44,380 bases of DNA from a virus. This document shows, one piece after another, positions 1-44,380 of the stretch (position 1 is the first letter of the stretch; each line of letters opens with the position of its first letter). The notes beneath the pieces are model-generated. The model saw nothing but the letters and a program-made list of their open reading frames with translations, did not search any database and had not been told where the DNA came from. The translations under genes were made by a program, and so were the position numbers. Location: IMG/VR virus record IMGVR_UViG_3300027973_000082, positions 1 through 44,380 of that record; one strand, written 5' to 3'.

Positions 1-136
1 CTTCCGCTGCTTGCTGAGCTTCTAACTCAGCAGCCTGTTGTGCCACTGCCGCATCGTAAGCCGCTTGTTCTTCAGCGGTGTACTCAACTTGAGTGACTTC
101 ACCTGTTTCTACGTTAACTACGATTCTGTGTGTCAT
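1..136 (-). CDS. Small tail-region protein, partial (cut by the window start)
   Basis: Begins MTHRIVVNVETGEVTQ and runs off the window start after 45 codons. It is the same gene as the complete 54-aa copy at 43668-43832: bases 1-112 and 117-136 are identical there, with two differences at 113 and 116. It follows the variable tail gene at 142 in the leftward late operon. The C-terminal half is rich in Ala, Glu and Gln. Small proteins with this kind of opening commonly follow tail genes in phages; their function is unknown. Confidence 0.7.
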   Translation of the reverse strand, partial: MTHRIVVNVETGEVTQVEYTAEEQAAYDAAVAQQAAELEAQQAAE

Positions 137-141
137 GATGT

Positions 142-660
142 TTACTCGTAAAGGATGTTGATTGAACCAGCATCAAAGGTGTCTGTGCCATTGACTGTGG
201 TGATGCGTACTCTATCTAGAGTGCCTGATAGGGATTTAGAACCACTTCCTAATGCTGATGTTCCAGCATCAGACCTACTTATAACACTTTGCATTACAAA
301 AGTATTTGTTGTAATTAAACTTAAAATAGCAGAACCATGCCAAATGCTTGTTGCCGCTGTATCAACACTAGTTAAAAATCCTGTAGAGTTAAGTGTGTTA
401 GATGTGTTAGCTGTCCATCCCGAACCCAAATAATTTGTAGCTTCAACACCACTAGAAGTGCCAAGCCTAATAATAATAGAACTTGTTCCACTTGTACTAA
501 CACCGCTGAACATCACAGTAATACGCTTCACCCATGATGGGATAGAAGTAAAGTCAATGCTTGTACCACTGGTAGATGCCACAGCAGTACCAGAGGTAAT
601 ACCCAGTATTGCACCTGAGTTAATTGTTACGCTTGCTGATCCATCAATTGTTGTACTCAT
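142..660 (-). CDS. Variable tail/fibre protein, allele A
   Basis: 172 aa, Ser/Thr/Gly-rich and beta-type, with no catalytic motif. It has a conserved N-terminal part (TIDGSASVTINSGAILG, then TSGTSIDFTSIPSWVKRIT) and a conserved C-terminal end (VRITTVNGTDTFDAGSINI). The middle differs almost completely from the second copy at 43838-44371. I chose the ATG at 660 because AGGAG lies seven bases upstream and the start overlaps the preceding stop as ATGA; an in-frame ATG at 666 is too close to that ribosome site. The C-terminal module is shared with the gene at 1289-1867. By position and variability it probably contributes to the receptor-facing tail surface (inference). Confidence 0.75.
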   Translation of the reverse strand: MSTTIDGSASVTINSGAILGITSGTAVASTSGTSIDFTSIPSWVKRITVMFSGVSTSGTSSIIIRLGTSSGVEATNYLGSGWTANTSNTLNSTGFLTSVDTAATSIWHGSAILSLITTNTFVMQSVISRSDAGTSALGSGSKSLSGTLDRVRITTVNGTDTFDAGSINILYE

Positions 661-1286
661 GACCATGCTCCTACTGAAGTGTTAGCACCAGATGCGGAAA
701 GCGGATTGATTCGGATGTAGCTACCAGCAGCTGTTGAATAAGCACCTCCTGGTGCGGCTGATAGCGTGTATTGCGGAATGAATGTGCCGCCAGCGTTTAT
801 TGATAATGTGCCTTTGATTATTATAAAAAACACATAAGATGCAGAAGTAATTGCGCCAGTAAAAACTTGACTTGATGCTGTATTTATTACCGATGTATCT
901 ATAGCAGTGGCTAATGCAATCCAAGGAATTGTAGTTGCCCCATTTCTTCCAAATGTATCGTAAAGAATATTATTAAGAGTTGCTGTTCCACCAAATCCAA
1001 AAGAAATTGTGTGAGATGTTGTGCCTGCGGTTTTTGTTAACGCAAGATTTAATTCAAACTCATACACAGTACTTGCAGACAGCGTTACACCAACACCAAA
1101 TATGCTTTGTGCCGTACTAACGTTTGCACCAGCAAGGTCAGCATTCAGTCTGTAATACTGCTGAGTCGGAACAATGCCTCGCTGTGTGCCGATAGGTGTA
1201 GCGGCGTAGATTGGGCTTGAGTATTCAATGTTGCCAGCGGCTGGCGTAGCAATTAGTGTGTCAGAAGTTAAAACAAGTATTGACAT
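657..1286 (-). CDS. Putative tail fibre/virion surface protein
   Basis: 209 aa, low in charge and beta-rich. The N-terminal part contains GIVPTQQYYRLNADLAG followed by GVGVTLSASTVYEFELNL, which suggests a jelly-roll or lectin-like sandwich. I recall similar openings in tail proteins of uncultured phages but cannot name a family. It lies between two genes that share a tail module (142-660 and 1289-1867) and belongs to the leftward late operon. Its stop overlaps the next start by four bases. The exact role is not readable from the sequence. Confidence 0.7.
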   Translation of the reverse strand: MSILVLTSDTLIATPAAGNIEYSSPIYAATPIGTQRGIVPTQQYYRLNADLAGANVSTAQSIFGVGVTLSASTVYEFELNLALTKTAGTTSHTISFGFGGTATLNNILYDTFGRNGATTIPWIALATAIDTSVINTASSQVFTGAITSASYVFFIIIKGTLSINAGGTFIPQYTLSAAPGGAYSTAAGSYIRINPLSASGANTSVGAWS

Positions 1287-1288
1287 GA

Positions 1289-1867
1289 TTATCCTTCGTA
1301 CAAAATGTTGATTGATCCAGCATCAAAGGTATCCGTGCCGTTAGCGGTAGTGATTCTGACTCTATCTAAAGCACCAGATAAAGTTACATCCCCGCCAGTA
1401 ATACTATTAAATTCTGTAGCATTACCTCCAAGAACTCCTGCCGCAACCCATATATTTGAACCAAACGATGTCAACGTTGTTGTTCCACTGTAAACGGTTG
1501 CCGCAGTTGTATTGCTAAAACCAAATCCAGTTGTATATGCACCAGCGCCAACAGAAGTAGCGCCAATCCTAGTACCACCTCCTGAATATCCAGTGTTTTG
1601 TATTGAACCAGAACCAAGCTGAATCAAAAATTGAGATGTTCCACTTATTGAAACACCTTTAAATAAAATAGATACACGCTTTACCCATGCTGGCAAACCT
1701 GTAAAATCAATAGACGTACCAGATGTACTTGCAACTGCTGTACCCAATGTATTGACAGACATTGTTGCAGTAGCGGCTTGCAAAGTGATTGTGCTAGTTC
1801 CCGCAACAGCAGGGGCGGCAAGTGTTACCTGTCCGCTGGTATCTCCTGATATAACGACTGATGACAT
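1289..1867 (-). CDS. Tail protein sharing a module with the variable tail gene
   Basis: 192 aa. The first 35 residues are unique (SSVVISGDTSGQVTLAAPA). The rest follows the same plan as the genes at 142-660 and 43838-44371: TSGTSIDFTGLPAWVKRVS, a diverged centre, then ALDRVRITTANGTDTFDAG at the end. The shared ends and diverged middles point to module exchange among tail genes. It was probably made by duplication of the same domain onto a different N-terminal anchor. No enzyme motif is visible. Confidence 0.72.
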   Translation of the reverse strand: MSSVVISGDTSGQVTLAAPAVAGTSTITLQAATATMSVNTLGTAVASTSGTSIDFTGLPAWVKRVSILFKGVSISGTSQFLIQLGSGSIQNTGYSGGGTRIGATSVGAGAYTTGFGFSNTTAATVYSGTTTLTSFGSNIWVAAGVLGGNATEFNSITGGDVTLSGALDRVRITTANGTDTFDAGSINILYEG

Positions 1868-1876
1868 ATATTTCCT

Positions 1877-2524
1877 TTACAGAACAACCCAACGTGAACC
1901 CGTTGGAACAGTGACTGATTGACCAGATGCAATAGTAATAGGTCCTGTAGACATAGCATTATTACCTGCTGTAATTGAATAGCTAGTGTTTACAGTTTTA
2001 CCATTCTCATAGAACACAGCATCACTACCTGTACCAGTAGCACCACCACTAGATACCCAAGCACTAGCTGTACCGTTATAGGCTTCTAGTTTGTTAGTAC
2101 TGGTGTTAAAACCAATTAAACCAGCAGTAGGAGAAGCAGGTCTACCAGCAGTTGTCCAAGGGCCTTGTACTGTGCCTACAGAAAATGTTTGACGAAGTGA
2201 GAAAGTGTTTATCTCATCTAACTTAGGTAGGTCATTAAGAGAAGCTGATACTAAACGCAGTTCAACCTTATCCCCTGTACTCCAAGAAGTAGCAGTAGTA
2301 CCATCTTGAGCACGAGTAATAGTAAACGTGTCTGTACTTCTAGCAGTTACTTTAACAATCTCAATTGTTCCAACAGAGTTAGCAAGAGTACAGTAGAAAT
2401 AATCTCCAGCACCTAATGCTGGAAACAATGCACCTTGACCAGTAGCAACTGTCAAACTAGTAACAGAACTGTTAATACCAGCCGCTAAAGTTGACGTTGC
2501 ATTGTTAGTAAACTTCATCACCAT
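1877..2524 (-). CDS. Putative tail fibre protein
   Basis: 215 aa. The N-terminal half (about 1-90) is a compact beta domain: TSTLAAGINSSVTSLTVA, then a segment with TIEIVKVTARSTDTFTITRAQ. This layout is common at the virion-attached end of phage fibres. It continues through a linker (GRPASPTAGLIGFNTSTNKLE, a common motif of tail and collagen-like fibre proteins) to a small C-terminal domain. GGGGAA sits seven bases before the first ATG, so I kept the MVMKF start. No catalytic residues are recognised. Confidence 0.72.
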   Translation of the reverse strand: MVMKFTNNATSTLAAGINSSVTSLTVATGQGALFPALGAGDYFYCTLANSVGTIEIVKVTARSTDTFTITRAQDGTTATSWSTGDKVELRLVSASLNDLPKLDEINTFSLRQTFSVGTVQGPWTTAGRPASPTAGLIGFNTSTNKLEAYNGTASAWVSSGGATGTGSDAVFYENGKTVNTSYSITAGNNAMSTGPITIASGQSVTVPTGSRWVVL

Positions 2525-2536
2525 AAAATATTCCCC

Positions 2537-2962
2537 TTAACCAACAGTTATTGTCCAAGTCAACAACAATCTGTCTTGATCTTGTTTACCAATTGTAGTA
2601 AACACAATGTGAGACAACATTGTTCCACCAGAAGTAGCATTGTTAAAAATACCTGCTTCAGAAATAGGTCCTGTAGCTACACCAGGTAGATAGTTTTTAA
2701 CCAAAGTAATTACGTTGTTAGCTATGGTTGCAGAATCAAAAGAAGTACGCAATGTTTCTGTTTGCAATGTTGTGTCTGCAAGTGCAGCAGCAGTAGTACC
2801 TCTACCAATAGCTATAGCATTAAATGGAGTAGTGCTGCTACTAATAACAGCATTAGCTAAGAAGTTCTTTCCAACTTGAACAATCAAGTTTTTCTTGCTA
2901 ACAACAACAACGTCATTTAGCTTAAGCTCAACTTCACCAACTAAATTAATTGTTTCGTTCAT
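2537..2962 (-). CDS. Tail-associated beta-sandwich protein
   Basis: 141 aa. It shares a pattern with the protein at 6455-6820: an IGRGTT or YGTGAG segment, then aspartate-threonine and TETxR, then AGIF or AGLF followed by a polar turn, then an FTxI strand near the end. The two look like diverged paralogues in the same tail cluster. Proteins of this layout occur in phage tail modules; no enzymatic role is evident. Its start overlaps the preceding stop as ATGA, so translation is probably coupled. Confidence 0.7.
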   Translation of the reverse strand: MNETINLVGEVELKLNDVVVVSKKNLIVQVGKNFLANAVISSSTTPFNAIAIGRGTTAAALADTTLQTETLRTSFDSATIANNVITLVKNYLPGVATGPISEAGIFNNATSGGTMLSHIVFTTIGKQDQDRLLLTWTITVG

Positions 2963-3294
2963 TTATTGATACCTGAAGAATTTATAGCAGAACCATTTAA
3001 CACAGAAGGAGAACTATGTATTTTAAGAACATAGGCTTCTGCTACGCCAATAGACTCTGCTTGATTTAATTCGCCAAAGATAAAATGATCTGACTGTTCT
3101 GGCCTAGTAAACGGAGGAGCTTGTTTGTCAGCTACACCATGTACAAAGTCTTGGGGTTGTCTTGGTTCCCAATCCCCACTACAAACCATCAAACCATCCC
3201 ACCTCATTTGTAGTTCGCTGTTTTTATACTGACGACCACAAACGTCACAGATGACGTTCCAACTTCCGTTATCCCATCTAGGTCTGTACGACAT
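2959..3294 (-). CDS. Small zinc-ribbon-like tail-module protein
   Basis: 111 aa. It begins MSYRPRWDNGSWNVICDVC and continues with CDVCGRQYKNSEL and GLMVCSGDWEPRQPQDFVHG. Two close cysteines plus a third cysteine and an acidic or histidine residue suggest a single zinc knuckle; the usual fourth cysteine is absent. I recognise this ICDxCG...GLMVC...EPRxPQDF pattern as common in tail regions of phages, but its role is unknown. The C-terminal part is poorly conserved in character. Its start overlaps the upstream stop (TAATG). Confidence 0.75.
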   Translation of the reverse strand: MSYRPRWDNGSWNVICDVCGRQYKNSELQMRWDGLMVCSGDWEPRQPQDFVHGVADKQAPPFTRPEQSDHFIFGELNQAESIGVAEAYVLKIHSSPSVLNGSAINSSGINK

Positions 3295-3608
3295 TATTGC
3301 ACTTCGGTTGTACTATACACTGGCAAGTCTCCTAGAGCAACTAGGGTACTACCTGCACTGGTAGTTACAGTCATAACAAGACGGTAGGTTACACCAGCTA
3401 CACCACTCTGCACTTGTTGATAAACCTTGTTACCCACAATAGTAGCTGAACCAGACAACACACCAGACGGACTAGCATCCACACCATCTATAACAAGTAC
3501 AGAACAAGAAGCTGTAGACAAAGTTTCTCCTGCTGCTAACGTTTGACTAAAATCAAAAGATAGTGGTTTTACTTCAGCAACAAACTTATAGGAAAAATAT
3601 TCAGCCAT
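3294..3608 (-). CDS. Putative fibre-tail adaptor protein (Gp77-like)
   Basis: 104 aa, a single small beta sandwich. It has the layout of phage fibre-tail adaptor proteins: an early PLSFDFSQTLAAGETLSTAS segment, a central VDASPSGVLSGSATIVGN, and a late GVTYRLVMTVTTSAGSTLVA strand. In other phages such proteins sit between head-tail or tail-tip components and fibres. It overlaps the large gene upstream by eight bases and touches the zinc-ribbon gene downstream. The family assignment is from pattern memory only. Confidence 0.65.
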   Translation of the reverse strand: MAEYFSYKFVAEVKPLSFDFSQTLAAGETLSTASCSVLVIDGVDASPSGVLSGSATIVGNKVYQQVQSGVAGVTYRLVMTVTTSAGSTLVALGDLPVYSTTEVQ

Positions 3609-6444
3609 TTACATCATCCTGTTTTGTAACTACTATGTTGGTCTTCTTTGGTTTAACTAGTATGTCTGTAAACCCAACAAACACTTGAACAATAACTTTC
3701 TTGGTAGGGACAATTATGGTGTCCTCAATATTGAGTAAGACTTTATAAAAGTGGCTTACAACACTAGTATAAACGGTTGTTACTAGTAACACAAATCTTG
3801 CAGTAACAGTAGTCACAAAAGAATTTGTAGTAGATATAGCCAAAAGAATTTTAGCTCTATCTTTTTGTATTGTTGCTGTAGAAGCAACAGTAGCCAATAT
3901 TGTTTTAGTAAGTGTTAAAAGTTTAGACACAGTGTTTGTTGTAGACACTGATACAGTAAGTAATCTACCAATAAAAAACCCATAAAGTAATGTTGCAGTA
4001 CTACTTACAGATGCAGTTGCTTTTTTACCTACAACTTTAATAAACAAAACAACACTAACACAAAGTGCAGTAATTGTTTTACCAACAAGTTTAAACATTG
4101 TTGCTGTAGAAGTAGAAGTAACAGACAACAACCTTAAATAAGCACGACTAGGTATTAATGAGTTAGTGCTAGTACTTACATAACTAACAACTTTGCCTAC
4201 AACTTTAAGTACAGAAGCAGTGCTACTAGTAACAACAGTTTTTGTTGTTTGTATTGCTTTAAGAATAGTATTGGTACTTGCAGCAACAACAGACAACAGT
4301 CTTAAAAAAACAGAAGAATTTGTTAAAGAACTAGCAACACTACTTACATAACTAAAGGTCTTGTTAATTTTGTTTATTATTGTGTTTGTACTAATTACTC
4401 CGTTTGTTGTAGAAGCGTTATTTATAGCGTTGTTGTTTATAGCAAAACTATTTAAAGCCCCAAAACTAATGTAACTAAACACAGTTAATATAACACTTAT
4501 TATTCTATTAATTAATAACGTTATAGTGCTGTTGCTAACTATATTTAAATACTTTTGTGTATTTTTATTTAAAGTAATAGTACTAGAACTAAGTACTGTT
4601 AATAACTTTTGAACAACAGTTCCAAAAATCCAACCGCTATTATTACCACCATCAACGTTTCCATTGGTTGTCGGTGCTAACCAAACTGCGCCACCAATAG
4701 CTTGATTGTTATCTATATCTTGATAACTAACAGTTACAGTGCCGCTAGATTTACTTATATAACCTTGTGACCCACTAACATTACTTGTAATTTTGCCGTG
4801 GTTAGTAGCATCACCATATAAACTTAAATTAACAATGTTTAATGTTGCATCAGGTTCAATAATAATAGAACAAGCAGAATTGGTAGTTAGACTTGTTACT
4901 GATGCCGTAGGATATTGAAAAGTAATTGAACCACCCGTTGCCCCATCATAAACTACTGACGGGAAAGTAAAACCAGTAGCGTAAAAAATCCCACTATCAA
5001 TGTATCTAATTATAGACCCACTTAAATTTGCGGTCGTACCTGTTGCATTGCCACCAATACTACCTCCAACAGATGCAGTTTGATAAAGATTTACAGTGCT
5101 ATTAATAGTTAAAGTTTTAGTAGCTGTATTTAAAAAACCTAATGTATGTACATTTAAAGTATATCCATTTGTTGAAAATGATCCTCTATATAAAATTATA
5201 TATTCTATAAAACTATCTGCTGATAATTGCCAAGACCCGCCAGCACCATCAAAAGTAAAATAATATAAACCAGCACTTGTAGATCCTAAATATATATCTC
5301 TTGTCGTGGCATTTGTTGATGCAAAAGTAATATTTCCAAATGGATTAGTTGCCCCTTTATAACCACCATAAATAGTACGACCTGTAGCCCCACCAGAAAG
5401 AGTAATACTTGATCCAGATAAAAGTTCTAAATCTAAAATCCAATTTGTAGAAGCCAAAACAATAGTTGGATTTGATCCAAAAGCAAATGACATTGAATTG
5501 CCCTCAGATCCTCCAGCAGTTGTTCCATGTTGTACTGTTAATGTAGTAGCATTTCCTGTAAATTTTACAGATGGTGTTCCTGTTCTTGCAAAATTTGTAA
5601 TAGTTGCACAAGCCCAAAATGTAGCACTTCCAGTTCTTGTATTATTAATGACTCCAGATGAGCCAAAAGCAATTGCTCTTGTATTTGAATTGCTTGAAGA
5701 AAAAATGCCAAAATTAGTTAATGTAAAATTATTTAAATCAAGTGTGCCAGATGTAAGTGTTATTGTCCTTGATGTTGCTACTCCTACAGCTAATGTGTCT
5801 TGTAACTGATAAGTAGCCGTTCCAGAAAATGTAATTGGAAAATCTAAGTTTAATGTTGCAGAGGTAATTTGTTGCGTACCGCTAGTTGCCGCAAATGTTC
5901 TTATTGCTGTTCCTGCGGTTATAGTCATTCCAGACTTAAACGTCAAATTTCCATAAATGGTATAAGCAGTATTAGCATGAGTACCTGTGTAGCTTCCACT
6001 AAAAATTAAACTTTTAACGGAAGTTGAAGCCGTAATAGTAGTTGAGCCAGATCCCGCACTTATATTAAAACTTATACTATTAGCTTCTGTTGTTGTTCCC
6101 GCATTTATTGTTCTTGCACTAGCAGAAGAATTTGTTAAATTTATCAGAGGTGTTCCAGTAACACTAAATGTGGTAGCTCCCACATAAACTGTTCCTGTTC
6201 CAGCAATTCCAATATTGTTTGTTCCAAACGCTAATGTACCAGTGAAGCCTGTCATTGTTAAAGTTGAACAAACAGCACCTGTGCCAATAGTTACAGTGTT
6301 TGCGCCAGAATTAGCATCAAAAAATACAGTGTCAGAGGTTGTGGGGGCAAGTTGACCGCCAACACCACCACTGGTTAAAGCCCATTTAAGACCTACTGTC
6401 CCGTCCCATGTAGCAGTTCCACCTACCCAGTATCTGTTTGCCAT
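3601..6444 (-). CDS. Large repetitive fibre/adhesin-like protein
   Basis: 947 aa. It opens MANRYWVGGTATWDGT, an opening I recall from repetitive virion proteins of uncultured phages. Residues about 40-600 are a long Ser/Thr/Gly/Asn-rich stretch of short strands, consistent with a beta helix or stacked beta repeats. From about residue 607 to 905 the character changes. Roughly 10-12 units of about 19-23 residues follow, each with a STxT core, a Lys, and a hydrophobic patch such as LRLLSV, with almost no acidic residues. A charged tail closes the protein. No ribosome site is obvious; a 7-bp hairpin lies just before the start (6447-6463). It is probably an adhesive or structural fibre. Confidence 0.75.
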   Translation of the reverse strand: MANRYWVGGTATWDGTVGLKWALTSGGVGGQLAPTTSDTVFFDANSGANTVTIGTGAVCSTLTMTGFTGTLAFGTNNIGIAGTGTVYVGATTFSVTGTPLINLTNSSASARTINAGTTTEANSISFNISAGSGSTTITASTSVKSLIFSGSYTGTHANTAYTIYGNLTFKSGMTITAGTAIRTFAATSGTQQITSATLNLDFPITFSGTATYQLQDTLAVGVATSRTITLTSGTLDLNNFTLTNFGIFSSSNSNTRAIAFGSSGVINNTRTGSATFWACATITNFARTGTPSVKFTGNATTLTVQHGTTAGGSEGNSMSFAFGSNPTIVLASTNWILDLELLSGSSITLSGGATGRTIYGGYKGATNPFGNITFASTNATTRDIYLGSTSAGLYYFTFDGAGGSWQLSADSFIEYIILYRGSFSTNGYTLNVHTLGFLNTATKTLTINSTVNLYQTASVGGSIGGNATGTTANLSGSIIRYIDSGIFYATGFTFPSVVYDGATGGSITFQYPTASVTSLTTNSACSIIIEPDATLNIVNLSLYGDATNHGKITSNVSGSQGYISKSSGTVTVSYQDIDNNQAIGGAVWLAPTTNGNVDGGNNSGWIFGTVVQKLLTVLSSSTITLNKNTQKYLNIVSNSTITLLINRIISVILTVFSYISFGALNSFAINNNAINNASTTNGVISTNTIINKINKTFSYVSSVASSLTNSSVFLRLLSVVAASTNTILKAIQTTKTVVTSSTASVLKVVGKVVSYVSTSTNSLIPSRAYLRLLSVTSTSTATMFKLVGKTITALCVSVVLFIKVVGKKATASVSSTATLLYGFFIGRLLTVSVSTTNTVSKLLTLTKTILATVASTATIQKDRAKILLAISTTNSFVTTVTARFVLLVTTVYTSVVSHFYKVLLNIEDTIIVPTKKVIVQVFVGFTDILVKPKKTNIVVTKQDDVNG

Positions 6445-6446
6445 GG

Positions 6447-6463
6447 TTTAGTTTTTAACTAAA
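6447..6463 (-). promoter_or_regulatory. Hairpin at the start of the large fibre gene
   Basis: TTTAGTT and AACTAAA flank a three-base loop. The hairpin spans the stop of the upstream gene (6455) and ends two bases before the ATG of the 947-aa gene. No clear Shine-Dalgarno sequence is seen there. It may tie translation of the fibre to the preceding gene, or it may be chance in an AT-rich spot. Confidence 0.35.
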
Positions 6464-6820
6464 CTGAGTCTTAAATGTAAATTGAATAGAGTCGCCAGAG
6501 CTTAAATTGATTGTTGTAAAGTCACCCTTAACAAACAAGTTACCAGAAGTAGAAGCATCAAACAAACCAGCATTAGTGATAGCAAGAGTACCACCAGCGG
6601 TTTGAGTACCAACTACTTGATAGGTGTCATTAGTTGTAGAAGTTGTTTGTTGTGTGCTAGTACCTGTTTGACGAGTACCAGTTTCTGTAAACAAAGTTGT
6701 ATCAGCAGCAGCAGTTGTACCAGCACCTGTACCATAAGCAACGTACACGGGTTCTGTACCACTACCTTTAATACGGTTAGTTACGATAGCTCTACCAGTG
6801 TTAACTAAGAGAGTAGCCAT
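6455..6820 (-). CDS. Tail-associated beta-sandwich protein, paralogue of 2537-2962
   Basis: 121 aa. Key stretches are VYVAYGTGAGTTAAADTTL, a Thr/Gln-rich loop (TSTQQTTSTTNDT), then ITNAGLFDASTSGNLFVKG and FTTINLSSGDS. It shares the GTG...DTxLxTE...AGLF...FTxI layout with the 141-aa protein at 2537. Both lie in the tail cluster, so an attachment or decoration role is likely. Its start overlaps the end of the 53-aa gene upstream by 16 bases. Confidence 0.7.
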   Translation of the reverse strand: MATLLVNTGRAIVTNRIKGSGTEPVYVAYGTGAGTTAAADTTLFTETGTRQTGTSTQQTTSTTNDTYQVVGTQTAGGTLAITNAGLFDASTSGNLFVKGDFTTINLSSGDSIQFTFKTQFS

Positions 6821-6966
6821 TTTTTAATGCTCCAAAAAATACGTTTCAAAGGGTTCTTGTGCCAATAACTAACAACACCAAGAGACTCAATAGTGCCATC
6901 AGCACGAATGATGACAGCACTAATTTGAGCTTCTTTGGCGTTACTAGGAACAATCATTTGAGCCAT
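6805..6966 (-). CDS. Conserved 53-aa protein
   Basis: 53 aa, starting MAQMIVPSNAKEAQISAVII and ending in a basic, aromatic segment (WHKNPLKRIFWSIKKW). The N-terminal half reads as two short strands around DGTIESLGVV. The end is a short amphipathic, positively charged helix that could touch a membrane. Overlap with the next gene and position in the operon support it as a real gene. The function is unknown. Confidence 0.6.
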   Translation of the reverse strand: MAQMIVPSNAKEAQISAVIIRADGTIESLGVVSYWHKNPLKRIFWSIKKWLLS

Positions 6967-6968
6967 TG

Positions 6969-7205
6969 TTAAGCCTTGTCAGATTTGTTGTCTAGTTTGT
7001 CAAAGATCTTATTAATCATTTCTTTAAGCTCTCGAATGTCGTTCTTATAATCGTTTTTAGCAACATACGATTTAGGAAGTTCTTCTCTAAGTTTAGCCAA
7101 ATCAACTTTAAGTTCTTTAACAGCAGCCCACAGTTCACGGGCAAACCAACCCGTGACTGAGGATACAAGTGTTAAACCAATATTTAAAACGGTTTGGTAA
7201 TCCAT
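6969..7205 (-). CDS. Small membrane-linked coiled-coil protein (XhlA-like)
   Basis: 78 aa. The N-terminal segment (VLNIGLTLVSSVTGWFAREL) is hydrophobic or amphipathic. The remainder is a charged helix with heptad spacing and a conserved-looking end (VAKNDYKNDIRELKEMINKI). The plan is reversed compared with XhlA-type proteins, whose membrane segment is C-terminal, so the resemblance is only general. I recall proteins ending in FDKLDxKxDK from similar phage tail modules. It could be a tail-linked helical protein or a lysis accessory. Confidence 0.6.
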   Translation of the reverse strand: MDYQTVLNIGLTLVSSVTGWFARELWAAVKELKVDLAKLREELPKSYVAKNDYKNDIRELKEMINKIFDKLDNKSDKA

Positions 7206-7214
7206 TTAAATACC

Positions 7215-7625
7215 TTACAGGTTAGAACCTTGTTTAACCAACTCTAAGATAACTGAGAACACCTGCGTACCAGATGTCCAACCAGTAGTCTTAACAAGAA
7301 TAGCACCAGTCTTACCAGCACCAGAGTTGTTAGTTAGTCCACCAAAATTCCAAAACATTAAACGACCACGACCAGCTAGAGGCATGATAATGACATCGGT
7401 TGTAGCATCCCACAACAGTTGTACTTCTAATTGGTCACTAATTGAGTAATCAATGTGATCAATACGTACTTGTGTAGGTGTAAACCCTATGCCACTTTGA
7501 TTAATGTCAGACATTACAACAGCGTTTGTTAAAGCTAAGTCAGAGGTATCAAGTACCGCTGTTAGTTTAACAATTGCGTTGCGTTGACCTTCTTCAAGGA
7601 TTTGAGTTGTAAATGAGTTAGCCAT
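7215..7625 (-). CDS. Virion-associated beta-rich protein
   Basis: 136 aa. It begins MANSFTTQILEEGQRNAIVK and contains DHIDYSISDQLEVQLLWDA, then MPLAGRGRLMFWNFGGLTNN. The pattern is all beta with an aromatic core. I recall the opening and the WNFGGL-like segment from other phage structural modules, but the role is not known to me. A strong ribosome site (AGGAGGTAGCT before ATG) suggests high expression, consistent with a virion component. Confidence 0.68.
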   Translation of the reverse strand: MANSFTTQILEEGQRNAIVKLTAVLDTSDLALTNAVVMSDINQSGIGFTPTQVRIDHIDYSISDQLEVQLLWDATTDVIIMPLAGRGRLMFWNFGGLTNNSGAGKTGAILVKTTGWTSGTQVFSVILELVKQGSNL

Positions 7626-7637
7626 AGCTACCTCCTA

Positions 7638-8363
7638 TTAACGTGCAATTTCTTGAGCAGCTAAAACAAAGTCAGCAGTCAATGTTTCAGTTGCCACAGG
7701 AGTGATTTGAAACACAGGACTTAACAAAGCATTAGTTAAGGTAGTACCAGTAGAACCAATAGTAGGTGCTGTTACACGAGCATCAGGACCTATATCAGTA
7801 GAGCTAGTACCAGAAAAACAGATTAAATCTGTACCATCGTAGTAAAAACCTACTTCTACCCAACCACCTGCAACAGCAGTAGCAACACCAGTTACCAATG
7901 TAGTAGCAGTGCTATTAACAGTAGACACTAAGTTAATAGATGTAGATGCAGCAGCTTTAGCAAACCACAGTCCATCAGTTGCAGAAGAACCAGCACGTAG
8001 ACCTGCATAATAAGCTACGTTACCCGATACAGCAGAAACTTTAAAACGAACAACAAACCAAGTTCTGTAGCCTGCTACAAACTGTAAAAAAGTGCCAGCT
8101 TTATAAGCAGCACTAGCAGTAGTAGCTCCACCTGGAGTAAGAACAGCTTGTCCACCAATAGCGTTAGCTACAGCAAAGGTAGATGATGTTCCTGTTATTG
8201 TGTAGTCTGTACCAATCAATGTGTTGAAATCATTACTATAGGTAGAGCTACCAACAAATTGACCACTTCCAGTGTGGAAGGGATCAGGAAAAGGATACGA
8301 GTACAAAGGCTCGTTGGGATACGCAGTGGAAACACCATTATAAAAGCGAGTTGGATTTGACAT
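7638..8363 (-). CDS. Lectin-like (jelly-roll) head or tail surface protein
   Basis: 241 aa from MSNPTRFYNGVSTAYPNEPL. I chose this start over an upstream in-frame ATG at 8399 because AAAGGAATTATT precedes it and the upstream start lies in a pair of hairpins. A Pro/Tyr-rich N-terminal arm (LYSYPFPDPFHTGSG) is followed by a concanavalin-like sandwich, with strands such as RTWFVVRFKVSAV, VAYYAGLRAG and GGWVEVGFYYDGTDLICF. It could decorate the capsid or tail and bind sugars (inference). Confidence 0.7.
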   Translation of the reverse strand: MSNPTRFYNGVSTAYPNEPLYSYPFPDPFHTGSGQFVGSSTYSNDFNTLIGTDYTITGTSSTFAVANAIGGQAVLTPGGATTASAAYKAGTFLQFVAGYRTWFVVRFKVSAVSGNVAYYAGLRAGSSATDGLWFAKAAASTSINLVSTVNSTATTLVTGVATAVAGGWVEVGFYYDGTDLICFSGTSSTDIGPDARVTAPTIGSTGTTLTNALLSPVFQITPVATETLTADFVLAAQEIAR

Positions 8364-8377
8364 AATAATTCCTTTGA

Positions 8378-8409
8378 CGTTGTTTAAAACAACGCCCAAT
8401 TAAGGGCGT
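8378..8409 (-). promoter_or_regulatory. Two overlapping hairpins upstream of the lectin-like gene
   Basis: On the leftward transcript, ACGCCC-N6-GGGCGT (8409-8392) is followed at once by CGTTGTT-TTA-AACAACG (8394-8378). The two stems share the CGT at 8392-8394, so both cannot form fully. The first hairpin is followed by TGTTTT and could act as a weak terminator. The arrangement resembles an attenuator between the capsid gene and the downstream tail genes. Confidence 0.45.
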
Positions 8410-8431
8410 CATTGGAAGATTGCATTCTATA

Positions 8432-8566
8432 TTACATTTTCTTTTTGGGCATCATCTTTTTTGCAGCAGCCATTTTCTTAGCAGCCATCATTTTCTTTTC
8501 TTCACCTTTAGCTTTGACTTTAGCATCAGGCTTCATACCCATCTCTTTGCGTTTTTCGTATCCCAT
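8432..8566 (-). CDS. 44-aa Lys/Met/Ala-rich basic protein
   Basis: 44 aa. It begins MGYEKRKEMGMKPDAKVKAK and ends in a near-repeat of KKMMAAKKMAAAKKMM. About one third of residues are lysine and one fifth methionine, with no acidic residues in the C-terminal half. It lies just downstream of the capsid gene beyond a terminator hairpin. It could bind DNA or the capsid inner surface. Small proteins of this kind occur near phage capsid genes, but I know of no function. Confidence 0.6.
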   Translation of the reverse strand: MGYEKRKEMGMKPDAKVKAKGEEKKMMAAKKMAAAKKMMPKKKM

Positions 8567-8593
8567 TTGATTCACTCCAATTTATAAAAAGAA

Positions 8594-8615
8594 CCCTCTC
8601 TTTTTAGGGAGAGGG
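8594..8615 (-). terminator. Terminator after the major capsid gene
   Basis: On the leftward transcript, CCCTCTC and GAGAGGG pair around an eight-base loop and are followed by TTCTTTTTAT. It lies 18 bases past the capsid stop at 8633. It would trim capsid mRNA while letting some transcription read through to the tail genes. Confidence 0.75.
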
Positions 8616-8632
8616 CATGTTACTAATAACAA

Positions 8633-9553
8633 TTACGGACCGTTAGAACCGTAGATAGCACGAGGATCAGACCATCCAAAGCTATAACGCTCGTAGCCTT
8701 TGGCTTTAACGTTCATAGTGTCAAAGTCATTGTCTTGATCAAACGTGACAGCGTGACGCTCGTAGTACTTCAAACCAGTACCACCAGGGATGGTGTTACG
8801 GATAAACCAAGCGTGTGGGCTTGTGAAGTAGTGGTTCACTTTAAAACCACCAGGGATGTAATTGCCAGACTTGATGACGTTGATGTCATTGTTGGCATTA
8901 CCTGTTTGGTAGCTAGAGTGAAGAATACGCTGAGCGTTAAAGATCTCTTGACGAGCAATGTGCAAGCTGTTTGGTTGAATAGCAACTAACAAACCACGGT
9001 CGTTTTGAAAGCCCATGATTGCGATAACTGCGTCTTCCAAAGAAGCCTCAGACAAGTCAACATCAACTGCTGGCTTGTTAGAGTATGTACCACCTGATGT
9101 ATTTGGGTGGGCGGTAGAGCACAAAGCTACACCATCACCACCTAAATATGTGCTATTAAAAGCACGGTTGTACACGTTAGCTGCAATGTTTTCTTTCGTT
9201 TGACGGAAAGACATTGCTAAAGCAGCAGCACGTTTCTTAGACACTTGCTCATACAAGTTGTCATCCATTTCTTCCTTAGTCACGATATAACCCATTGCGT
9301 AAGCAACGTGTGTATAACGAGTTGTAAAGCCTTGGATTTCAGAGTCGTAAGCAGTGCCTTGACCTTCAGACTTGATAGGAACCAGACCAAAGCCAGACAA
9401 TTGAACGTCTTCTTCGTAGTTCATAGTAGAAGTGTCTTTGTCAAACAAATCTACGTACTCTTCTGGGTGCTCATTGTAAGTTTGACCCCACCAAGCTTTA
9501 ATGCCAGGCCACAATGCTTTGGGATGTGATGCGGTAGTAATTACGCCAGCCAT
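8633..9553 (-). CDS. Major capsid protein
   Basis: 306 aa, typical of an HK97-fold capsid of the Mu gpT-like type. It starts MAGVITTASHPKALWPGIKAW and has the run YTHVAYAMGYIVTKEEMDDN (spine helix region), then AALAMSFRQTKENIAANVYN. Near the middle comes ALCSTAHPNTSGGTYSN, and near the end GTGLKYYERHAVTFDQDNDF. The scaffold (10801) and portal (12252) genes lie upstream in order. A strong ribosome site (AAAGGAGATACATT) and a terminator just downstream (8594-8615) fit high expression. No prohead protease gene is seen nearby. Confidence 0.88.
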   Translation of the reverse strand: MAGVITTASHPKALWPGIKAWWGQTYNEHPEEYVDLFDKDTSTMNYEEDVQLSGFGLVPIKSEGQGTAYDSEIQGFTTRYTHVAYAMGYIVTKEEMDDNLYEQVSKKRAAALAMSFRQTKENIAANVYNRAFNSTYLGGDGVALCSTAHPNTSGGTYSNKPAVDVDLSEASLEDAVIAIMGFQNDRGLLVAIQPNSLHIARQEIFNAQRILHSSYQTGNANNDINVIKSGNYIPGGFKVNHYFTSPHAWFIRNTIPGGTGLKYYERHAVTFDQDNDFDTMNVKAKGYERYSFGWSDPRAIYGSNGP

Positions 9554-9568
9554 AATGTATCTCCTTTA

Positions 9569-10234
9569 TTAGACTGCAAGGTAGTTCACGACAGAGCCAG
9601 AAGCTGCGCCGATAGTACCGTATTCGTGATAGTTGAACTTGCACAAAACACGGACATAAGGACTAGCTGCGCTGGTCACTTGGTTGTCGCCTTTTTGTAC
9701 AGCACCCAACAAACGGATTGGCAAAGTAGCCGTAACAGCAGGACCTGTAAGGACCATATCTGAAAACGGAGCACTGTTGCTCAATGACGATTGGTTTGCA
9801 GCAGAGATAGTCACAGCAGCGTTCAATGACAATTGAGCTTGAGTAGCACCAGTGCTATCAAACTGAGCTTCAAACAACACAAAAGGATCATCCACAACAT
9901 ACAAGTAGCGAACACTAGTACGAGTACCAGCAGCGATGTACGCTTTTTCCAAAGACAAAGAATTACCAACCAAGCTAACGCCTGGATCAGCAACACGAAT
10001 GCCCACAATAATGCCCAAAGGCAAAGCTGATGTAGTAGTTGCGCCACCCCACTTTTGGACATAACGAACGCCGTTAGCGTCCGAACCAGAAGCAGACATT
10101 ACGCAATCACCGATTGCATAGCTATTGGAAGTGTCAGAGGTAGGGATAGCGTAGAGGCGACCCTGCTCGTTCCACTTGCCACCTAGCAAGTTACCAACAG
10201 GACTAAACCCGTTGGCTTTATTTACGTTAGCCAT
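9569..10234 (-). CDS. Head-associated (decoration-like) protein
   Basis: 221 aa, beginning MANVNKANGFSPVGNLLGGK. Beta segments follow: GRLYAIPTSDTSNSYAIGDC, ALPLGIIVGIRVADPG and RYLYVVDDPFVLFEAQ. The layout (short strands, AIGDCV, a central DPF, late VRVLCKFNYHEYG) is one I have seen in proteins located directly upstream of capsid genes in uncultured phages. A capsid-cementing role is an inference from position. AAAGGAG lies upstream of the start. Confidence 0.68.
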   Translation of the reverse strand: MANVNKANGFSPVGNLLGGKWNEQGRLYAIPTSDTSNSYAIGDCVMSASGSDANGVRYVQKWGGATTTSALPLGIIVGIRVADPGVSLVGNSLSLEKAYIAAGTRTSVRYLYVVDDPFVLFEAQFDSTGATQAQLSLNAAVTISAANQSSLSNSAPFSDMVLTGPAVTATLPIRLLGAVQKGDNQVTSAASPYVRVLCKFNYHEYGTIGAASGSVVNYLAV

Positions 10235-10255
10235 TTAAGACTCCTTTAAAAACAT

Positions 10256-10771
10256 TTAAGAGGTAACTTTGATTCCGTCCCTAGGGCTATAGAACGATGG
10301 ATTTTCTCCAGTGATCTTACCCTTACGAATAGAAGCGTCAATGCGATTGTTTTTAGCTTGAAGTTCAGCTTGATCTTCCTCGTACCATTCTTGCCGAATC
10401 TTCATTAGATAACCGTATTGCTCAGTACCTTCGGCACGAGGGTTTACGAGAAATCTAATTCTTTCTCCAAGGTCACCATTACGGCTGACTACATTCTCAC
10501 TCACGCCTCCCACTTCATCAGGACGGACAAACTCGTAGCCACTATCCATAGCTGCTTGTATGCGTCCACCTACATCAGTAAGTACATGTAGATGGTATCC
10601 AGGTATCTGTGATTGGACACTTATCTTTGCTTCCGTGCCGTTAAACACGTTACGTTTTTTTCGAGTTGTACCGTCTACTGCAGGAACAGGTGCAGTCATT
10701 GCTGCTTCACGTTCTGCTGCTTTTTCAATTAGACGATCACGTTTTTCAAACTCATTTAGTGCTCTTGGCAT
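10256..10771 (-). CDS. Conserved protein of the head-assembly module
   Basis: 171 aa. The N-terminal helix is highly charged (NEFEKRDRLIEKAAEREAAM). The middle contains IPGYHLHVLTDVGGRIQAA followed by GYEFVRPDEVGGVSEN, and RIRFLVNPRAEGTEQYGYLM. The C-terminal part is a basic helix. Genes with the GYHLxxxND...GYEFV pattern commonly sit between scaffold and capsid genes in phages. The function is not established to my knowledge; a minor head or assembly role is likely. Confidence 0.68.
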   Translation of the reverse strand: MPRALNEFEKRDRLIEKAAEREAAMTAPVPAVDGTTRKKRNVFNGTEAKISVQSQIPGYHLHVLTDVGGRIQAAMDSGYEFVRPDEVGGVSENVVSRNGDLGERIRFLVNPRAEGTEQYGYLMKIRQEWYEEDQAELQAKNNRIDASIRKGKITGENPSFYSPRDGIKVTS

Positions 10772-10800
10772 AGTGTACTCCCTTTAGTTTAAGTTAAAAA

Positions 10801-11634
10801 TCAATTCCAATCAAAATCAGCTACGTATTGTTCTCGTGTCATAAGCTTTTGCTTAACAAACCGATCACAAGCTGCTTTTGCTTCAGAAGGTAGGTTGTCA
10901 TAGGTTTGGGCGTTACCGCTACTACGGCCTGTACGACCTGACCCAGATTCCACTCGACTTGTTGGACTTTGTTTTTTACCAAACTTGTTTGGGAATTCTT
11001 CTGCTAACACTTCATCAAGCTTTTCTAGGAATGCGTCACCTTTAAGCATAGGGAACTCAATACGAAGACTTTCACCAATACCGTTAGCTACAGCAGTCAA
11101 ACGCTTGTCCTGACCAAACCATGTATTGCGATCTAACCATACTTGTAACCCAGGGTCAATAGTATTGTTTGATTCTGGTTCTGGAGCAGTAGGAGCTTTC
11201 TCTGCATCTTTAACAGCTTGCTTAGCTTCTTTAAGTTCGTCTTTTGCCTCATCTAGAGCATCATCTAGGGCATTGACTTTCTGTCCGTCTCCATCGCTAA
11301 TAGCTTGAGCACGGCTTTCTTTAATCTGTTGAATACGCTGTTCGTATTCTTGGGCTTTACGCTCGTAAGTTTCTCTTTGAAACTTCTTAAACTCTTCTGC
11401 TGCTTCCCGAAATTCTTTAAGCTGTTCCTTTGTAGCGTTTAGATCCTTCATCAGATTCTCATTATTCTTACGCAGAATAGGGAGAATCTCTCGACCACGC
11501 TTTACAAATGTCTCAGCATCAACCCAGTCGGATTCGTTTCCTCGGTAGCGTTCTTTTGAAACCCAACCTTGAGACTCAGCCTCTCGAACAACTTCTGGAG
11601 CAACTTCGTTACTAGTAACATTTTCTTCGCTCAT
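10801..11634 (-). CDS. Scaffolding protein
   Basis: 277 aa, acidic and strongly helical. The opening is MSEENVTSNEVAPEVVREAE, followed by an EAESQGWVSKERYRG motif seen in many podovirus scaffolds. A long coiled coil covers about residues 55-150, then a Pro/Glu-rich break, then a folded segment with IDPGLQVWLDRNTWFGQD. The C-terminus is basic with aromatic residues, as expected for a capsid-contacting end. Position between portal and capsid genes supports the call. Confidence 0.82.
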   Translation of the reverse strand: MSEENVTSNEVAPEVVREAESQGWVSKERYRGNESDWVDAETFVKRGREILPILRKNNENLMKDLNATKEQLKEFREAAEEFKKFQRETYERKAQEYEQRIQQIKESRAQAISDGDGQKVNALDDALDEAKDELKEAKQAVKDAEKAPTAPEPESNNTIDPGLQVWLDRNTWFGQDKRLTAVANGIGESLRIEFPMLKGDAFLEKLDEVLAEEFPNKFGKKQSPTSRVESGSGRTGRSSGNAQTYDNLPSEAKAACDRFVKQKLMTREQYVADFDWN

Positions 11635-11664
11635 ATCTTACTCCTCTTTTTTAAGATGTGTCAA

Positions 11665-12012
11665 TTAAACTTTGGCTAGGTACGGATCAACTAGGTCAAC
11701 GTCAGCATCTAAAGTGCCTGTAACGTCCTTGTCGTTGATCATTCGGTATTCGTTTCCATCCTTACCAAGGTAAAGCAAACCAGCATACTTAGCAAAAATA
11801 ATCTTGTCCCCAACATTGCACCAAGGTGCAGGTTCATCGGCAAAACACTCGTTACCCATAGCAACGACTATTCCTGTGGTGTTAGCCATCTGTTCACGTT
11901 CTTTGTATTTACCACTGGTAATAACAATACCGCTTTCAGACATCTCTTTAATCTCTTGGGGTTTAACCAAGATTCGCCAACCAACGGGGTTTATTCCTGA
12001 CACATTACTCAT
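11665..12012 (-). CDS. GroES-like co-chaperonin
   Basis: 115 aa. GWRILVKPQEIKEMSESGIV followed by TGIVVAMGNECF and VGDKIIFAKYAG match the Cpn10 beta barrel, including the P-x-G-D-K-like turn. Residues about 26-42 (GIVITSGKYKEREQMAN) correspond to the mobile loop that contacts GroEL, though the loop sequence is not the bacterial one. The ATG at 12012 overlaps the preceding gene by eight bases. It lies between portal and scaffold. By analogy to T4 gp31 it may retune host GroEL for capsid folding (inference). Confidence 0.85.
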   Translation of the reverse strand: MSNVSGINPVGWRILVKPQEIKEMSESGIVITSGKYKEREQMANTTGIVVAMGNECFADEPAPWCNVGDKIIFAKYAGLLYLGKDGNEYRMINDKDVTGTLDADVDLVDPYLAKV

Positions 12013-12238
12013 AGCTAGGTTCTTTCTTTTGGGTAGGTTCAAACAGATCTTCATACTCAAGGTTAAGGATAATTGCGATTGCTCGGCATCTACCTTTAAC
12101 TTCGGACTCATCGTCAAATGAGCTGTTGACTAAACCTTCCTTCATTGCTTCTCTGTCGTTTGATAAAGACTTCATCAAACGTTTAGTAACTGGGTGATGT
12201 TTCCATTCATCAAAGTTACTAGGGCTTACTGGCTCCAT
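12005..12238 (-). CDS. Small acidic protein of the head module
   Basis: 77 aa, helical. It contains NFDEWKHHPVTKRLMKSLSN, then a mixed-charge helix, and ends with LEYEDLFEPTQ. Small proteins with a WKxHPVTxxLxxxL motif are common between portal and scaffold genes in phages; their role is unknown. It is translationally coupled to the GroES-like gene by overlap. Confidence 0.65.
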   Translation of the reverse strand: MEPVSPSNFDEWKHHPVTKRLMKSLSNDREAMKEGLVNSSFDDESEVKGRCRAIAIILNLEYEDLFEPTQKKEPSYE

Positions 12239-12251
12239 TCTTACTCCTTAG

Positions 12252-14339
12252 TTACATGGGTAGTTGCGGCATTCCTTGTTGAGGCATTTGTGGTTGCCCT
12301 TGGGTTTGCTGCTCTGGTTGTCCTTGCATCATCTTGTCGTAAACAGTATTCATGGTTTGGATAGCACTCATGACACCTTCACGCCTTTCACGTTGCAAAG
12401 CAATTTGGGTATTAATCTCTTGGATACGCATTTTCTCGCCTTCAGTAGCAATACCAATCTTGATAGCTTCTGCTTCGGCTTCTAGCTTTTGTATGTGAGC
12501 TTGATTTAGCTCCGCTTCACTCATCAGTTTTAACAAAGCTATCTTCATCTCTAGTTGATCAGAAGCTTGCTTAGCTTGTTGTCTGAGTTGTTCAATTTGA
12601 ACTTTAGGATTAATAGGAGGTGGTATTGCGTTAGGACCTTTAGGATCTGGCAATATCTTGTCAATGTTTGTAACCTTAATAGCTTTCAAGAAAGCGTGTT
12701 CAGCTTCATAACGGTTGTACAAACCAGGTGTTGCAGCCACTCGACCAGCAATAGCCATAGCTTGATTCAAACGTTGTGCATCAGATGTAATGCTTGGATC
12801 AGCAGTAGGCATAACATCAGTTACAGGACCTTCATAGTCAGTAGCCAAAACCATACCAGTGCCTTGAGCATTAGATACGTATGGGGTGTTTTCTGTAACA
12901 AAGATTTGATTTAGACGATACAGTTTACGGAATTCTTGTTTTAAACTACGGTGAGTACGTTTAAAGATACCGTTAAATATCTTCATACCTTGCTCAGCCA
13001 TAGTGCGGGTAGTCTCAGCAGGAGTATTCTGACCAGGATTCTGACCAGATAAGATGTCTACAGATCCACCAATACGTTCACCATAGTTGATCAACAGATT
13101 CAACAAAGTAAACATAACCTGAGAAGGTTCACGAACTGGGAGAGGAACAATGCCTTTACGCAGATCATCACCTGTGGTGTCTACATGCTTCCACTCCATA
13201 GGATTAAAAGAGTAGTTGCCCCCACGTAATTTAATGCCTCTACTAAGAAATCCACCAGCAGTATTAGCCATAGTGCCAGCATCGACCAGTTGGTTAATAA
13301 TGGTGTTAATAGATTCATTAAGAGGTCCAAGTAAAACTCCAAAGCCTAAGTCATAAAAACCACCATCAGGAGATGGGACAAAAGGATACTTGGTAAAGTA
13401 CTGCTCAGCTTTGATACTGAGGATAACATCATCTTTGTTACGTTCAACATCTGACTTGGTGTATCTAGCAACAATACGAGCAACTTGTTTGTTGTCTCTA
13501 CGCACATACACAATGTACGGCTCAGCATAACCATCGTCATCAAAATCAATATGACAATGTTGTTCTAACATTTCAATTGGAGTACTAGAGTCGTTTGGTT
13601 CTGGGGGTTGCATACCTTGCGCTCTGTCTTGCAGGTTTTGTAATCCGTTACCCATAGCCAAAGATGACATCTGTTGTGGACGACCATCAGATACATCTAA
13701 CCACAATCCACGAGCAACACGCTCATAGATTTCATTCCTAGACATTTGAAGAACGTGAGTAACTCGACTAGCTGTTTCAAGACTCTTAGTCCAATAGTTG
13801 ACTACCAAGTCTTTGGCTAAAACGTTTTCAGAGATATTGTGTTTACGGATTGGATCGTAGTAGGTTTTCTTAAACGCACAACCAATAATAGGTTGGGTAA
13901 TAAGAACCTTGTCCATCTCTGATTCCCAATCCTCGTCTTCTTCAAGGAGTTGGTAGCTCATGTGTTGTTCAACACGGGTAGAACGCAAAGCACGTAAACC
14001 GTCTTTGTCATCACCAACAACACGGCACTTAACTGGCAAGTCGCTATCAATTAAGACGGGGTAACTGCGAGCATGATATTGCAATGCAGCAATAGTAATA
14101 AGGGGGAACTTAACGTTAGAAGCGTTAGCCCAAGGGAAGTTTTTAGTCTCAGCTACTTGTAAAGCAAGCTTCAAAGAAGCTTCAGTACGCTTTTCCCAAC
14201 TAGATCTAGACAACAAGTCGTTATCAAAGTCTTTAACAGCTTGAACCCCAATAGCAGTCAAGTCTTCTTTGCAAAGCTTGTCAGCAATGTTAGCCTCATA
14301 CATGAGGTCATTAATATCAAATTTATCTTTGAGGTTCAT
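12252..14339 (-). CDS. Portal protein (head-tail connector)
   Basis: 695 aa from MNLKDKFDINDLMYEANIAD; I preferred this start over one 15 bases upstream that lies inside the terminase gene. Hallmarks are ETKNFPWANASNVKFPLITI near residue 70, QPIIGCAFKKTYYDP, and a barrel-like tail region. A long C-terminal helix (QLRQQAKQASDQLEMKIALL and beyond) ends in a Gln/Pro-rich tail (GQPEQQTQGQPQMPQQG). The size and the FPWxNASN motif fit the large portals of P22-type and related podoviruses. It lies directly after the large terminase. Confidence 0.86.
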   Translation of the reverse strand: MNLKDKFDINDLMYEANIADKLCKEDLTAIGVQAVKDFDNDLLSRSSWEKRTEASLKLALQVAETKNFPWANASNVKFPLITIAALQYHARSYPVLIDSDLPVKCRVVGDDKDGLRALRSTRVEQHMSYQLLEEDEDWESEMDKVLITQPIIGCAFKKTYYDPIRKHNISENVLAKDLVVNYWTKSLETASRVTHVLQMSRNEIYERVARGLWLDVSDGRPQQMSSLAMGNGLQNLQDRAQGMQPPEPNDSSTPIEMLEQHCHIDFDDDGYAEPYIVYVRRDNKQVARIVARYTKSDVERNKDDVILSIKAEQYFTKYPFVPSPDGGFYDLGFGVLLGPLNESINTIINQLVDAGTMANTAGGFLSRGIKLRGGNYSFNPMEWKHVDTTGDDLRKGIVPLPVREPSQVMFTLLNLLINYGERIGGSVDILSGQNPGQNTPAETTRTMAEQGMKIFNGIFKRTHRSLKQEFRKLYRLNQIFVTENTPYVSNAQGTGMVLATDYEGPVTDVMPTADPSITSDAQRLNQAMAIAGRVAATPGLYNRYEAEHAFLKAIKVTNIDKILPDPKGPNAIPPPINPKVQIEQLRQQAKQASDQLEMKIALLKLMSEAELNQAHIQKLEAEAEAIKIGIATEGEKMRIQEINTQIALQRERREGVMSAIQTMNTVYDKMMQGQPEQQTQGQPQMPQQGMPQLPM

Positions 14340-14341
14340 AT

Positions 14342-15856
14342 TTAGTATCCACAAACAGCAGAACGACCAGAATCTACCACATTACTGTCACGAATGAAAG
14401 CCTCGTACTCTTCTTCTTCCAACTCTTTTTCGGTTGGAGCTTCCCACATCCTATCAAGCATTAACCCCAAATATGCCCAAGCGTCTACTTGGTCGTCATG
14501 TTTATCCCTAGGAAACCTAAGAAGCTCATCCTCAAAGTTTTGATACCAATCAGCGTCCTTATCAAACTTACAAGCCCCACTTCTCATACGAGCTTGAATA
14601 CTTCTAGCACGGGTCAGTTTGTCTCCACTAGGCTTGAGCAACACAGTGTTGATGAACTCTCCACGCTTAAGCATCTCTTCATTGAGATAGGGGCCAATTG
14701 CTTTTTGGATTGTTCCTTGTTCGAGTCCAAAAAGTACGGGCTTATAAATCTTTTGAATCATCAGGATTGTATCTACGATTTCTAAAGCGTCCATACGATC
14801 TTTGATTACATGTTTGCAGTATAGCTTTCCTTCATCATCCATACCCCCCACTACAAAAGCTGAATAGTCAGCCCGTTGAGATTGAGATACAGCCAAGTCG
14901 CAGGTAGCGTAATAGACCAGTTTCTTCTTCTGGTCTTCAGGTTTCATAGGAACAAAGTCAGTCTTCTTAAAGAAAGTGTCAGTAATATCCAACGGAATAT
15001 TAAGCATCTCTTGAGAGTAGACATCAGCCAAACCTTGGCGCACATAGTCCTCTTTGAGCATCCTAAACTCAGTAGCAGACTTCATTTCAGGCCAAAGCAA
15101 AGTCTTAAAGTCGTCCGTGTGAGCACGGTATTTAACAGATCTCCAAGGCAGAACATTTAAAGAAAACTCTCGTAGATCTTCACGTATTAGTTGTTTTATT
15201 CCTTTATGAGAAGCCAACTGAGAAGCTGGCATTAAGTTCTCAAGTAGGCTGTCTAAGTGTAGGATTGTGCCTACTATACGTATCTTTCCAGTTGAAGAGA
15301 CACAAGGAATAAGAGCACCATAGAACCAACGTTTAAACTTTAAACGTCTGTCCTTGTTCATAACAATCTCATCGTTCTCCATGTCATCCCCGATGATCAA
15401 GTCTGGACGAAGGTTAGCCCATTTTAATCCACGAAGCTTTTGTTCAGAACCTTTAGCTTGGATACGGAAAGTCCAACCATCTTCCATCTCAACAATCAGA
15501 TCATCTTCAGTATCTTTAGGGAACTCTTTGATACCAAACAAAGAACGTAGATCATCGTTTTCTAATAGTTCTTTCTTAATATCTCCTAGGAACTGTACGG
15601 CTTGAGTAACAGTGTCTGAAACAATAAGAACGTATCTGGATTCCCTAAAGAGGACAGATGCTAGGGTATAGGCATGGGTTACAGCAGTAGACTTAGCGTG
15701 ATAACGAGGAGCAGCTATAGCTACTTGTTTGCTGTTACTAGTAACAAGATCCCAGATTTCTTTATGAAACTGGGGAGTAGCAGCAGGTTTATCAAAGTTC
15801 TTTCTCAACACGGAGTTGACAAAGCCCTCCATAACATCTGCATTAAGCCGAGACAA
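14342..15856 (-). CDS. terL: Terminase large subunit
   Basis: 504 aa. The ATPase part has an atypical Walker A (AAPRYHAKST, residues 48-57) and a Walker B (PDLIIGDDMEND, about 151-162). The RNase H-like nuclease part has YATCDLAVSQSQRADYSAF and, near the C-terminus, KHDDQVDAWAYLGLMLD. All pieces expected of a packaging motor and nuclease are present at full length. It overlaps the small subunit by 14 bases and is followed by the portal gene. Confidence 0.93.
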   Translation of the reverse strand: MSRLNADVMEGFVNSVLRKNFDKPAATPQFHKEIWDLVTSNSKQVAIAAPRYHAKSTAVTHAYTLASVLFRESRYVLIVSDTVTQAVQFLGDIKKELLENDDLRSLFGIKEFPKDTEDDLIVEMEDGWTFRIQAKGSEQKLRGLKWANLRPDLIIGDDMENDEIVMNKDRRLKFKRWFYGALIPCVSSTGKIRIVGTILHLDSLLENLMPASQLASHKGIKQLIREDLREFSLNVLPWRSVKYRAHTDDFKTLLWPEMKSATEFRMLKEDYVRQGLADVYSQEMLNIPLDITDTFFKKTDFVPMKPEDQKKKLVYYATCDLAVSQSQRADYSAFVVGGMDDEGKLYCKHVIKDRMDALEIVDTILMIQKIYKPVLFGLEQGTIQKAIGPYLNEEMLKRGEFINTVLLKPSGDKLTRARSIQARMRSGACKFDKDADWYQNFEDELLRFPRDKHDDQVDAWAYLGLMLDRMWEAPTEKELEEEEYEAFIRDSNVVDSGRSAVCGY

Positions 15857-16373
15857 TTCTAGCCTCTACATCAATGGGTACGGCATTGCTCATCTTGTTA
15901 CTGGCAAATTTAGCAAACTCTTCAGACAACTTGAGGAGCCTATCGTCAATTGTCTTCTCAATCTCTTCTTTGATTGGATTCTCATTGAGCTTTTGTTGTT
16001 TGGTAAGCAGCTCTGTTGTAATCTTTAAAGCCACATGAGCCTTGACTGGAACACGGATAATCTCTCCAGTCCTTTGGTCAAACTGGGCATCACCCAAATC
16101 AAGTCTATCTTCAGTAGCTTTAAGAGCTTTGTTAATAACCCGTCTAAGATTAGAGTCCATCTGTTGGACATCTTCAGCTTGGAGTTGAAGAGCGTACTCC
16201 TTAAACCAATCTGTCTGTTTCCAAAGTTTAATGGTAGCTAAAGGTACACCCGTAACAATAGCTGTTTCAGCCATACTGCCCAACATAAGGTAAGTACTGA
16301 CAGCTTGAAGCTTCTGGTTCTGTGTCCAGTGAGACTTTTTGTACCGTTTATCTTTAGAGACTCGTCTTTGCAT
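15843..16373 (-). CDS. terS: Putative terminase small subunit
   Basis: 176 aa from MQRRVSKDKRYKKSHWTQNQ. I used this ATG because it follows the upstream stop by one base; a longer frame extends into the 54-aa gene. Residues about 35-52 (AETAIVTGVPLATIKLWK) form a helix-turn-helix. A long helical oligomerisation region follows (KITTELLTKQQKLNENPIKE). The position before terL and the HTH-plus-coil plan fit a DNA-recognition subunit. Sequence similarity to a named family is not visible to me. Confidence 0.72.
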   Translation of the reverse strand: MQRRVSKDKRYKKSHWTQNQKLQAVSTYLMLGSMAETAIVTGVPLATIKLWKQTDWFKEYALQLQAEDVQQMDSNLRRVINKALKATEDRLDLGDAQFDQRTGEIIRVPVKAHVALKITTELLTKQQKLNENPIKEEIEKTIDDRLLKLSEEFAKFASNKMSNAVPIDVEARIVSA

Positions 16374-16374
16374 A

Positions 16375-16539
16375 TTACTTTTTAGCAGTCTTAGCAGATT
16401 GTTTAAAAGCTTTGGCTGTAGGAGCACCTTTAGTTCCAGGGGTACGCATCTTCTCCCCAGAACCTTTGGCTATACGTTTCTTCTTGGCATGGATATTGGC
16501 ATACAAGCCTTTAGGTTCTTTACCAGTATTGATAGTCAT
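16375..16539 (-). CDS. 54-aa basic conserved protein
   Basis: 54 aa. It begins MTINTGKEPKGLYANIHAKK and then reads KRIAKGSGEKMRTPGTKGAP, ending in a Lys/Ala helix. The YANIHAKKKRIAxGSGEKMR pattern is one I recognise from many phages, always next to packaging genes. It may be a DNA- or RNA-binding protein, but no function is established to my knowledge. It is packed tightly between its neighbours. Confidence 0.72.
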   Translation of the reverse strand: MTINTGKEPKGLYANIHAKKKRIAKGSGEKMRTPGTKGAPTAKAFKQSAKTAKK

Positions 16540-16540
16540 A

Positions 16541-16795
16541 TCAACACTTCCACTTCTTAAGAGCTTTGTTAATTCTTGAATCAGGATCTTTAGCTTTAGC
16601 TGTACCAGTTAACTTTTTCTTCATACCAGTCATACGAGCACAGAAAGAATCTTTACGAGAACCACCTTCAGGTTGTGGTGGTTTAAGGTTATGTCCTTGA
16701 GCTTTAGCTGAAGCTCTACCTTTAGCGTTTAAACCACCTGATTCAGACTTACCCTCTTTACGTTGCCAAGCTGGTGACTTTTTACCTGTAGCCAT
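16541..16795 (-). CDS. DUF6321-like small protein
   Basis: 84 aa. MATGKKSPAWQRKEGKSESG followed by GGLNAKGRASAKAQG, then PQPEGGSRKDSFCARMTGMK and a KKW-type C-terminus. This matches a widespread phage and prophage family (DUF6321 from memory) of strongly basic proteins with an FCARM motif. The function is unknown. It is the first gene of the leftward late unit, 52 bp downstream of the inverted repeat at 16847-16864. Confidence 0.78.
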   Translation of the reverse strand: MATGKKSPAWQRKEGKSESGGLNAKGRASAKAQGHNLKPPQPEGGSRKDSFCARMTGMKKKLTGTAKAKDPDSRINKALKKWKC

Positions 16796-16846
16796 ATACC
16801 CTCCCTTGAATGGGTCGGACTATAACATCCTTTTGGATAACGTACA

Positions 16847-16864
16847 TTGTCACGTATGTGACAA
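16847..16864 (-). promoter_or_regulatory. Inverted repeat and possible promoter/operator of the late unit
   Basis: Perfect 7-bp arms TTGTCAC-GTAT-GTGACAA, 52 bp before the first late gene. Read leftward it starts TTGTCACATA, one base off a -35 box. The same ten bases occur upstream of the metallophosphoesterase gene (31979-31996). The matching -10 is poor, so it may be an operator or a site for a phage regulator rather than a standard promoter. Confidence 0.45.
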
Positions 16865-17012
16865 CATAGGATATTTATTTTCTGTTTGAGTACCTTCAGT
16901 GGACTTGACAAGATTTTTTAAAAGCTGAGAATAGAGGCTTCTTTCTTTTACTGTTTTCTTTCTTAGGTTCAGGTATATATACAGAGACATATATAAACAA
17001 TGTTCTGTGTGA

Positions 17013-17026
17013 GTCTATGTATAGAC
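17013..17026. promoter_or_regulatory. Short dyad, possible operator
   Basis: GTCTAT and ATAGAC arms around two bases, in the AT-rich part of the divergent intergenic region. Its size and place suit an operator or a small hairpin. There is no further support. Confidence 0.25.
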
Positions 17027-17122
17027 GAACATCCAACCAATATTTTAAGTAACCCCCCTTTGTTTAAAAGTATGCAGCAGCGTTATAAGCTGTGATAAAT
17101 CAAATTAAACATAAAACAATTT

Positions 17123-17230
17123 GCTCCCCCTCCCCCTATAACAATATAAGTAAGTAAGTACTAACTTAGCATTAGGATTAGTGGTATATAGAGCAGCTAT
17201 ACACATCAACAACTTAGCTCCCCCTCTATA
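17123..17230 (+). repeat. Pair of CT-rich direct repeats
   Basis: GCTCCCCCTCCCCCTATA (17123-17140) and GCTCCCCCTCTATA (17217-17230) lie 94 bp apart. Between them is an AT-rich stretch with a TAAG/AGTA tandem tract (about 17147-17161). Repeats next to an easily melted AT-rich stretch are typical of origins or promoters, but nothing here proves either. Confidence 0.35.
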
Positions 17231-17366
17231 CTCATTGTTTATAGCCTGTTCTAGCCACTACAACCTATCAAACAGCCATTGTTTGGTATCAGTTATACCT
17301 TCGGCATTGGTCTTATCATTTCGCTGTCCTAGCTCTTATCTTGTGATTGCTATCGTTTGTGGATTG

Positions 17367-17575
17367 CGCCCCCCGCTTCTCGTGCGGGGTGACCATCGGT
17401 CGCTACGCTCCCTTGCACAAACCACGCCAGTCGCTGCGCTTCGCTTGCTTGGTGGCATGGCTGCGGGGCTTCGCCCTTTGTGCCTTGGTCATCCTTCGGA
17501 CTCGTCGCCTTCGGCTCCTCGCCCCTTACTCTCAGCTTCTTTGAGGGGGGCGAATCCCCTTCACTTCATCAACCT
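17367..17575. other. GC-rich island of short hairpins (upstream of the first early gene)
   Basis: About 200 bp that is far richer in GC than its surroundings. It contains CCCCGC-N7-GCGGGG (17371-17389), GGGC-TTC-GCCC (17466-17476), GCC-TTC-GGC (17507-17515) and several CGCTTCGC or CCTTCGG units. It reads open in one frame but the product is low-complexity Arg/Leu/Pro and not credible. It may be a structured leader RNA, a protein-binding site or acquired repetitive DNA. A similar island lies at 18713-18840. Confidence 0.6.
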
Positions 17576-17588
17576 CAAGGAGCTAAAA

Positions 17589-17807
17589 ATGGCACAGCAA
17601 AACGATTTCGACTTCAACGCCTTCAACAATCTTACTGAACGCAAACCTGCTGGCTTGCAAATCTTTCTCGCTCAGCAACTTCTCTCTAACGCACTCTGGT
17701 CTATGGAGAAGTATGACAACCCACGTGGTGCTGATCTCAACAGTATCCTCGTTGACATCAAGGAGCTGCGTGCGGTGCTCAAGCAAGATGCAGCAGATCG
17801 TAAGTAA
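17589..17807 (+). CDS. 72-aa early protein
   Basis: 72 aa, starting MAQQNDFDFNAFNNLTERKP. The ATG at 17589 follows CAAGGAGCTAAAA; an apparent longer frame from 17181 runs through the GC-rich island and is rejected. It is predicted helical, with a C-terminal charged helix (LNSILVDIKELRAVLKQDAA). A strong terminator follows at once (17816-17844), so it is a single-gene transcript with a long structured leader. No family is recognised. First gene of the early unit, so a host-takeover role is possible. Confidence 0.7.
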   Translation: MAQQNDFDFNAFNNLTERKPAGLQIFLAQQLLSNALWSMEKYDNPRGADLNSILVDIKELRAVLKQDAADRK

Positions 17808-17815
17808 TCTCCGAC

Positions 17816-17844
17816 AGGTAGTGGTTCGCTCCACTACCTTTTTT
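17816..17844 (+). terminator. Rho-independent terminator after the first early gene
   Basis: AGGTAGTGG and CCACTACCT form a perfect 9-bp stem around TTCGCT, followed by a run of T. It isolates the 72-aa gene from the rest of the early unit. Confidence 0.88.
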
Positions 17845-17864
17845 CATCCTCATAGGAGTCTCGC

Positions 17865-17996
17865 ATGAAAGACATTACTGACATCTACCAACGTAGAACT
17901 GAAGATACAAAGTATTCCTTTACAGATTACCTTGGTGCTTTACTTATGGCTTTAGCCATTGGTATTCCTTTTGCAATCTACTTCTGGAGAATGTGA
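17865..17996 (+). CDS. 43-aa single-span membrane protein
   Basis: 43 aa. A charged N-terminal half (MKDITDIYQRRTEDTKYSFT) is followed by one transmembrane helix (LGALLMALAIGIPFAIYFW). ATAGGAG lies nine bases before the ATG. The stop overlaps the next ATG as TGATG. It is an early membrane peptide of unknown role; inhibition of a host envelope process is possible but unproven. Confidence 0.62.
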   Translation: MKDITDIYQRRTEDTKYSFTDYLGALLMALAIGIPFAIYFWRM

Positions 17997-18283
17997 TGAT
18001 GTATCACGCTATCGAACTAGACAACAACCTGGTCGTAAGACCAGTTGTTGACGGTATCACTGAGATCGAATGGTTTCATGGATGCAGGTGTTTTGAAATA
18101 TCTGCGTCTGAGTTTCAACTGAAGAGTCGTATCCAAAACTATACAAACATGGACCTGCTCACAACTGAAGCTTGGAATCATTTCATAAGCTCACTAAATG
18201 ATCCTGGGATTGTTCCTAGTAACAGATTTGTATCAACACGTATCGTCCGAGACAAATGGGACGCTGACAGGAGTATTTACTAA
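17996..18283 (+). CDS. 95-aa early protein
   Basis: 95 aa, starting MMYHAIELDNNLVVRPVVDG. The first half looks like strands (ITEIEWFHGCRCFEISASEF), the second half helical (DLLTTEAWNHFISSLNDPG). The start at 17996 gives a TGATG overlap with the upstream gene; a GTG at 17993 is less likely. The next gene overlaps its stop (TAATG). No family is recognised. Confidence 0.6.
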   Translation: MMYHAIELDNNLVVRPVVDGITEIEWFHGCRCFEISASEFQLKSRIQNYTNMDLLTTEAWNHFISSLNDPGIVPSNRFVSTRIVRDKWDADRSIY

Positions 18284-18495
18284 TGAATGAGAACTATCTG
18301 CCTATCTGTACCAGTTGCTATGGTGTTCGGGTTGAACCACAACGTAGACACATGGCTCGTCCAACGTGTATGTCTTGTGGAGAAACCTTGGCACGAAAGG
18401 TGCAACACACCATAGCTCCCATCAACAAGAGCAACTATATGCTCATCAGCAACATGGATGAACTTAAACAACTTAACCCCAAAAGGACAACATGA
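18283..18495 (+). CDS. Small zinc-ribbon protein
   Basis: 70 aa. Two CxxC knuckles, CTSC at about residues 9-12 and CMSC at about 29-32, are separated by a basic segment (VRVEPQRRHMARP). After them comes ETLARKVQHTIAPINKSNYM, with HTIAP and KSNYM stretches that I recall from small phage zinc proteins. It could bind nucleic acid or a host protein. It overlaps the next gene by four bases. Confidence 0.66.
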   Translation: MNENYLPICTSCYGVRVEPQRRHMARPTCMSCGETLARKVQHTIAPINKSNYMLISNMDELKQLNPKRTT

Positions 18496-18701
18496 GAATG
18501 AAAGACTTTCTTTTAGGTATTGAAGATGATCTACGTAGTAAGGGTAACTACTGCTGTTATTGTTTACAGCCTCAAGATGGCAAGATCTCTTGCTGTCAAG
18601 AGAATCACTTTGTTCCGTTTGATGATCTCTACGAAGAAGATCAAAAAGCTTTGATTGAAGAAGTTACTACTGAGTACGAAGCTTGGAGCAAGACTCAATA
18701 A
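18492..18701 (+). CDS. 69-aa Cys-rich early protein
   Basis: 69 aa. The N-terminal helix (MRMKDFLLGIEDDLRSKGNY) leads into CCYCLQPQDGKISCCQENHF, with Cys pairs and a His that could bind one metal. An acidic C-terminal helix follows (DLYEEDQKALIEEVTTEYEA). The start overlaps the preceding gene; a second ATG two codons in is possible. Unknown function; the second metal-binding-like protein in a row. Confidence 0.6.
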   Translation: MRMKDFLLGIEDDLRSKGNYCCYCLQPQDGKISCCQENHFVPFDDLYEEDQKALIEEVTTEYEAWSKTQ

Positions 18702-18712
18702 CGCTCGTCCTG

Positions 18713-18840
18713 GCAAGCCTTATCCCGCCACCAAAGGTGGCAGGGGCTTGCGATAGGACTCGCTTATGTTCTTAAGCGGGACTTGTCGCCTGCCCAACCG
18801 CAAGCGGGGGCAGCCGCCTTCGCCCTTTGTTTTTTTTTAC
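18713..18840 (+). terminator. GC-rich nested-hairpin island, probably a terminator
   Basis: Three hairpins follow each other. GCAAGCC...GGCTTGC encloses GCCACC-AAA-GGTGGC (18713-18751); CGCTTA-N6-TAAGCG (18761-18778); CTGCCC...GGGCAG encloses CCGC-AA-GCGG (18790-18813). A T-rich tail (TTTGTTTTTTTTT) ends at about 18838. The last part would terminate rightward transcripts. The repeated nesting is more than a terminator needs. See also 17367-17575. Confidence 0.65.
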
Positions 18841-18852
18841 AAGGAGATAGTT

Positions 18853-19047
18853 ATGGAATTAGATTTAGTTGATGAGATGAACTGGGAAGACAGTGACAAG
18901 GTTGAAATCATTTCTTTAGAGGAAGCTGGTCTTGAAGAAGCTCCTTTAGCTGAAGAGACACATCGTCACGGTCATGTGTTTCGTAATGGTATTCACGCAT
19001 ACCTTGATTGGTACTTTGATGGATCAATAGAAAATGACGATTACTAA
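18853..19047 (+). CDS. 64-aa acidic early protein
   Basis: 64 aa. Very acidic N-terminal half (MELDLVDEMNWEDSDKVEII, then LEEAGLEEAPLAEETHRHG). The C-terminal part has His and aromatic residues (HVFRNGIHAYLDWYFDG). AAGGAGATAGTT precedes the ATG. Acidic small early proteins can mimic DNA or bind host enzymes, but nothing specific is visible. Its end overlaps the next gene by 14 bases. Confidence 0.63.
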   Translation: MELDLVDEMNWEDSDKVEIISLEEAGLEEAPLAEETHRHGHVFRNGIHAYLDWYFDGSIENDDY

Positions 19048-19192
19048 TCATTGGTTCATAGAATCAAATGACTATGACGATGTTCTAGTCAACGTTAACA
19101 TCCACACCCCCTTTGAAGAAGAAGGGGATAGCCACAAGCAATTGGAGCTATTCATAACTGAAGACCTCATGCTTGAAGATGTGAGTTATTAG
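19034..19192 (+). CDS. 52-aa acidic early protein
   Basis: 52 aa: MTITNHWFIESNDYDDVLVN, then a short strand, then TPFEEEGDSHKQLELFITED. It looks like a small alpha/beta fold with a net negative charge. It overlaps the preceding gene by 14 bases in another frame, so translation is probably coupled; no independent ribosome site is clear. Confidence 0.5.
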   Translation: MTITNHWFIESNDYDDVLVNVNIHTPFEEEGDSHKQLELFITEDLMLEDVSY

Positions 19193-19211
19193 TAACACAA
19201 CGGAGATCAAA

Positions 19212-19736
19212 ATGCCTAATTGGTGTAATAACACAATGACTATTTCTCATCCAGATCCAAACATGATTGTCAAAGCACTAGATGCTTGGAACTCTGGTCA
19301 GTTTTTGCAAACACTTGTTCCTTGTCCACAGGATCTGATTGACACAGTTTCAGGATGTTTTGGAGATGGAGAAAAACAAAAAGCTTTAGAAAAAAAGCAA
19401 AAAGACAATTTTGAAAAGTATGGCTATCCAACATGGTGGGAATATTGTGTAGCTGAATGGGGAACTAAATGGGATGTGGGACACGACCAATACAGAGATC
19501 CACCTATTCTTCATAACAATGGGTTTTCTGTTGCTTTTGAGAGTGCTTGGTCACCGCCTTGTGATGCTTATGCCAAACTTAAAGAATTGGGCTACACCAT
19601 AAAAGCTTATTACTACGAACCTGGATGTGATTTTTGTGGTCGATGGCTTGATGGTGAAGATGAATGCTACCAACTTTCTGCTGGCGACATTCCAGAAGAT
19701 ATTGTTGAAGAAATGGGTATTGAATCAGTTGAGTAA
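19212..19736 (+). CDS. Api92/YubB-like protein (DUF1281 type)
   Basis: 174 aa. MPNWCNNTMTISHPDP is the signature opening of this family. It continues with AEWGTKWDVGHDQ, then NNGFSVAFESAWSPPCDAYA and GYTIKAYYYEPGCDFCG. The fold is ferredoxin-like, and such proteins occur on plasmids and phages; their biochemical role is unknown. AACGGAGATCAAA precedes the ATG. This is a complete, ordinary-length member. Confidence 0.8.
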   Translation: MPNWCNNTMTISHPDPNMIVKALDAWNSGQFLQTLVPCPQDLIDTVSGCFGDGEKQKALEKKQKDNFEKYGYPTWWEYCVAEWGTKWDVGHDQYRDPPILHNNGFSVAFESAWSPPCDAYAKLKELGYTIKAYYYEPGCDFCGRWLDGEDECYQLSAGDIPEDIVEEMGIESVE

Positions 19737-19756
19737 CAAACTTGAAAGGAAATTTT

Positions 19757-19864
19757 ATGTTTCGTGTATATCTTTCTCAATTCAAACGATGGATCGAAAA
19801 CGTTCCTGTTGAAGAAGCCTTAGTTTATAAAGAAGAAGGTTATCTTGTAGAACGTATGAACTAA
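19757..19864 (+). CDS. 35-aa small early peptide
   Basis: 35 aa, MFRVYLSQFKRWIENVPVEE and a polar end with LVYKEEGYLVERMN. AAAGGAAATTTT sits in front of the ATG at good spacing. Too short to classify; the good ribosome site and tight context are the only support. Confidence 0.5.
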   Translation: MFRVYLSQFKRWIENVPVEEALVYKEEGYLVERMN

Positions 19865-19903
19865 CAGCATTTTTCCACAGTACTTTCTTAGAGAGTATTG
19901 TGT

Positions 19904-19917
19904 AGGCGATGTTGCCT
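19904..19917 (+). promoter_or_regulatory. GATGTT-loop hairpin before the cassette gene at 19933
   Basis: AGGC-GATGTT-GCCT, a 4-bp stem closing a GATGTT hexaloop, just before the ribosome site GAGGGAG. A hairpin with the same hexaloop (GCGG-GATGTT-CCGC) precedes the gene at 30635. It may be a binding site in the 5' leader. Confidence 0.3.
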
Positions 19918-19932
19918 GTGAGGGAGAAACAA

Positions 19933-20382
19933 ATGGATGCTCACATGATGTCCACTTTGTATGCTGCTGCTACTGAGAGTCTTGTCTCAGATGCTTCGGC
20001 TACAAGTACATTCGAGAAGATGATAGCTGTTGCGTTTACGCATAGCTCAGTTGAAACGTTTGCTAAAGACTTGAAAGACACAGAGAAACAAATCAAGAAA
20101 GACTTTGATGTTAGCTCTATGCCTGGTCCTTGGAGATCAGCTAAGTCTGTGATTCACGGTGCTATGAAGCTCAGCATCAAGCTCATTGATGACAACGGAA
20201 GCTATGTCGGTAAGACATTTCTTCAGAACAAGATCAAAGAACTGAAGACTCCCAAAGAAGAAATGAGTGCTGAAGATTACGCCAACAAAGTTATTAAGAA
20301 CTTGATGAATGTTCCTGAAGGCATGGATGCTGTCAAAGTGTTCAAGCTGGTCAAAGACTTTGTGAATGCGAGTGGTAAGTAA
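19933..20382 (+). CDS. Unknown helical protein, first gene of the VWA/MoxR cassette
   Basis: 149 aa from MDAHMMSTLYAAATESLVSD. I chose this ATG because GAGGGAG lies six bases upstream; an ATG at 19909 has no ribosome site. It is all helical and positively charged in the middle (DLKDTEKQIKKDFDVSSMPG, then WRSAKSVIHGAMKLSIKLID). No known domain is visible. Its stop overlaps the start of the VWA gene (TAATG), and that gene overlaps the ATPase gene. A joint role as adaptor or substrate of the MoxR-VWA pair is likely (inference). Confidence 0.68.
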   Translation: MDAHMMSTLYAAATESLVSDASATSTFEKMIAVAFTHSSVETFAKDLKDTEKQIKKDFDVSSMPGPWRSAKSVIHGAMKLSIKLIDDNGSYVGKTFLQNKIKELKTPKEEMSAEDYANKVIKNLMNVPEGMDAVKVFKLVKDFVNASGK

Positions 20383-22178
20383 TGCTAACCAAAGGCATTG
20401 AGGTCATGAAGTACATACGTGCAAGTGCTGGTAGAGCTGGCATTTCCGTTGTATTTGAAGACGCTAACCAACCTAGGCATGATGGTAAAACTATCTTCTT
20501 GCCAAGGATTGTTACTAGTACCACAGACCTAGAACTCAAACAGCTAATGGCATCAACAGATCACGAAGTGGCACATGATCGCTATAGCTCGTTTGATATT
20601 CTAAAGAAGAAGGAACTAGATCCCCAGGGTATATTGATGTTCGTATGGAACTTCTTAGAAGACTCCAGAATCAACTATATCGAAGCTATGGAGTATCGTG
20701 GCTTCAGGGAGAACTGGGATGATTGCAGCTCGTTGCTTATCGAAAACATCATTCGTAAAAGCAGCAAGAACACTGGTCCCATAGCAACACTCATCACAGC
20801 TTTACTTCATTGGGAAACAACTTTAACTAGTTCTGTCTTTCCTCGGATAGAGTTAGTTGTAAGCAAAGCAACCCCTGATAAAAAGGTTCTGGATGTTCTT
20901 AATAACTTTACTGATCGTCTTGCTGATTGTTACAAAATTCTGGATAAAGAAGTAGGTACTGAAGCAACATATCAGTTGGCTGTAGACATCCTCAAAGAAC
21001 TCACTGAAGAGTGCAAAGAAGAACTGAAGCCAATACCTGTTAAGCCTGTTAAGGGTGATGGCGAAGGTGAACTAAAAAAGTCTGGTGGAGAAGAAAAGGT
21101 AGAGGGAGAAGCCAAAGGAAAAGACAAAGGTGAAGGAGAAGACACCAAAAGCAAAGATGACGAATACAAAGTCATTGAGCTGAAAATCACAGAAGAAGAG
21201 TTAGAGACTTATTCTTTGTCTATGCACAACGAAAGTGGTGAAGACATGGGTAAAGTCGGTATTAACTTTGAACCTGTAAAAACAAAAGATGGTTGGGATC
21301 TAACTGACTACGATAAATACATCGTTGTTGATTATCCTAAAAACACAAGCCCTGCTGATTACTTTTTGACTCCTAAAAAGACTGTTTTTCTTTCTGAATA
21401 CCAAAAACTTGTTGAACCAGAACTTGTCTCACAAGAGAATTTTGCTCAACAAGTACGCAGGTTGATTCAAATAAAAGCAAAAGTGCAACGACAGTACGGT
21501 GTCAAGAAAGGCAAACTGGATCAATCTAGGTTGTCTCGTATCTGTTTTGATGCACCAGGGTTCAATGAGCGTGTGTTTAAGAACAAAATTGACAATAAAA
21601 CGCTTGATGCAGCTATCACGGTACTCGTAGATATGTCTGGGTCTATGCAAGGAATGAAAGCGTACTACGCTCTTGCTTCTACTTTATTGGTTAATGAAGT
21701 TTGTTCAACTCTAAACATACCTCTTGAAATTGTTGGTTTTACTGACGGAAAAATTAATTCATATACTGATTGGTGTCCAGTCATGTATATTTACAAAAGT
21801 TTTTCTGATTTAAAAGTTGACTCAGATCATCTAAAAAAGTATTTCCAAGTAAGTAGTCAGTGGATGACAGGTAATCCTGACGGTGAAAACATTCTTTGGG
21901 CGCATGATCGACTAATTAGACGCAAAGAGAAGAAAAAGCTATTGGTTGTTATGTCTGATGGCAGTCCAGCAGCTTCTAAATCATCTTCAGGTATTGGTAG
22001 ATTTACAGAGAAAGTAATCAGAGAGATAGAAGCTGCAAAGATTGTTGACATCTATGGTTTGGGTTTGTGTAGTACGTCAGTACAGACTTACTACAAAGCA
22101 CACAGCGTAGTCAATCAACCGCAAGAAATACCAAGCAAATTGTTAGAACTCATAGAAAGGAAGATCATTAATGTCTGA
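20382..22178 (+). CDS. CobT-like VWA-domain protein with HExxH motif
   Basis: 598 aa. Near the N-terminus HEVAH (residues 61-65) matches the HExxH zinc motif, in TDHEVAHDRYSSFD. Next is a helical domain, then a Lys/Glu/Gly-rich linker (about 220-265). The C-terminal von Willebrand A domain has VLVDMSGSMQGM (MIDAS DxSGS, about 417-421) and VVMSDGSPAAS (about 523). The plan matches CobT-type subunits that work with MoxR-like ATPases. The downstream overlapping gene is such an ATPase. No CobN is present, so cobalt insertion is unlikely. A remodelling or metal-linked role in infection is probable. Confidence 0.82.
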   Translation: MLTKGIEVMKYIRASAGRAGISVVFEDANQPRHDGKTIFLPRIVTSTTDLELKQLMASTDHEVAHDRYSSFDILKKKELDPQGILMFVWNFLEDSRINYIEAMEYRGFRENWDDCSSLLIENIIRKSSKNTGPIATLITALLHWETTLTSSVFPRIELVVSKATPDKKVLDVLNNFTDRLADCYKILDKEVGTEATYQLAVDILKELTEECKEELKPIPVKPVKGDGEGELKKSGGEEKVEGEAKGKDKGEGEDTKSKDDEYKVIELKITEEELETYSLSMHNESGEDMGKVGINFEPVKTKDGWDLTDYDKYIVVDYPKNTSPADYFLTPKKTVFLSEYQKLVEPELVSQENFAQQVRRLIQIKAKVQRQYGVKKGKLDQSRLSRICFDAPGFNERVFKNKIDNKTLDAAITVLVDMSGSMQGMKAYYALASTLLVNEVCSTLNIPLEIVGFTDGKINSYTDWCPVMYIYKSFSDLKVDSDHLKKYFQVSSQWMTGNPDGENILWAHDRLIRRKEKKKLLVVMSDGSPAASKSSSGIGRFTEKVIREIEAAKIVDIYGLGLCSTSVQTYYKAHSVVNQPQEIPSKLLELIERKIINV

Positions 22179-23295
22179 AACAGAAACAAAGTCAAAGGTC
22201 GAAGATCTTGTTAAATCAAAAATCAAAGAGGCAATGGAAAAGCGTAAAGTCTCAACAACAGACACAACAACATACGACATAGCTTCTGATACCTATGTGA
22301 CTGAAACACCAACAGCTCCTGTAATAACACGACCTGAACTTAAACCAGGTCAAATCTACTTCTCTAATTTGTTCAAAGAAATTTGGATCATCGACAAAGA
22401 AGACTTTGGTGTCACAATGTTCCATGAAACTACTTGGGATGAACGTATCGCTTCATTTGTTCCTAGTATCAATCCTACTTATGTCTTTGACAAAGACTTG
22501 GCTGCAAACGTTTTAAGAGCATGGGAGTTAAATGAAAGAGTACTCTGTTACGGGCCTACGGGGGCTGGTAAATCTAGTCTTATTGAGCAGCTTTGTGCTC
22601 GTACTGGTCGCCCTTTCGTTCGGGTTAATTGTACTGGGGACATGGATACCTCAATGATCTTTGGTCAATTGACAGCTAAAAGCGGTTCAACAATCTGGGT
22701 AGATGGTGCTGTAACAGAAGCTGTACGTTATGGTGCTGTGTTTGCTTGGGACGAGTGGGACGTAACTCCTCCAGAGATTTCTATGGGTCTTCAGTGGCTC
22801 TTAGAGGACGATGGCAAGCTCTTCTTGAAAGAAATGCCTGGTAGTACCAAAGACAAACAGATTGTCCCTCACGAGCATTTCCGTATCGTAGCTATTGGCA
22901 ACACACAAGGTCAAGGCGATGAGACAGGAGCACATGCTGGTACTAACGTTCAGAACTCTGCAACACTTGACCGTTTTGGTACTGCTGTTTACGTTGATTA
23001 CCTTGATGCTTCTATCGAAGAAACAATGTTGACCAACAGGTATCCAGACACAATTACCAAGAAAGCAGCCAAAGAACTTGTCAAACTTGCTAACTTGATT
23101 CGTCAAGGTTACAAAGCAGCTCAGTTCAATCTAACAATGTCTCCACGTTCATTGTTTAGCATCTGCAACAAAGTTTCTTTTGGGATGACTTTGAGAACTG
23201 CATTCAATCTTGTTTACCTGAACAAGCTAAACGACACACAGCGTAAGGTTGCTGACGAGTTGTTTACTAAGATTTACGGTAACAAAGAGATCTAA
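22171..23295 (+). CDS. CobS/MoxR-like AAA+ ATPase
   Basis: 374 aa. Walker A GPTGAGKSS (about 128-136), GRPFVRVNCTGDMDTSMIFG after it, Walker B VFAWDEWD (about 190-197), sensor region RIVAIGNTQGQGDETGAH (about 239-256), and an arginine in ATLDRFG. This is the MoxR clade as in CobS. The N-terminal about 110 residues are specific and contain a possible partner-binding domain. It overlaps the VWA gene by eight bases, so the pair is co-made. Hexameric ATPase with a VWA partner is the usual form; the target is not known. Confidence 0.87.
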   Translation: MSETETKSKVEDLVKSKIKEAMEKRKVSTTDTTTYDIASDTYVTETPTAPVITRPELKPGQIYFSNLFKEIWIIDKEDFGVTMFHETTWDERIASFVPSINPTYVFDKDLAANVLRAWELNERVLCYGPTGAGKSSLIEQLCARTGRPFVRVNCTGDMDTSMIFGQLTAKSGSTIWVDGAVTEAVRYGAVFAWDEWDVTPPEISMGLQWLLEDDGKLFLKEMPGSTKDKQIVPHEHFRIVAIGNTQGQGDETGAHAGTNVQNSATLDRFGTAVYVDYLDASIEETMLTNRYPDTITKKAAKELVKLANLIRQGYKAAQFNLTMSPRSLFSICNKVSFGMTLRTAFNLVYLNKLNDTQRKVADELFTKIYGNKEI

Positions 23296-23311
23296 AACCA
23301 CAAAACCACAA

Positions 23312-23340
23312 GGCTCTCCTACGGGAGAGTCTTCTATTTT
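23312..23340 (+). terminator. Terminator after the MoxR-like gene
   Basis: GGCTCTCC and GGAGAGTC pair (one G-U) around TACG and are followed by TTCTATTTT. It separates the VWA/MoxR cassette from the replication genes. Confidence 0.7.
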
Positions 23341-23351
23341 GGGCTTTAACT

Positions 23352-24143
23352 ATGATCAAACACAAAATACTTCTTGACAACGCTCCATCTGTGGTAGGAC
23401 AGCAGATACACATTAATCACATTGACTGTGAAGCAGGTGTAGACACTAAACGTAGGCTGTACATCAAACGTGAAGCTACTGCAATTGTGGCGTATTGCCA
23501 CCATTGCAATCAAAAAGGTTTTGTTAAGCACGGTGATGACAGATTGTCTACCTGGATCAACAAACCAGCAGCGGCTGCTACTAGTAACACTAAGCCTGTT
23601 ATAGCGTCTCTTACAACCGAAGGTAAAGTATGGCTGCACAGTCACTATTGCGACACAACAAACAGCAGCTTCAACGGCATAGCAGGGGAGCGACACAAAG
23701 TCGCTCTCACACTACACGACACAGACAACCAGCCAATAGGCTGGCAGATCAGGAACCTTGCACCTAACGCAACACCCAAGTACACAACACACTACACCAA
23801 CAGCAGCTCCAAAGGAGATGCAGCTTGGTTTAAAGGTAACAACACGCTAGTGATAACCGAAGACTATCTCAGTGCTTGGCGAGTTAACTACGACACAGGT
23901 TACACATCTGTGGCGTTACTAAGAACAGCACTGTCAGATAAAACGCTAAGACAAATACACGACTTGAACTTTGAGTACGTTGTTATTTGGCTTGATCCCG
24001 ATGAAGCAGGTGTACAAGGAGCAGCAAAAGCATACAAAAAACTAAACCACTTCCTACCATCAACAACAAAGATTATCGTGCTTGGCATAGATAAAGAACC
24101 CAAACAATGCACACCAGCAGAGCTGGAAAGCATACTCATTTAA
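23352..24143 (+). CDS. DNA primase (zinc-finger plus Toprim)
   Basis: 263 aa. The N-terminal zinc module has a cysteine at residue 26 and CHHC (49-52). The Toprim core has LVITEDYLSAWRV (about 166-178, catalytic Glu170) and VVIWLDPDEAG (about 210-220). It is shorter than bacterial DnaG and resembles the primase half of T7 gp4, here as a separate protein. The helicase half is the next gene, nine bases downstream. It makes RNA primers for lagging-strand synthesis. Confidence 0.82.
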   Translation: MIKHKILLDNAPSVVGQQIHINHIDCEAGVDTKRRLYIKREATAIVAYCHHCNQKGFVKHGDDRLSTWINKPAAAATSNTKPVIASLTTEGKVWLHSHYCDTTNSSFNGIAGERHKVALTLHDTDNQPIGWQIRNLAPNATPKYTTHYTNSSSKGDAAWFKGNNTLVITEDYLSAWRVNYDTGYTSVALLRTALSDKTLRQIHDLNFEYVVIWLDPDEAGVQGAAKAYKKLNHFLPSTTKIIVLGIDKEPKQCTPAELESILI

Positions 24144-24152
24144 AGGAAATAA

Positions 24153-25418
24153 ATGGATTATGATGTTCTCTATCTTTGCTCTCAAAGCAAAGAGAACCTT
24201 ACCAAGTACAGGCGGTACATCAAACCGCACGTAGTGGTCAAAGAAACCAATGTCATCTTAGATGGCATGGACAAATACTACAAAACATTCCCAGGGGTAA
24301 CTGAGTTCAACTGGGAATCTTTCTCTGCGTTCCTAATAGCAGATCAAAGCAAACGGCTTACAGATGATTCAATTGTCAAACTCCGCATGACATTGACCAA
24401 AGCTAAGACGTTTGTCCCACACCATGCACATGAAGAAGTAATCAAAACTCTCATAGAGTTGGATTATCTTGCTCAGATTATGGAAGAATGTGAGAAGGTC
24501 AAGGAAGGCTCTAGCGATCTTGAACACGTACACATACTTGCAACCAATGCTCTTAAAGATGTGGAGAGATACATTGAAAAAGATGAGTTGTTTGTTTCTG
24601 CTGATCTTAGTGTTATTGCAGATAGGATTAGTTCTTCTGGTTATGAATGGCGCTTGGATGTACTTAATCGTTCTTTGGGTCCCTTACGTACTGGTAACTT
24701 TGTCATTGTCGCTGCTCGTGTGGAAGTAGGTAAAACAACATTCTTAGCCAGCGAGGTCAGTTATCTTGCACAGCAATTACCTGTAGACAGACCTGTTGTA
24801 TGGGTCAACAACGAAGAGGAATCTTCTGTTGTGTTCTTCAGGATTGTTCAAGCTGCACTAGGTAAAGAATCTAAAACAATTATTGCTGACTCTAAGACAG
24901 CAATGACTGAGTACACAACTCTCATGGGTGGTAACAAAGACAAGATACGTGTTACTAAGGACATGAACCACGTTCGTGACTTAGAGACATTGTTCCGTGA
25001 GGTTAACCCAGGTTTGATTGTGTTTGACCAGCTTGACAAAGTAGATGGCTTTAACAAGTCTGACGACAGAGAAGACATCAAGCTTGGCAAAATCTACAAG
25101 TGGGCAAGGGAACTTGCTAGAAACTATGGCCCAGTTATTGCTGCATCACAGTTGTCTGCAACAGCAGTGGATATGAAAGACCCTCCGTTTATTGGCTTAG
25201 ATGCTCTTCGTGGCTCTAAGACTGACAAACCAGGTGAGGCTGACGTAGTAATCACAATTGGCAAGTACAAAGAACCAAAGAGTCCAGAGGAAGAAATGAT
25301 CCGCACAATCAATGTTCCTAAGAACAAACTACCTGGTGGTGGTGCTAAGCACATGGAGTCCGAGCGTCATGGACAGTTCCTAGTAACTATTGATCCTATT
25401 CGTGCAAGGTATGAGTGA
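24153..25418 (+). CDS. DnaB-like replicative helicase
   Basis: 421 aa. The RecA-like core has a P-loop AARVEVGKTTFLAS (Gly193-Lys194-Thr195; the usual first Gly is Ala188), then RPVVWVNNEEESS, a Walker B GLIVFDQLDKVDG (about 288-300) and PVIAASQLSATAVDMKDPP. LDALRGSKTDKPGEADVVIT gives the arginine-finger region. The N-terminal part is helical, as in DnaB or gp4 linkers. It follows the primase, so the T7 gp4 functions are split over two genes. Confidence 0.86.
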   Translation: MDYDVLYLCSQSKENLTKYRRYIKPHVVVKETNVILDGMDKYYKTFPGVTEFNWESFSAFLIADQSKRLTDDSIVKLRMTLTKAKTFVPHHAHEEVIKTLIELDYLAQIMEECEKVKEGSSDLEHVHILATNALKDVERYIEKDELFVSADLSVIADRISSSGYEWRLDVLNRSLGPLRTGNFVIVAARVEVGKTTFLASEVSYLAQQLPVDRPVVWVNNEEESSVVFFRIVQAALGKESKTIIADSKTAMTEYTTLMGGNKDKIRVTKDMNHVRDLETLFREVNPGLIVFDQLDKVDGFNKSDDREDIKLGKIYKWARELARNYGPVIAASQLSATAVDMKDPPFIGLDALRGSKTDKPGEADVVITIGKYKEPKSPEEEMIRTINVPKNKLPGGGAKHMESERHGQFLVTIDPIRARYE

Positions 25419-25878
25419 AAAATACACATTTGGTTGGTCAGATTATTCAATGGGAATACGCACAATGACAAGTCCTGCAATTTCAAAAGTAGAAGAAGCT
25501 TTAATAAAAACAGAATTACACCTTCATAATCCATTTGAGAACAACGTTCTTAAGATAGCTTATGTTGGCAGCAGGGTAACTTGTGTGCCAGCTCCTACGG
25601 ATACAGATGAAGACGTATTGATTCTTACAGACAAACTAGGTGAGTTTGTTAGAGGTTGTAACAAAGCAGGATTTAAAGACAGTGGGTCTTATACAGGACC
25701 TGCATTTCACTCTTTAAGACACGGAGAAGTTAATTTAATCATCACAGACAGCGAGGAGTTTTACGATAAGTTTATGCTTGCAACTCATGTGTGCAAGTCC
25801 CTAAACGTGTTAGACAAACAACACAGAATCATTGTGTTTCAATCAATTCTTTATGGAAAGGCCTATGGAAAACCATGA
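25411..25878 (+). CDS. Nucleotidyltransferase-like protein
   Basis: 155 aa from MSEKYTFGWSDYSMGIRTMT. Residues about 50-75 read YVGSRVTCVPAPTDTDEDVL, a GS motif with a DxDxD cluster typical of polymerase-beta-like nucleotidyltransferases. A later HGEVNLIITDSEEFYDKF may hold the third acidic position, but Asn replaces the expected Asp. Similar genes sit in phage replication modules; their substrate is unknown. It overlaps the helicase stop by eight bases and the polymerase start by four. Confidence 0.68.
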   Translation: MSEKYTFGWSDYSMGIRTMTSPAISKVEEALIKTELHLHNPFENNVLKIAYVGSRVTCVPAPTDTDEDVLILTDKLGEFVRGCNKAGFKDSGSYTGPAFHSLRHGEVNLIITDSEEFYDKFMLATHVCKSLNVLDKQHRIIVFQSILYGKAYGKP

Positions 25879-27815
25879 CCATAGCATTCGCAGCAATTGA
25901 CGTTGAGACAACACTCAACGGTAACGAAGACATAGGACTAGCTCATCCTATGCACCCTGACAACGAAGTCGTAGCGTATGGACTATGCGAAGATTTGTTG
26001 CCATTAGCAACATACGACAGAGATGAGTTTGCAGAAAACTTGTACATGTTAGACAAGAACGTTACATTGTGTGGTCACAACATTTCTTTTGATCTAATGT
26101 ATTTATACAAAAGTGATGGAGAAGAAATACACGATCTTAAAACCATATTACAAAGTCACAAGATTTGGGATACACAACTGGCAGAATACATCCTGTCGGG
26201 ACAACGTACTAAGTTCTCAAGCTTAGACGAGCTGTCAGTTAAGTATGGTTTGCCTGTCAAAGATGATGGTATTAAGAAATACTTTCAGGCAGGTCTAGGC
26301 TCTGACAAGATTCCTCCTGAAGAACTAACACCTTATCTAGAACAAGATGTTATTAATACCAAAGCTATTGCTCATTTGCAATACGACCGTGCTGTAGAAG
26401 CAGGACAGCTCACGTTGATTGAAACTCAGATGGAAGCACTACACGCAACCACAGAGATGCAATACAACGGGCTGCACATAGATAAAACAAGGCTAGACAA
26501 CTACACAGTAGAAGTCGTAGACAAGTTTGTAGAAGTTAAGCTTGACCTAGAAGCATTGGCAGTAGGTCATGTAGAAGACATCAACAGTCCTAAACAATGG
26601 TCACAGTTTTTCTTTGGTGGCAAGAAGAAAGTCAAAGTCAAAGAAGAAGTTGGTGTCTACAAGAACGGCAACACTAAGTACAAGCTTGTAGAAAAAACAG
26701 TGGTTATCAAACCATTCATCAACTACGTACCAGACCCAGAGAAAGTATCTGCAAAGACAGGTCAGATCTCAGTAGACGACACAGTGCTAAACGATATGTT
26801 GAAGCATACGTTTGATGCTAAAGCTATTGCAATTATCAATGGTTTGTTGAAATACAGAGAACTAGCAAAACAACTCTCAACGTATGTTCAGGGTCTAAGC
26901 AAACACATCATCGAAGACTTTATACACGGCAAACTTAACCACACAGCAACAGTCACAGGTCGTTTATCGTCAACCAATCCTAATTTACAAAATATTAGTA
27001 ATAACCCGATTAAACAAATCTTTAATTCTAGATATACTAATGGCGTTGTTGTCGAGGTTGACTTTAATCAGTTGGAGGTTGTAGCTCTTGCTCATGTTAC
27101 TAAGGACAAACAGTTGATAGATGACATTAGCAGCGGCATAGACATCCACAGTGCTTTGTACAAAGATATGTTTGGCAGGATGCCAACCAAGGAAGAGAGG
27201 AAACCATTCAAGTCTCGTACGTTTCAATTGATCTACGGTGCTGGTGCTAAGGCTATTGCCAAACAAGCAGGTTGCACTCTAGAAGAAGCTACAAAGTTTG
27301 TAGATGTGTTCTATGGTCGTTACAAGTCAGTAGCTAAGTGGCATACAGATTTTGCAAAAATGATTGAAGCTGGAGCAACAAACGATGTGAATGAAGAGGG
27401 GTTCAGGGAAAAATTCAGAACCTACGTTCATCAGACTGAGACAGGCAGAAAGTATTGCTTCTCAGAGTATTACAACGAGAGTAGTTGGTCAACAAGGATG
27501 TACACATTCAGTCCTACAGAGTTGAAAAACTATCCAGTGCAAGGTTTAGCTACTGGAGATATTGTCCCAATGATGTTGGGCATTATTTTTAGACAGCTAT
27601 TGGGTAGAGGTGATGTGAAGATGGTTAACACTGTTCACGATTCTCTAATGTTCGATGTCAAGTCTGATTCAGCAGACGCTTTTATTACGGAGATAACAAC
27701 AATTCTGCAATGTACCCACATGTACTTTGAAGAAACATTCAAGAAACCATTGGCTCTAAAGCTCAATGCAGGAGCATCAATTGGTAAAAATTGGTTTGAT
27801 ATGAAAGAACTTTGA
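25875..27815 (+). CDS. polA: Family A DNA polymerase with 3'-5' exonuclease
   Basis: 646 aa from MTIAFAAIDVET; the ATG overlaps the previous stop, and a longer frame into the upstream gene is rejected. Exonuclease residues: DVET (9-12), GHNISFDLMYL, and YLEQDVINTKAI. Polymerase motif A VEVDFNQLEVV (about 392), motif B KSRTFQLIYGAGAKA (about 443, with Phe at the ribose-discrimination position), and motif C VNTVHDSLMFDV (about 587). Motif C has HDS where most bacterial enzymes have HDE. T7-like replicative polymerase. Confidence 0.92.
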   Translation: MTIAFAAIDVETTLNGNEDIGLAHPMHPDNEVVAYGLCEDLLPLATYDRDEFAENLYMLDKNVTLCGHNISFDLMYLYKSDGEEIHDLKTILQSHKIWDTQLAEYILSGQRTKFSSLDELSVKYGLPVKDDGIKKYFQAGLGSDKIPPEELTPYLEQDVINTKAIAHLQYDRAVEAGQLTLIETQMEALHATTEMQYNGLHIDKTRLDNYTVEVVDKFVEVKLDLEALAVGHVEDINSPKQWSQFFFGGKKKVKVKEEVGVYKNGNTKYKLVEKTVVIKPFINYVPDPEKVSAKTGQISVDDTVLNDMLKHTFDAKAIAIINGLLKYRELAKQLSTYVQGLSKHIIEDFIHGKLNHTATVTGRLSSTNPNLQNISNNPIKQIFNSRYTNGVVVEVDFNQLEVVALAHVTKDKQLIDDISSGIDIHSALYKDMFGRMPTKEERKPFKSRTFQLIYGAGAKAIAKQAGCTLEEATKFVDVFYGRYKSVAKWHTDFAKMIEAGATNDVNEEGFREKFRTYVHQTETGRKYCFSEYYNESSWSTRMYTFSPTELKNYPVQGLATGDIVPMMLGIIFRQLLGRGDVKMVNTVHDSLMFDVKSDSADAFITEITTILQCTHMYFEETFKKPLALKLNAGASIGKNWFDMKEL

Positions 27816-27816
27816 A

Positions 27817-28341
27817 ATGACAATGCAAACAGGTATCGTAGAAGCAGTTTCTACAAAAGACGTAAGCACTAAGTTTGGTACAAAGCCAACCTTCTCAATG
27901 AAGGTCAATGGCACTTGGATTAAATGCGGCTTTAAGAACCCCAACGTTGCAGTTGGTTATGAGGTTGAGTTTGATGGTGTAAGCGGTACTTACGGAGTGG
28001 AGACTAAAAGCGTCAACATCCTCCGCAAAGCAGACGCAGCACCTACCCCGTCAGGGGCAACAACAGCAACCGCTGTAGCGGCTCCCAAAGCCGCCTACAG
28101 TGGCTACAAAGAGAAGGTATTCCCAATTCCTGCTCTACATGGTGACAGGGCTATTGTTCGTCAGAACGCTTTAGCTCGTGCAACAGACCTCTACATTGCA
28201 GCTCGTGGTGGTAAACCTTTTGAGTTGGAAACAAGTACCCTGGATCTTGTTATTAATCTTGCTCGTAAGTTTGAAGCTTACACAGCAGGTGATATTGACA
28301 TGATGGAAGCTATGGAAGAAACACAAGCAATATCAGAGTAA
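27817..28341 (+). CDS. Putative ssDNA-binding protein
   Basis: 174 aa. The N-terminal about 70 residues look like an OB fold (MQTGIVEAVSTKDVSTKFGT, then FSMKVNGTWIKCGFKNPN). A Pro/Ala/Thr-rich linker (about 72-95) leads to a helical part with FPIPALHGDRAIVRQNALAR and KFEAYTAGDIDM. The acidic C-terminus (MEAMEETQAISE) fits an SSB tail. It directly follows the polymerase and precedes a terminator. The assignment rests on fold pattern and place. Confidence 0.62.
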   Translation: MTMQTGIVEAVSTKDVSTKFGTKPTFSMKVNGTWIKCGFKNPNVAVGYEVEFDGVSGTYGVETKSVNILRKADAAPTPSGATTATAVAAPKAAYSGYKEKVFPIPALHGDRAIVRQNALARATDLYIAARGGKPFELETSTLDLVINLARKFEAYTAGDIDMMEAMEETQAISE

Positions 28342-28347
28342 ACCTTT

Positions 28348-28378
28348 GTGGGAGCTGTAAAAAGCTCTCACTTTTTTT
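28348..28378 (+). terminator. Terminator after the ssDNA-binding-like gene
   Basis: GTGGGAGCT and AGCTCTCAC form a 9-bp stem (one G-U) around a six-base loop, followed by seven T. A strong rightward terminator. Confidence 0.85.
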
Positions 28379-28391
28379 GAGAAAAAAACAA

Positions 28392-28583
28392 ATGGAAAAC
28401 AAACGTAAAGCAGGACGACCTAAAAATTCTGTAGCTGCAACAACAAAAACATTTAAAGCTGTGGGCCTAGAAAAAGAAGTTTACGAAAAGTTGGATGTTA
28501 TTAGGAACAGGTACGCAGTTGAGCTAGGTTTTGTGATGTCTTTCTCACAAACAGTTGCATACCTTACCAGGGATGTTCCATGA
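28392..28583 (+). CDS. Small AT-hook/ribbon-helix-like DNA-binding protein
   Basis: 63 aa from MENKRKAGRPKNSVAATTKT. RKAGRPKN resembles an AT hook. The rest (FKAVGLEKEVYEKLDVIRNR and FSQTVAYLTRD) looks like a ribbon-helix-helix fold. A small regulator is likely. There is no clear ribosome site before the ATG; the gene lies just past a terminator and its stop overlaps the next start (ATGA). Confidence 0.58.
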   Translation: MENKRKAGRPKNSVAATTKTFKAVGLEKEVYEKLDVIRNRYAVELGFVMSFSQTVAYLTRDVP

Positions 28584-28756
28584 ACAATGTATTAATTCCA
28601 AAAGATGTTTTACAAAAAGTTATTCAATACCTTTGGGTTGACGAACAAGATGATTATGAAGAATGTGTATTTAATGATTGGTCTAAAGAAGATTTAGAAG
28701 AACACATTTTTTGTCTTATAAAACAACTGCAAGATTGTATAGATGATCAAACATAA
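28580..28756 (+). CDS. 58-aa acidic protein
   Basis: 58 aa. It begins MNNVLIPKDVLQKVIQYLWV and continues with acidic and aromatic residues (DEQDDYEECVFNDWSKEDLE). It overlaps the previous gene by ATGA. Helical prediction; no recognised family. Confidence 0.55.
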   Translation: MNNVLIPKDVLQKVIQYLWVDEQDDYEECVFNDWSKEDLEEHIFCLIKQLQDCIDDQT

Positions 28757-28765
28757 AGGAGTTGT

Positions 28766-29458
28766 ATGAGGGCTTTAATTGACGGGGACATTGTTGTTTA
28801 CCGTGGAGCTGCGTCAGCAGAGAAAGAAGAACAATGGGTAGCCCTAGCAAGGGCTGACCAGATGATTCAGGACATTCTTGCAGACACAGGTGCTACGTCT
28901 TACAACGTGTATCTCACTGGCAGCGGTAACTTCCGTAGGGAAATTGCTCCTAGCTACAAAGCTAATCGTCCTGATGAAAGACCTGCACATTGGCAAGCTG
29001 TACGTGAGTTCCTAGTAACACACCACAAAGCACAAATATGTGATGGGTTTGAAGCAGACGATGAGATGGGTGTGCAGCAAGACAAAGAGACAATGACAAC
29101 AGTAATTTGTTCCATAGACAAAGATTTGTTGCAGATCCCAGGTAGGCACTACAACTTTGTAAAGAAGTTGCACAGTGTTGTAGACAAAGACCAAGGTCTA
29201 AAACACTTGTATTTACAGTGTCTCATAGGTGACAGGAGCGACAACATTATTGGTGTAGCTGGCATTGGACCAGTAAAGGCAGAGCAAGCTTTAGCTGAGC
29301 TGTTGCCTGAAGAGTGGTATGACAAATGCCGTGAACTCTATAATGATGATGAACGTTTCCATCTCAACATGAAGCTGTTGTACATCTGGCAGAAACCTAA
29401 CGATATGTGGGAACTTCCTAACAAGGACAACAATGATCAACAGATCCATACTGCCTAG
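28766..29458 (+). CDS. 5'-3' exonuclease (flap endonuclease type)
   Basis: 230 aa. MRALIDGDIVVYRGAA gives the first acidic pair. GFEADDEMG and ICSIDKDLLQIPG give the metal-site clusters, and GDRSDNIIGVAGIGPVKAEQ is the helix-three-turn-helix. FRREIAPSYKANRPDE contains the conserved Arg/Lys region. This is the T5/T4-type 5' nuclease that removes primers and, in T7-like phages, degrades host DNA. AAAGGAGTTGT lies before the ATG. Confidence 0.87.
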   Translation: MRALIDGDIVVYRGAASAEKEEQWVALARADQMIQDILADTGATSYNVYLTGSGNFRREIAPSYKANRPDERPAHWQAVREFLVTHHKAQICDGFEADDEMGVQQDKETMTTVICSIDKDLLQIPGRHYNFVKKLHSVVDKDQGLKHLYLQCLIGDRSDNIIGVAGIGPVKAEQALAELLPEEWYDKCRELYNDDERFHLNMKLLYIWQKPNDMWELPNKDNNDQQIHTA

Positions 29459-29573
29459 ACTCCCCCAACGCTTTGCACATTGGTTGTGTGCAGGTGAAGA
29501 TCCATTTACCCTAAACAGTGAGCAGCTACTTTGGTTTGCTGCATTTGTAAAACAAGCAGAGGAAACAGAATGA
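29433..29573 (+). CDS. 46-aa protein after the exonuclease
   Basis: 46 aa. MINRSILPRLPQRFAHWLCA, then EDPFTLNSEQLLWFAAFVKQ. It overlaps the exonuclease end by 26 bases and the next gene by four. Aromatic and helical; no known family. Chained overlaps on both sides are the main support. Confidence 0.5.
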   Translation: MINRSILPRLPQRFAHWLCAGEDPFTLNSEQLLWFAAFVKQAEETE

Positions 29574-29758
29574 AGAACCCAGACACTTTTATTGACAACG
29601 CAAAAAAAGCATCAGAAGTTATGTACAGAGAAGGTAAAGCAGAAGACCGCTTAGCTTTTAGGATAGGTATGTTAGAGGCATACATCAAAGGACTCTGTGA
29701 CATTGTTAACGAGTACGAACAAGAAATTGATAAAGCAGCACAGAGGTTCATTGGTTAA
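29570..29758 (+). CDS. 62-aa helical protein
   Basis: 62 aa from MKNPDTFIDNAKKASEVMYR. It contains EDRLAFRIGMLEAYIKGLCD, a compact helical protein with conserved-looking spacing. Start and stop overlap neighbours (ATGA, TAATG). The function is unknown. Confidence 0.6.
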   Translation: MKNPDTFIDNAKKASEVMYREGKAEDRLAFRIGMLEAYIKGLCDIVNEYEQEIDKAAQRFIG

Positions 29759-30159
29759 TGCCTAGACCTAAACGACACAACCCTGCGGGGTATCGCAGTG
29801 GCTTAGAAACTAGGTTTCAAGCTGCTTGCGAAGCAAAAGGATGGAAGCTTGGTTACGAACAGGACAAGATCAAGTACGTAATACCAGCAAGCAACCACAC
29901 CTACACACCAGACTTCACTGTTACTAAGAACGTTTACATAGAAACCAAAGGTCTATGGACAGGAGCTGACAGAAAGAAGTCTGCACTTATTAAACAGCAG
30001 CATCCAGACATTACCATTCTTTACGTGTTGCAACGCAACCAAGGCATAACCAAGAAGAGTAAGACCACTTACCTAGATTGGGCAGCTAAGAATGGATTGG
30101 ATGCTTGTGTGTTTTCTAACACAGAACATTGGCAAAACTTTATTATGAGGCACTTATGA
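29758..30159 (+). CDS. Endonuclease I (Holliday-junction resolvase, T7 gp3-like)
   Basis: 133 aa. Catalytic set: Glu17 (SGLETRFQ), Asp52 (YTPDFTV), Glu62 and Lys64 (VYIETKGLW). The D-to-E and E-to-K spacings (10 and 2 residues) equal those of T7 endonuclease I. MPRPKRHNPAGYRSGLETRF is a typical phage start. It resolves branched DNA before packaging and can break host DNA. It lies in the same transcript as the 5' exonuclease, as expected for DNA-metabolism genes. Confidence 0.9.
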   Translation: MPRPKRHNPAGYRSGLETRFQAACEAKGWKLGYEQDKIKYVIPASNHTYTPDFTVTKNVYIETKGLWTGADRKKSALIKQQHPDITILYVLQRNQGITKKSKTTYLDWAAKNGLDACVFSNTEHWQNFIMRHL

Positions 30160-30398
30160 AAATATCCCAAGAAGCAAACGAACGCAATCTTAAACAGATT
30201 AACGCTATGCAAGAACGTTGGAAAGAAATTGCAGCAGCACTAGCTAAACCAGCACCTGCACCAACTAACCACAGCAGCGGTACATACAGAACTGGAGATG
30301 GAGAAACAACTCAACCAGTACGCCCTGGTAGCCAAGACCATAAAAAGTGGCCCTCAAAAGGGTTGTTATCAGACGTTCCTAATAACAGGGAAATATAA
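30156..30398 (+). CDS. 80-aa protein, helix plus disordered tail
   Basis: 80 aa from MKISQEANERNLKQINAMQE. A charged helix up to about residue 30 is followed by a Pro/Ala/Thr/Ser-rich tail (KPAPAPTNHSSGTYRTGDGE) and SKGLLSDVPNN near the end. It overlaps the nuclease stop (ATGA). No family is recognised. Confidence 0.55.
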   Translation: MKISQEANERNLKQINAMQERWKEIAAALAKPAPAPTNHSSGTYRTGDGETTQPVRPGSQDHKKWPSKGLLSDVPNNREI

Positions 30399-30563
30399 AT
30401 GCCAAGACCAAAGAGTGAGCTAACAGGTGATAGCAAACACATAGGTGCTCGGTTAACTAAGTCACATTTTGAAGAATGGAAACAACTTGGTGGAGCACAA
30501 TGGTTACGTAAAACGCTTGCACAAAGCATCAAAGACAAGGTAAAAACTAATACAAAAGATTAG
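30399..30563 (+). CDS. 54-aa small basic protein
   Basis: 54 aa. MPRPKSELTGDSKHIGARLT, then FEEWKQLGGAQWLRKTLAQS. The plan (a strand GARLT followed by two short helices) resembles a ribbon-helix-helix regulator. The ATG directly follows the upstream TAA. Function unknown; a small DNA-binding role is plausible. Confidence 0.58.
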   Translation: MPRPKSELTGDSKHIGARLTKSHFEEWKQLGGAQWLRKTLAQSIKDKVKTNTKD

Positions 30564-30600
30564 ATTTTGATTTGTCATAGATTTGGGTTAGAGTTTGTTT

Positions 30601-30614
30601 GCGGGATGTTCCGC
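30601..30614 (+). promoter_or_regulatory. GATGTT-loop hairpin before the gene at 30635
   Basis: GCGG-GATGTT-CCGC, 21 bases before the ATG and just before the ribosome site TTTTGGAG. It has the same hexaloop as the hairpin at 19904-19917. Confidence 0.3.
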
Positions 30615-30634
30615 ATCTAATTTTGGAGTACATC

Positions 30635-30913
30635 ATGTATAAAGTAATTATTGACCTTGGCGATTGGTCTTGGGACGAAGATCAAACTGTGACTATCGAA
30701 ACAAGTGATTTTGATAAAGCACTCATCATTCAAGAATTCATCGAGTTTCAAAAAGATCACGGTTGGGCTGCTGATTACGAAGCAGTTGAATACGATGAAG
30801 AAGAAGTCAAAGAAGAAGAAATAGAAGACGAAGTAGAAGATGAATTAGCTGACTACGTTGTTGGCGACATCGTTGAAGATGATGACGGTCTTGTGTGGGA
30901 ATTGGTAGGCTGA
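30635..30913 (+). CDS. 92-aa highly acidic protein
   Basis: 92 aa from MYKVIIDLGDWSWDEDQTVT. The first 45 residues look like a small alpha/beta fold. The rest is an Asp/Glu run (YDEEEVKEEEIEDEVEDELA) and a closing IVEDDDGLVWELVG. Strong negative charge could mimic DNA. It is the last early gene, with GGAG before the ATG and a strong terminator 25 bases after the stop. No family is recognised. Confidence 0.66.
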   Translation: MYKVIIDLGDWSWDEDQTVTIETSDFDKALIIQEFIEFQKDHGWAADYEAVEYDEEEVKEEEIEDEVEDELADYVVGDIVEDDDGLVWELVG

Positions 30914-30937
30914 TATACTACCCATGCAGTTGCCTGT

Positions 30938-30963
30938 AGGGAGTCTTCGGACTCCCTTTTTTT
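30938..30963 (+). terminator. Strong terminator at the end of the early unit
   Basis: AGGGAGTC-TTCG-GACTCCCT followed by seven T. A perfect 8-bp stem with a UUCG loop, which is exceptionally stable. It ends rightward transcription where it meets the leftward late unit. Confidence 0.93.
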
Positions 30964-30964
30964 A

Positions 30965-30986
30965 TTTGCTATTCGCAAATAGCAAA
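30965..30986. terminator. Second hairpin at the convergent junction
   Basis: TTTGCTATT-CGCA-AATAGCAAA, a perfect 9-bp stem directly after the early terminator. On the leftward strand it is followed by a run of A, not T, so it is a weak terminator at best in that direction. It may protect RNA ends or back up the terminator at 30938-30963. Confidence 0.4.
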
Positions 30987-30996
30987 CAAGTCTAAA

Positions 30997-31950
30997 TTAG
31001 ACATTGTGTATCTTGCCTCTAAACTCAATCAGACCATCTGCCCATGTATGAACCAATTCAGGCCACAATAAATTACCGTCATGGAATGTCAGAATAGCAA
31101 AACCTGATCGCCAGTTGGTTGGTGATAGTTCTAAGTAATTCTCAAACTGTGGGCCTGTAGGTTCAGCTAAAGTGCCTGTGTCTACCCCATATCTTGTACC
31201 ACGATAATCATCAAAGGGGGTTACCTTGAGACTGTGTAAATGCCCAGTACAAATATTTACCCCGCTATTCACAGTATTGTTGTGGGTAGCGTGTACGCCG
31301 CCTTTCCAGCGGTGTTTAACAATAGTATTCTCCGTAGGCCAACACGCCCAACAAGGTGTCCAAGCAGGGAAATGATCCTTGAGACTAAAACCTTTAATAA
31401 ATTCATACTGAGGAGCGTTAGCAGCTAAACGATTCTCAAACCTAGCATCGTGATTACCCAGGGTCCAAATTAACTGAGCATTGTGTCTAACGTTCTTAGT
31501 AACATCTTCTATCTCACCCATCGCTATTTCACAAGCTTTAAGCTCTTGAATTACAGATGGTGTGGAATCCCAACCAATTCTTGGATAGCGAGAAATACTA
31601 GCGCCATCAAAAATATCGCCATTGGCAATAACTGCATTGGGTCTAAACTCTTTAATAGCCCATAAAAGTCCTTTAAATGCCGTAGTATGTATACCAGGCC
31701 AAAAATGAGCATCACTAAAAACAATAACAGTGCCATTTAATATTCCTAAATCTTTACGGGCTGCGCTAGGTTTTGTAGAAACACCTGGTTTAGGTGTACG
31801 AGCTTCTAATGCTTGCCCGTATTTAATTTCTAAATTGCGTCTGCGTTTAAGCACTGATCGCACATTCATATTGCCAGCTTTTGCTACCTCAGCAGCATAA
31901 CCATTATTGTTTTTCCAAAGTTCAATAAACTCTTGGTCAGTTAACTTCAT
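30997..31950 (-). CDS. Metallophosphoesterase with N-terminal HTH-like extension
   Basis: 317 aa. Residues about 1-60 look like a helix-turn-helix (QEFIELWKNNNGYAAEVAKA, with VRSVLKRRRNLEIKYG). The calcineurin-like core follows: VFSDAHFWPG (Asp80, His82), IANGDIFDG (about 108-116), TLGNHDARF (about 165-173), VHATHNN and TGHLHSLK. All metal-binding motifs are present, so it should be active. The fused DNA-binding-like domain suggests action on nucleic acid. It is the last gene of the late unit and has a TTGTCACATA element upstream. Confidence 0.85.
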   Translation of the reverse strand: MKLTDQEFIELWKNNNGYAAEVAKAGNMNVRSVLKRRRNLEIKYGQALEARTPKPGVSTKPSAARKDLGILNGTVIVFSDAHFWPGIHTTAFKGLLWAIKEFRPNAVIANGDIFDGASISRYPRIGWDSTPSVIQELKACEIAMGEIEDVTKNVRHNAQLIWTLGNHDARFENRLAANAPQYEFIKGFSLKDHFPAWTPCWACWPTENTIVKHRWKGGVHATHNNTVNSGVNICTGHLHSLKVTPFDDYRGTRYGVDTGTLAEPTGPQFENYLELSPTNWRSGFAILTFHDGNLLWPELVHTWADGLIEFRGKIHNV

Positions 31951-31978
31951 ATATGCGCCTTTAAAGTTTATGTATTAA

Positions 31979-31996
31979 CACATATATATGTGACAA
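31979..31996 (-). promoter_or_regulatory. Palindrome with TTGTCACATA, upstream of the phosphoesterase
   Basis: CACATATATATGTG (31979-31992) is a perfect palindrome. Read leftward from 31996 the sequence is TTGTCACATA, the same ten bases as at 16864-16855. TTGTCA is one base off a -35 box, with TACATA 16 bases on as a poor -10. It is a candidate promoter or operator that would give the phosphoesterase its own control. Confidence 0.42.
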
Positions 31997-32002
31997 TTTA
32001 AT

Positions 32003-32431
32003 TTAAGAATACGTCCTAGTGCCTTGTTTATCAATGATTAATGCCATTTTGCGTGGTTTAGCATCTACATTGTTAGGAATAGAGACATGAGTCCAACGAT
32101 CAAACTCACGTATCACTTGGTCATAAGACAAATCAGATTTCATAATGGCAGTAACTACTTCATCAGGAGTCATCTCAGGCACACGAATATCCGCAGCACA
32201 ACCTTTTCTGTGTTGGCTTGTATTTTTAGAACCAACCGCAGCATTGACTTGCTCAGACCTGAAAGCTGAGTTCACTATGATTGTTTTATTACCTAAGAGT
32301 TTCTTTATTTCTTCTAAAAATAAAGCTAGACGTTTTAAATTTTCTAATTCTTGTTCATTAGGTGTGTTGTCAAACTCACGGTGATCTGTAAATGTCAACT
32401 CTTCAAAAGTAAAGTGTGGTGATAAGTTCAT
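32003..32431 (-). CDS. M15 peptidase endolysin
   Basis: 142 aa. The zinc-peptidase motifs are complete: SQHRKGCAADIRV (His74, Asp81), Glu109 in VIREF, and WTHVSIPN (His115). NLSPHFTFEELTFTDHREFD and AFRSEQVNAAVGSKNTSQHR are typical of phage M15A endolysins. It cuts cross-linking peptides of peptidoglycan. There is no signal peptide, so release needs the holin encoded next to it (32428-32922). Stop and start overlap (ATGA). Confidence 0.87.
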   Translation of the reverse strand: MNLSPHFTFEELTFTDHREFDNTPNEQELENLKRLALFLEEIKKLLGNKTIIVNSAFRSEQVNAAVGSKNTSQHRKGCAADIRVPEMTPDEVVTAIMKSDLSYDQVIREFDRWTHVSIPNNVDAKPRKMALIIDKQGTRTYS

Positions 32432-32922
32432 GGTGTAGGACTTGATTGGTGAAGAAGTTCGTCTTTCTTTTGGCTACCAGCAGAAGACCCAAAGTAAAAA
32501 GCAATAATGCCCGTCCATGCCGTACCAAGTGAACCAAGCATTAGCATCAGCGCATCAGATGTTTTAAAGTGTTCGGTCATTAAGCCAACAAGAATGCCAA
32601 AGAATCCCACAGTAACAGCAATAGCCATCAAACCAGGTATAAACGACTGCGTAGTAGCTTGCATTTGTCTGGCAGACTTGCGGTCATCAACAGCGATCTT
32701 TTCAAAGTCTAAACCCATCTCTTGTGCTCTAGCTGCCATAGCCAATTCAGCGGTCTTAATTTGGGCTATCTGGTCAGCAGTTAACTTACCCTCTGCAATG
32801 GTCTTAGTAACATCTTTAGGATCAATGCCAATAGCTTTAGACACTGCCTCAACAGCAAGTCCAGCTAAAGGACCACCCAATGCTGTAGCAATAGTAGGTG
32901 CAACTTGTTTAAGCCAATCCAT
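32428..32922 (-). CDS. Holin (3TM, GTA-holin type)
   Basis: 164 aa. The opening MDWLKQVAPTIATALGGPLA contains one hydrophobic or amphipathic stretch. GKLTADQIAQIKTAELAMAA and DDRKSARQM are typical of the 3TM holin family. Two strong membrane segments follow (FIPGLMAIAVTVGFFGILVG and ALMLMLGSLGTAWTGIIAFY), then a GSSAGSQKKDELL tail. The family was named from gene-transfer-agent release. It forms holes that let the endolysin out. Confidence 0.83.
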   Translation of the reverse strand: MDWLKQVAPTIATALGGPLAGLAVEAVSKAIGIDPKDVTKTIAEGKLTADQIAQIKTAELAMAARAQEMGLDFEKIAVDDRKSARQMQATTQSFIPGLMAIAVTVGFFGILVGLMTEHFKTSDALMLMLGSLGTAWTGIIAFYFGSSAGSQKKDELLHQSSPTP

Positions 32923-33203
32923 TATTTTTCCTTTGCTTCATTAATTAACTTTTGAATCTGTTTTTGTTGATGCTGTGTCTCATGTTTTGCTTCAAGAATG
33001 TCTATGTACATCATCCCCATCAAAGGCAGTATGACGACAAAAACAAAACACATCACAACTAATCCAACTAAAAACCCCATCGAACTTTCCTGTCCAGAAC
33101 TATTAGATACGCCATTAGATACAGGTACAGAATAACCACCGTAGTCGCTATTAGATACAGAGCTTTGTCTTGCAGTGCGCTTATCATTTGCTTTCGTTGC
33201 CAT
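32922..33203 (-). CDS. Single-span membrane protein of the lysis region
   Basis: 93 aa. A Ser/Asn-rich N-terminal part (SSVSNSDYGGYSVPVSNGVS), one long transmembrane helix (FLVGLVVMCFVFVVILPLMG), then a short coiled coil (AKHETQHQQKQIQKLINEAK). It overlaps the upstream membrane gene by 136 bp in another frame. No lipobox is seen, so it is not a classical outer-membrane spanin. It could be a spanin analogue or a holin partner. Confidence 0.66.
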   Translation of the reverse strand: MATKANDKRTARQSSVSNSDYGGYSVPVSNGVSNSSGQESSMGFLVGLVVMCFVFVVILPLMGMMYIDILEAKHETQHQQKQIQKLINEAKEK

Positions 33204-33613
33204 TGTTTAAGTCTTTCACGCTGCTGTTGCTCTGCTTCTGCTTGTTCCTGTTCTTCTTGGATTACCTTTCGCATTTCAATGAAATCTGTATATATTGCAC
33301 CCAACTCAGGTGGGCTTTGATATATCAGTGTTTCTCTTAACTCAACCTCCATCTGCGCCATTCTTCTTTGTGCCAACACCCTATCTAAGGCTTGTTGATT
33401 CAAGGAAACAGTCTTAGGTTTCTTTTCTTCTTCTTTGACAACCTTGACTAGGGTTTCTTGTGCAGTAAAGAATTTACCAAGGTGACCACTGATGTCTTGG
33501 ATAACATCAACCACTTCAGCACCCGTGGCTTTGTATTCTTTATAAAGAGCACAACCTTGTTTGATGTATCCGACAGCCGTGCTTGCCATTGCAATAAGAG
33601 TGAGTGGATCAAT
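33068..33613 (-). CDS. Membrane protein of the lysis region, probable ATT start
   Basis: 181 aa if read from ATT at 33613, giving (M)IDPLTLIAMASTAVGYIKQG; 173 aa from the first ATG at 33589. AAGGAG at 33620-33625 sits six bases before the ATT, whereas the ATG has no ribosome site. A helical N-terminal part is followed by a long charged coiled coil (QEEQEQAEAEQQQRERLKQW) and a C-terminal membrane segment (ALYLIATTVVILYLYLMAYL). It is probably a lysis or envelope protein. Confidence 0.66.
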   Translation of the reverse strand: MDPLTLIAMASTAVGYIKQGCALYKEYKATGAEVVDVIQDISGHLGKFFTAQETLVKVVKEEEKKPKTVSLNQQALDRVLAQRRMAQMEVELRETLIYQSPPELGAIYTDFIEMRKVIQEEQEQAEAEQQQRERLKQWQRKQMISALQDKALYLIATTVVILYLYLMAYLIVLDRKVRWGF

Positions 33614-33616
33614 TTT

Positions 33617-33901
33617 TTACTCCTTGTAAAACCAGTCATTGTATTTAGAAATTATTAACGCATCAAACTCTTCTTGAGTCATGTTATTAGTAACTCCAAC
33701 ACTACTAACAATTTGTTTGACATCACGTTCTAGCAGCTCGGAAGCTTTGAATGTGTTAATAACATCTTTATTAGCTACACCATCACCAGGTACAACCTTG
33801 TGACCATATCCAACAATAAGATTGCCATTACCATCGTGGTAAGGCTTTGCCCTAAACCCTTTAGAACGGATAGTTGTAAGTGCTCTATAAGATATGTTCA
33901 T
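33617..33901 (-). CDS. Degenerate GH24-like lysozyme
   Basis: 94 aa from MNISYRALTTIRSKGFRAKP. The T4-lysozyme signature is visible as GFRAKPYHDGNGNLIVGYGH, but Lys14 replaces the catalytic Glu and Ile29 replaces the Thr; Asp23 is kept. The second half, with the rest of the substrate cleft, is missing (94 versus about 150 residues in active forms). It is unlikely to cut peptidoglycan. It may bind peptidoglycan or be a remnant; the M15 enzyme at 32003 would be the working endolysin. Confidence 0.72.
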   Translation of the reverse strand: MNISYRALTTIRSKGFRAKPYHDGNGNLIVGYGHKVVPGDGVANKDVINTFKASELLERDVKQIVSSVGVTNNMTQEEFDALIISKYNDWFYKE

Positions 33902-33902
33902 A

Positions 33903-34388
33903 TTAAGTTGGAGCTGTGTATGCTGTGATAATGCCATTAACAACTGTAAGAGATCCATTAGTTCCTGCAACAGTTAGTTTAGCTAAAGCTACTGTGGTAG
34001 AAATACCAGATCCTAAACCCAAGTTAGTTCTAGCTGTAGAAGCAGAAGCAAGATCACTAAGATTGTTAGCTCTGTAAGCGTATGTAGTATCTGTACCAGT
34101 AGTAGAGTAACTAGTACTCCAACTAGGTACACCAGCAGCAGTCATTTGTAACAAAGACGTAGCAACAGGAGCAGGCAGCCTAGTTAACAGGTTGCTAGAA
34201 GGACTGTAAAGAATGTCACCAACGTTGTAGTTAGTTATACCAGTACCACCATAGATAGCCTGAATAGGCACATCTAAAGTAGAAGCAGTACCAAAAGCTC
34301 GATTGCTGAGCTTCTGAAACCAATCTCTCCAAACAAAACTTTCTTCTATTTTGTCTTGGGGTATAGGAAAACTTACTTTAGTTGCCAT
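33903..34388 (-). CDS. Short tail-fibre-like protein
   Basis: 161 aa from MATKVSFPIPQDKIEESFVW. The N-terminal segment includes RDWFQKLSNRAFG, an anchoring helix seen in fibres. GGTGITNYNVGDILYSPSS is the common GGTG fibre repeat, followed by LSDLASASTARTNLGLGSG, a common phage fibre motif, and a short beta end. It probably links to the virion through its N-terminus. Start chosen by TAATG overlap with the ATP-grasp gene. Confidence 0.72.
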   Translation of the reverse strand: MATKVSFPIPQDKIEESFVWRDWFQKLSNRAFGTASTLDVPIQAIYGGTGITNYNVGDILYSPSSNLLTRLPAPVATSLLQMTAAGVPSWSTSYSTTGTDTTYAYRANNLSDLASASTARTNLGLGSGISTTVALAKLTVAGTNGSLTVVNGIITAYTAPT

Positions 34389-35722
34389 TAACAATACTCC
34401 ATATCTTTGCAGTAGCCATTTTTCTGAATGTCAGGTAACAATTTCTCAAGCTTCTCACCTATGTCATCTCTTATCATGCAAGAGTTGATCATGGTTACTT
34501 TCTTTTTGAAAGTCTTGTAGCAAGCTTCACGAGCAGCCTCAACAGTCTTACCAACACCTGAAACAGTCATCACATAGCTGCCGCAGGTAACCAAACAAGG
34601 CTCAGTGTTCTTACCATCCTTACCTGGTCCCATTCCCATCTTGACTTCAGACAAGTGAATGTTCTTAGTAGCATCTTCTATGGTCATATCGAAGATAGGG
34701 TAACCAGTGTTCTCTTTTTTCTTGACATTGCTGTACGGGTAGTCAGGTTGAGACACAACAATACCAACAGCTATGTCCTTACGTACCTTTAATGTGTCTT
34801 TACCATCAAGGCTATCCAACATCCATTGAACAGGGTCACCTAAGTGCAGAGCTTGTTGAATCTGAAACAAAGGCCAACCAGGTCTAGTAGTGAACTCTAG
34901 AGGCCACGGATTACCTTTGTCATCAATGATGCAGTTGACATCAATGTAACCAGAGTAACCAATGCCATGCAAGAAGTCCTCAAGAGGTTTAAGAACCTTG
35001 TCAGCTAACAAAGACTCTTCTGTGTAGCGCATCACAGTACCTTGCTCACCAGTAGCAGGACCGTAGTCACCAGACATCAGTTTCTTAAACTCCCAGTTCT
35101 CCAAATAGTATTTAGAGAAACCACCAAGACCAAACCAACCACCAACAGCCATCTCAGAACCAGCATGGAACTCCTGAAGAACAAACTCACCGTCATAGGC
35201 GTTCATCTTTTTCCACTTGTTCAACATAAACACCATATCACGCCAGTCTTTAGAACAGTAGCTAAGAGACTTCTCACCATCACCAACAGGTTTAGATACG
35301 TAACGCTTCTCTTTGTTACTAAGAACAAGAGCAATAGCGTCTTCGTACTTCTTAAACTTCTGCATAGGAATAGTCTTAATGCCAGCTCTCTCAAAGATAG
35401 CTGACCCGTACTCCCGATCCTGTTCCCAACGAGCACCTTCTACATTGCAACCGTAAATAGGGTAGCCCTTGATGCGATATGGTTCTAGTTGTTTGATGTA
35501 CCTGCTGTTATCAGTAACAAATATTAAGTCAGCCCAGTCCATACTGGGTTCCCAATTAACAACCTTCTTAAAACAATCTTCCATGCCATCACCGTTCTCA
35601 CAGCGAGTGCCATCAAAGTTGTTACGCATATACACACGAACATCATGACCATGAGCATTAGACTTGATAGCCAAGTCCATAGCAAACCCACAGTCAAACT
35701 GATCAATGATTAAGAGTTTCAT
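34388..35722 (-). CDS. PurD-like ATP-grasp protein
   Basis: 444 aa, full length for PurD (glycinamide ribonucleotide synthetase). An N-terminal Rossmann-like part (MKLLIIDQFDCGFAMDLAIK) lacks the GGREHA signature. ATP-grasp: YVSKPVGDGEKS (141-152), VLQEFHAGSEMAVGGWFG (181-198), GPATGEQGTVMRY (221-233, like PurD GPNTGGMGAY), and PLEFTTRPGWPLFQI (274-288, like EFNxRFGDPE, with Asn replaced by Thr). The C-terminal domain also fits (YVMTVSGVGKTVEAAREACY, RDDIG). It lies between an ejection gene and a fibre gene. The changed N-terminal motif suggests a different acceptor. Confidence 0.78.
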   Translation of the reverse strand: MKLLIIDQFDCGFAMDLAIKSNAHGHDVRVYMRNNFDGTRCENGDGMEDCFKKVVNWEPSMDWADLIFVTDNSRYIKQLEPYRIKGYPIYGCNVEGARWEQDREYGSAIFERAGIKTIPMQKFKKYEDAIALVLSNKEKRYVSKPVGDGEKSLSYCSKDWRDMVFMLNKWKKMNAYDGEFVLQEFHAGSEMAVGGWFGLGGFSKYYLENWEFKKLMSGDYGPATGEQGTVMRYTEESLLADKVLKPLEDFLHGIGYSGYIDVNCIIDDKGNPWPLEFTTRPGWPLFQIQQALHLGDPVQWMLDSLDGKDTLKVRKDIAVGIVVSQPDYPYSNVKKKENTGYPIFDMTIEDATKNIHLSEVKMGMGPGKDGKNTEPCLVTCGSYVMTVSGVGKTVEAAREACYKTFKKKVTMINSCMIRDDIGEKLEKLLPDIQKNGYCKDMEYC

Positions 35723-38700
35723 TATTCTGCTTCTTTGTTAAGTTTTTCTCTTCTTTTATCCAAAGCTCTTTTTTCTTGATCGTGCTTTGGTGTCCACTTC
35801 ATGCGCCCTTTTTTAATTTCTTTGTCCCGATACTTCCAAGCATTTTCTTTGGTAGCAAGCTCACGTTCTGCTCGTGCTAGTTTATTTTGCTCAGCAGTTT
35901 TACCGTAGACAGGAAATCCCATTGTTCCTAGTAACGCTCTCTTAGCACCTTCTCCTTCAGGTGCATCAGCACCAGCTTGTATCTGAAAAGGTAAAGCTGA
36001 TTGAGCAACTGCTTTAAGCCTACCAGCACCACTCAAATCAACTAACTTAGGAGCAGTGGGGCTAGCGTACTCTAAACCACCAACACCAACAACAGCAGCT
36101 TTAGGTAAAAAACCTAGTTTGTTAGACAAAGTTTTATCTGGGTCCATGATCCAGTGGTAAGGCTCCATAGCGTGTTTCATAGCTTGCATAGACGTACCAT
36201 CAGGCCACTCAATACGAGTTGGATCTTTGTTGTCCCAAACATCTCTACCCGCAGTCATGTTATTAATAGCATTAATTAAAGTAAAGTACACCAATGCAGT
36301 TTTGAACTGATACAACCTAGCATAGTCAGCCTTGGTTGTAGGAGCCATCATGCCTTTAATACCTTCTATAGGTTGCAACTTAGCAGGATTTAAAGACTTT
36401 GGTAAAGCAGAACTAAAGGCACGGATAGTAGAAATAGTCCAGTCAGGAGCAAACAACATAACCTGCAATGACCTACGTCCTTCTGGACTGTAAGCAGCCA
36501 TAGCTATACGTTTAGCAAACTCATTGTTAGTATTTCTAGCAGCATCAAACCAATTAAGACCACCAAAACTATCGTTAACAAACTTAGCAATTTCTTTACG
36601 AGAAGCAGACTCATCAAAAGGTTTGCCCTCTTTAGCAGCTTGTAAGCGAGCCTTTTCAAGGTACGCATCAGCCACCATAATTTTGCCACCAGTGTGCAAA
36701 TAATCCCAGGTGTACTTATCAAAAACACCTAGGGTATATTTTTCAACTGTAGACATAGTGCTTTCAAGAGCACGAGTTTTAGGTCCATATTTACCAATCA
36801 TTGTGTCTGCAAATTTACCCACAGCACTTAACATACCTTTAGAAACATCTTCAGGTACTTCTAATTGCAAACCAGACTCTCGTATCCATGTGTCTACGCT
36901 ATCACCTAAACCACCTTTTTTATACTGTTCAACAGCTTTAGAAATAGCAGATAACTGAAGGTCTTTGCCACTAACAGCTTTAACACCCTTTTCAACTAAA
37001 GGAAGAGCAATAGCTTCTTTAAGAGGAGTCCACAAAGGAATCTTGGCACTAGACAAAACTTCCATCAAAGACTTAGCGTGAAAGAAAGAACCAATAACGT
37101 TAATACGTTTAACAGCTTGAGAAATAGTTCCCAACGCTTGCATAGTTAAACCAGGACCAGAATCAAACACAAACTTTAAAGCTGGAACTAAATCAGGGTG
37201 AATAGCATAACCAGCTAAATCTGGATGATCTATTTGTTTCCAACTATAAGGCAAATCTTCTGGACCACTAATAGGTTTAATTAAAGACTCACCATTAACG
37301 TTTCTAATCTGTTTGATGTTCTCAATTAGATTTTTATTTTCAATAGCTTTTTCAACAGACAAGGCATAGTCTTTGTAGATTTCTGCAAGGTTATTTGTCT
37401 TAAGTTTAAAACGATAGTCTTTACCATTCTCAGCTAACCATTCGTTAATTCCATTAACATGACTAACAAGATCTTCACGGGTTTTAAGTCTACGCTCTTG
37501 ACCATATTTAGTAGTTGTCTTAGTGCCATCACCAGATGCTTTCTCACCATAACCAAAAGCATCACGCATAAATTCTTCAAGAGCACCTTTAGGAGCTGCA
37601 CCTTCTGACACAACATTACGAGCTACGTAGTTCTCATGCCAACCTTTAATGACACCATTTTCTAAAGCTCGTTTACCAAGCTCGTCCATCAAAGTACGAA
37701 ACTTAGTTGCAACTTCTTTAGCTTTGCCTTCTAAAGTAACACCCCTATCAATATCAAAACTAAGCTGTTCTAAATTAACATCTTTACCAGCCAACTCTTT
37801 TATGTCAGCAGTGTTGTTATGAACAATACGTTCATTAGCTAGTTTGTTATTAAGGTTTGTTCCTACAAATTCTTCAACTTGTTTAACAGGTTCAGGCCAA
37901 GTCTTTTTAAACTCTTCCCAACCTTTAAAGAACTTAACAGCTTCTACTTCACCGTGTTTTTCATAGATGTCTGTAGCTATGCTTAAAAATTCTTTGTCAT
38001 CTTTAACGTCACGAGGAGAAGTTTTAGTTGTGTCAACAACAGGCTCATCAGGTGAGCTAGGCTTCTTAGGAACACCAGCAGGTTGTTCTTCAGTAATCTT
38101 AAAACGTTCGTCACCTGCTGCACGTAAATCACCACTATGTAATCCATCTTCAGGGATACTTAATATGGGCTTACCTTTTTCTACAGGTACTTGGTTTGTA
38201 TTAACAGCACGGTCAGCAGCTTCTTGACGAGTTAAGAACTGACCACGTTCATCTAAGAAACCTTGGTCATGGGTATCAACAGTCTCAGCTTTACGAGCTT
38301 CGTCATGCTTAGGACCCATGCGTTCTATTTGACCAGTCTCTTTGTTCCTAATAGCAGCTTCAACTAAAGGAGATGTAGAAGCTCTTTGATCAGCTTCTTT
38401 CTTAACCTTGTCTTTAAAAGTTTCTATTTGTTCAGGAGTAGCAGCAGGGGGAGGTGGTGTAACTTCTTCTTTTTTAACTTCAGGTTTAGGTTTTGTAACA
38501 GGAGCAGTTTGTCCCAATACCTTTTCACCAAGCTTAGTAGGCTTAGTAAATGCACCAGTAGCAACATCAATAGCTATAGATTTAGGATCAAGTACAGGTT
38601 GACCTTCAATAGCTCGTTGACCAGCACCAATACCAGTCATAACACCAGAACCTACAGCAGCTTCTTTAATACTTTGAGGTAATCCAGGACGCATAAAGGG

Positions 38701-39177
38701 ACCTAAAGAACCACCAGTAACAGAACCAGCTAAAGAATAACCAGGATATTCTTGACGTTGTTTTTCTCTTGTACCAACAATGTCTGTACCAAACACTTTG
38801 TCAAACACGCTCTCAAGACTAGTGATGCCCATAGAACCAAGATAACCACCTGCAACACCCCCCACAATACCCGTAACAGGTTTAGCCCAAACAGGTTGAG
38901 GAATAGCCATACCAGTTCTAGCACCAGCTAAAGCAGCAGGAGAAGCACCAACAGACTCTAAATAAGAAGAAGCAAAAGCTCCAGCACCACTAACTTTTTC
39001 TTCTTGTTTCTTAGTGTAGTCAGCCATAGACTTCTCTAAGAAGCCTGGTTTAGTTTCTTTAGCAGCAGGTTTAGTTACAACTTCATCATCTTGTCCCCAA
39101 GAAGAAGTCTGTTTAGCAGCAGGTGCAACAGTCTTAGCTGGAGTAACAACCTCATCGTTCTGTCCCCAATCAGCCAT
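35722..39177 (-). CDS. Large DNA-ejection (internal virion) protein
   Basis: 1151 aa, the largest protein here. The N-terminus carries WGQNDEVV (4-11) and WGQDDEVV (27-34), a duplicated acidic motif. A Gly-rich segment (VTGIVGGVAGGYLGSMGITS, about 101-120) could insert into a membrane. A long helical body follows, with FHAKSLMEVLSSAKIPLWTP near the middle and a basic C-terminus (RDKEIKKGRMKWTPKHDQEK). Size, helicity and place after two other ejection-type genes fit T7 gp16- or P22 gp16-like roles. No lytic transglycosylase motif was seen. Confidence 0.76.
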   Translation of the reverse strand: MADWGQNDEVVTPAKTVAPAAKQTSSWGQDDEVVTKPAAKETKPGFLEKSMADYTKKQEEKVSGAGAFASSYLESVGASPAALAGARTGMAIPQPVWAKPVTGIVGGVAGGYLGSMGITSLESVFDKVFGTDIVGTREKQRQEYPGYSLAGSVTGGSLGPFMRPGLPQSIKEAAVGSGVMTGIGAGQRAIEGQPVLDPKSIAIDVATGAFTKPTKLGEKVLGQTAPVTKPKPEVKKEEVTPPPPAATPEQIETFKDKVKKEADQRASTSPLVEAAIRNKETGQIERMGPKHDEARKAETVDTHDQGFLDERGQFLTRQEAADRAVNTNQVPVEKGKPILSIPEDGLHSGDLRAAGDERFKITEEQPAGVPKKPSSPDEPVVDTTKTSPRDVKDDKEFLSIATDIYEKHGEVEAVKFFKGWEEFKKTWPEPVKQVEEFVGTNLNNKLANERIVHNNTADIKELAGKDVNLEQLSFDIDRGVTLEGKAKEVATKFRTLMDELGKRALENGVIKGWHENYVARNVVSEGAAPKGALEEFMRDAFGYGEKASGDGTKTTTKYGQERRLKTREDLVSHVNGINEWLAENGKDYRFKLKTNNLAEIYKDYALSVEKAIENKNLIENIKQIRNVNGESLIKPISGPEDLPYSWKQIDHPDLAGYAIHPDLVPALKFVFDSGPGLTMQALGTISQAVKRINVIGSFFHAKSLMEVLSSAKIPLWTPLKEAIALPLVEKGVKAVSGKDLQLSAISKAVEQYKKGGLGDSVDTWIRESGLQLEVPEDVSKGMLSAVGKFADTMIGKYGPKTRALESTMSTVEKYTLGVFDKYTWDYLHTGGKIMVADAYLEKARLQAAKEGKPFDESASRKEIAKFVNDSFGGLNWFDAARNTNNEFAKRIAMAAYSPEGRRSLQVMLFAPDWTISTIRAFSSALPKSLNPAKLQPIEGIKGMMAPTTKADYARLYQFKTALVYFTLINAINNMTAGRDVWDNKDPTRIEWPDGTSMQAMKHAMEPYHWIMDPDKTLSNKLGFLPKAAVVGVGGLEYASPTAPKLVDLSGAGRLKAVAQSALPFQIQAGADAPEGEGAKRALLGTMGFPVYGKTAEQNKLARAERELATKENAWKYRDKEIKKGRMKWTPKHDQEKRALDKRREKLNKEAE

Positions 39178-39182
39178 GATGT

Positions 39183-40481
39183 TTAACCTTTCTTACGTTT
39201 GGTTACACCATCTTGTATGTAGTAGCTGTTAGGAGGCAGCTTGTCATACTCTTCTTTAGAAGTAGGTTTAGCAGGATTGTCCTGAGTGTATTTGTTACTA
39301 GGAACACTAGGCTTACTAGTTTTAGGAGTAAGAGTTGTGTCTCGTTTAGTAGAGACTGCTGGCCTTTCTTCTTCAGGAGGACCACCAAACAACTCCATTT
39401 CTTTTTTAAGGTTATCAATAATAGTTTGTTTACCAGGAAAGTTAGGAGCTGTAACAGCTAGGTTAAGTTCTTTTTGAAGCTGACTACGTTTAAATTCATC
39501 ACGAGCATTAACAGCTCTGCTGTACTCAGCAGTCTCATCAGACTTAAAAAACATAGCTTTATCTAATTTAGCTTGAGCAGCATCTACTTTGGCATTCAAA
39601 CCTTCAAGAGTCTTTTGACCAGACCTCTCAATAGTTTCTTGTGCTTTGGTATAGATGTTCCAGTCACGCATCTCACGATCACCACCACCCATACTTTTAG
39701 CAGCTATGCGAGCGTTAGCATTAATAACAGCAATACGTTCTCTAGAAGTATCAACAAGCTTTTGTTTTTCCAACTCAATCTCTTTGAGCTGTTTAGCCAT
39801 CTGCCCTTTAGCATTGAGCATCAAGTTCTTAGTAGCCTCTTTTTTTTCTTTAGGAGACATCTTGTTCCAATTAGCTTCACCAACTTGAGCAATCAAAGCT
39901 TTCCTATTTTCTTCAGGAAGGTTGCTAAATGTTTCTTCAACTTTGCTATCAGGCATAGCTGACAACACACCATACACATCACCAATCAATTGAGATTGTT
40001 GGTCTAATGTTTTTTGTCTGTTAGCTACTTTACGAGTCTCATACAACTCAGAAGAAGCTAAAGTCTTTGCTCCGCTTTCTACATCACCAGATGCAAATTG
40101 AACAGACGCAGCTAACCTAAGACGTTCAGCATCATCAGCTTTAGACCACTCAGGAGTTTTAATAAGCTCTTGTAATTTTTCTTTAGACTCTTTACCTACT
40201 TTAAGATTAGTGTCAGTAATTAAATTAGCAAGACGTTTAGCTTCTATGTTTTGTTTTTCTTGTTCTTGTTTTAATGCAGCTTCTTGAGGAGCATATTGAG
40301 CTTTAAGACGATCCTGTTCAAGCTTAAGCTTAACTTCTTCAGGAGCAGCACGATCTTCTGCTAATCTACGTTCAGCAGCAGCTTGAGTTAAGTCTTGTAT
40401 ATACGGAGCTTTAGCTACGTTCTCTTGTAACTGCTCAATAGCTTTGCTACCAGCAGCTATGTCAGACATCATGTATGGCAT
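39183..40481 (-). CDS. Coiled-coil ejection (internal virion) protein
   Basis: 432 aa, highly charged and almost wholly helical. LAEDRAAPEEVKLKLEQDRL and a middle with MSPKEKKEATKNLMLNAKGQ form long coils. RIAVINANARIAAKSMGGGD lies about two thirds along. The C-terminal part is disordered (STKRDTTLTPKTSKPSVPS) with YDKLPPNSYYIQDGVTKRKK at the end. This plan fits ejection proteins like P22 gp20 or T7 gp15. AAAGGAATAAGTT precedes the ATG. Confidence 0.72.
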   Translation of the reverse strand: MPYMMSDIAAGSKAIEQLQENVAKAPYIQDLTQAAAERRLAEDRAAPEEVKLKLEQDRLKAQYAPQEAALKQEQEKQNIEAKRLANLITDTNLKVGKESKEKLQELIKTPEWSKADDAERLRLAASVQFASGDVESGAKTLASSELYETRKVANRQKTLDQQSQLIGDVYGVLSAMPDSKVEETFSNLPEENRKALIAQVGEANWNKMSPKEKKEATKNLMLNAKGQMAKQLKEIELEKQKLVDTSRERIAVINANARIAAKSMGGGDREMRDWNIYTKAQETIERSGQKTLEGLNAKVDAAQAKLDKAMFFKSDETAEYSRAVNARDEFKRSQLQKELNLAVTAPNFPGKQTIIDNLKKEMELFGGPPEEERPAVSTKRDTTLTPKTSKPSVPSNKYTQDNPAKPTSKEEYDKLPPNSYYIQDGVTKRKKG

Positions 40482-40496
40482 AACTTATTCCTTTAC

Positions 40497-41081
40497 TTAA
40501 AAGTTAACCATACCAAAAGGATCAAAGTTTTGTGGTCCACTCATGCCACCACTACCACCTCCATAGCTACTACCACTAGAGTTGTATATTTGACCAATGC
40601 CTTGAACAATACCACCAAGACCTTGCATTTGAGCTTGTTGCTGTTGTTGTCCAGCAAGTACTCCAGCTTGTCCACCTATAGCAGGAGAGTAACCAGCACC
40701 AGAACCTGTAGCAAGTCTGTTCATATAGTCTTGCATAAAGCCGTAATAACCTTGTTGAGAAGTTTTATCTAAAGCTAATTGTTCGTTACCAGACCTAAGC
40801 ATTCCAGATGCAGCAGCCGTTCGTTTAGAAGCTTCTAAAGCAGGGTCTAATACCCCTGTTTGAAACTGACTAAACCCAGGCATCTTAGTAATGTCTGTTT
40901 GAGCACCTGGTTGCAACATACCAGAATACATAGCACCAAGGTTTGCTCTGTAAGGAGCAAAAGGATCTACAGCTTGTTGGGCAGTACCACTTACTTGAGT
41001 ACCACCGCCACCACCCCCGCCTCCAAATAAAGAGTTGAGTCCTCCAGCAATACCTACGATTGATCCAATAGTGGCTAACAT
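40497..41081 (-). CDS. DNA-transfer protein, P22 gp7-like
   Basis: 194 aa. The hydrophobic Gly-rich N-terminus (MLATIGSIVGIAGGLNSLFG) continues into a run of eight Gly. FAPYRANLGAMYSGMLQPGA, then LEASKRTAAASGMLRSGNEQ are typical of gp7-like pilot proteins. The C-terminal half is Gln/Gly/Ser-rich (GQQQQQAQMQGLGGIVQG). Such proteins leave the virion first and help form a channel in the host envelope. It is followed by the two larger ejection proteins. Confidence 0.78.
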   Translation of the reverse strand: MLATIGSIVGIAGGLNSLFGGGGGGGGTQVSGTAQQAVDPFAPYRANLGAMYSGMLQPGAQTDITKMPGFSQFQTGVLDPALEASKRTAAASGMLRSGNEQLALDKTSQQGYYGFMQDYMNRLATGSGAGYSPAIGGQAGVLAGQQQQQAQMQGLGGIVQGIGQIYNSSGSSYGGGSGGMSGPQNFDPFGMVNF

Positions 41082-41082
41082 A

Positions 41083-41415
41083 TTAATTCTCCGATTCGTT
41101 GTAAGCTTTGACTAACTCTAGAGCTTCTTTAGCTTCCTTCTTAGATACTTCATCTTCAGCCCATAGGCATAACCAAATCACATCAGTTATTGCTTCAACT
41201 CTATGAGTAGTATCTTTAGGAATAGTAACTAACTTATAACCAGTCATACGGGTGGTTATCCCGTCTATAGTAACGTCAGCCGTACCTGAGACTAATACAG
41301 AACTGTGGGCATGTTTATGTTCGTGAGAGTTAATAAACATACCAGCGTCTATTTTTGTTTCCACAATAAAGACACTGCCACTCTCTTCATCACCACCAAA
41401 AAACTGTAAGTCCAT
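41083..41415 (-). CDS. Cupin-fold small protein
   Basis: 110 aa. Cupin motif 1 is seen as FINSHEHKHAHSSVLVSGTA (several His in the metal region) and motif 2 as GYKLVTIPKDTTHRVEAITD. A C-terminal helix follows (KKEAKEALELVKAYNESEN). The fold should be a small barrel with one metal or a sugar-like ligand. It lies between tail-completion and ejection genes. Similar cupins occur in phage structural regions; the role is unknown, perhaps a small structural barrel. Confidence 0.74.
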   Translation of the reverse strand: MDLQFFGGDEESGSVFIVETKIDAGMFINSHEHKHAHSSVLVSGTADVTIDGITTRMTGYKLVTIPKDTTHRVEAITDVIWLCLWAEDEVSKKEAKEALELVKAYNESEN

Positions 41416-41424
41416 TTTAATCCT

Positions 41425-42894
41425 TTATCTGCGGTAACGTCCACCACCAACAGCTTGTTCTTGATCCATCTCACCAATCCTAAAATCTACTTCAGCTCCA
41501 TCAAGTCTTAACGGACAGTTACTAGTAACAAGGAACTCCCAAGCTCTACGTCTGTCAGCACCACTAAGATACAACTGTGATCTAGGAGCATTTAAATCTA
41601 TAGCCCTATAGCTTGACCAAGTAACATAGTCATCCCCAGAATGACGTACTTGCATTGTTCCTGCTGTCTTATCACCTATGATCTCTAATCTTCCATAGAA
41701 CTTACGCTTAGTAGTCCCGTTGTCTATGATGTCCGTAACAGTACGGCAGTAGATAGGTTGGTTGTTATCTCGGTATGTATTAACATCAAAGTAATACAAA
41801 GTAGCTGTATCGTCATCTAGGGTATACGCTACCCCACCTAATGATGCAAAGAAAGTAGGACGGAAGTAAGACTCTTGGTAAGTACCAGGGTAAGGTTGGT
41901 CATTACTTTGAATAGAGAACTGAGTCCATGTGTACCACATCTTCTCATTTAAGTCGTACACCAAAGTCTTTTGAGTGTTGTGCAAAGTTAAGATGTACAA
42001 AGTATGCCCGTCTATGGTGTAACAAAAGGCAGATACTTGTCCTAAGTTATCAGCTTCTAAATGACGGTCTACAGACGATGTAGAGACACGAATGGGTGAT
42101 ACCCCATCCATGAGGTAAACAGAACGGCTGTTGGTCTTTGTAGCCCCTATCCAGAGCACTGTGTTACTAGTAGCAACAATACTATCCCCACTAGCACAAC
42201 CTATCTCAGAGGTGTAGGTAGAAGCTACAGCCAAAGGAGAACCAGTAGGGTTAGCAGCATCGTAATAGAACTGGGTGCTAACAGCACCAAAGGCTATCAG
42301 GTAGTTCAAGTGCTTAGCAATACCCACAAGGGTATCAGTAGTCTGCTCAAAGCTTATGTAGTTAAGAGCATCCCAAGTAGTTGGGTCACCAACGTTAGAG
42401 TTGTATATACGATTGTTACTAGTACCAATGAACAGATAGTTGTCTAAGTACACAACACCAGACACATAAGGTCCTGAAGGCAACGTAGTCATGGACACAG
42501 ATGAACCAGATTGGTTGTACAAGTATCCGTTAACTTTATTTTGAAAGAACAAATAGGTATCAAGAAACGTCTTAACAAAGTAGCTTTGACTAGTTGAAGC
42601 AGACGTAGTACCCAAGGTAGTCACAGCATAAGAAGAGCTAGGATTAACTTGGTAAATGGTGTTATTAATAACAGCAATAAGTTTGTTGTTAAATGGGGTT
42701 AACCCTTGGCTAGGTGTGTAAGCTGGAGGAGTAATAGCTACAATTTGTTTAGCAGCTACAAGCCCTGGACGTTTAATAAACTCCCGCTTTTGATCCCTTG
42801 TCTCAAAGAAACAATTAGATGAATAAGAATCTTTAGCAAAACTACCTGTTCTGCTTTCAATAGGTTGAGTAAGCGGTATACGTTCTGTAGCCAT
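41425..42894 (-). CDS. Tail hub/DNA-stabilisation protein, P22 gp10-like
   Basis: 489 aa. MATERIPLTQPIESRTGSFA and FIKRPGLVAAKQI open the protein as in gp10-like stabilisers (ligand residues RPGL). The body is beta-propeller-like with strands such as DNYLFIGTSNNRIYNSNVGD and HTLYILTLHNTQKTLVYDLN. The C-terminus reads LRLDGAEVDFRIGEMDQEQA. In P22 gp10 sits between gp4 and the tail needle and keeps DNA in the head. It directly follows the gp4-like gene here, as in P22. Confidence 0.7.
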   Translation of the reverse strand: MATERIPLTQPIESRTGSFAKDSYSSNCFFETRDQKREFIKRPGLVAAKQIVAITPPAYTPSQGLTPFNNKLIAVINNTIYQVNPSSSYAVTTLGTTSASTSQSYFVKTFLDTYLFFQNKVNGYLYNQSGSSVSMTTLPSGPYVSGVVYLDNYLFIGTSNNRIYNSNVGDPTTWDALNYISFEQTTDTLVGIAKHLNYLIAFGAVSTQFYYDAANPTGSPLAVASTYTSEIGCASGDSIVATSNTVLWIGATKTNSRSVYLMDGVSPIRVSTSSVDRHLEADNLGQVSAFCYTIDGHTLYILTLHNTQKTLVYDLNEKMWYTWTQFSIQSNDQPYPGTYQESYFRPTFFASLGGVAYTLDDDTATLYYFDVNTYRDNNQPIYCRTVTDIIDNGTTKRKFYGRLEIIGDKTAGTMQVRHSGDDYVTWSSYRAIDLNAPRSQLYLSGADRRRAWEFLVTSNCPLRLDGAEVDFRIGEMDQEQAVGGGRYRR

Positions 42895-42896
42895 GC

Positions 42897-43661
42897 TTAC
42901 CGTCCATAGGAGTTGTTAGACGTAGATCTAAAGTCTGGTTGGAAGAATGTGCTAGATACCTCAACGTTCCAATCATCAAGTTGAGTTCTATATGTCTGTG
43001 CTCTTGTAGCAATCTCTTGTCTAGCGTTCATAGGAACACCATACTCTAAAGCTAGTTGGTCAGCTAAGTTCCACACCAAACAATTCATCCACTCATTAGG
43101 GAAGTCTGGTATGTCAGTAGCTAACGTCATGTCATTCAAAGGCATTTGAGCAATTATGTGTAGCTCAAGGTTAGCTTCAGAGTAAGCATCAGGTGTTAGG
43201 TACACATACAAAATACCATTGATCTTTTTGCTATCGTAAAAAATTGTGTTAGCAGTACCAGTAGAGAACTTAGAACCCAATACGTTGTACTCTTGTTTAG
43301 AGACAATCATCACAGGTGTATCTATGACTGGGTTACTAGTAACATTACGATAGAACCCTTGGATAACTTTAAGAGGTCTGTCTGTAATAGCTACAGTAGG
43401 TGCTAACGAGTCATACATTAAATCAGATCCATTACCACCCAGTGTGTAATTAGTCTGACTAGCGTTTAAAGGAACAATTAGTTCTGATACTTTCCACAAC
43501 TTAAGACCATCAGTGTTAAGTTGTTTGACAAGTAAGTTAAGAGACATATTGGCATTAGCAATAGTCTCTGCATCAGGTGTACTACCAACCTCAAGCGTCC
43601 CTAACTTTCTTAAAGCTAAAGAAATGATTTGGTCACGATTGATGGAGTAGTTAGAAGACAT
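42897..43661 (-). CDS. Head-tail connector, P22 gp4-like
   Basis: 254 aa. SINRDQIISLALRKLGTLEV, then MSLNLLVKQLNTDGLKLWKV form the helical part typical of gp4-like tail accessory proteins. Beta segments follow (YVYLTPDAYSEANLELHIIA), then a closing helical part with CLVWNLADQLALEYGVPMNA. The order gp4-like then gp10-like supports the call. It sits below the portal ring in the assembled tail. Confidence 0.72.
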   Translation of the reverse strand: MSSNYSINRDQIISLALRKLGTLEVGSTPDAETIANANMSLNLLVKQLNTDGLKLWKVSELIVPLNASQTNYTLGGNGSDLMYDSLAPTVAITDRPLKVIQGFYRNVTSNPVIDTPVMIVSKQEYNVLGSKFSTGTANTIFYDSKKINGILYVYLTPDAYSEANLELHIIAQMPLNDMTLATDIPDFPNEWMNCLVWNLADQLALEYGVPMNARQEIATRAQTYRTQLDDWNVEVSSTFFQPDFRSTSNNSYGR

Positions 43662-43667
43662 GATTTT

Positions 43668-43832
43668 TTACTGTGTTGGTTGCTGCTGTGCTTGAGCTTC
43701 CGCTGCTTGCTGAGCTTCTAACTCAGCAGCCTGTTGTGCCACTGCCGCATCGTAAGCCGCTTGTTCTTCAGCGGTGTACTCAACTTGAGTGACTTCACCT
43801 GTTTCTACATTTACTACGATTCTGTGTGTCAT
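43668..43832 (-). CDS. 54-aa Ala/Gln/Glu-rich tail-region protein
   Basis: 54 aa: MTHRIVVNVETGEVTQVEYT followed by AEEQAAYDAAVAQQAAELEA and a Gln-rich end. A short beta hairpin and then one amphipathic helix. It follows the variable tail gene and precedes the gp4-like gene. It is the full form of the gene cut at 1-136. The opening is common in phages; function unknown. Confidence 0.74.
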   Translation of the reverse strand: MTHRIVVNVETGEVTQVEYTAEEQAAYDAAVAQQAAELEAQQAAEAQAQQQPTQ

Positions 43833-44379
43833 GATGTTTACTCGTAAAGGATGTTGATTGAACCAGCGTCAAAAGTGTCAGTGCCGTTGACTGTAGTCAT
43901 GGATAAAACACTAAGTGTTCCAGCAAGTGGTTTTTGACCGCCAATCGTAGAGCCAGCGGCCACGTTGCTTTGACCTTGTGTTCCTTGAATAGTCCATGTA
44001 TTTGTGGAAGCGTCTGCCAAACTAAAAATAAAAGAACCGTGACGCACAGCGGCGGCGGTTGCTGAATCATTTAAATCAAAACCAGCGGTGTAAAGTTGAG
44101 CCGAAACTCCTGCCCCTTGCCATCCAAGACAAGCACCCAAATACCCACTTGTTTCAACACCAGCAACAGGGCCAATCCTAAAACGTAAAGTAGATGTGCC
44201 GCTAGTAGAAACTCCCAATAAGTTAACAGTAATGCGTTTTACCCATGATGGGATTCCAGTAAATGAAATGCTTGTACCACTGGTACTTGCCACAGCAGTA
44301 CCAGAGGTAATACCCAGTATTGCACCTGAGTTAATTGTTACGCTTGCTGATCCATCAATTGTTGTACTCATGACCATGC
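43697..44379. repeat. Right copy of the end repeat (variable tail locus)
   Basis: Matches 1-668 with identical flanks and a diverged, 15-bp longer middle. Together they mark the two ends of the assembled molecule or a tandem tail-gene duplication. Confidence 0.85.
43838..44371 (-). CDS. Variable tail/fibre protein, allele B
   Basis: 177 aa. The N-terminal about 35 residues and the last about 19 are the same as in the copy at 142-660. The middle is different (ETSGYLGACLGWQGAGVSAQ, FIFSLADASTNTWTIQGTQG). No stop or frameshift, so both versions are intact. Start chosen at the second ATG by analogy to the left copy, where AGGAG lies seven bases upstream; here the upstream bases are outside the window. 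It probably contributes to host recognition. Confidence 0.75.
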   Translation of the reverse strand: MSTTIDGSASVTINSGAILGITSGTAVASTSGTSISFTGIPSWVKRITVNLLGVSTSGTSTLRFRIGPVAGVETSGYLGACLGWQGAGVSAQLYTAGFDLNDSATAAAVRHGSFIFSLADASTNTWTIQGTQGQSNVAAGSTIGGQKPLAGTLSVLSMTTVNGTDTFDAGSINILYE

Positions 44380-44380
44380 C

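Follow-up and report, generated by a model that had tools for sequence, protein, structure and literature searches.

A phage CobS/CobT-type cassette with a peptidase signature and a linked orphan gene, probably not a cobaltochelatase

In the NorQ/NorD, CbbQ/CbbO, RavA/ViaA and Bacillus YojN/YojO remodellers, a MoxR-type ATPase is paired with a VWA protein, and NorQ/NorD as well as CobST operate without a peptidase. The aerobic CobN-CobS-CobT cobaltochelatase (TIGR01650/TIGR01651, PF06213/PF11775; PDB 9uka series) contains a pair of this kind, i.e., a CobS-type AAA+ ring subunit and a CobT-type partner. Among viruses, T4-like cyanophages have cobS as a core gene, and discussions of it still treat it as a gene of vitamin B12 metabolism (PMC3037559, PMC11705849). 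Cyanophage cobT has been annotated as a peptidase, which the authors of the viral cobST study called a mistake (PMC8651126), and group 2.2 jumbo phages encode a pair of MoxR and vWA-metallopeptidase proteins, for which a role in virion assembly has been proposed (PMC7824862).

Here we describe a MoxR-type ATPase with a VWA partner encoded in a 44,380-nt stretch of viral DNA (IMG/VR record IMGVR_UViG_3300027973_000082, positions 1 to 44,380; hereafter, the window), which has no match among phage records at the nucleotide level. Pieces of the picture are already contained in earlier work (PMC8651126, PMC7824862); new are the contrast with true CobT, the hosts without CobN, and an orphan gene. 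The best explanation, to which we assign a probability of roughly 0.6, is a phage MoxR/CobS-type AAA+ machine with a zincin-VWA partner, which would unfold, remodel or clip a replication-linked protein.

Cassette organisation and genomic neighbourhood

The cassette and its surroundings comprise the following features:

19933-20382, plus strand: small gene, first of the cassette, encoding a 149-aa orphan helical protein (ORF list)
20382-22178, plus strand: cobT-like gene, encoding a 598-aa HExxH/VWA protein (ORF list, PF11775)
20562-20576, plus strand: HEVAH, residues 61-65 of the CobT-like protein, putative zinc site (H61, E62 and H65 invariant in alignment A2)
20649-20663, plus strand: NFLED, residues 90-94, with the putative third zinc ligand and a putative support residue (alignment A2)
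21630-21647, plus strand: MIDAS motif DMSGSM, residues 417-422, in the VWA domain (alignment A2)
22171-23295, plus strand: cobS-like gene, encoding a 374-aa CobS/MoxR-type AAA+ ATPase (ORF list, AAA_5)
23310-23333, plus strand: terminator-like hairpin of 10 pairs with a T-rich stretch (sequence)
23352-27815, plus strand: genes for a TOPRIM primase, a DnaB-like helicase, a small ORF (phrog_15166) and a PolA-type DNA polymerase, directly downstream of the cassette

The three overlapping genes proposed in the initial annotation were confirmed as ORFs: the ATG of the cobT-like gene shares 1 nt with the TAA of the small gene, and the cobT-like and cobS-like genes overlap by 8 nt. An in-frame ATG upstream, at 19909, would extend the small protein to 157 aa. 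The small gene, whose absence beside cobT in relatives had been named as an observation that would speak against the grouping, instead lies upstream of cobT in all 52 relatives from the cobT search, and cobT follows the small gene in 96/96 loci with enough downstream sequence from the small-gene searches. The linkage persists where CobT identity has fallen to about 32%. Since cobS is also adjacent and downstream of cobT in 65/65 relatives, the order small-cobT-cobS is conserved far beyond chance.

The cassette had further been described as a self-contained unit enclosed by a terminator. The hairpin is indeed present, and most of 19 further loci that were examined have it with an altered stem. 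However, it is missing in the divergent loci L022 and L072, cobS and the primase gene overlap in L150, and the cassette is embedded in a replication operon, so that the description is only partly right. The order cobS-primase-helicase-polA was found in all 53 relatives with enough sequence. In other, unrelated phages, cobS and cobT lie among replication genes (dnaE or sliding clamp) or nucleotide-metabolism genes in most groups; in Listeria, Gordonia, haloarchaeal and roseophage genomes the surroundings are not diagnostic. Adjacency to replication genes is no proof of a role in replication.

This neighbourhood bears on the possibility that the cassette encodes a virion-assembly chaperone with a processing peptidase, as proposed for group 2.2 jumbo phages, where an AAA+ gene likewise adjoins the gene of a presumably homologous vWA protein that begins with a metallopeptidase domain; proteolysis is often needed for phage maturation (PMC7824862). 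The window offers the same architecture, with an adjacent AAA+ protein carrying Walker A/B and sensor residues, an intact MIDAS and, at motif level, an N-terminal metallopeptidase domain. We nevertheless consider virion assembly an unlikely function: most phage groups examined place the genes among replication and nucleotide-metabolism genes rather than structural ones, and in the window the cassette is on the strand opposite to the terminase, portal and head-closure genes. The present system also differs from the jumbo-phage pair in belonging to a 44-kb phage, in its site within a replication module, and in its additional conserved 149-aa protein.

A peptidase signature absent from true CobT

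The CobT-like protein consists of a zincin-like N-terminal domain (about residues 1-209), an acidic low-complexity linker (about 215-270) and a C-terminal VWA domain; it matches PF11775 with E 1e-23, and PF06213 weakly. The HEVAH near its start and the DxSGS site near its end, both pointed out earlier, were located at the residues listed above. In alignment A2, H61, E62, H65, N90 and D94 belong to 55 invariant columns; N90 and D94 are invariant including ICP2, and E93 is altered in ICP2 only. The MIDAS is intact, with D417, S419, S421 and the partners D500 and D526 all invariant. HExxH is kept in 58/58 full-length close relatives, and the zincin/gluzincin signature, HExxH with an acidic third ligand further downstream, is present at motif level, the second site of ICP2 having D without E. 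In an AF2 model of the N-domain (pLDDT 92.7) the elements follow each other as in zincins, HExxH lying within a single long helix and NFLED within a subsequent helix. The best PDB fold match, the minigluzincin selecase (4qhi), shares the compact fold and the HExxH in a helix, but is non-significant (E 1.3, probability 0.60) and shows no sequence relation; gluzincins rank 1, 4, 5, 8, 9 and 20 in this search, all with E > 1.

The ATPase matches AAA_5 (E 3e-17), and its sequence matches include NorQ and CbbQ. Its Walker motifs are intact, as initially noted (GPTGAGKSS, residues 128-136; WDE, 193-195), and invariant or nearly so in relatives; sensor-1 N244, R268 and R326 are invariant in alignment A3. 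A reading as a defence system was rejected, PADLOC giving generic P-loop matches for the CobS-like protein and nothing for the other two.

HExxH followed by N/H-x-x-E-D is widespread: it occurs in SSU5, RHph_X66, CRP-810, cyanophages and DLP_6, in Ochrobactrum OC, Gordonia and Brevibacterium phages, in haloarchaeal HVTV-1, and in several proviruses. The cyanophage 'peptidase' (phrog_459) beside cobS has the same architecture as the CobT-like protein, and the record counts of the two cyanophage genes are identical (365, 61 and 24; 450/450). The viral cobST cluster (PMC8651126) is the same two-gene system, differing in that the 149-aa partner is specific to the present lineage. Judged by these motifs, the peptidase annotation of cyanophage cobT may be correct, and the error may lie in the chelatase label.

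True CobT lacks the signature. None of 32 true CobT proteins has HExxH at the homologous site, and in two genomes the phage-type CobT keeps the site while the true CobT of the same genome is without it. The N-domains are homologous by hhalign (E 1.5e-5), which aligns HEVAH to ADSxALRLRHH and NFLED to DAVEQ; in place of the HExxH and N/H-x-x-E-D that are intact in the phage proteins, (A)DSxALRLRHH and EQAR stand in true CobT. The true-CobT locus L267 contains an HEPAH, but this lies far upstream of the homologous position and was dismissed as a kept site. The phage protein also differs from YojO: the signature is absent from all 72 Bacillota VWA homologues, which we take to be YojO-like. In an unrooted VWA tree with several long branches, true CobT forms one clade beside roseophage-type CobT (93/98). 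Unrooted as it is, the tree is consistent with a loss of HExxH in true CobT, and the comparison suggests for cobaltochelatase CobT a relationship to, and possibly an origin from, a peptidase-bearing AAA+ partner.

The signature is not universal among phages either. CobT of ICP2 keeps HExxH and D and has lost E, and HExxH is lost in BUCTxx99, nickie and an Acinetobacter phage-plasmid, with the rest of the protein kept; peptidase activity is therefore not essential to every such machine. These three proteins favour an AAA+/VWA remodeller whose zincin fold serves only as a docking scaffold and has no peptidase activity, the small protein being a mere operon neighbour; so do the peptidase-free NorQ/NorD and CobST and one copy of the small family that is unlinked to cobT (L022). 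Against this stand the invariant residues of alignment A2, the preservation of the motif from cyanophages to haloarchaeal viruses, and the presence of cobT after the small gene in 96/96 loci, divergent ones included; we regard a pure scaffold as somewhat unlikely. It overlaps with the AAA+ machine that we prefer, where remodelling without cleavage is allowed.

CobN and the cobaltochelatase question

The initial annotation had noted that no CobN accompanies CobS/CobT, and this holds beyond the window: PF02514 has no match in 24 phage records, with positive controls matched, and CobN is absent from 6/8 bacterial genomes carrying phage-type CobT. A 1151-aa window ORF was excluded as a missed CobN, PF02514 having no match in the window and PHROG giving only a weak match to an unknown family.

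The proposal that viral CobS/CobT is a real chelatase sub-complex, which borrows the CobN of the host and raises cobalamin (PMC8651126; cf. PMC11705849), draws on the homology to CobS/CobT, including the acidic linker and the MIDAS-bearing VWA domain. It also agrees with the CobN of the two remaining carriers, Roseospira and Poseidonocella, and with the position of true CobT beside roseophage-type CobT in the VWA tree. We nonetheless judge it highly improbable: most carriers have no CobN to lend, and the phages retain a peptidase motif that is no longer present in CobNST. Neither protein comes close to its equivalog cut-off, with 97.5 bits against 759 for TIGR01651 (about one eighth) and 132.6 against 558.6 for TIGR01650 (about one quarter). 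Sequence of ribonucleotide reductase, the proposed B12 consumer, was found in only 1/21 phages of the group, and the window has no match to a riboswitch or other Rfam family. The phage genes further differ from those of CobN-CobS-CobT in lying within a replication operon and in their additional small gene.

The phage CobS/CobT pair is thus probably not a cobaltochelatase. The absence of CobN, together with a protein-cutting signature that is kept here and lost in true CobT, makes it likely that the pair remodels or cuts proteins in connection with phage DNA replication, in line with the earlier remark that MoxR-VWA pairs otherwise act as chaperones or remodellers.

The orphan protein and a putative mechanism

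The description of the 149-aa protein as undescribed was borne out, as it has no match in Pfam, PHROG, NCBIfam or PADLOC. A search of 50,697 phage records found no homologue, and neither did a scan of 84,980 prokaryote genomes, whose 77 pattern matches yielded no relatives by tblastn; divergent queries against named phages gave nothing significant. The gene has dN/dS values of 0.02-0.13, every value being ≤0.13. An AF2 model (pLDDT 88.6) has seven helices and no match in a PDB fold search, and a BFVD search returned eight structural relatives (E up to 0.02), phage proteins of which none has a described function. The genes upstream of cobT in ICP2 (94 aa) and BUCTxx99 (197 aa) were rejected as homologues, HMM matches being absent; the BUCTxx99 protein resembles guanylate kinase. 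The family is confined to one lineage, without a counterpart beside cobT in ICP2 and BUCTxx99, and it does not belong to phage CobS/CobT machines in general. The protein is best read as a lineage-specific partner, putatively an adaptor, regulator or substrate.

The preferred AAA+ machine builds on the gene linkage, the intact motifs, the absence of CobN, the replication neighbourhood and the loss of the site in true CobT. In such a machine, CobS-like subunits would assemble into an ATP-driven ring, to which the CobT-like protein, bearing a zincin-type metallopeptidase domain, would dock via its VWA domain; we infer both this complex and its putative activity. The machine might then act on one specific component of the phage replication complex, or on an interfering host protein, by remodelling, unfolding or clipping it, and the 149-aa protein, encoded on the same transcript, could serve as an adaptor, regulate the peptidase, or be its substrate. 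A more specific version is offered only tentatively and appears rather doubtful: an ATP-dependent metalloprotease, in which a CobS-type ring feeds an active zincin-VWA protease at the replisome, with the 149-aa protein as adaptor or substrate. This system would be widespread from cyanophages to haloarchaeal viruses and mislabelled as B12-related, cobaltochelatase CobT being a derived form that has lost the site.

Should protein remodelling or proteolysis be what the phage pair does, an entire class of annotations as 'auxiliary metabolic gene' would be wrong, and the long-standing question of the purpose of phage CobS would become testable by a single motif mutation. The linked orphan provides a first candidate for a partner or substrate.

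Layout of the cassette and its place among replication genes

The cassette consists of three overlapping genes. Their positions agree with the initial annotation, and the overlaps measure 1 nt and 8 nt:

19933-20382 (+): small, ORF for the 149-aa protein
20382-22178 (+): cobT-like, ORF for the 598-aa HExxH/VWA protein; 1-nt overlap with small
22171-23295 (+): cobS-like, ORF for the 374-aa AAA+ ATPase; 8-nt overlap with cobT-like
23310-23333 (+): terminator-like hairpin, 3' of cobS-like

The motifs were also found as described, i.e., HEVAH (residues 61-65) and DMSGSM (417-422) in the CobT-like protein, and Walker A (GPTGAGKSS) and Walker B (WDE) in the ATPase. The view of the cassette as a self-contained unit stood only in part: the hairpin exists and is kept with altered stem sequence in most relatives, but it is missing in the related loci L022 and L072, and in L150 the primase gene is overlapped by cobS. 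The cassette is therefore part of a replication operon and not sealed off. Downstream, the plus strand carries genes for a TOPRIM primase, a DnaB-like helicase, a PolA-type polymerase and a 5'-3' exonuclease, and the minus strand carries terminase, portal and head-closure genes. Just 5' of the cassette, a gene at 19212-19736 (+) codes for a protein of 174 aa that weakly matches the DUF1281/Api92-like ferredoxin fold, and the edge of the minus-strand block holds a metallophosphoesterase-like gene (31000-31950, -). The window DNA, which spans an entire virus record of 44.4 kb, had no nucleotide match among phage records, and an Rfam scan returned no family.

Primase, helicase and polA follow cobS at all 53 loci with sufficient sequence. 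In unrelated phages, the cobS/cobT pair adjoins dnaE (SSU5, nickie, RHph_X66, an Acinetobacter plasmid), lies between helicase/primase and dnaE (BUCTxx99), or adjoins gp46 and the gp45 clamp (P-SSM4, S-CAM3, ACG-2014f, Ochrobactrum OC) or nucleotide-metabolism genes (Cantare, DLP_6). The Listeria phages A511 (L254) and LP-018 (L259) encode CobS with no CobT recognizable in its vicinity; cobS is followed by a gene for a 280-300 aa protein of no known kind.

A zincin-like motif of phage-type CobT that true CobT lacks

The CobT-like protein matches PF11775 (VWA) strongly and PF06213 (N-domain) weakly. H61, E62, H65, N90, D94, the MIDAS residues, D500 and D526 are invariant in an alignment of 21 sequences, and HExxH occurs in all 58 full-length close relatives. 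The motif is also present in CobT-type proteins of ICP2, SSU5, RHph_X66, CRP-810, P-SSM4 and other cyanophages, DLP_6, Ochrobactrum OC, Gordonia ChisanaKitsune, Brevibacterium Cantare and haloarchaeal HVTV-1, and in proviruses or phage-plasmids of Xenorhabdus, Buttiauxella, Photobacterium, Roseospira and Poseidonocella genomes. Close to its CobS/VWA pair, HVTV-1 also has a gene for a SprT-like protein (L256:773-1489). HExxH is gone from BUCTxx99, nickie and an Acinetobacter phage-plasmid (L002, L154, L155). These three keep VWA and ATPase and are a natural experiment on the need for the peptidase site.

The N-domain model is confident (pLDDT 92.7, pTM 0.88) and has the zincin order of elements, with HExxH within helix 49-68 and NFLED within helix 84-104. 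Against the PDB, the minigluzincin selecase ranked first and other gluzincins high, none of them significantly. True CobT, in contrast, lacks the motif: HExxH is found at the homologous site in none of 32 alphaproteobacterial CobT sequences, and hhalign (E 1.5e-5) places HEVAH opposite ADSxALRLRHH and NFLED opposite DAVEQ. The chromosomal CobT of Poseidonocella and Roseospira (801 and 747 bits to TIGR01651, the latter just below the cut-off of 759) have no HExxH, whereas the phage-type CobT of the same genomes retain it. YojO-like VWA proteins of Bacillota likewise lack it (0/72). In an unrooted VWA tree, true CobT forms a single clade adjoining roseophage-type CobT, and the window CobT groups with those of L022 and Vibrio phage ICP2 (Zobellviridae; support 94/96).

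Viral cobST was reported to be widespread, and the cyanophage peptidase label was called a mistake (Liu et al., PMC8651126); MoxR/vWA-metallopeptidase pairs were described in jumbo phages and proposed to act in virion assembly (Iyer et al., PMC7824862). In cyanophages, searches for CobS and for "peptidase" return equal record counts in three organism-name groups (365, 61 and 24). The cyanophage "peptidase" beside cobS, for instance in P-SSM4 (L158:1748-3979), is an HExxH-VWA CobT-type protein with HEVGH, NVLED and DWSGSM. Among the open-licence papers searched, we found none that brings the pairs of these two studies together, compares the active-site motif between phage-type and true CobT or checks carrier genomes for CobN.

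Absence of CobN from phages and most carrier genomes

The initial annotation had noted the lack of CobN. Indeed, PF02514 matched neither the window nor any of 23 phage records that are related or bear CobST, whereas positive controls matched. Viral CobST has been modelled as borrowing host CobN (PMC8651126). CobN is absent from six of eight bacterial genomes bearing phage-type CobT (Morganella, three Xenorhabdus, Buttiauxella and Photobacterium; some assemblies are drafts), and as a general model, borrowing therefore fails for these six. Ribonucleotide reductase, the suggested B12 consumer, has sequence in only one of 21 phages of the window group, the L064 contig, where it was matched in three pieces (G016:C1:15663-16832, minus). 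Besides its phage-type CobT, the Photobacterium ganghwense genome (G142) has a further CobT-type gene on the chromosome, whose product lacks HExxH; a probable CobS gene lies just 5' of it (L294). CobN was not detectable in this genome, and this pair is possibly another CobN-less VWA/AAA+ system.

The small protein and a putative remodelling machine

The 149-aa protein had no match in Pfam, NCBIfam, PADLOC, PHROGs or phage records, no relative is encoded in the scanned bacterial and archaeal genomes, and the family appears to be undescribed. Its gene lies directly 5' of cobT at 52/52 IMG/VR cobT loci with sufficient upstream sequence, and cobT follows it at 96/96 small-gene loci with sufficient downstream sequence, although some loci stem from contigs that were included twice and not all counts are independent. 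The linkage persists even at L022, where identity falls to about 30% (small protein) and 32% (CobT). The only unlinked copy seen is a second, divergent 149-aa family member in L022 (1205-1660, +; E 8e-9), about 3 kb 5' of cobT. Against three relatives, dN/dS of the gene is 0.02-0.13, and the best-conserved segment reads PxxWRSAKSxI...LxDxNG...GKTxLQxxIK. AlphaFold2 confidently predicts seven helices (pLDDT 88.6, pTM 0.66); the model has no PDB counterpart, and its structural relatives are exclusively viral, without described function.

Most likely, the cassette encodes an AAA+ ring with a VWA-zincin partner. The CobS-like ring would engage the CobT-like protein, whose HExxH site may bind zinc, and the resulting machine might remodel or proteolytically clip a replication-associated client. 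The small protein, initially regarded as a possible adaptor or substrate, would then be a lineage-specific partner of this machine.
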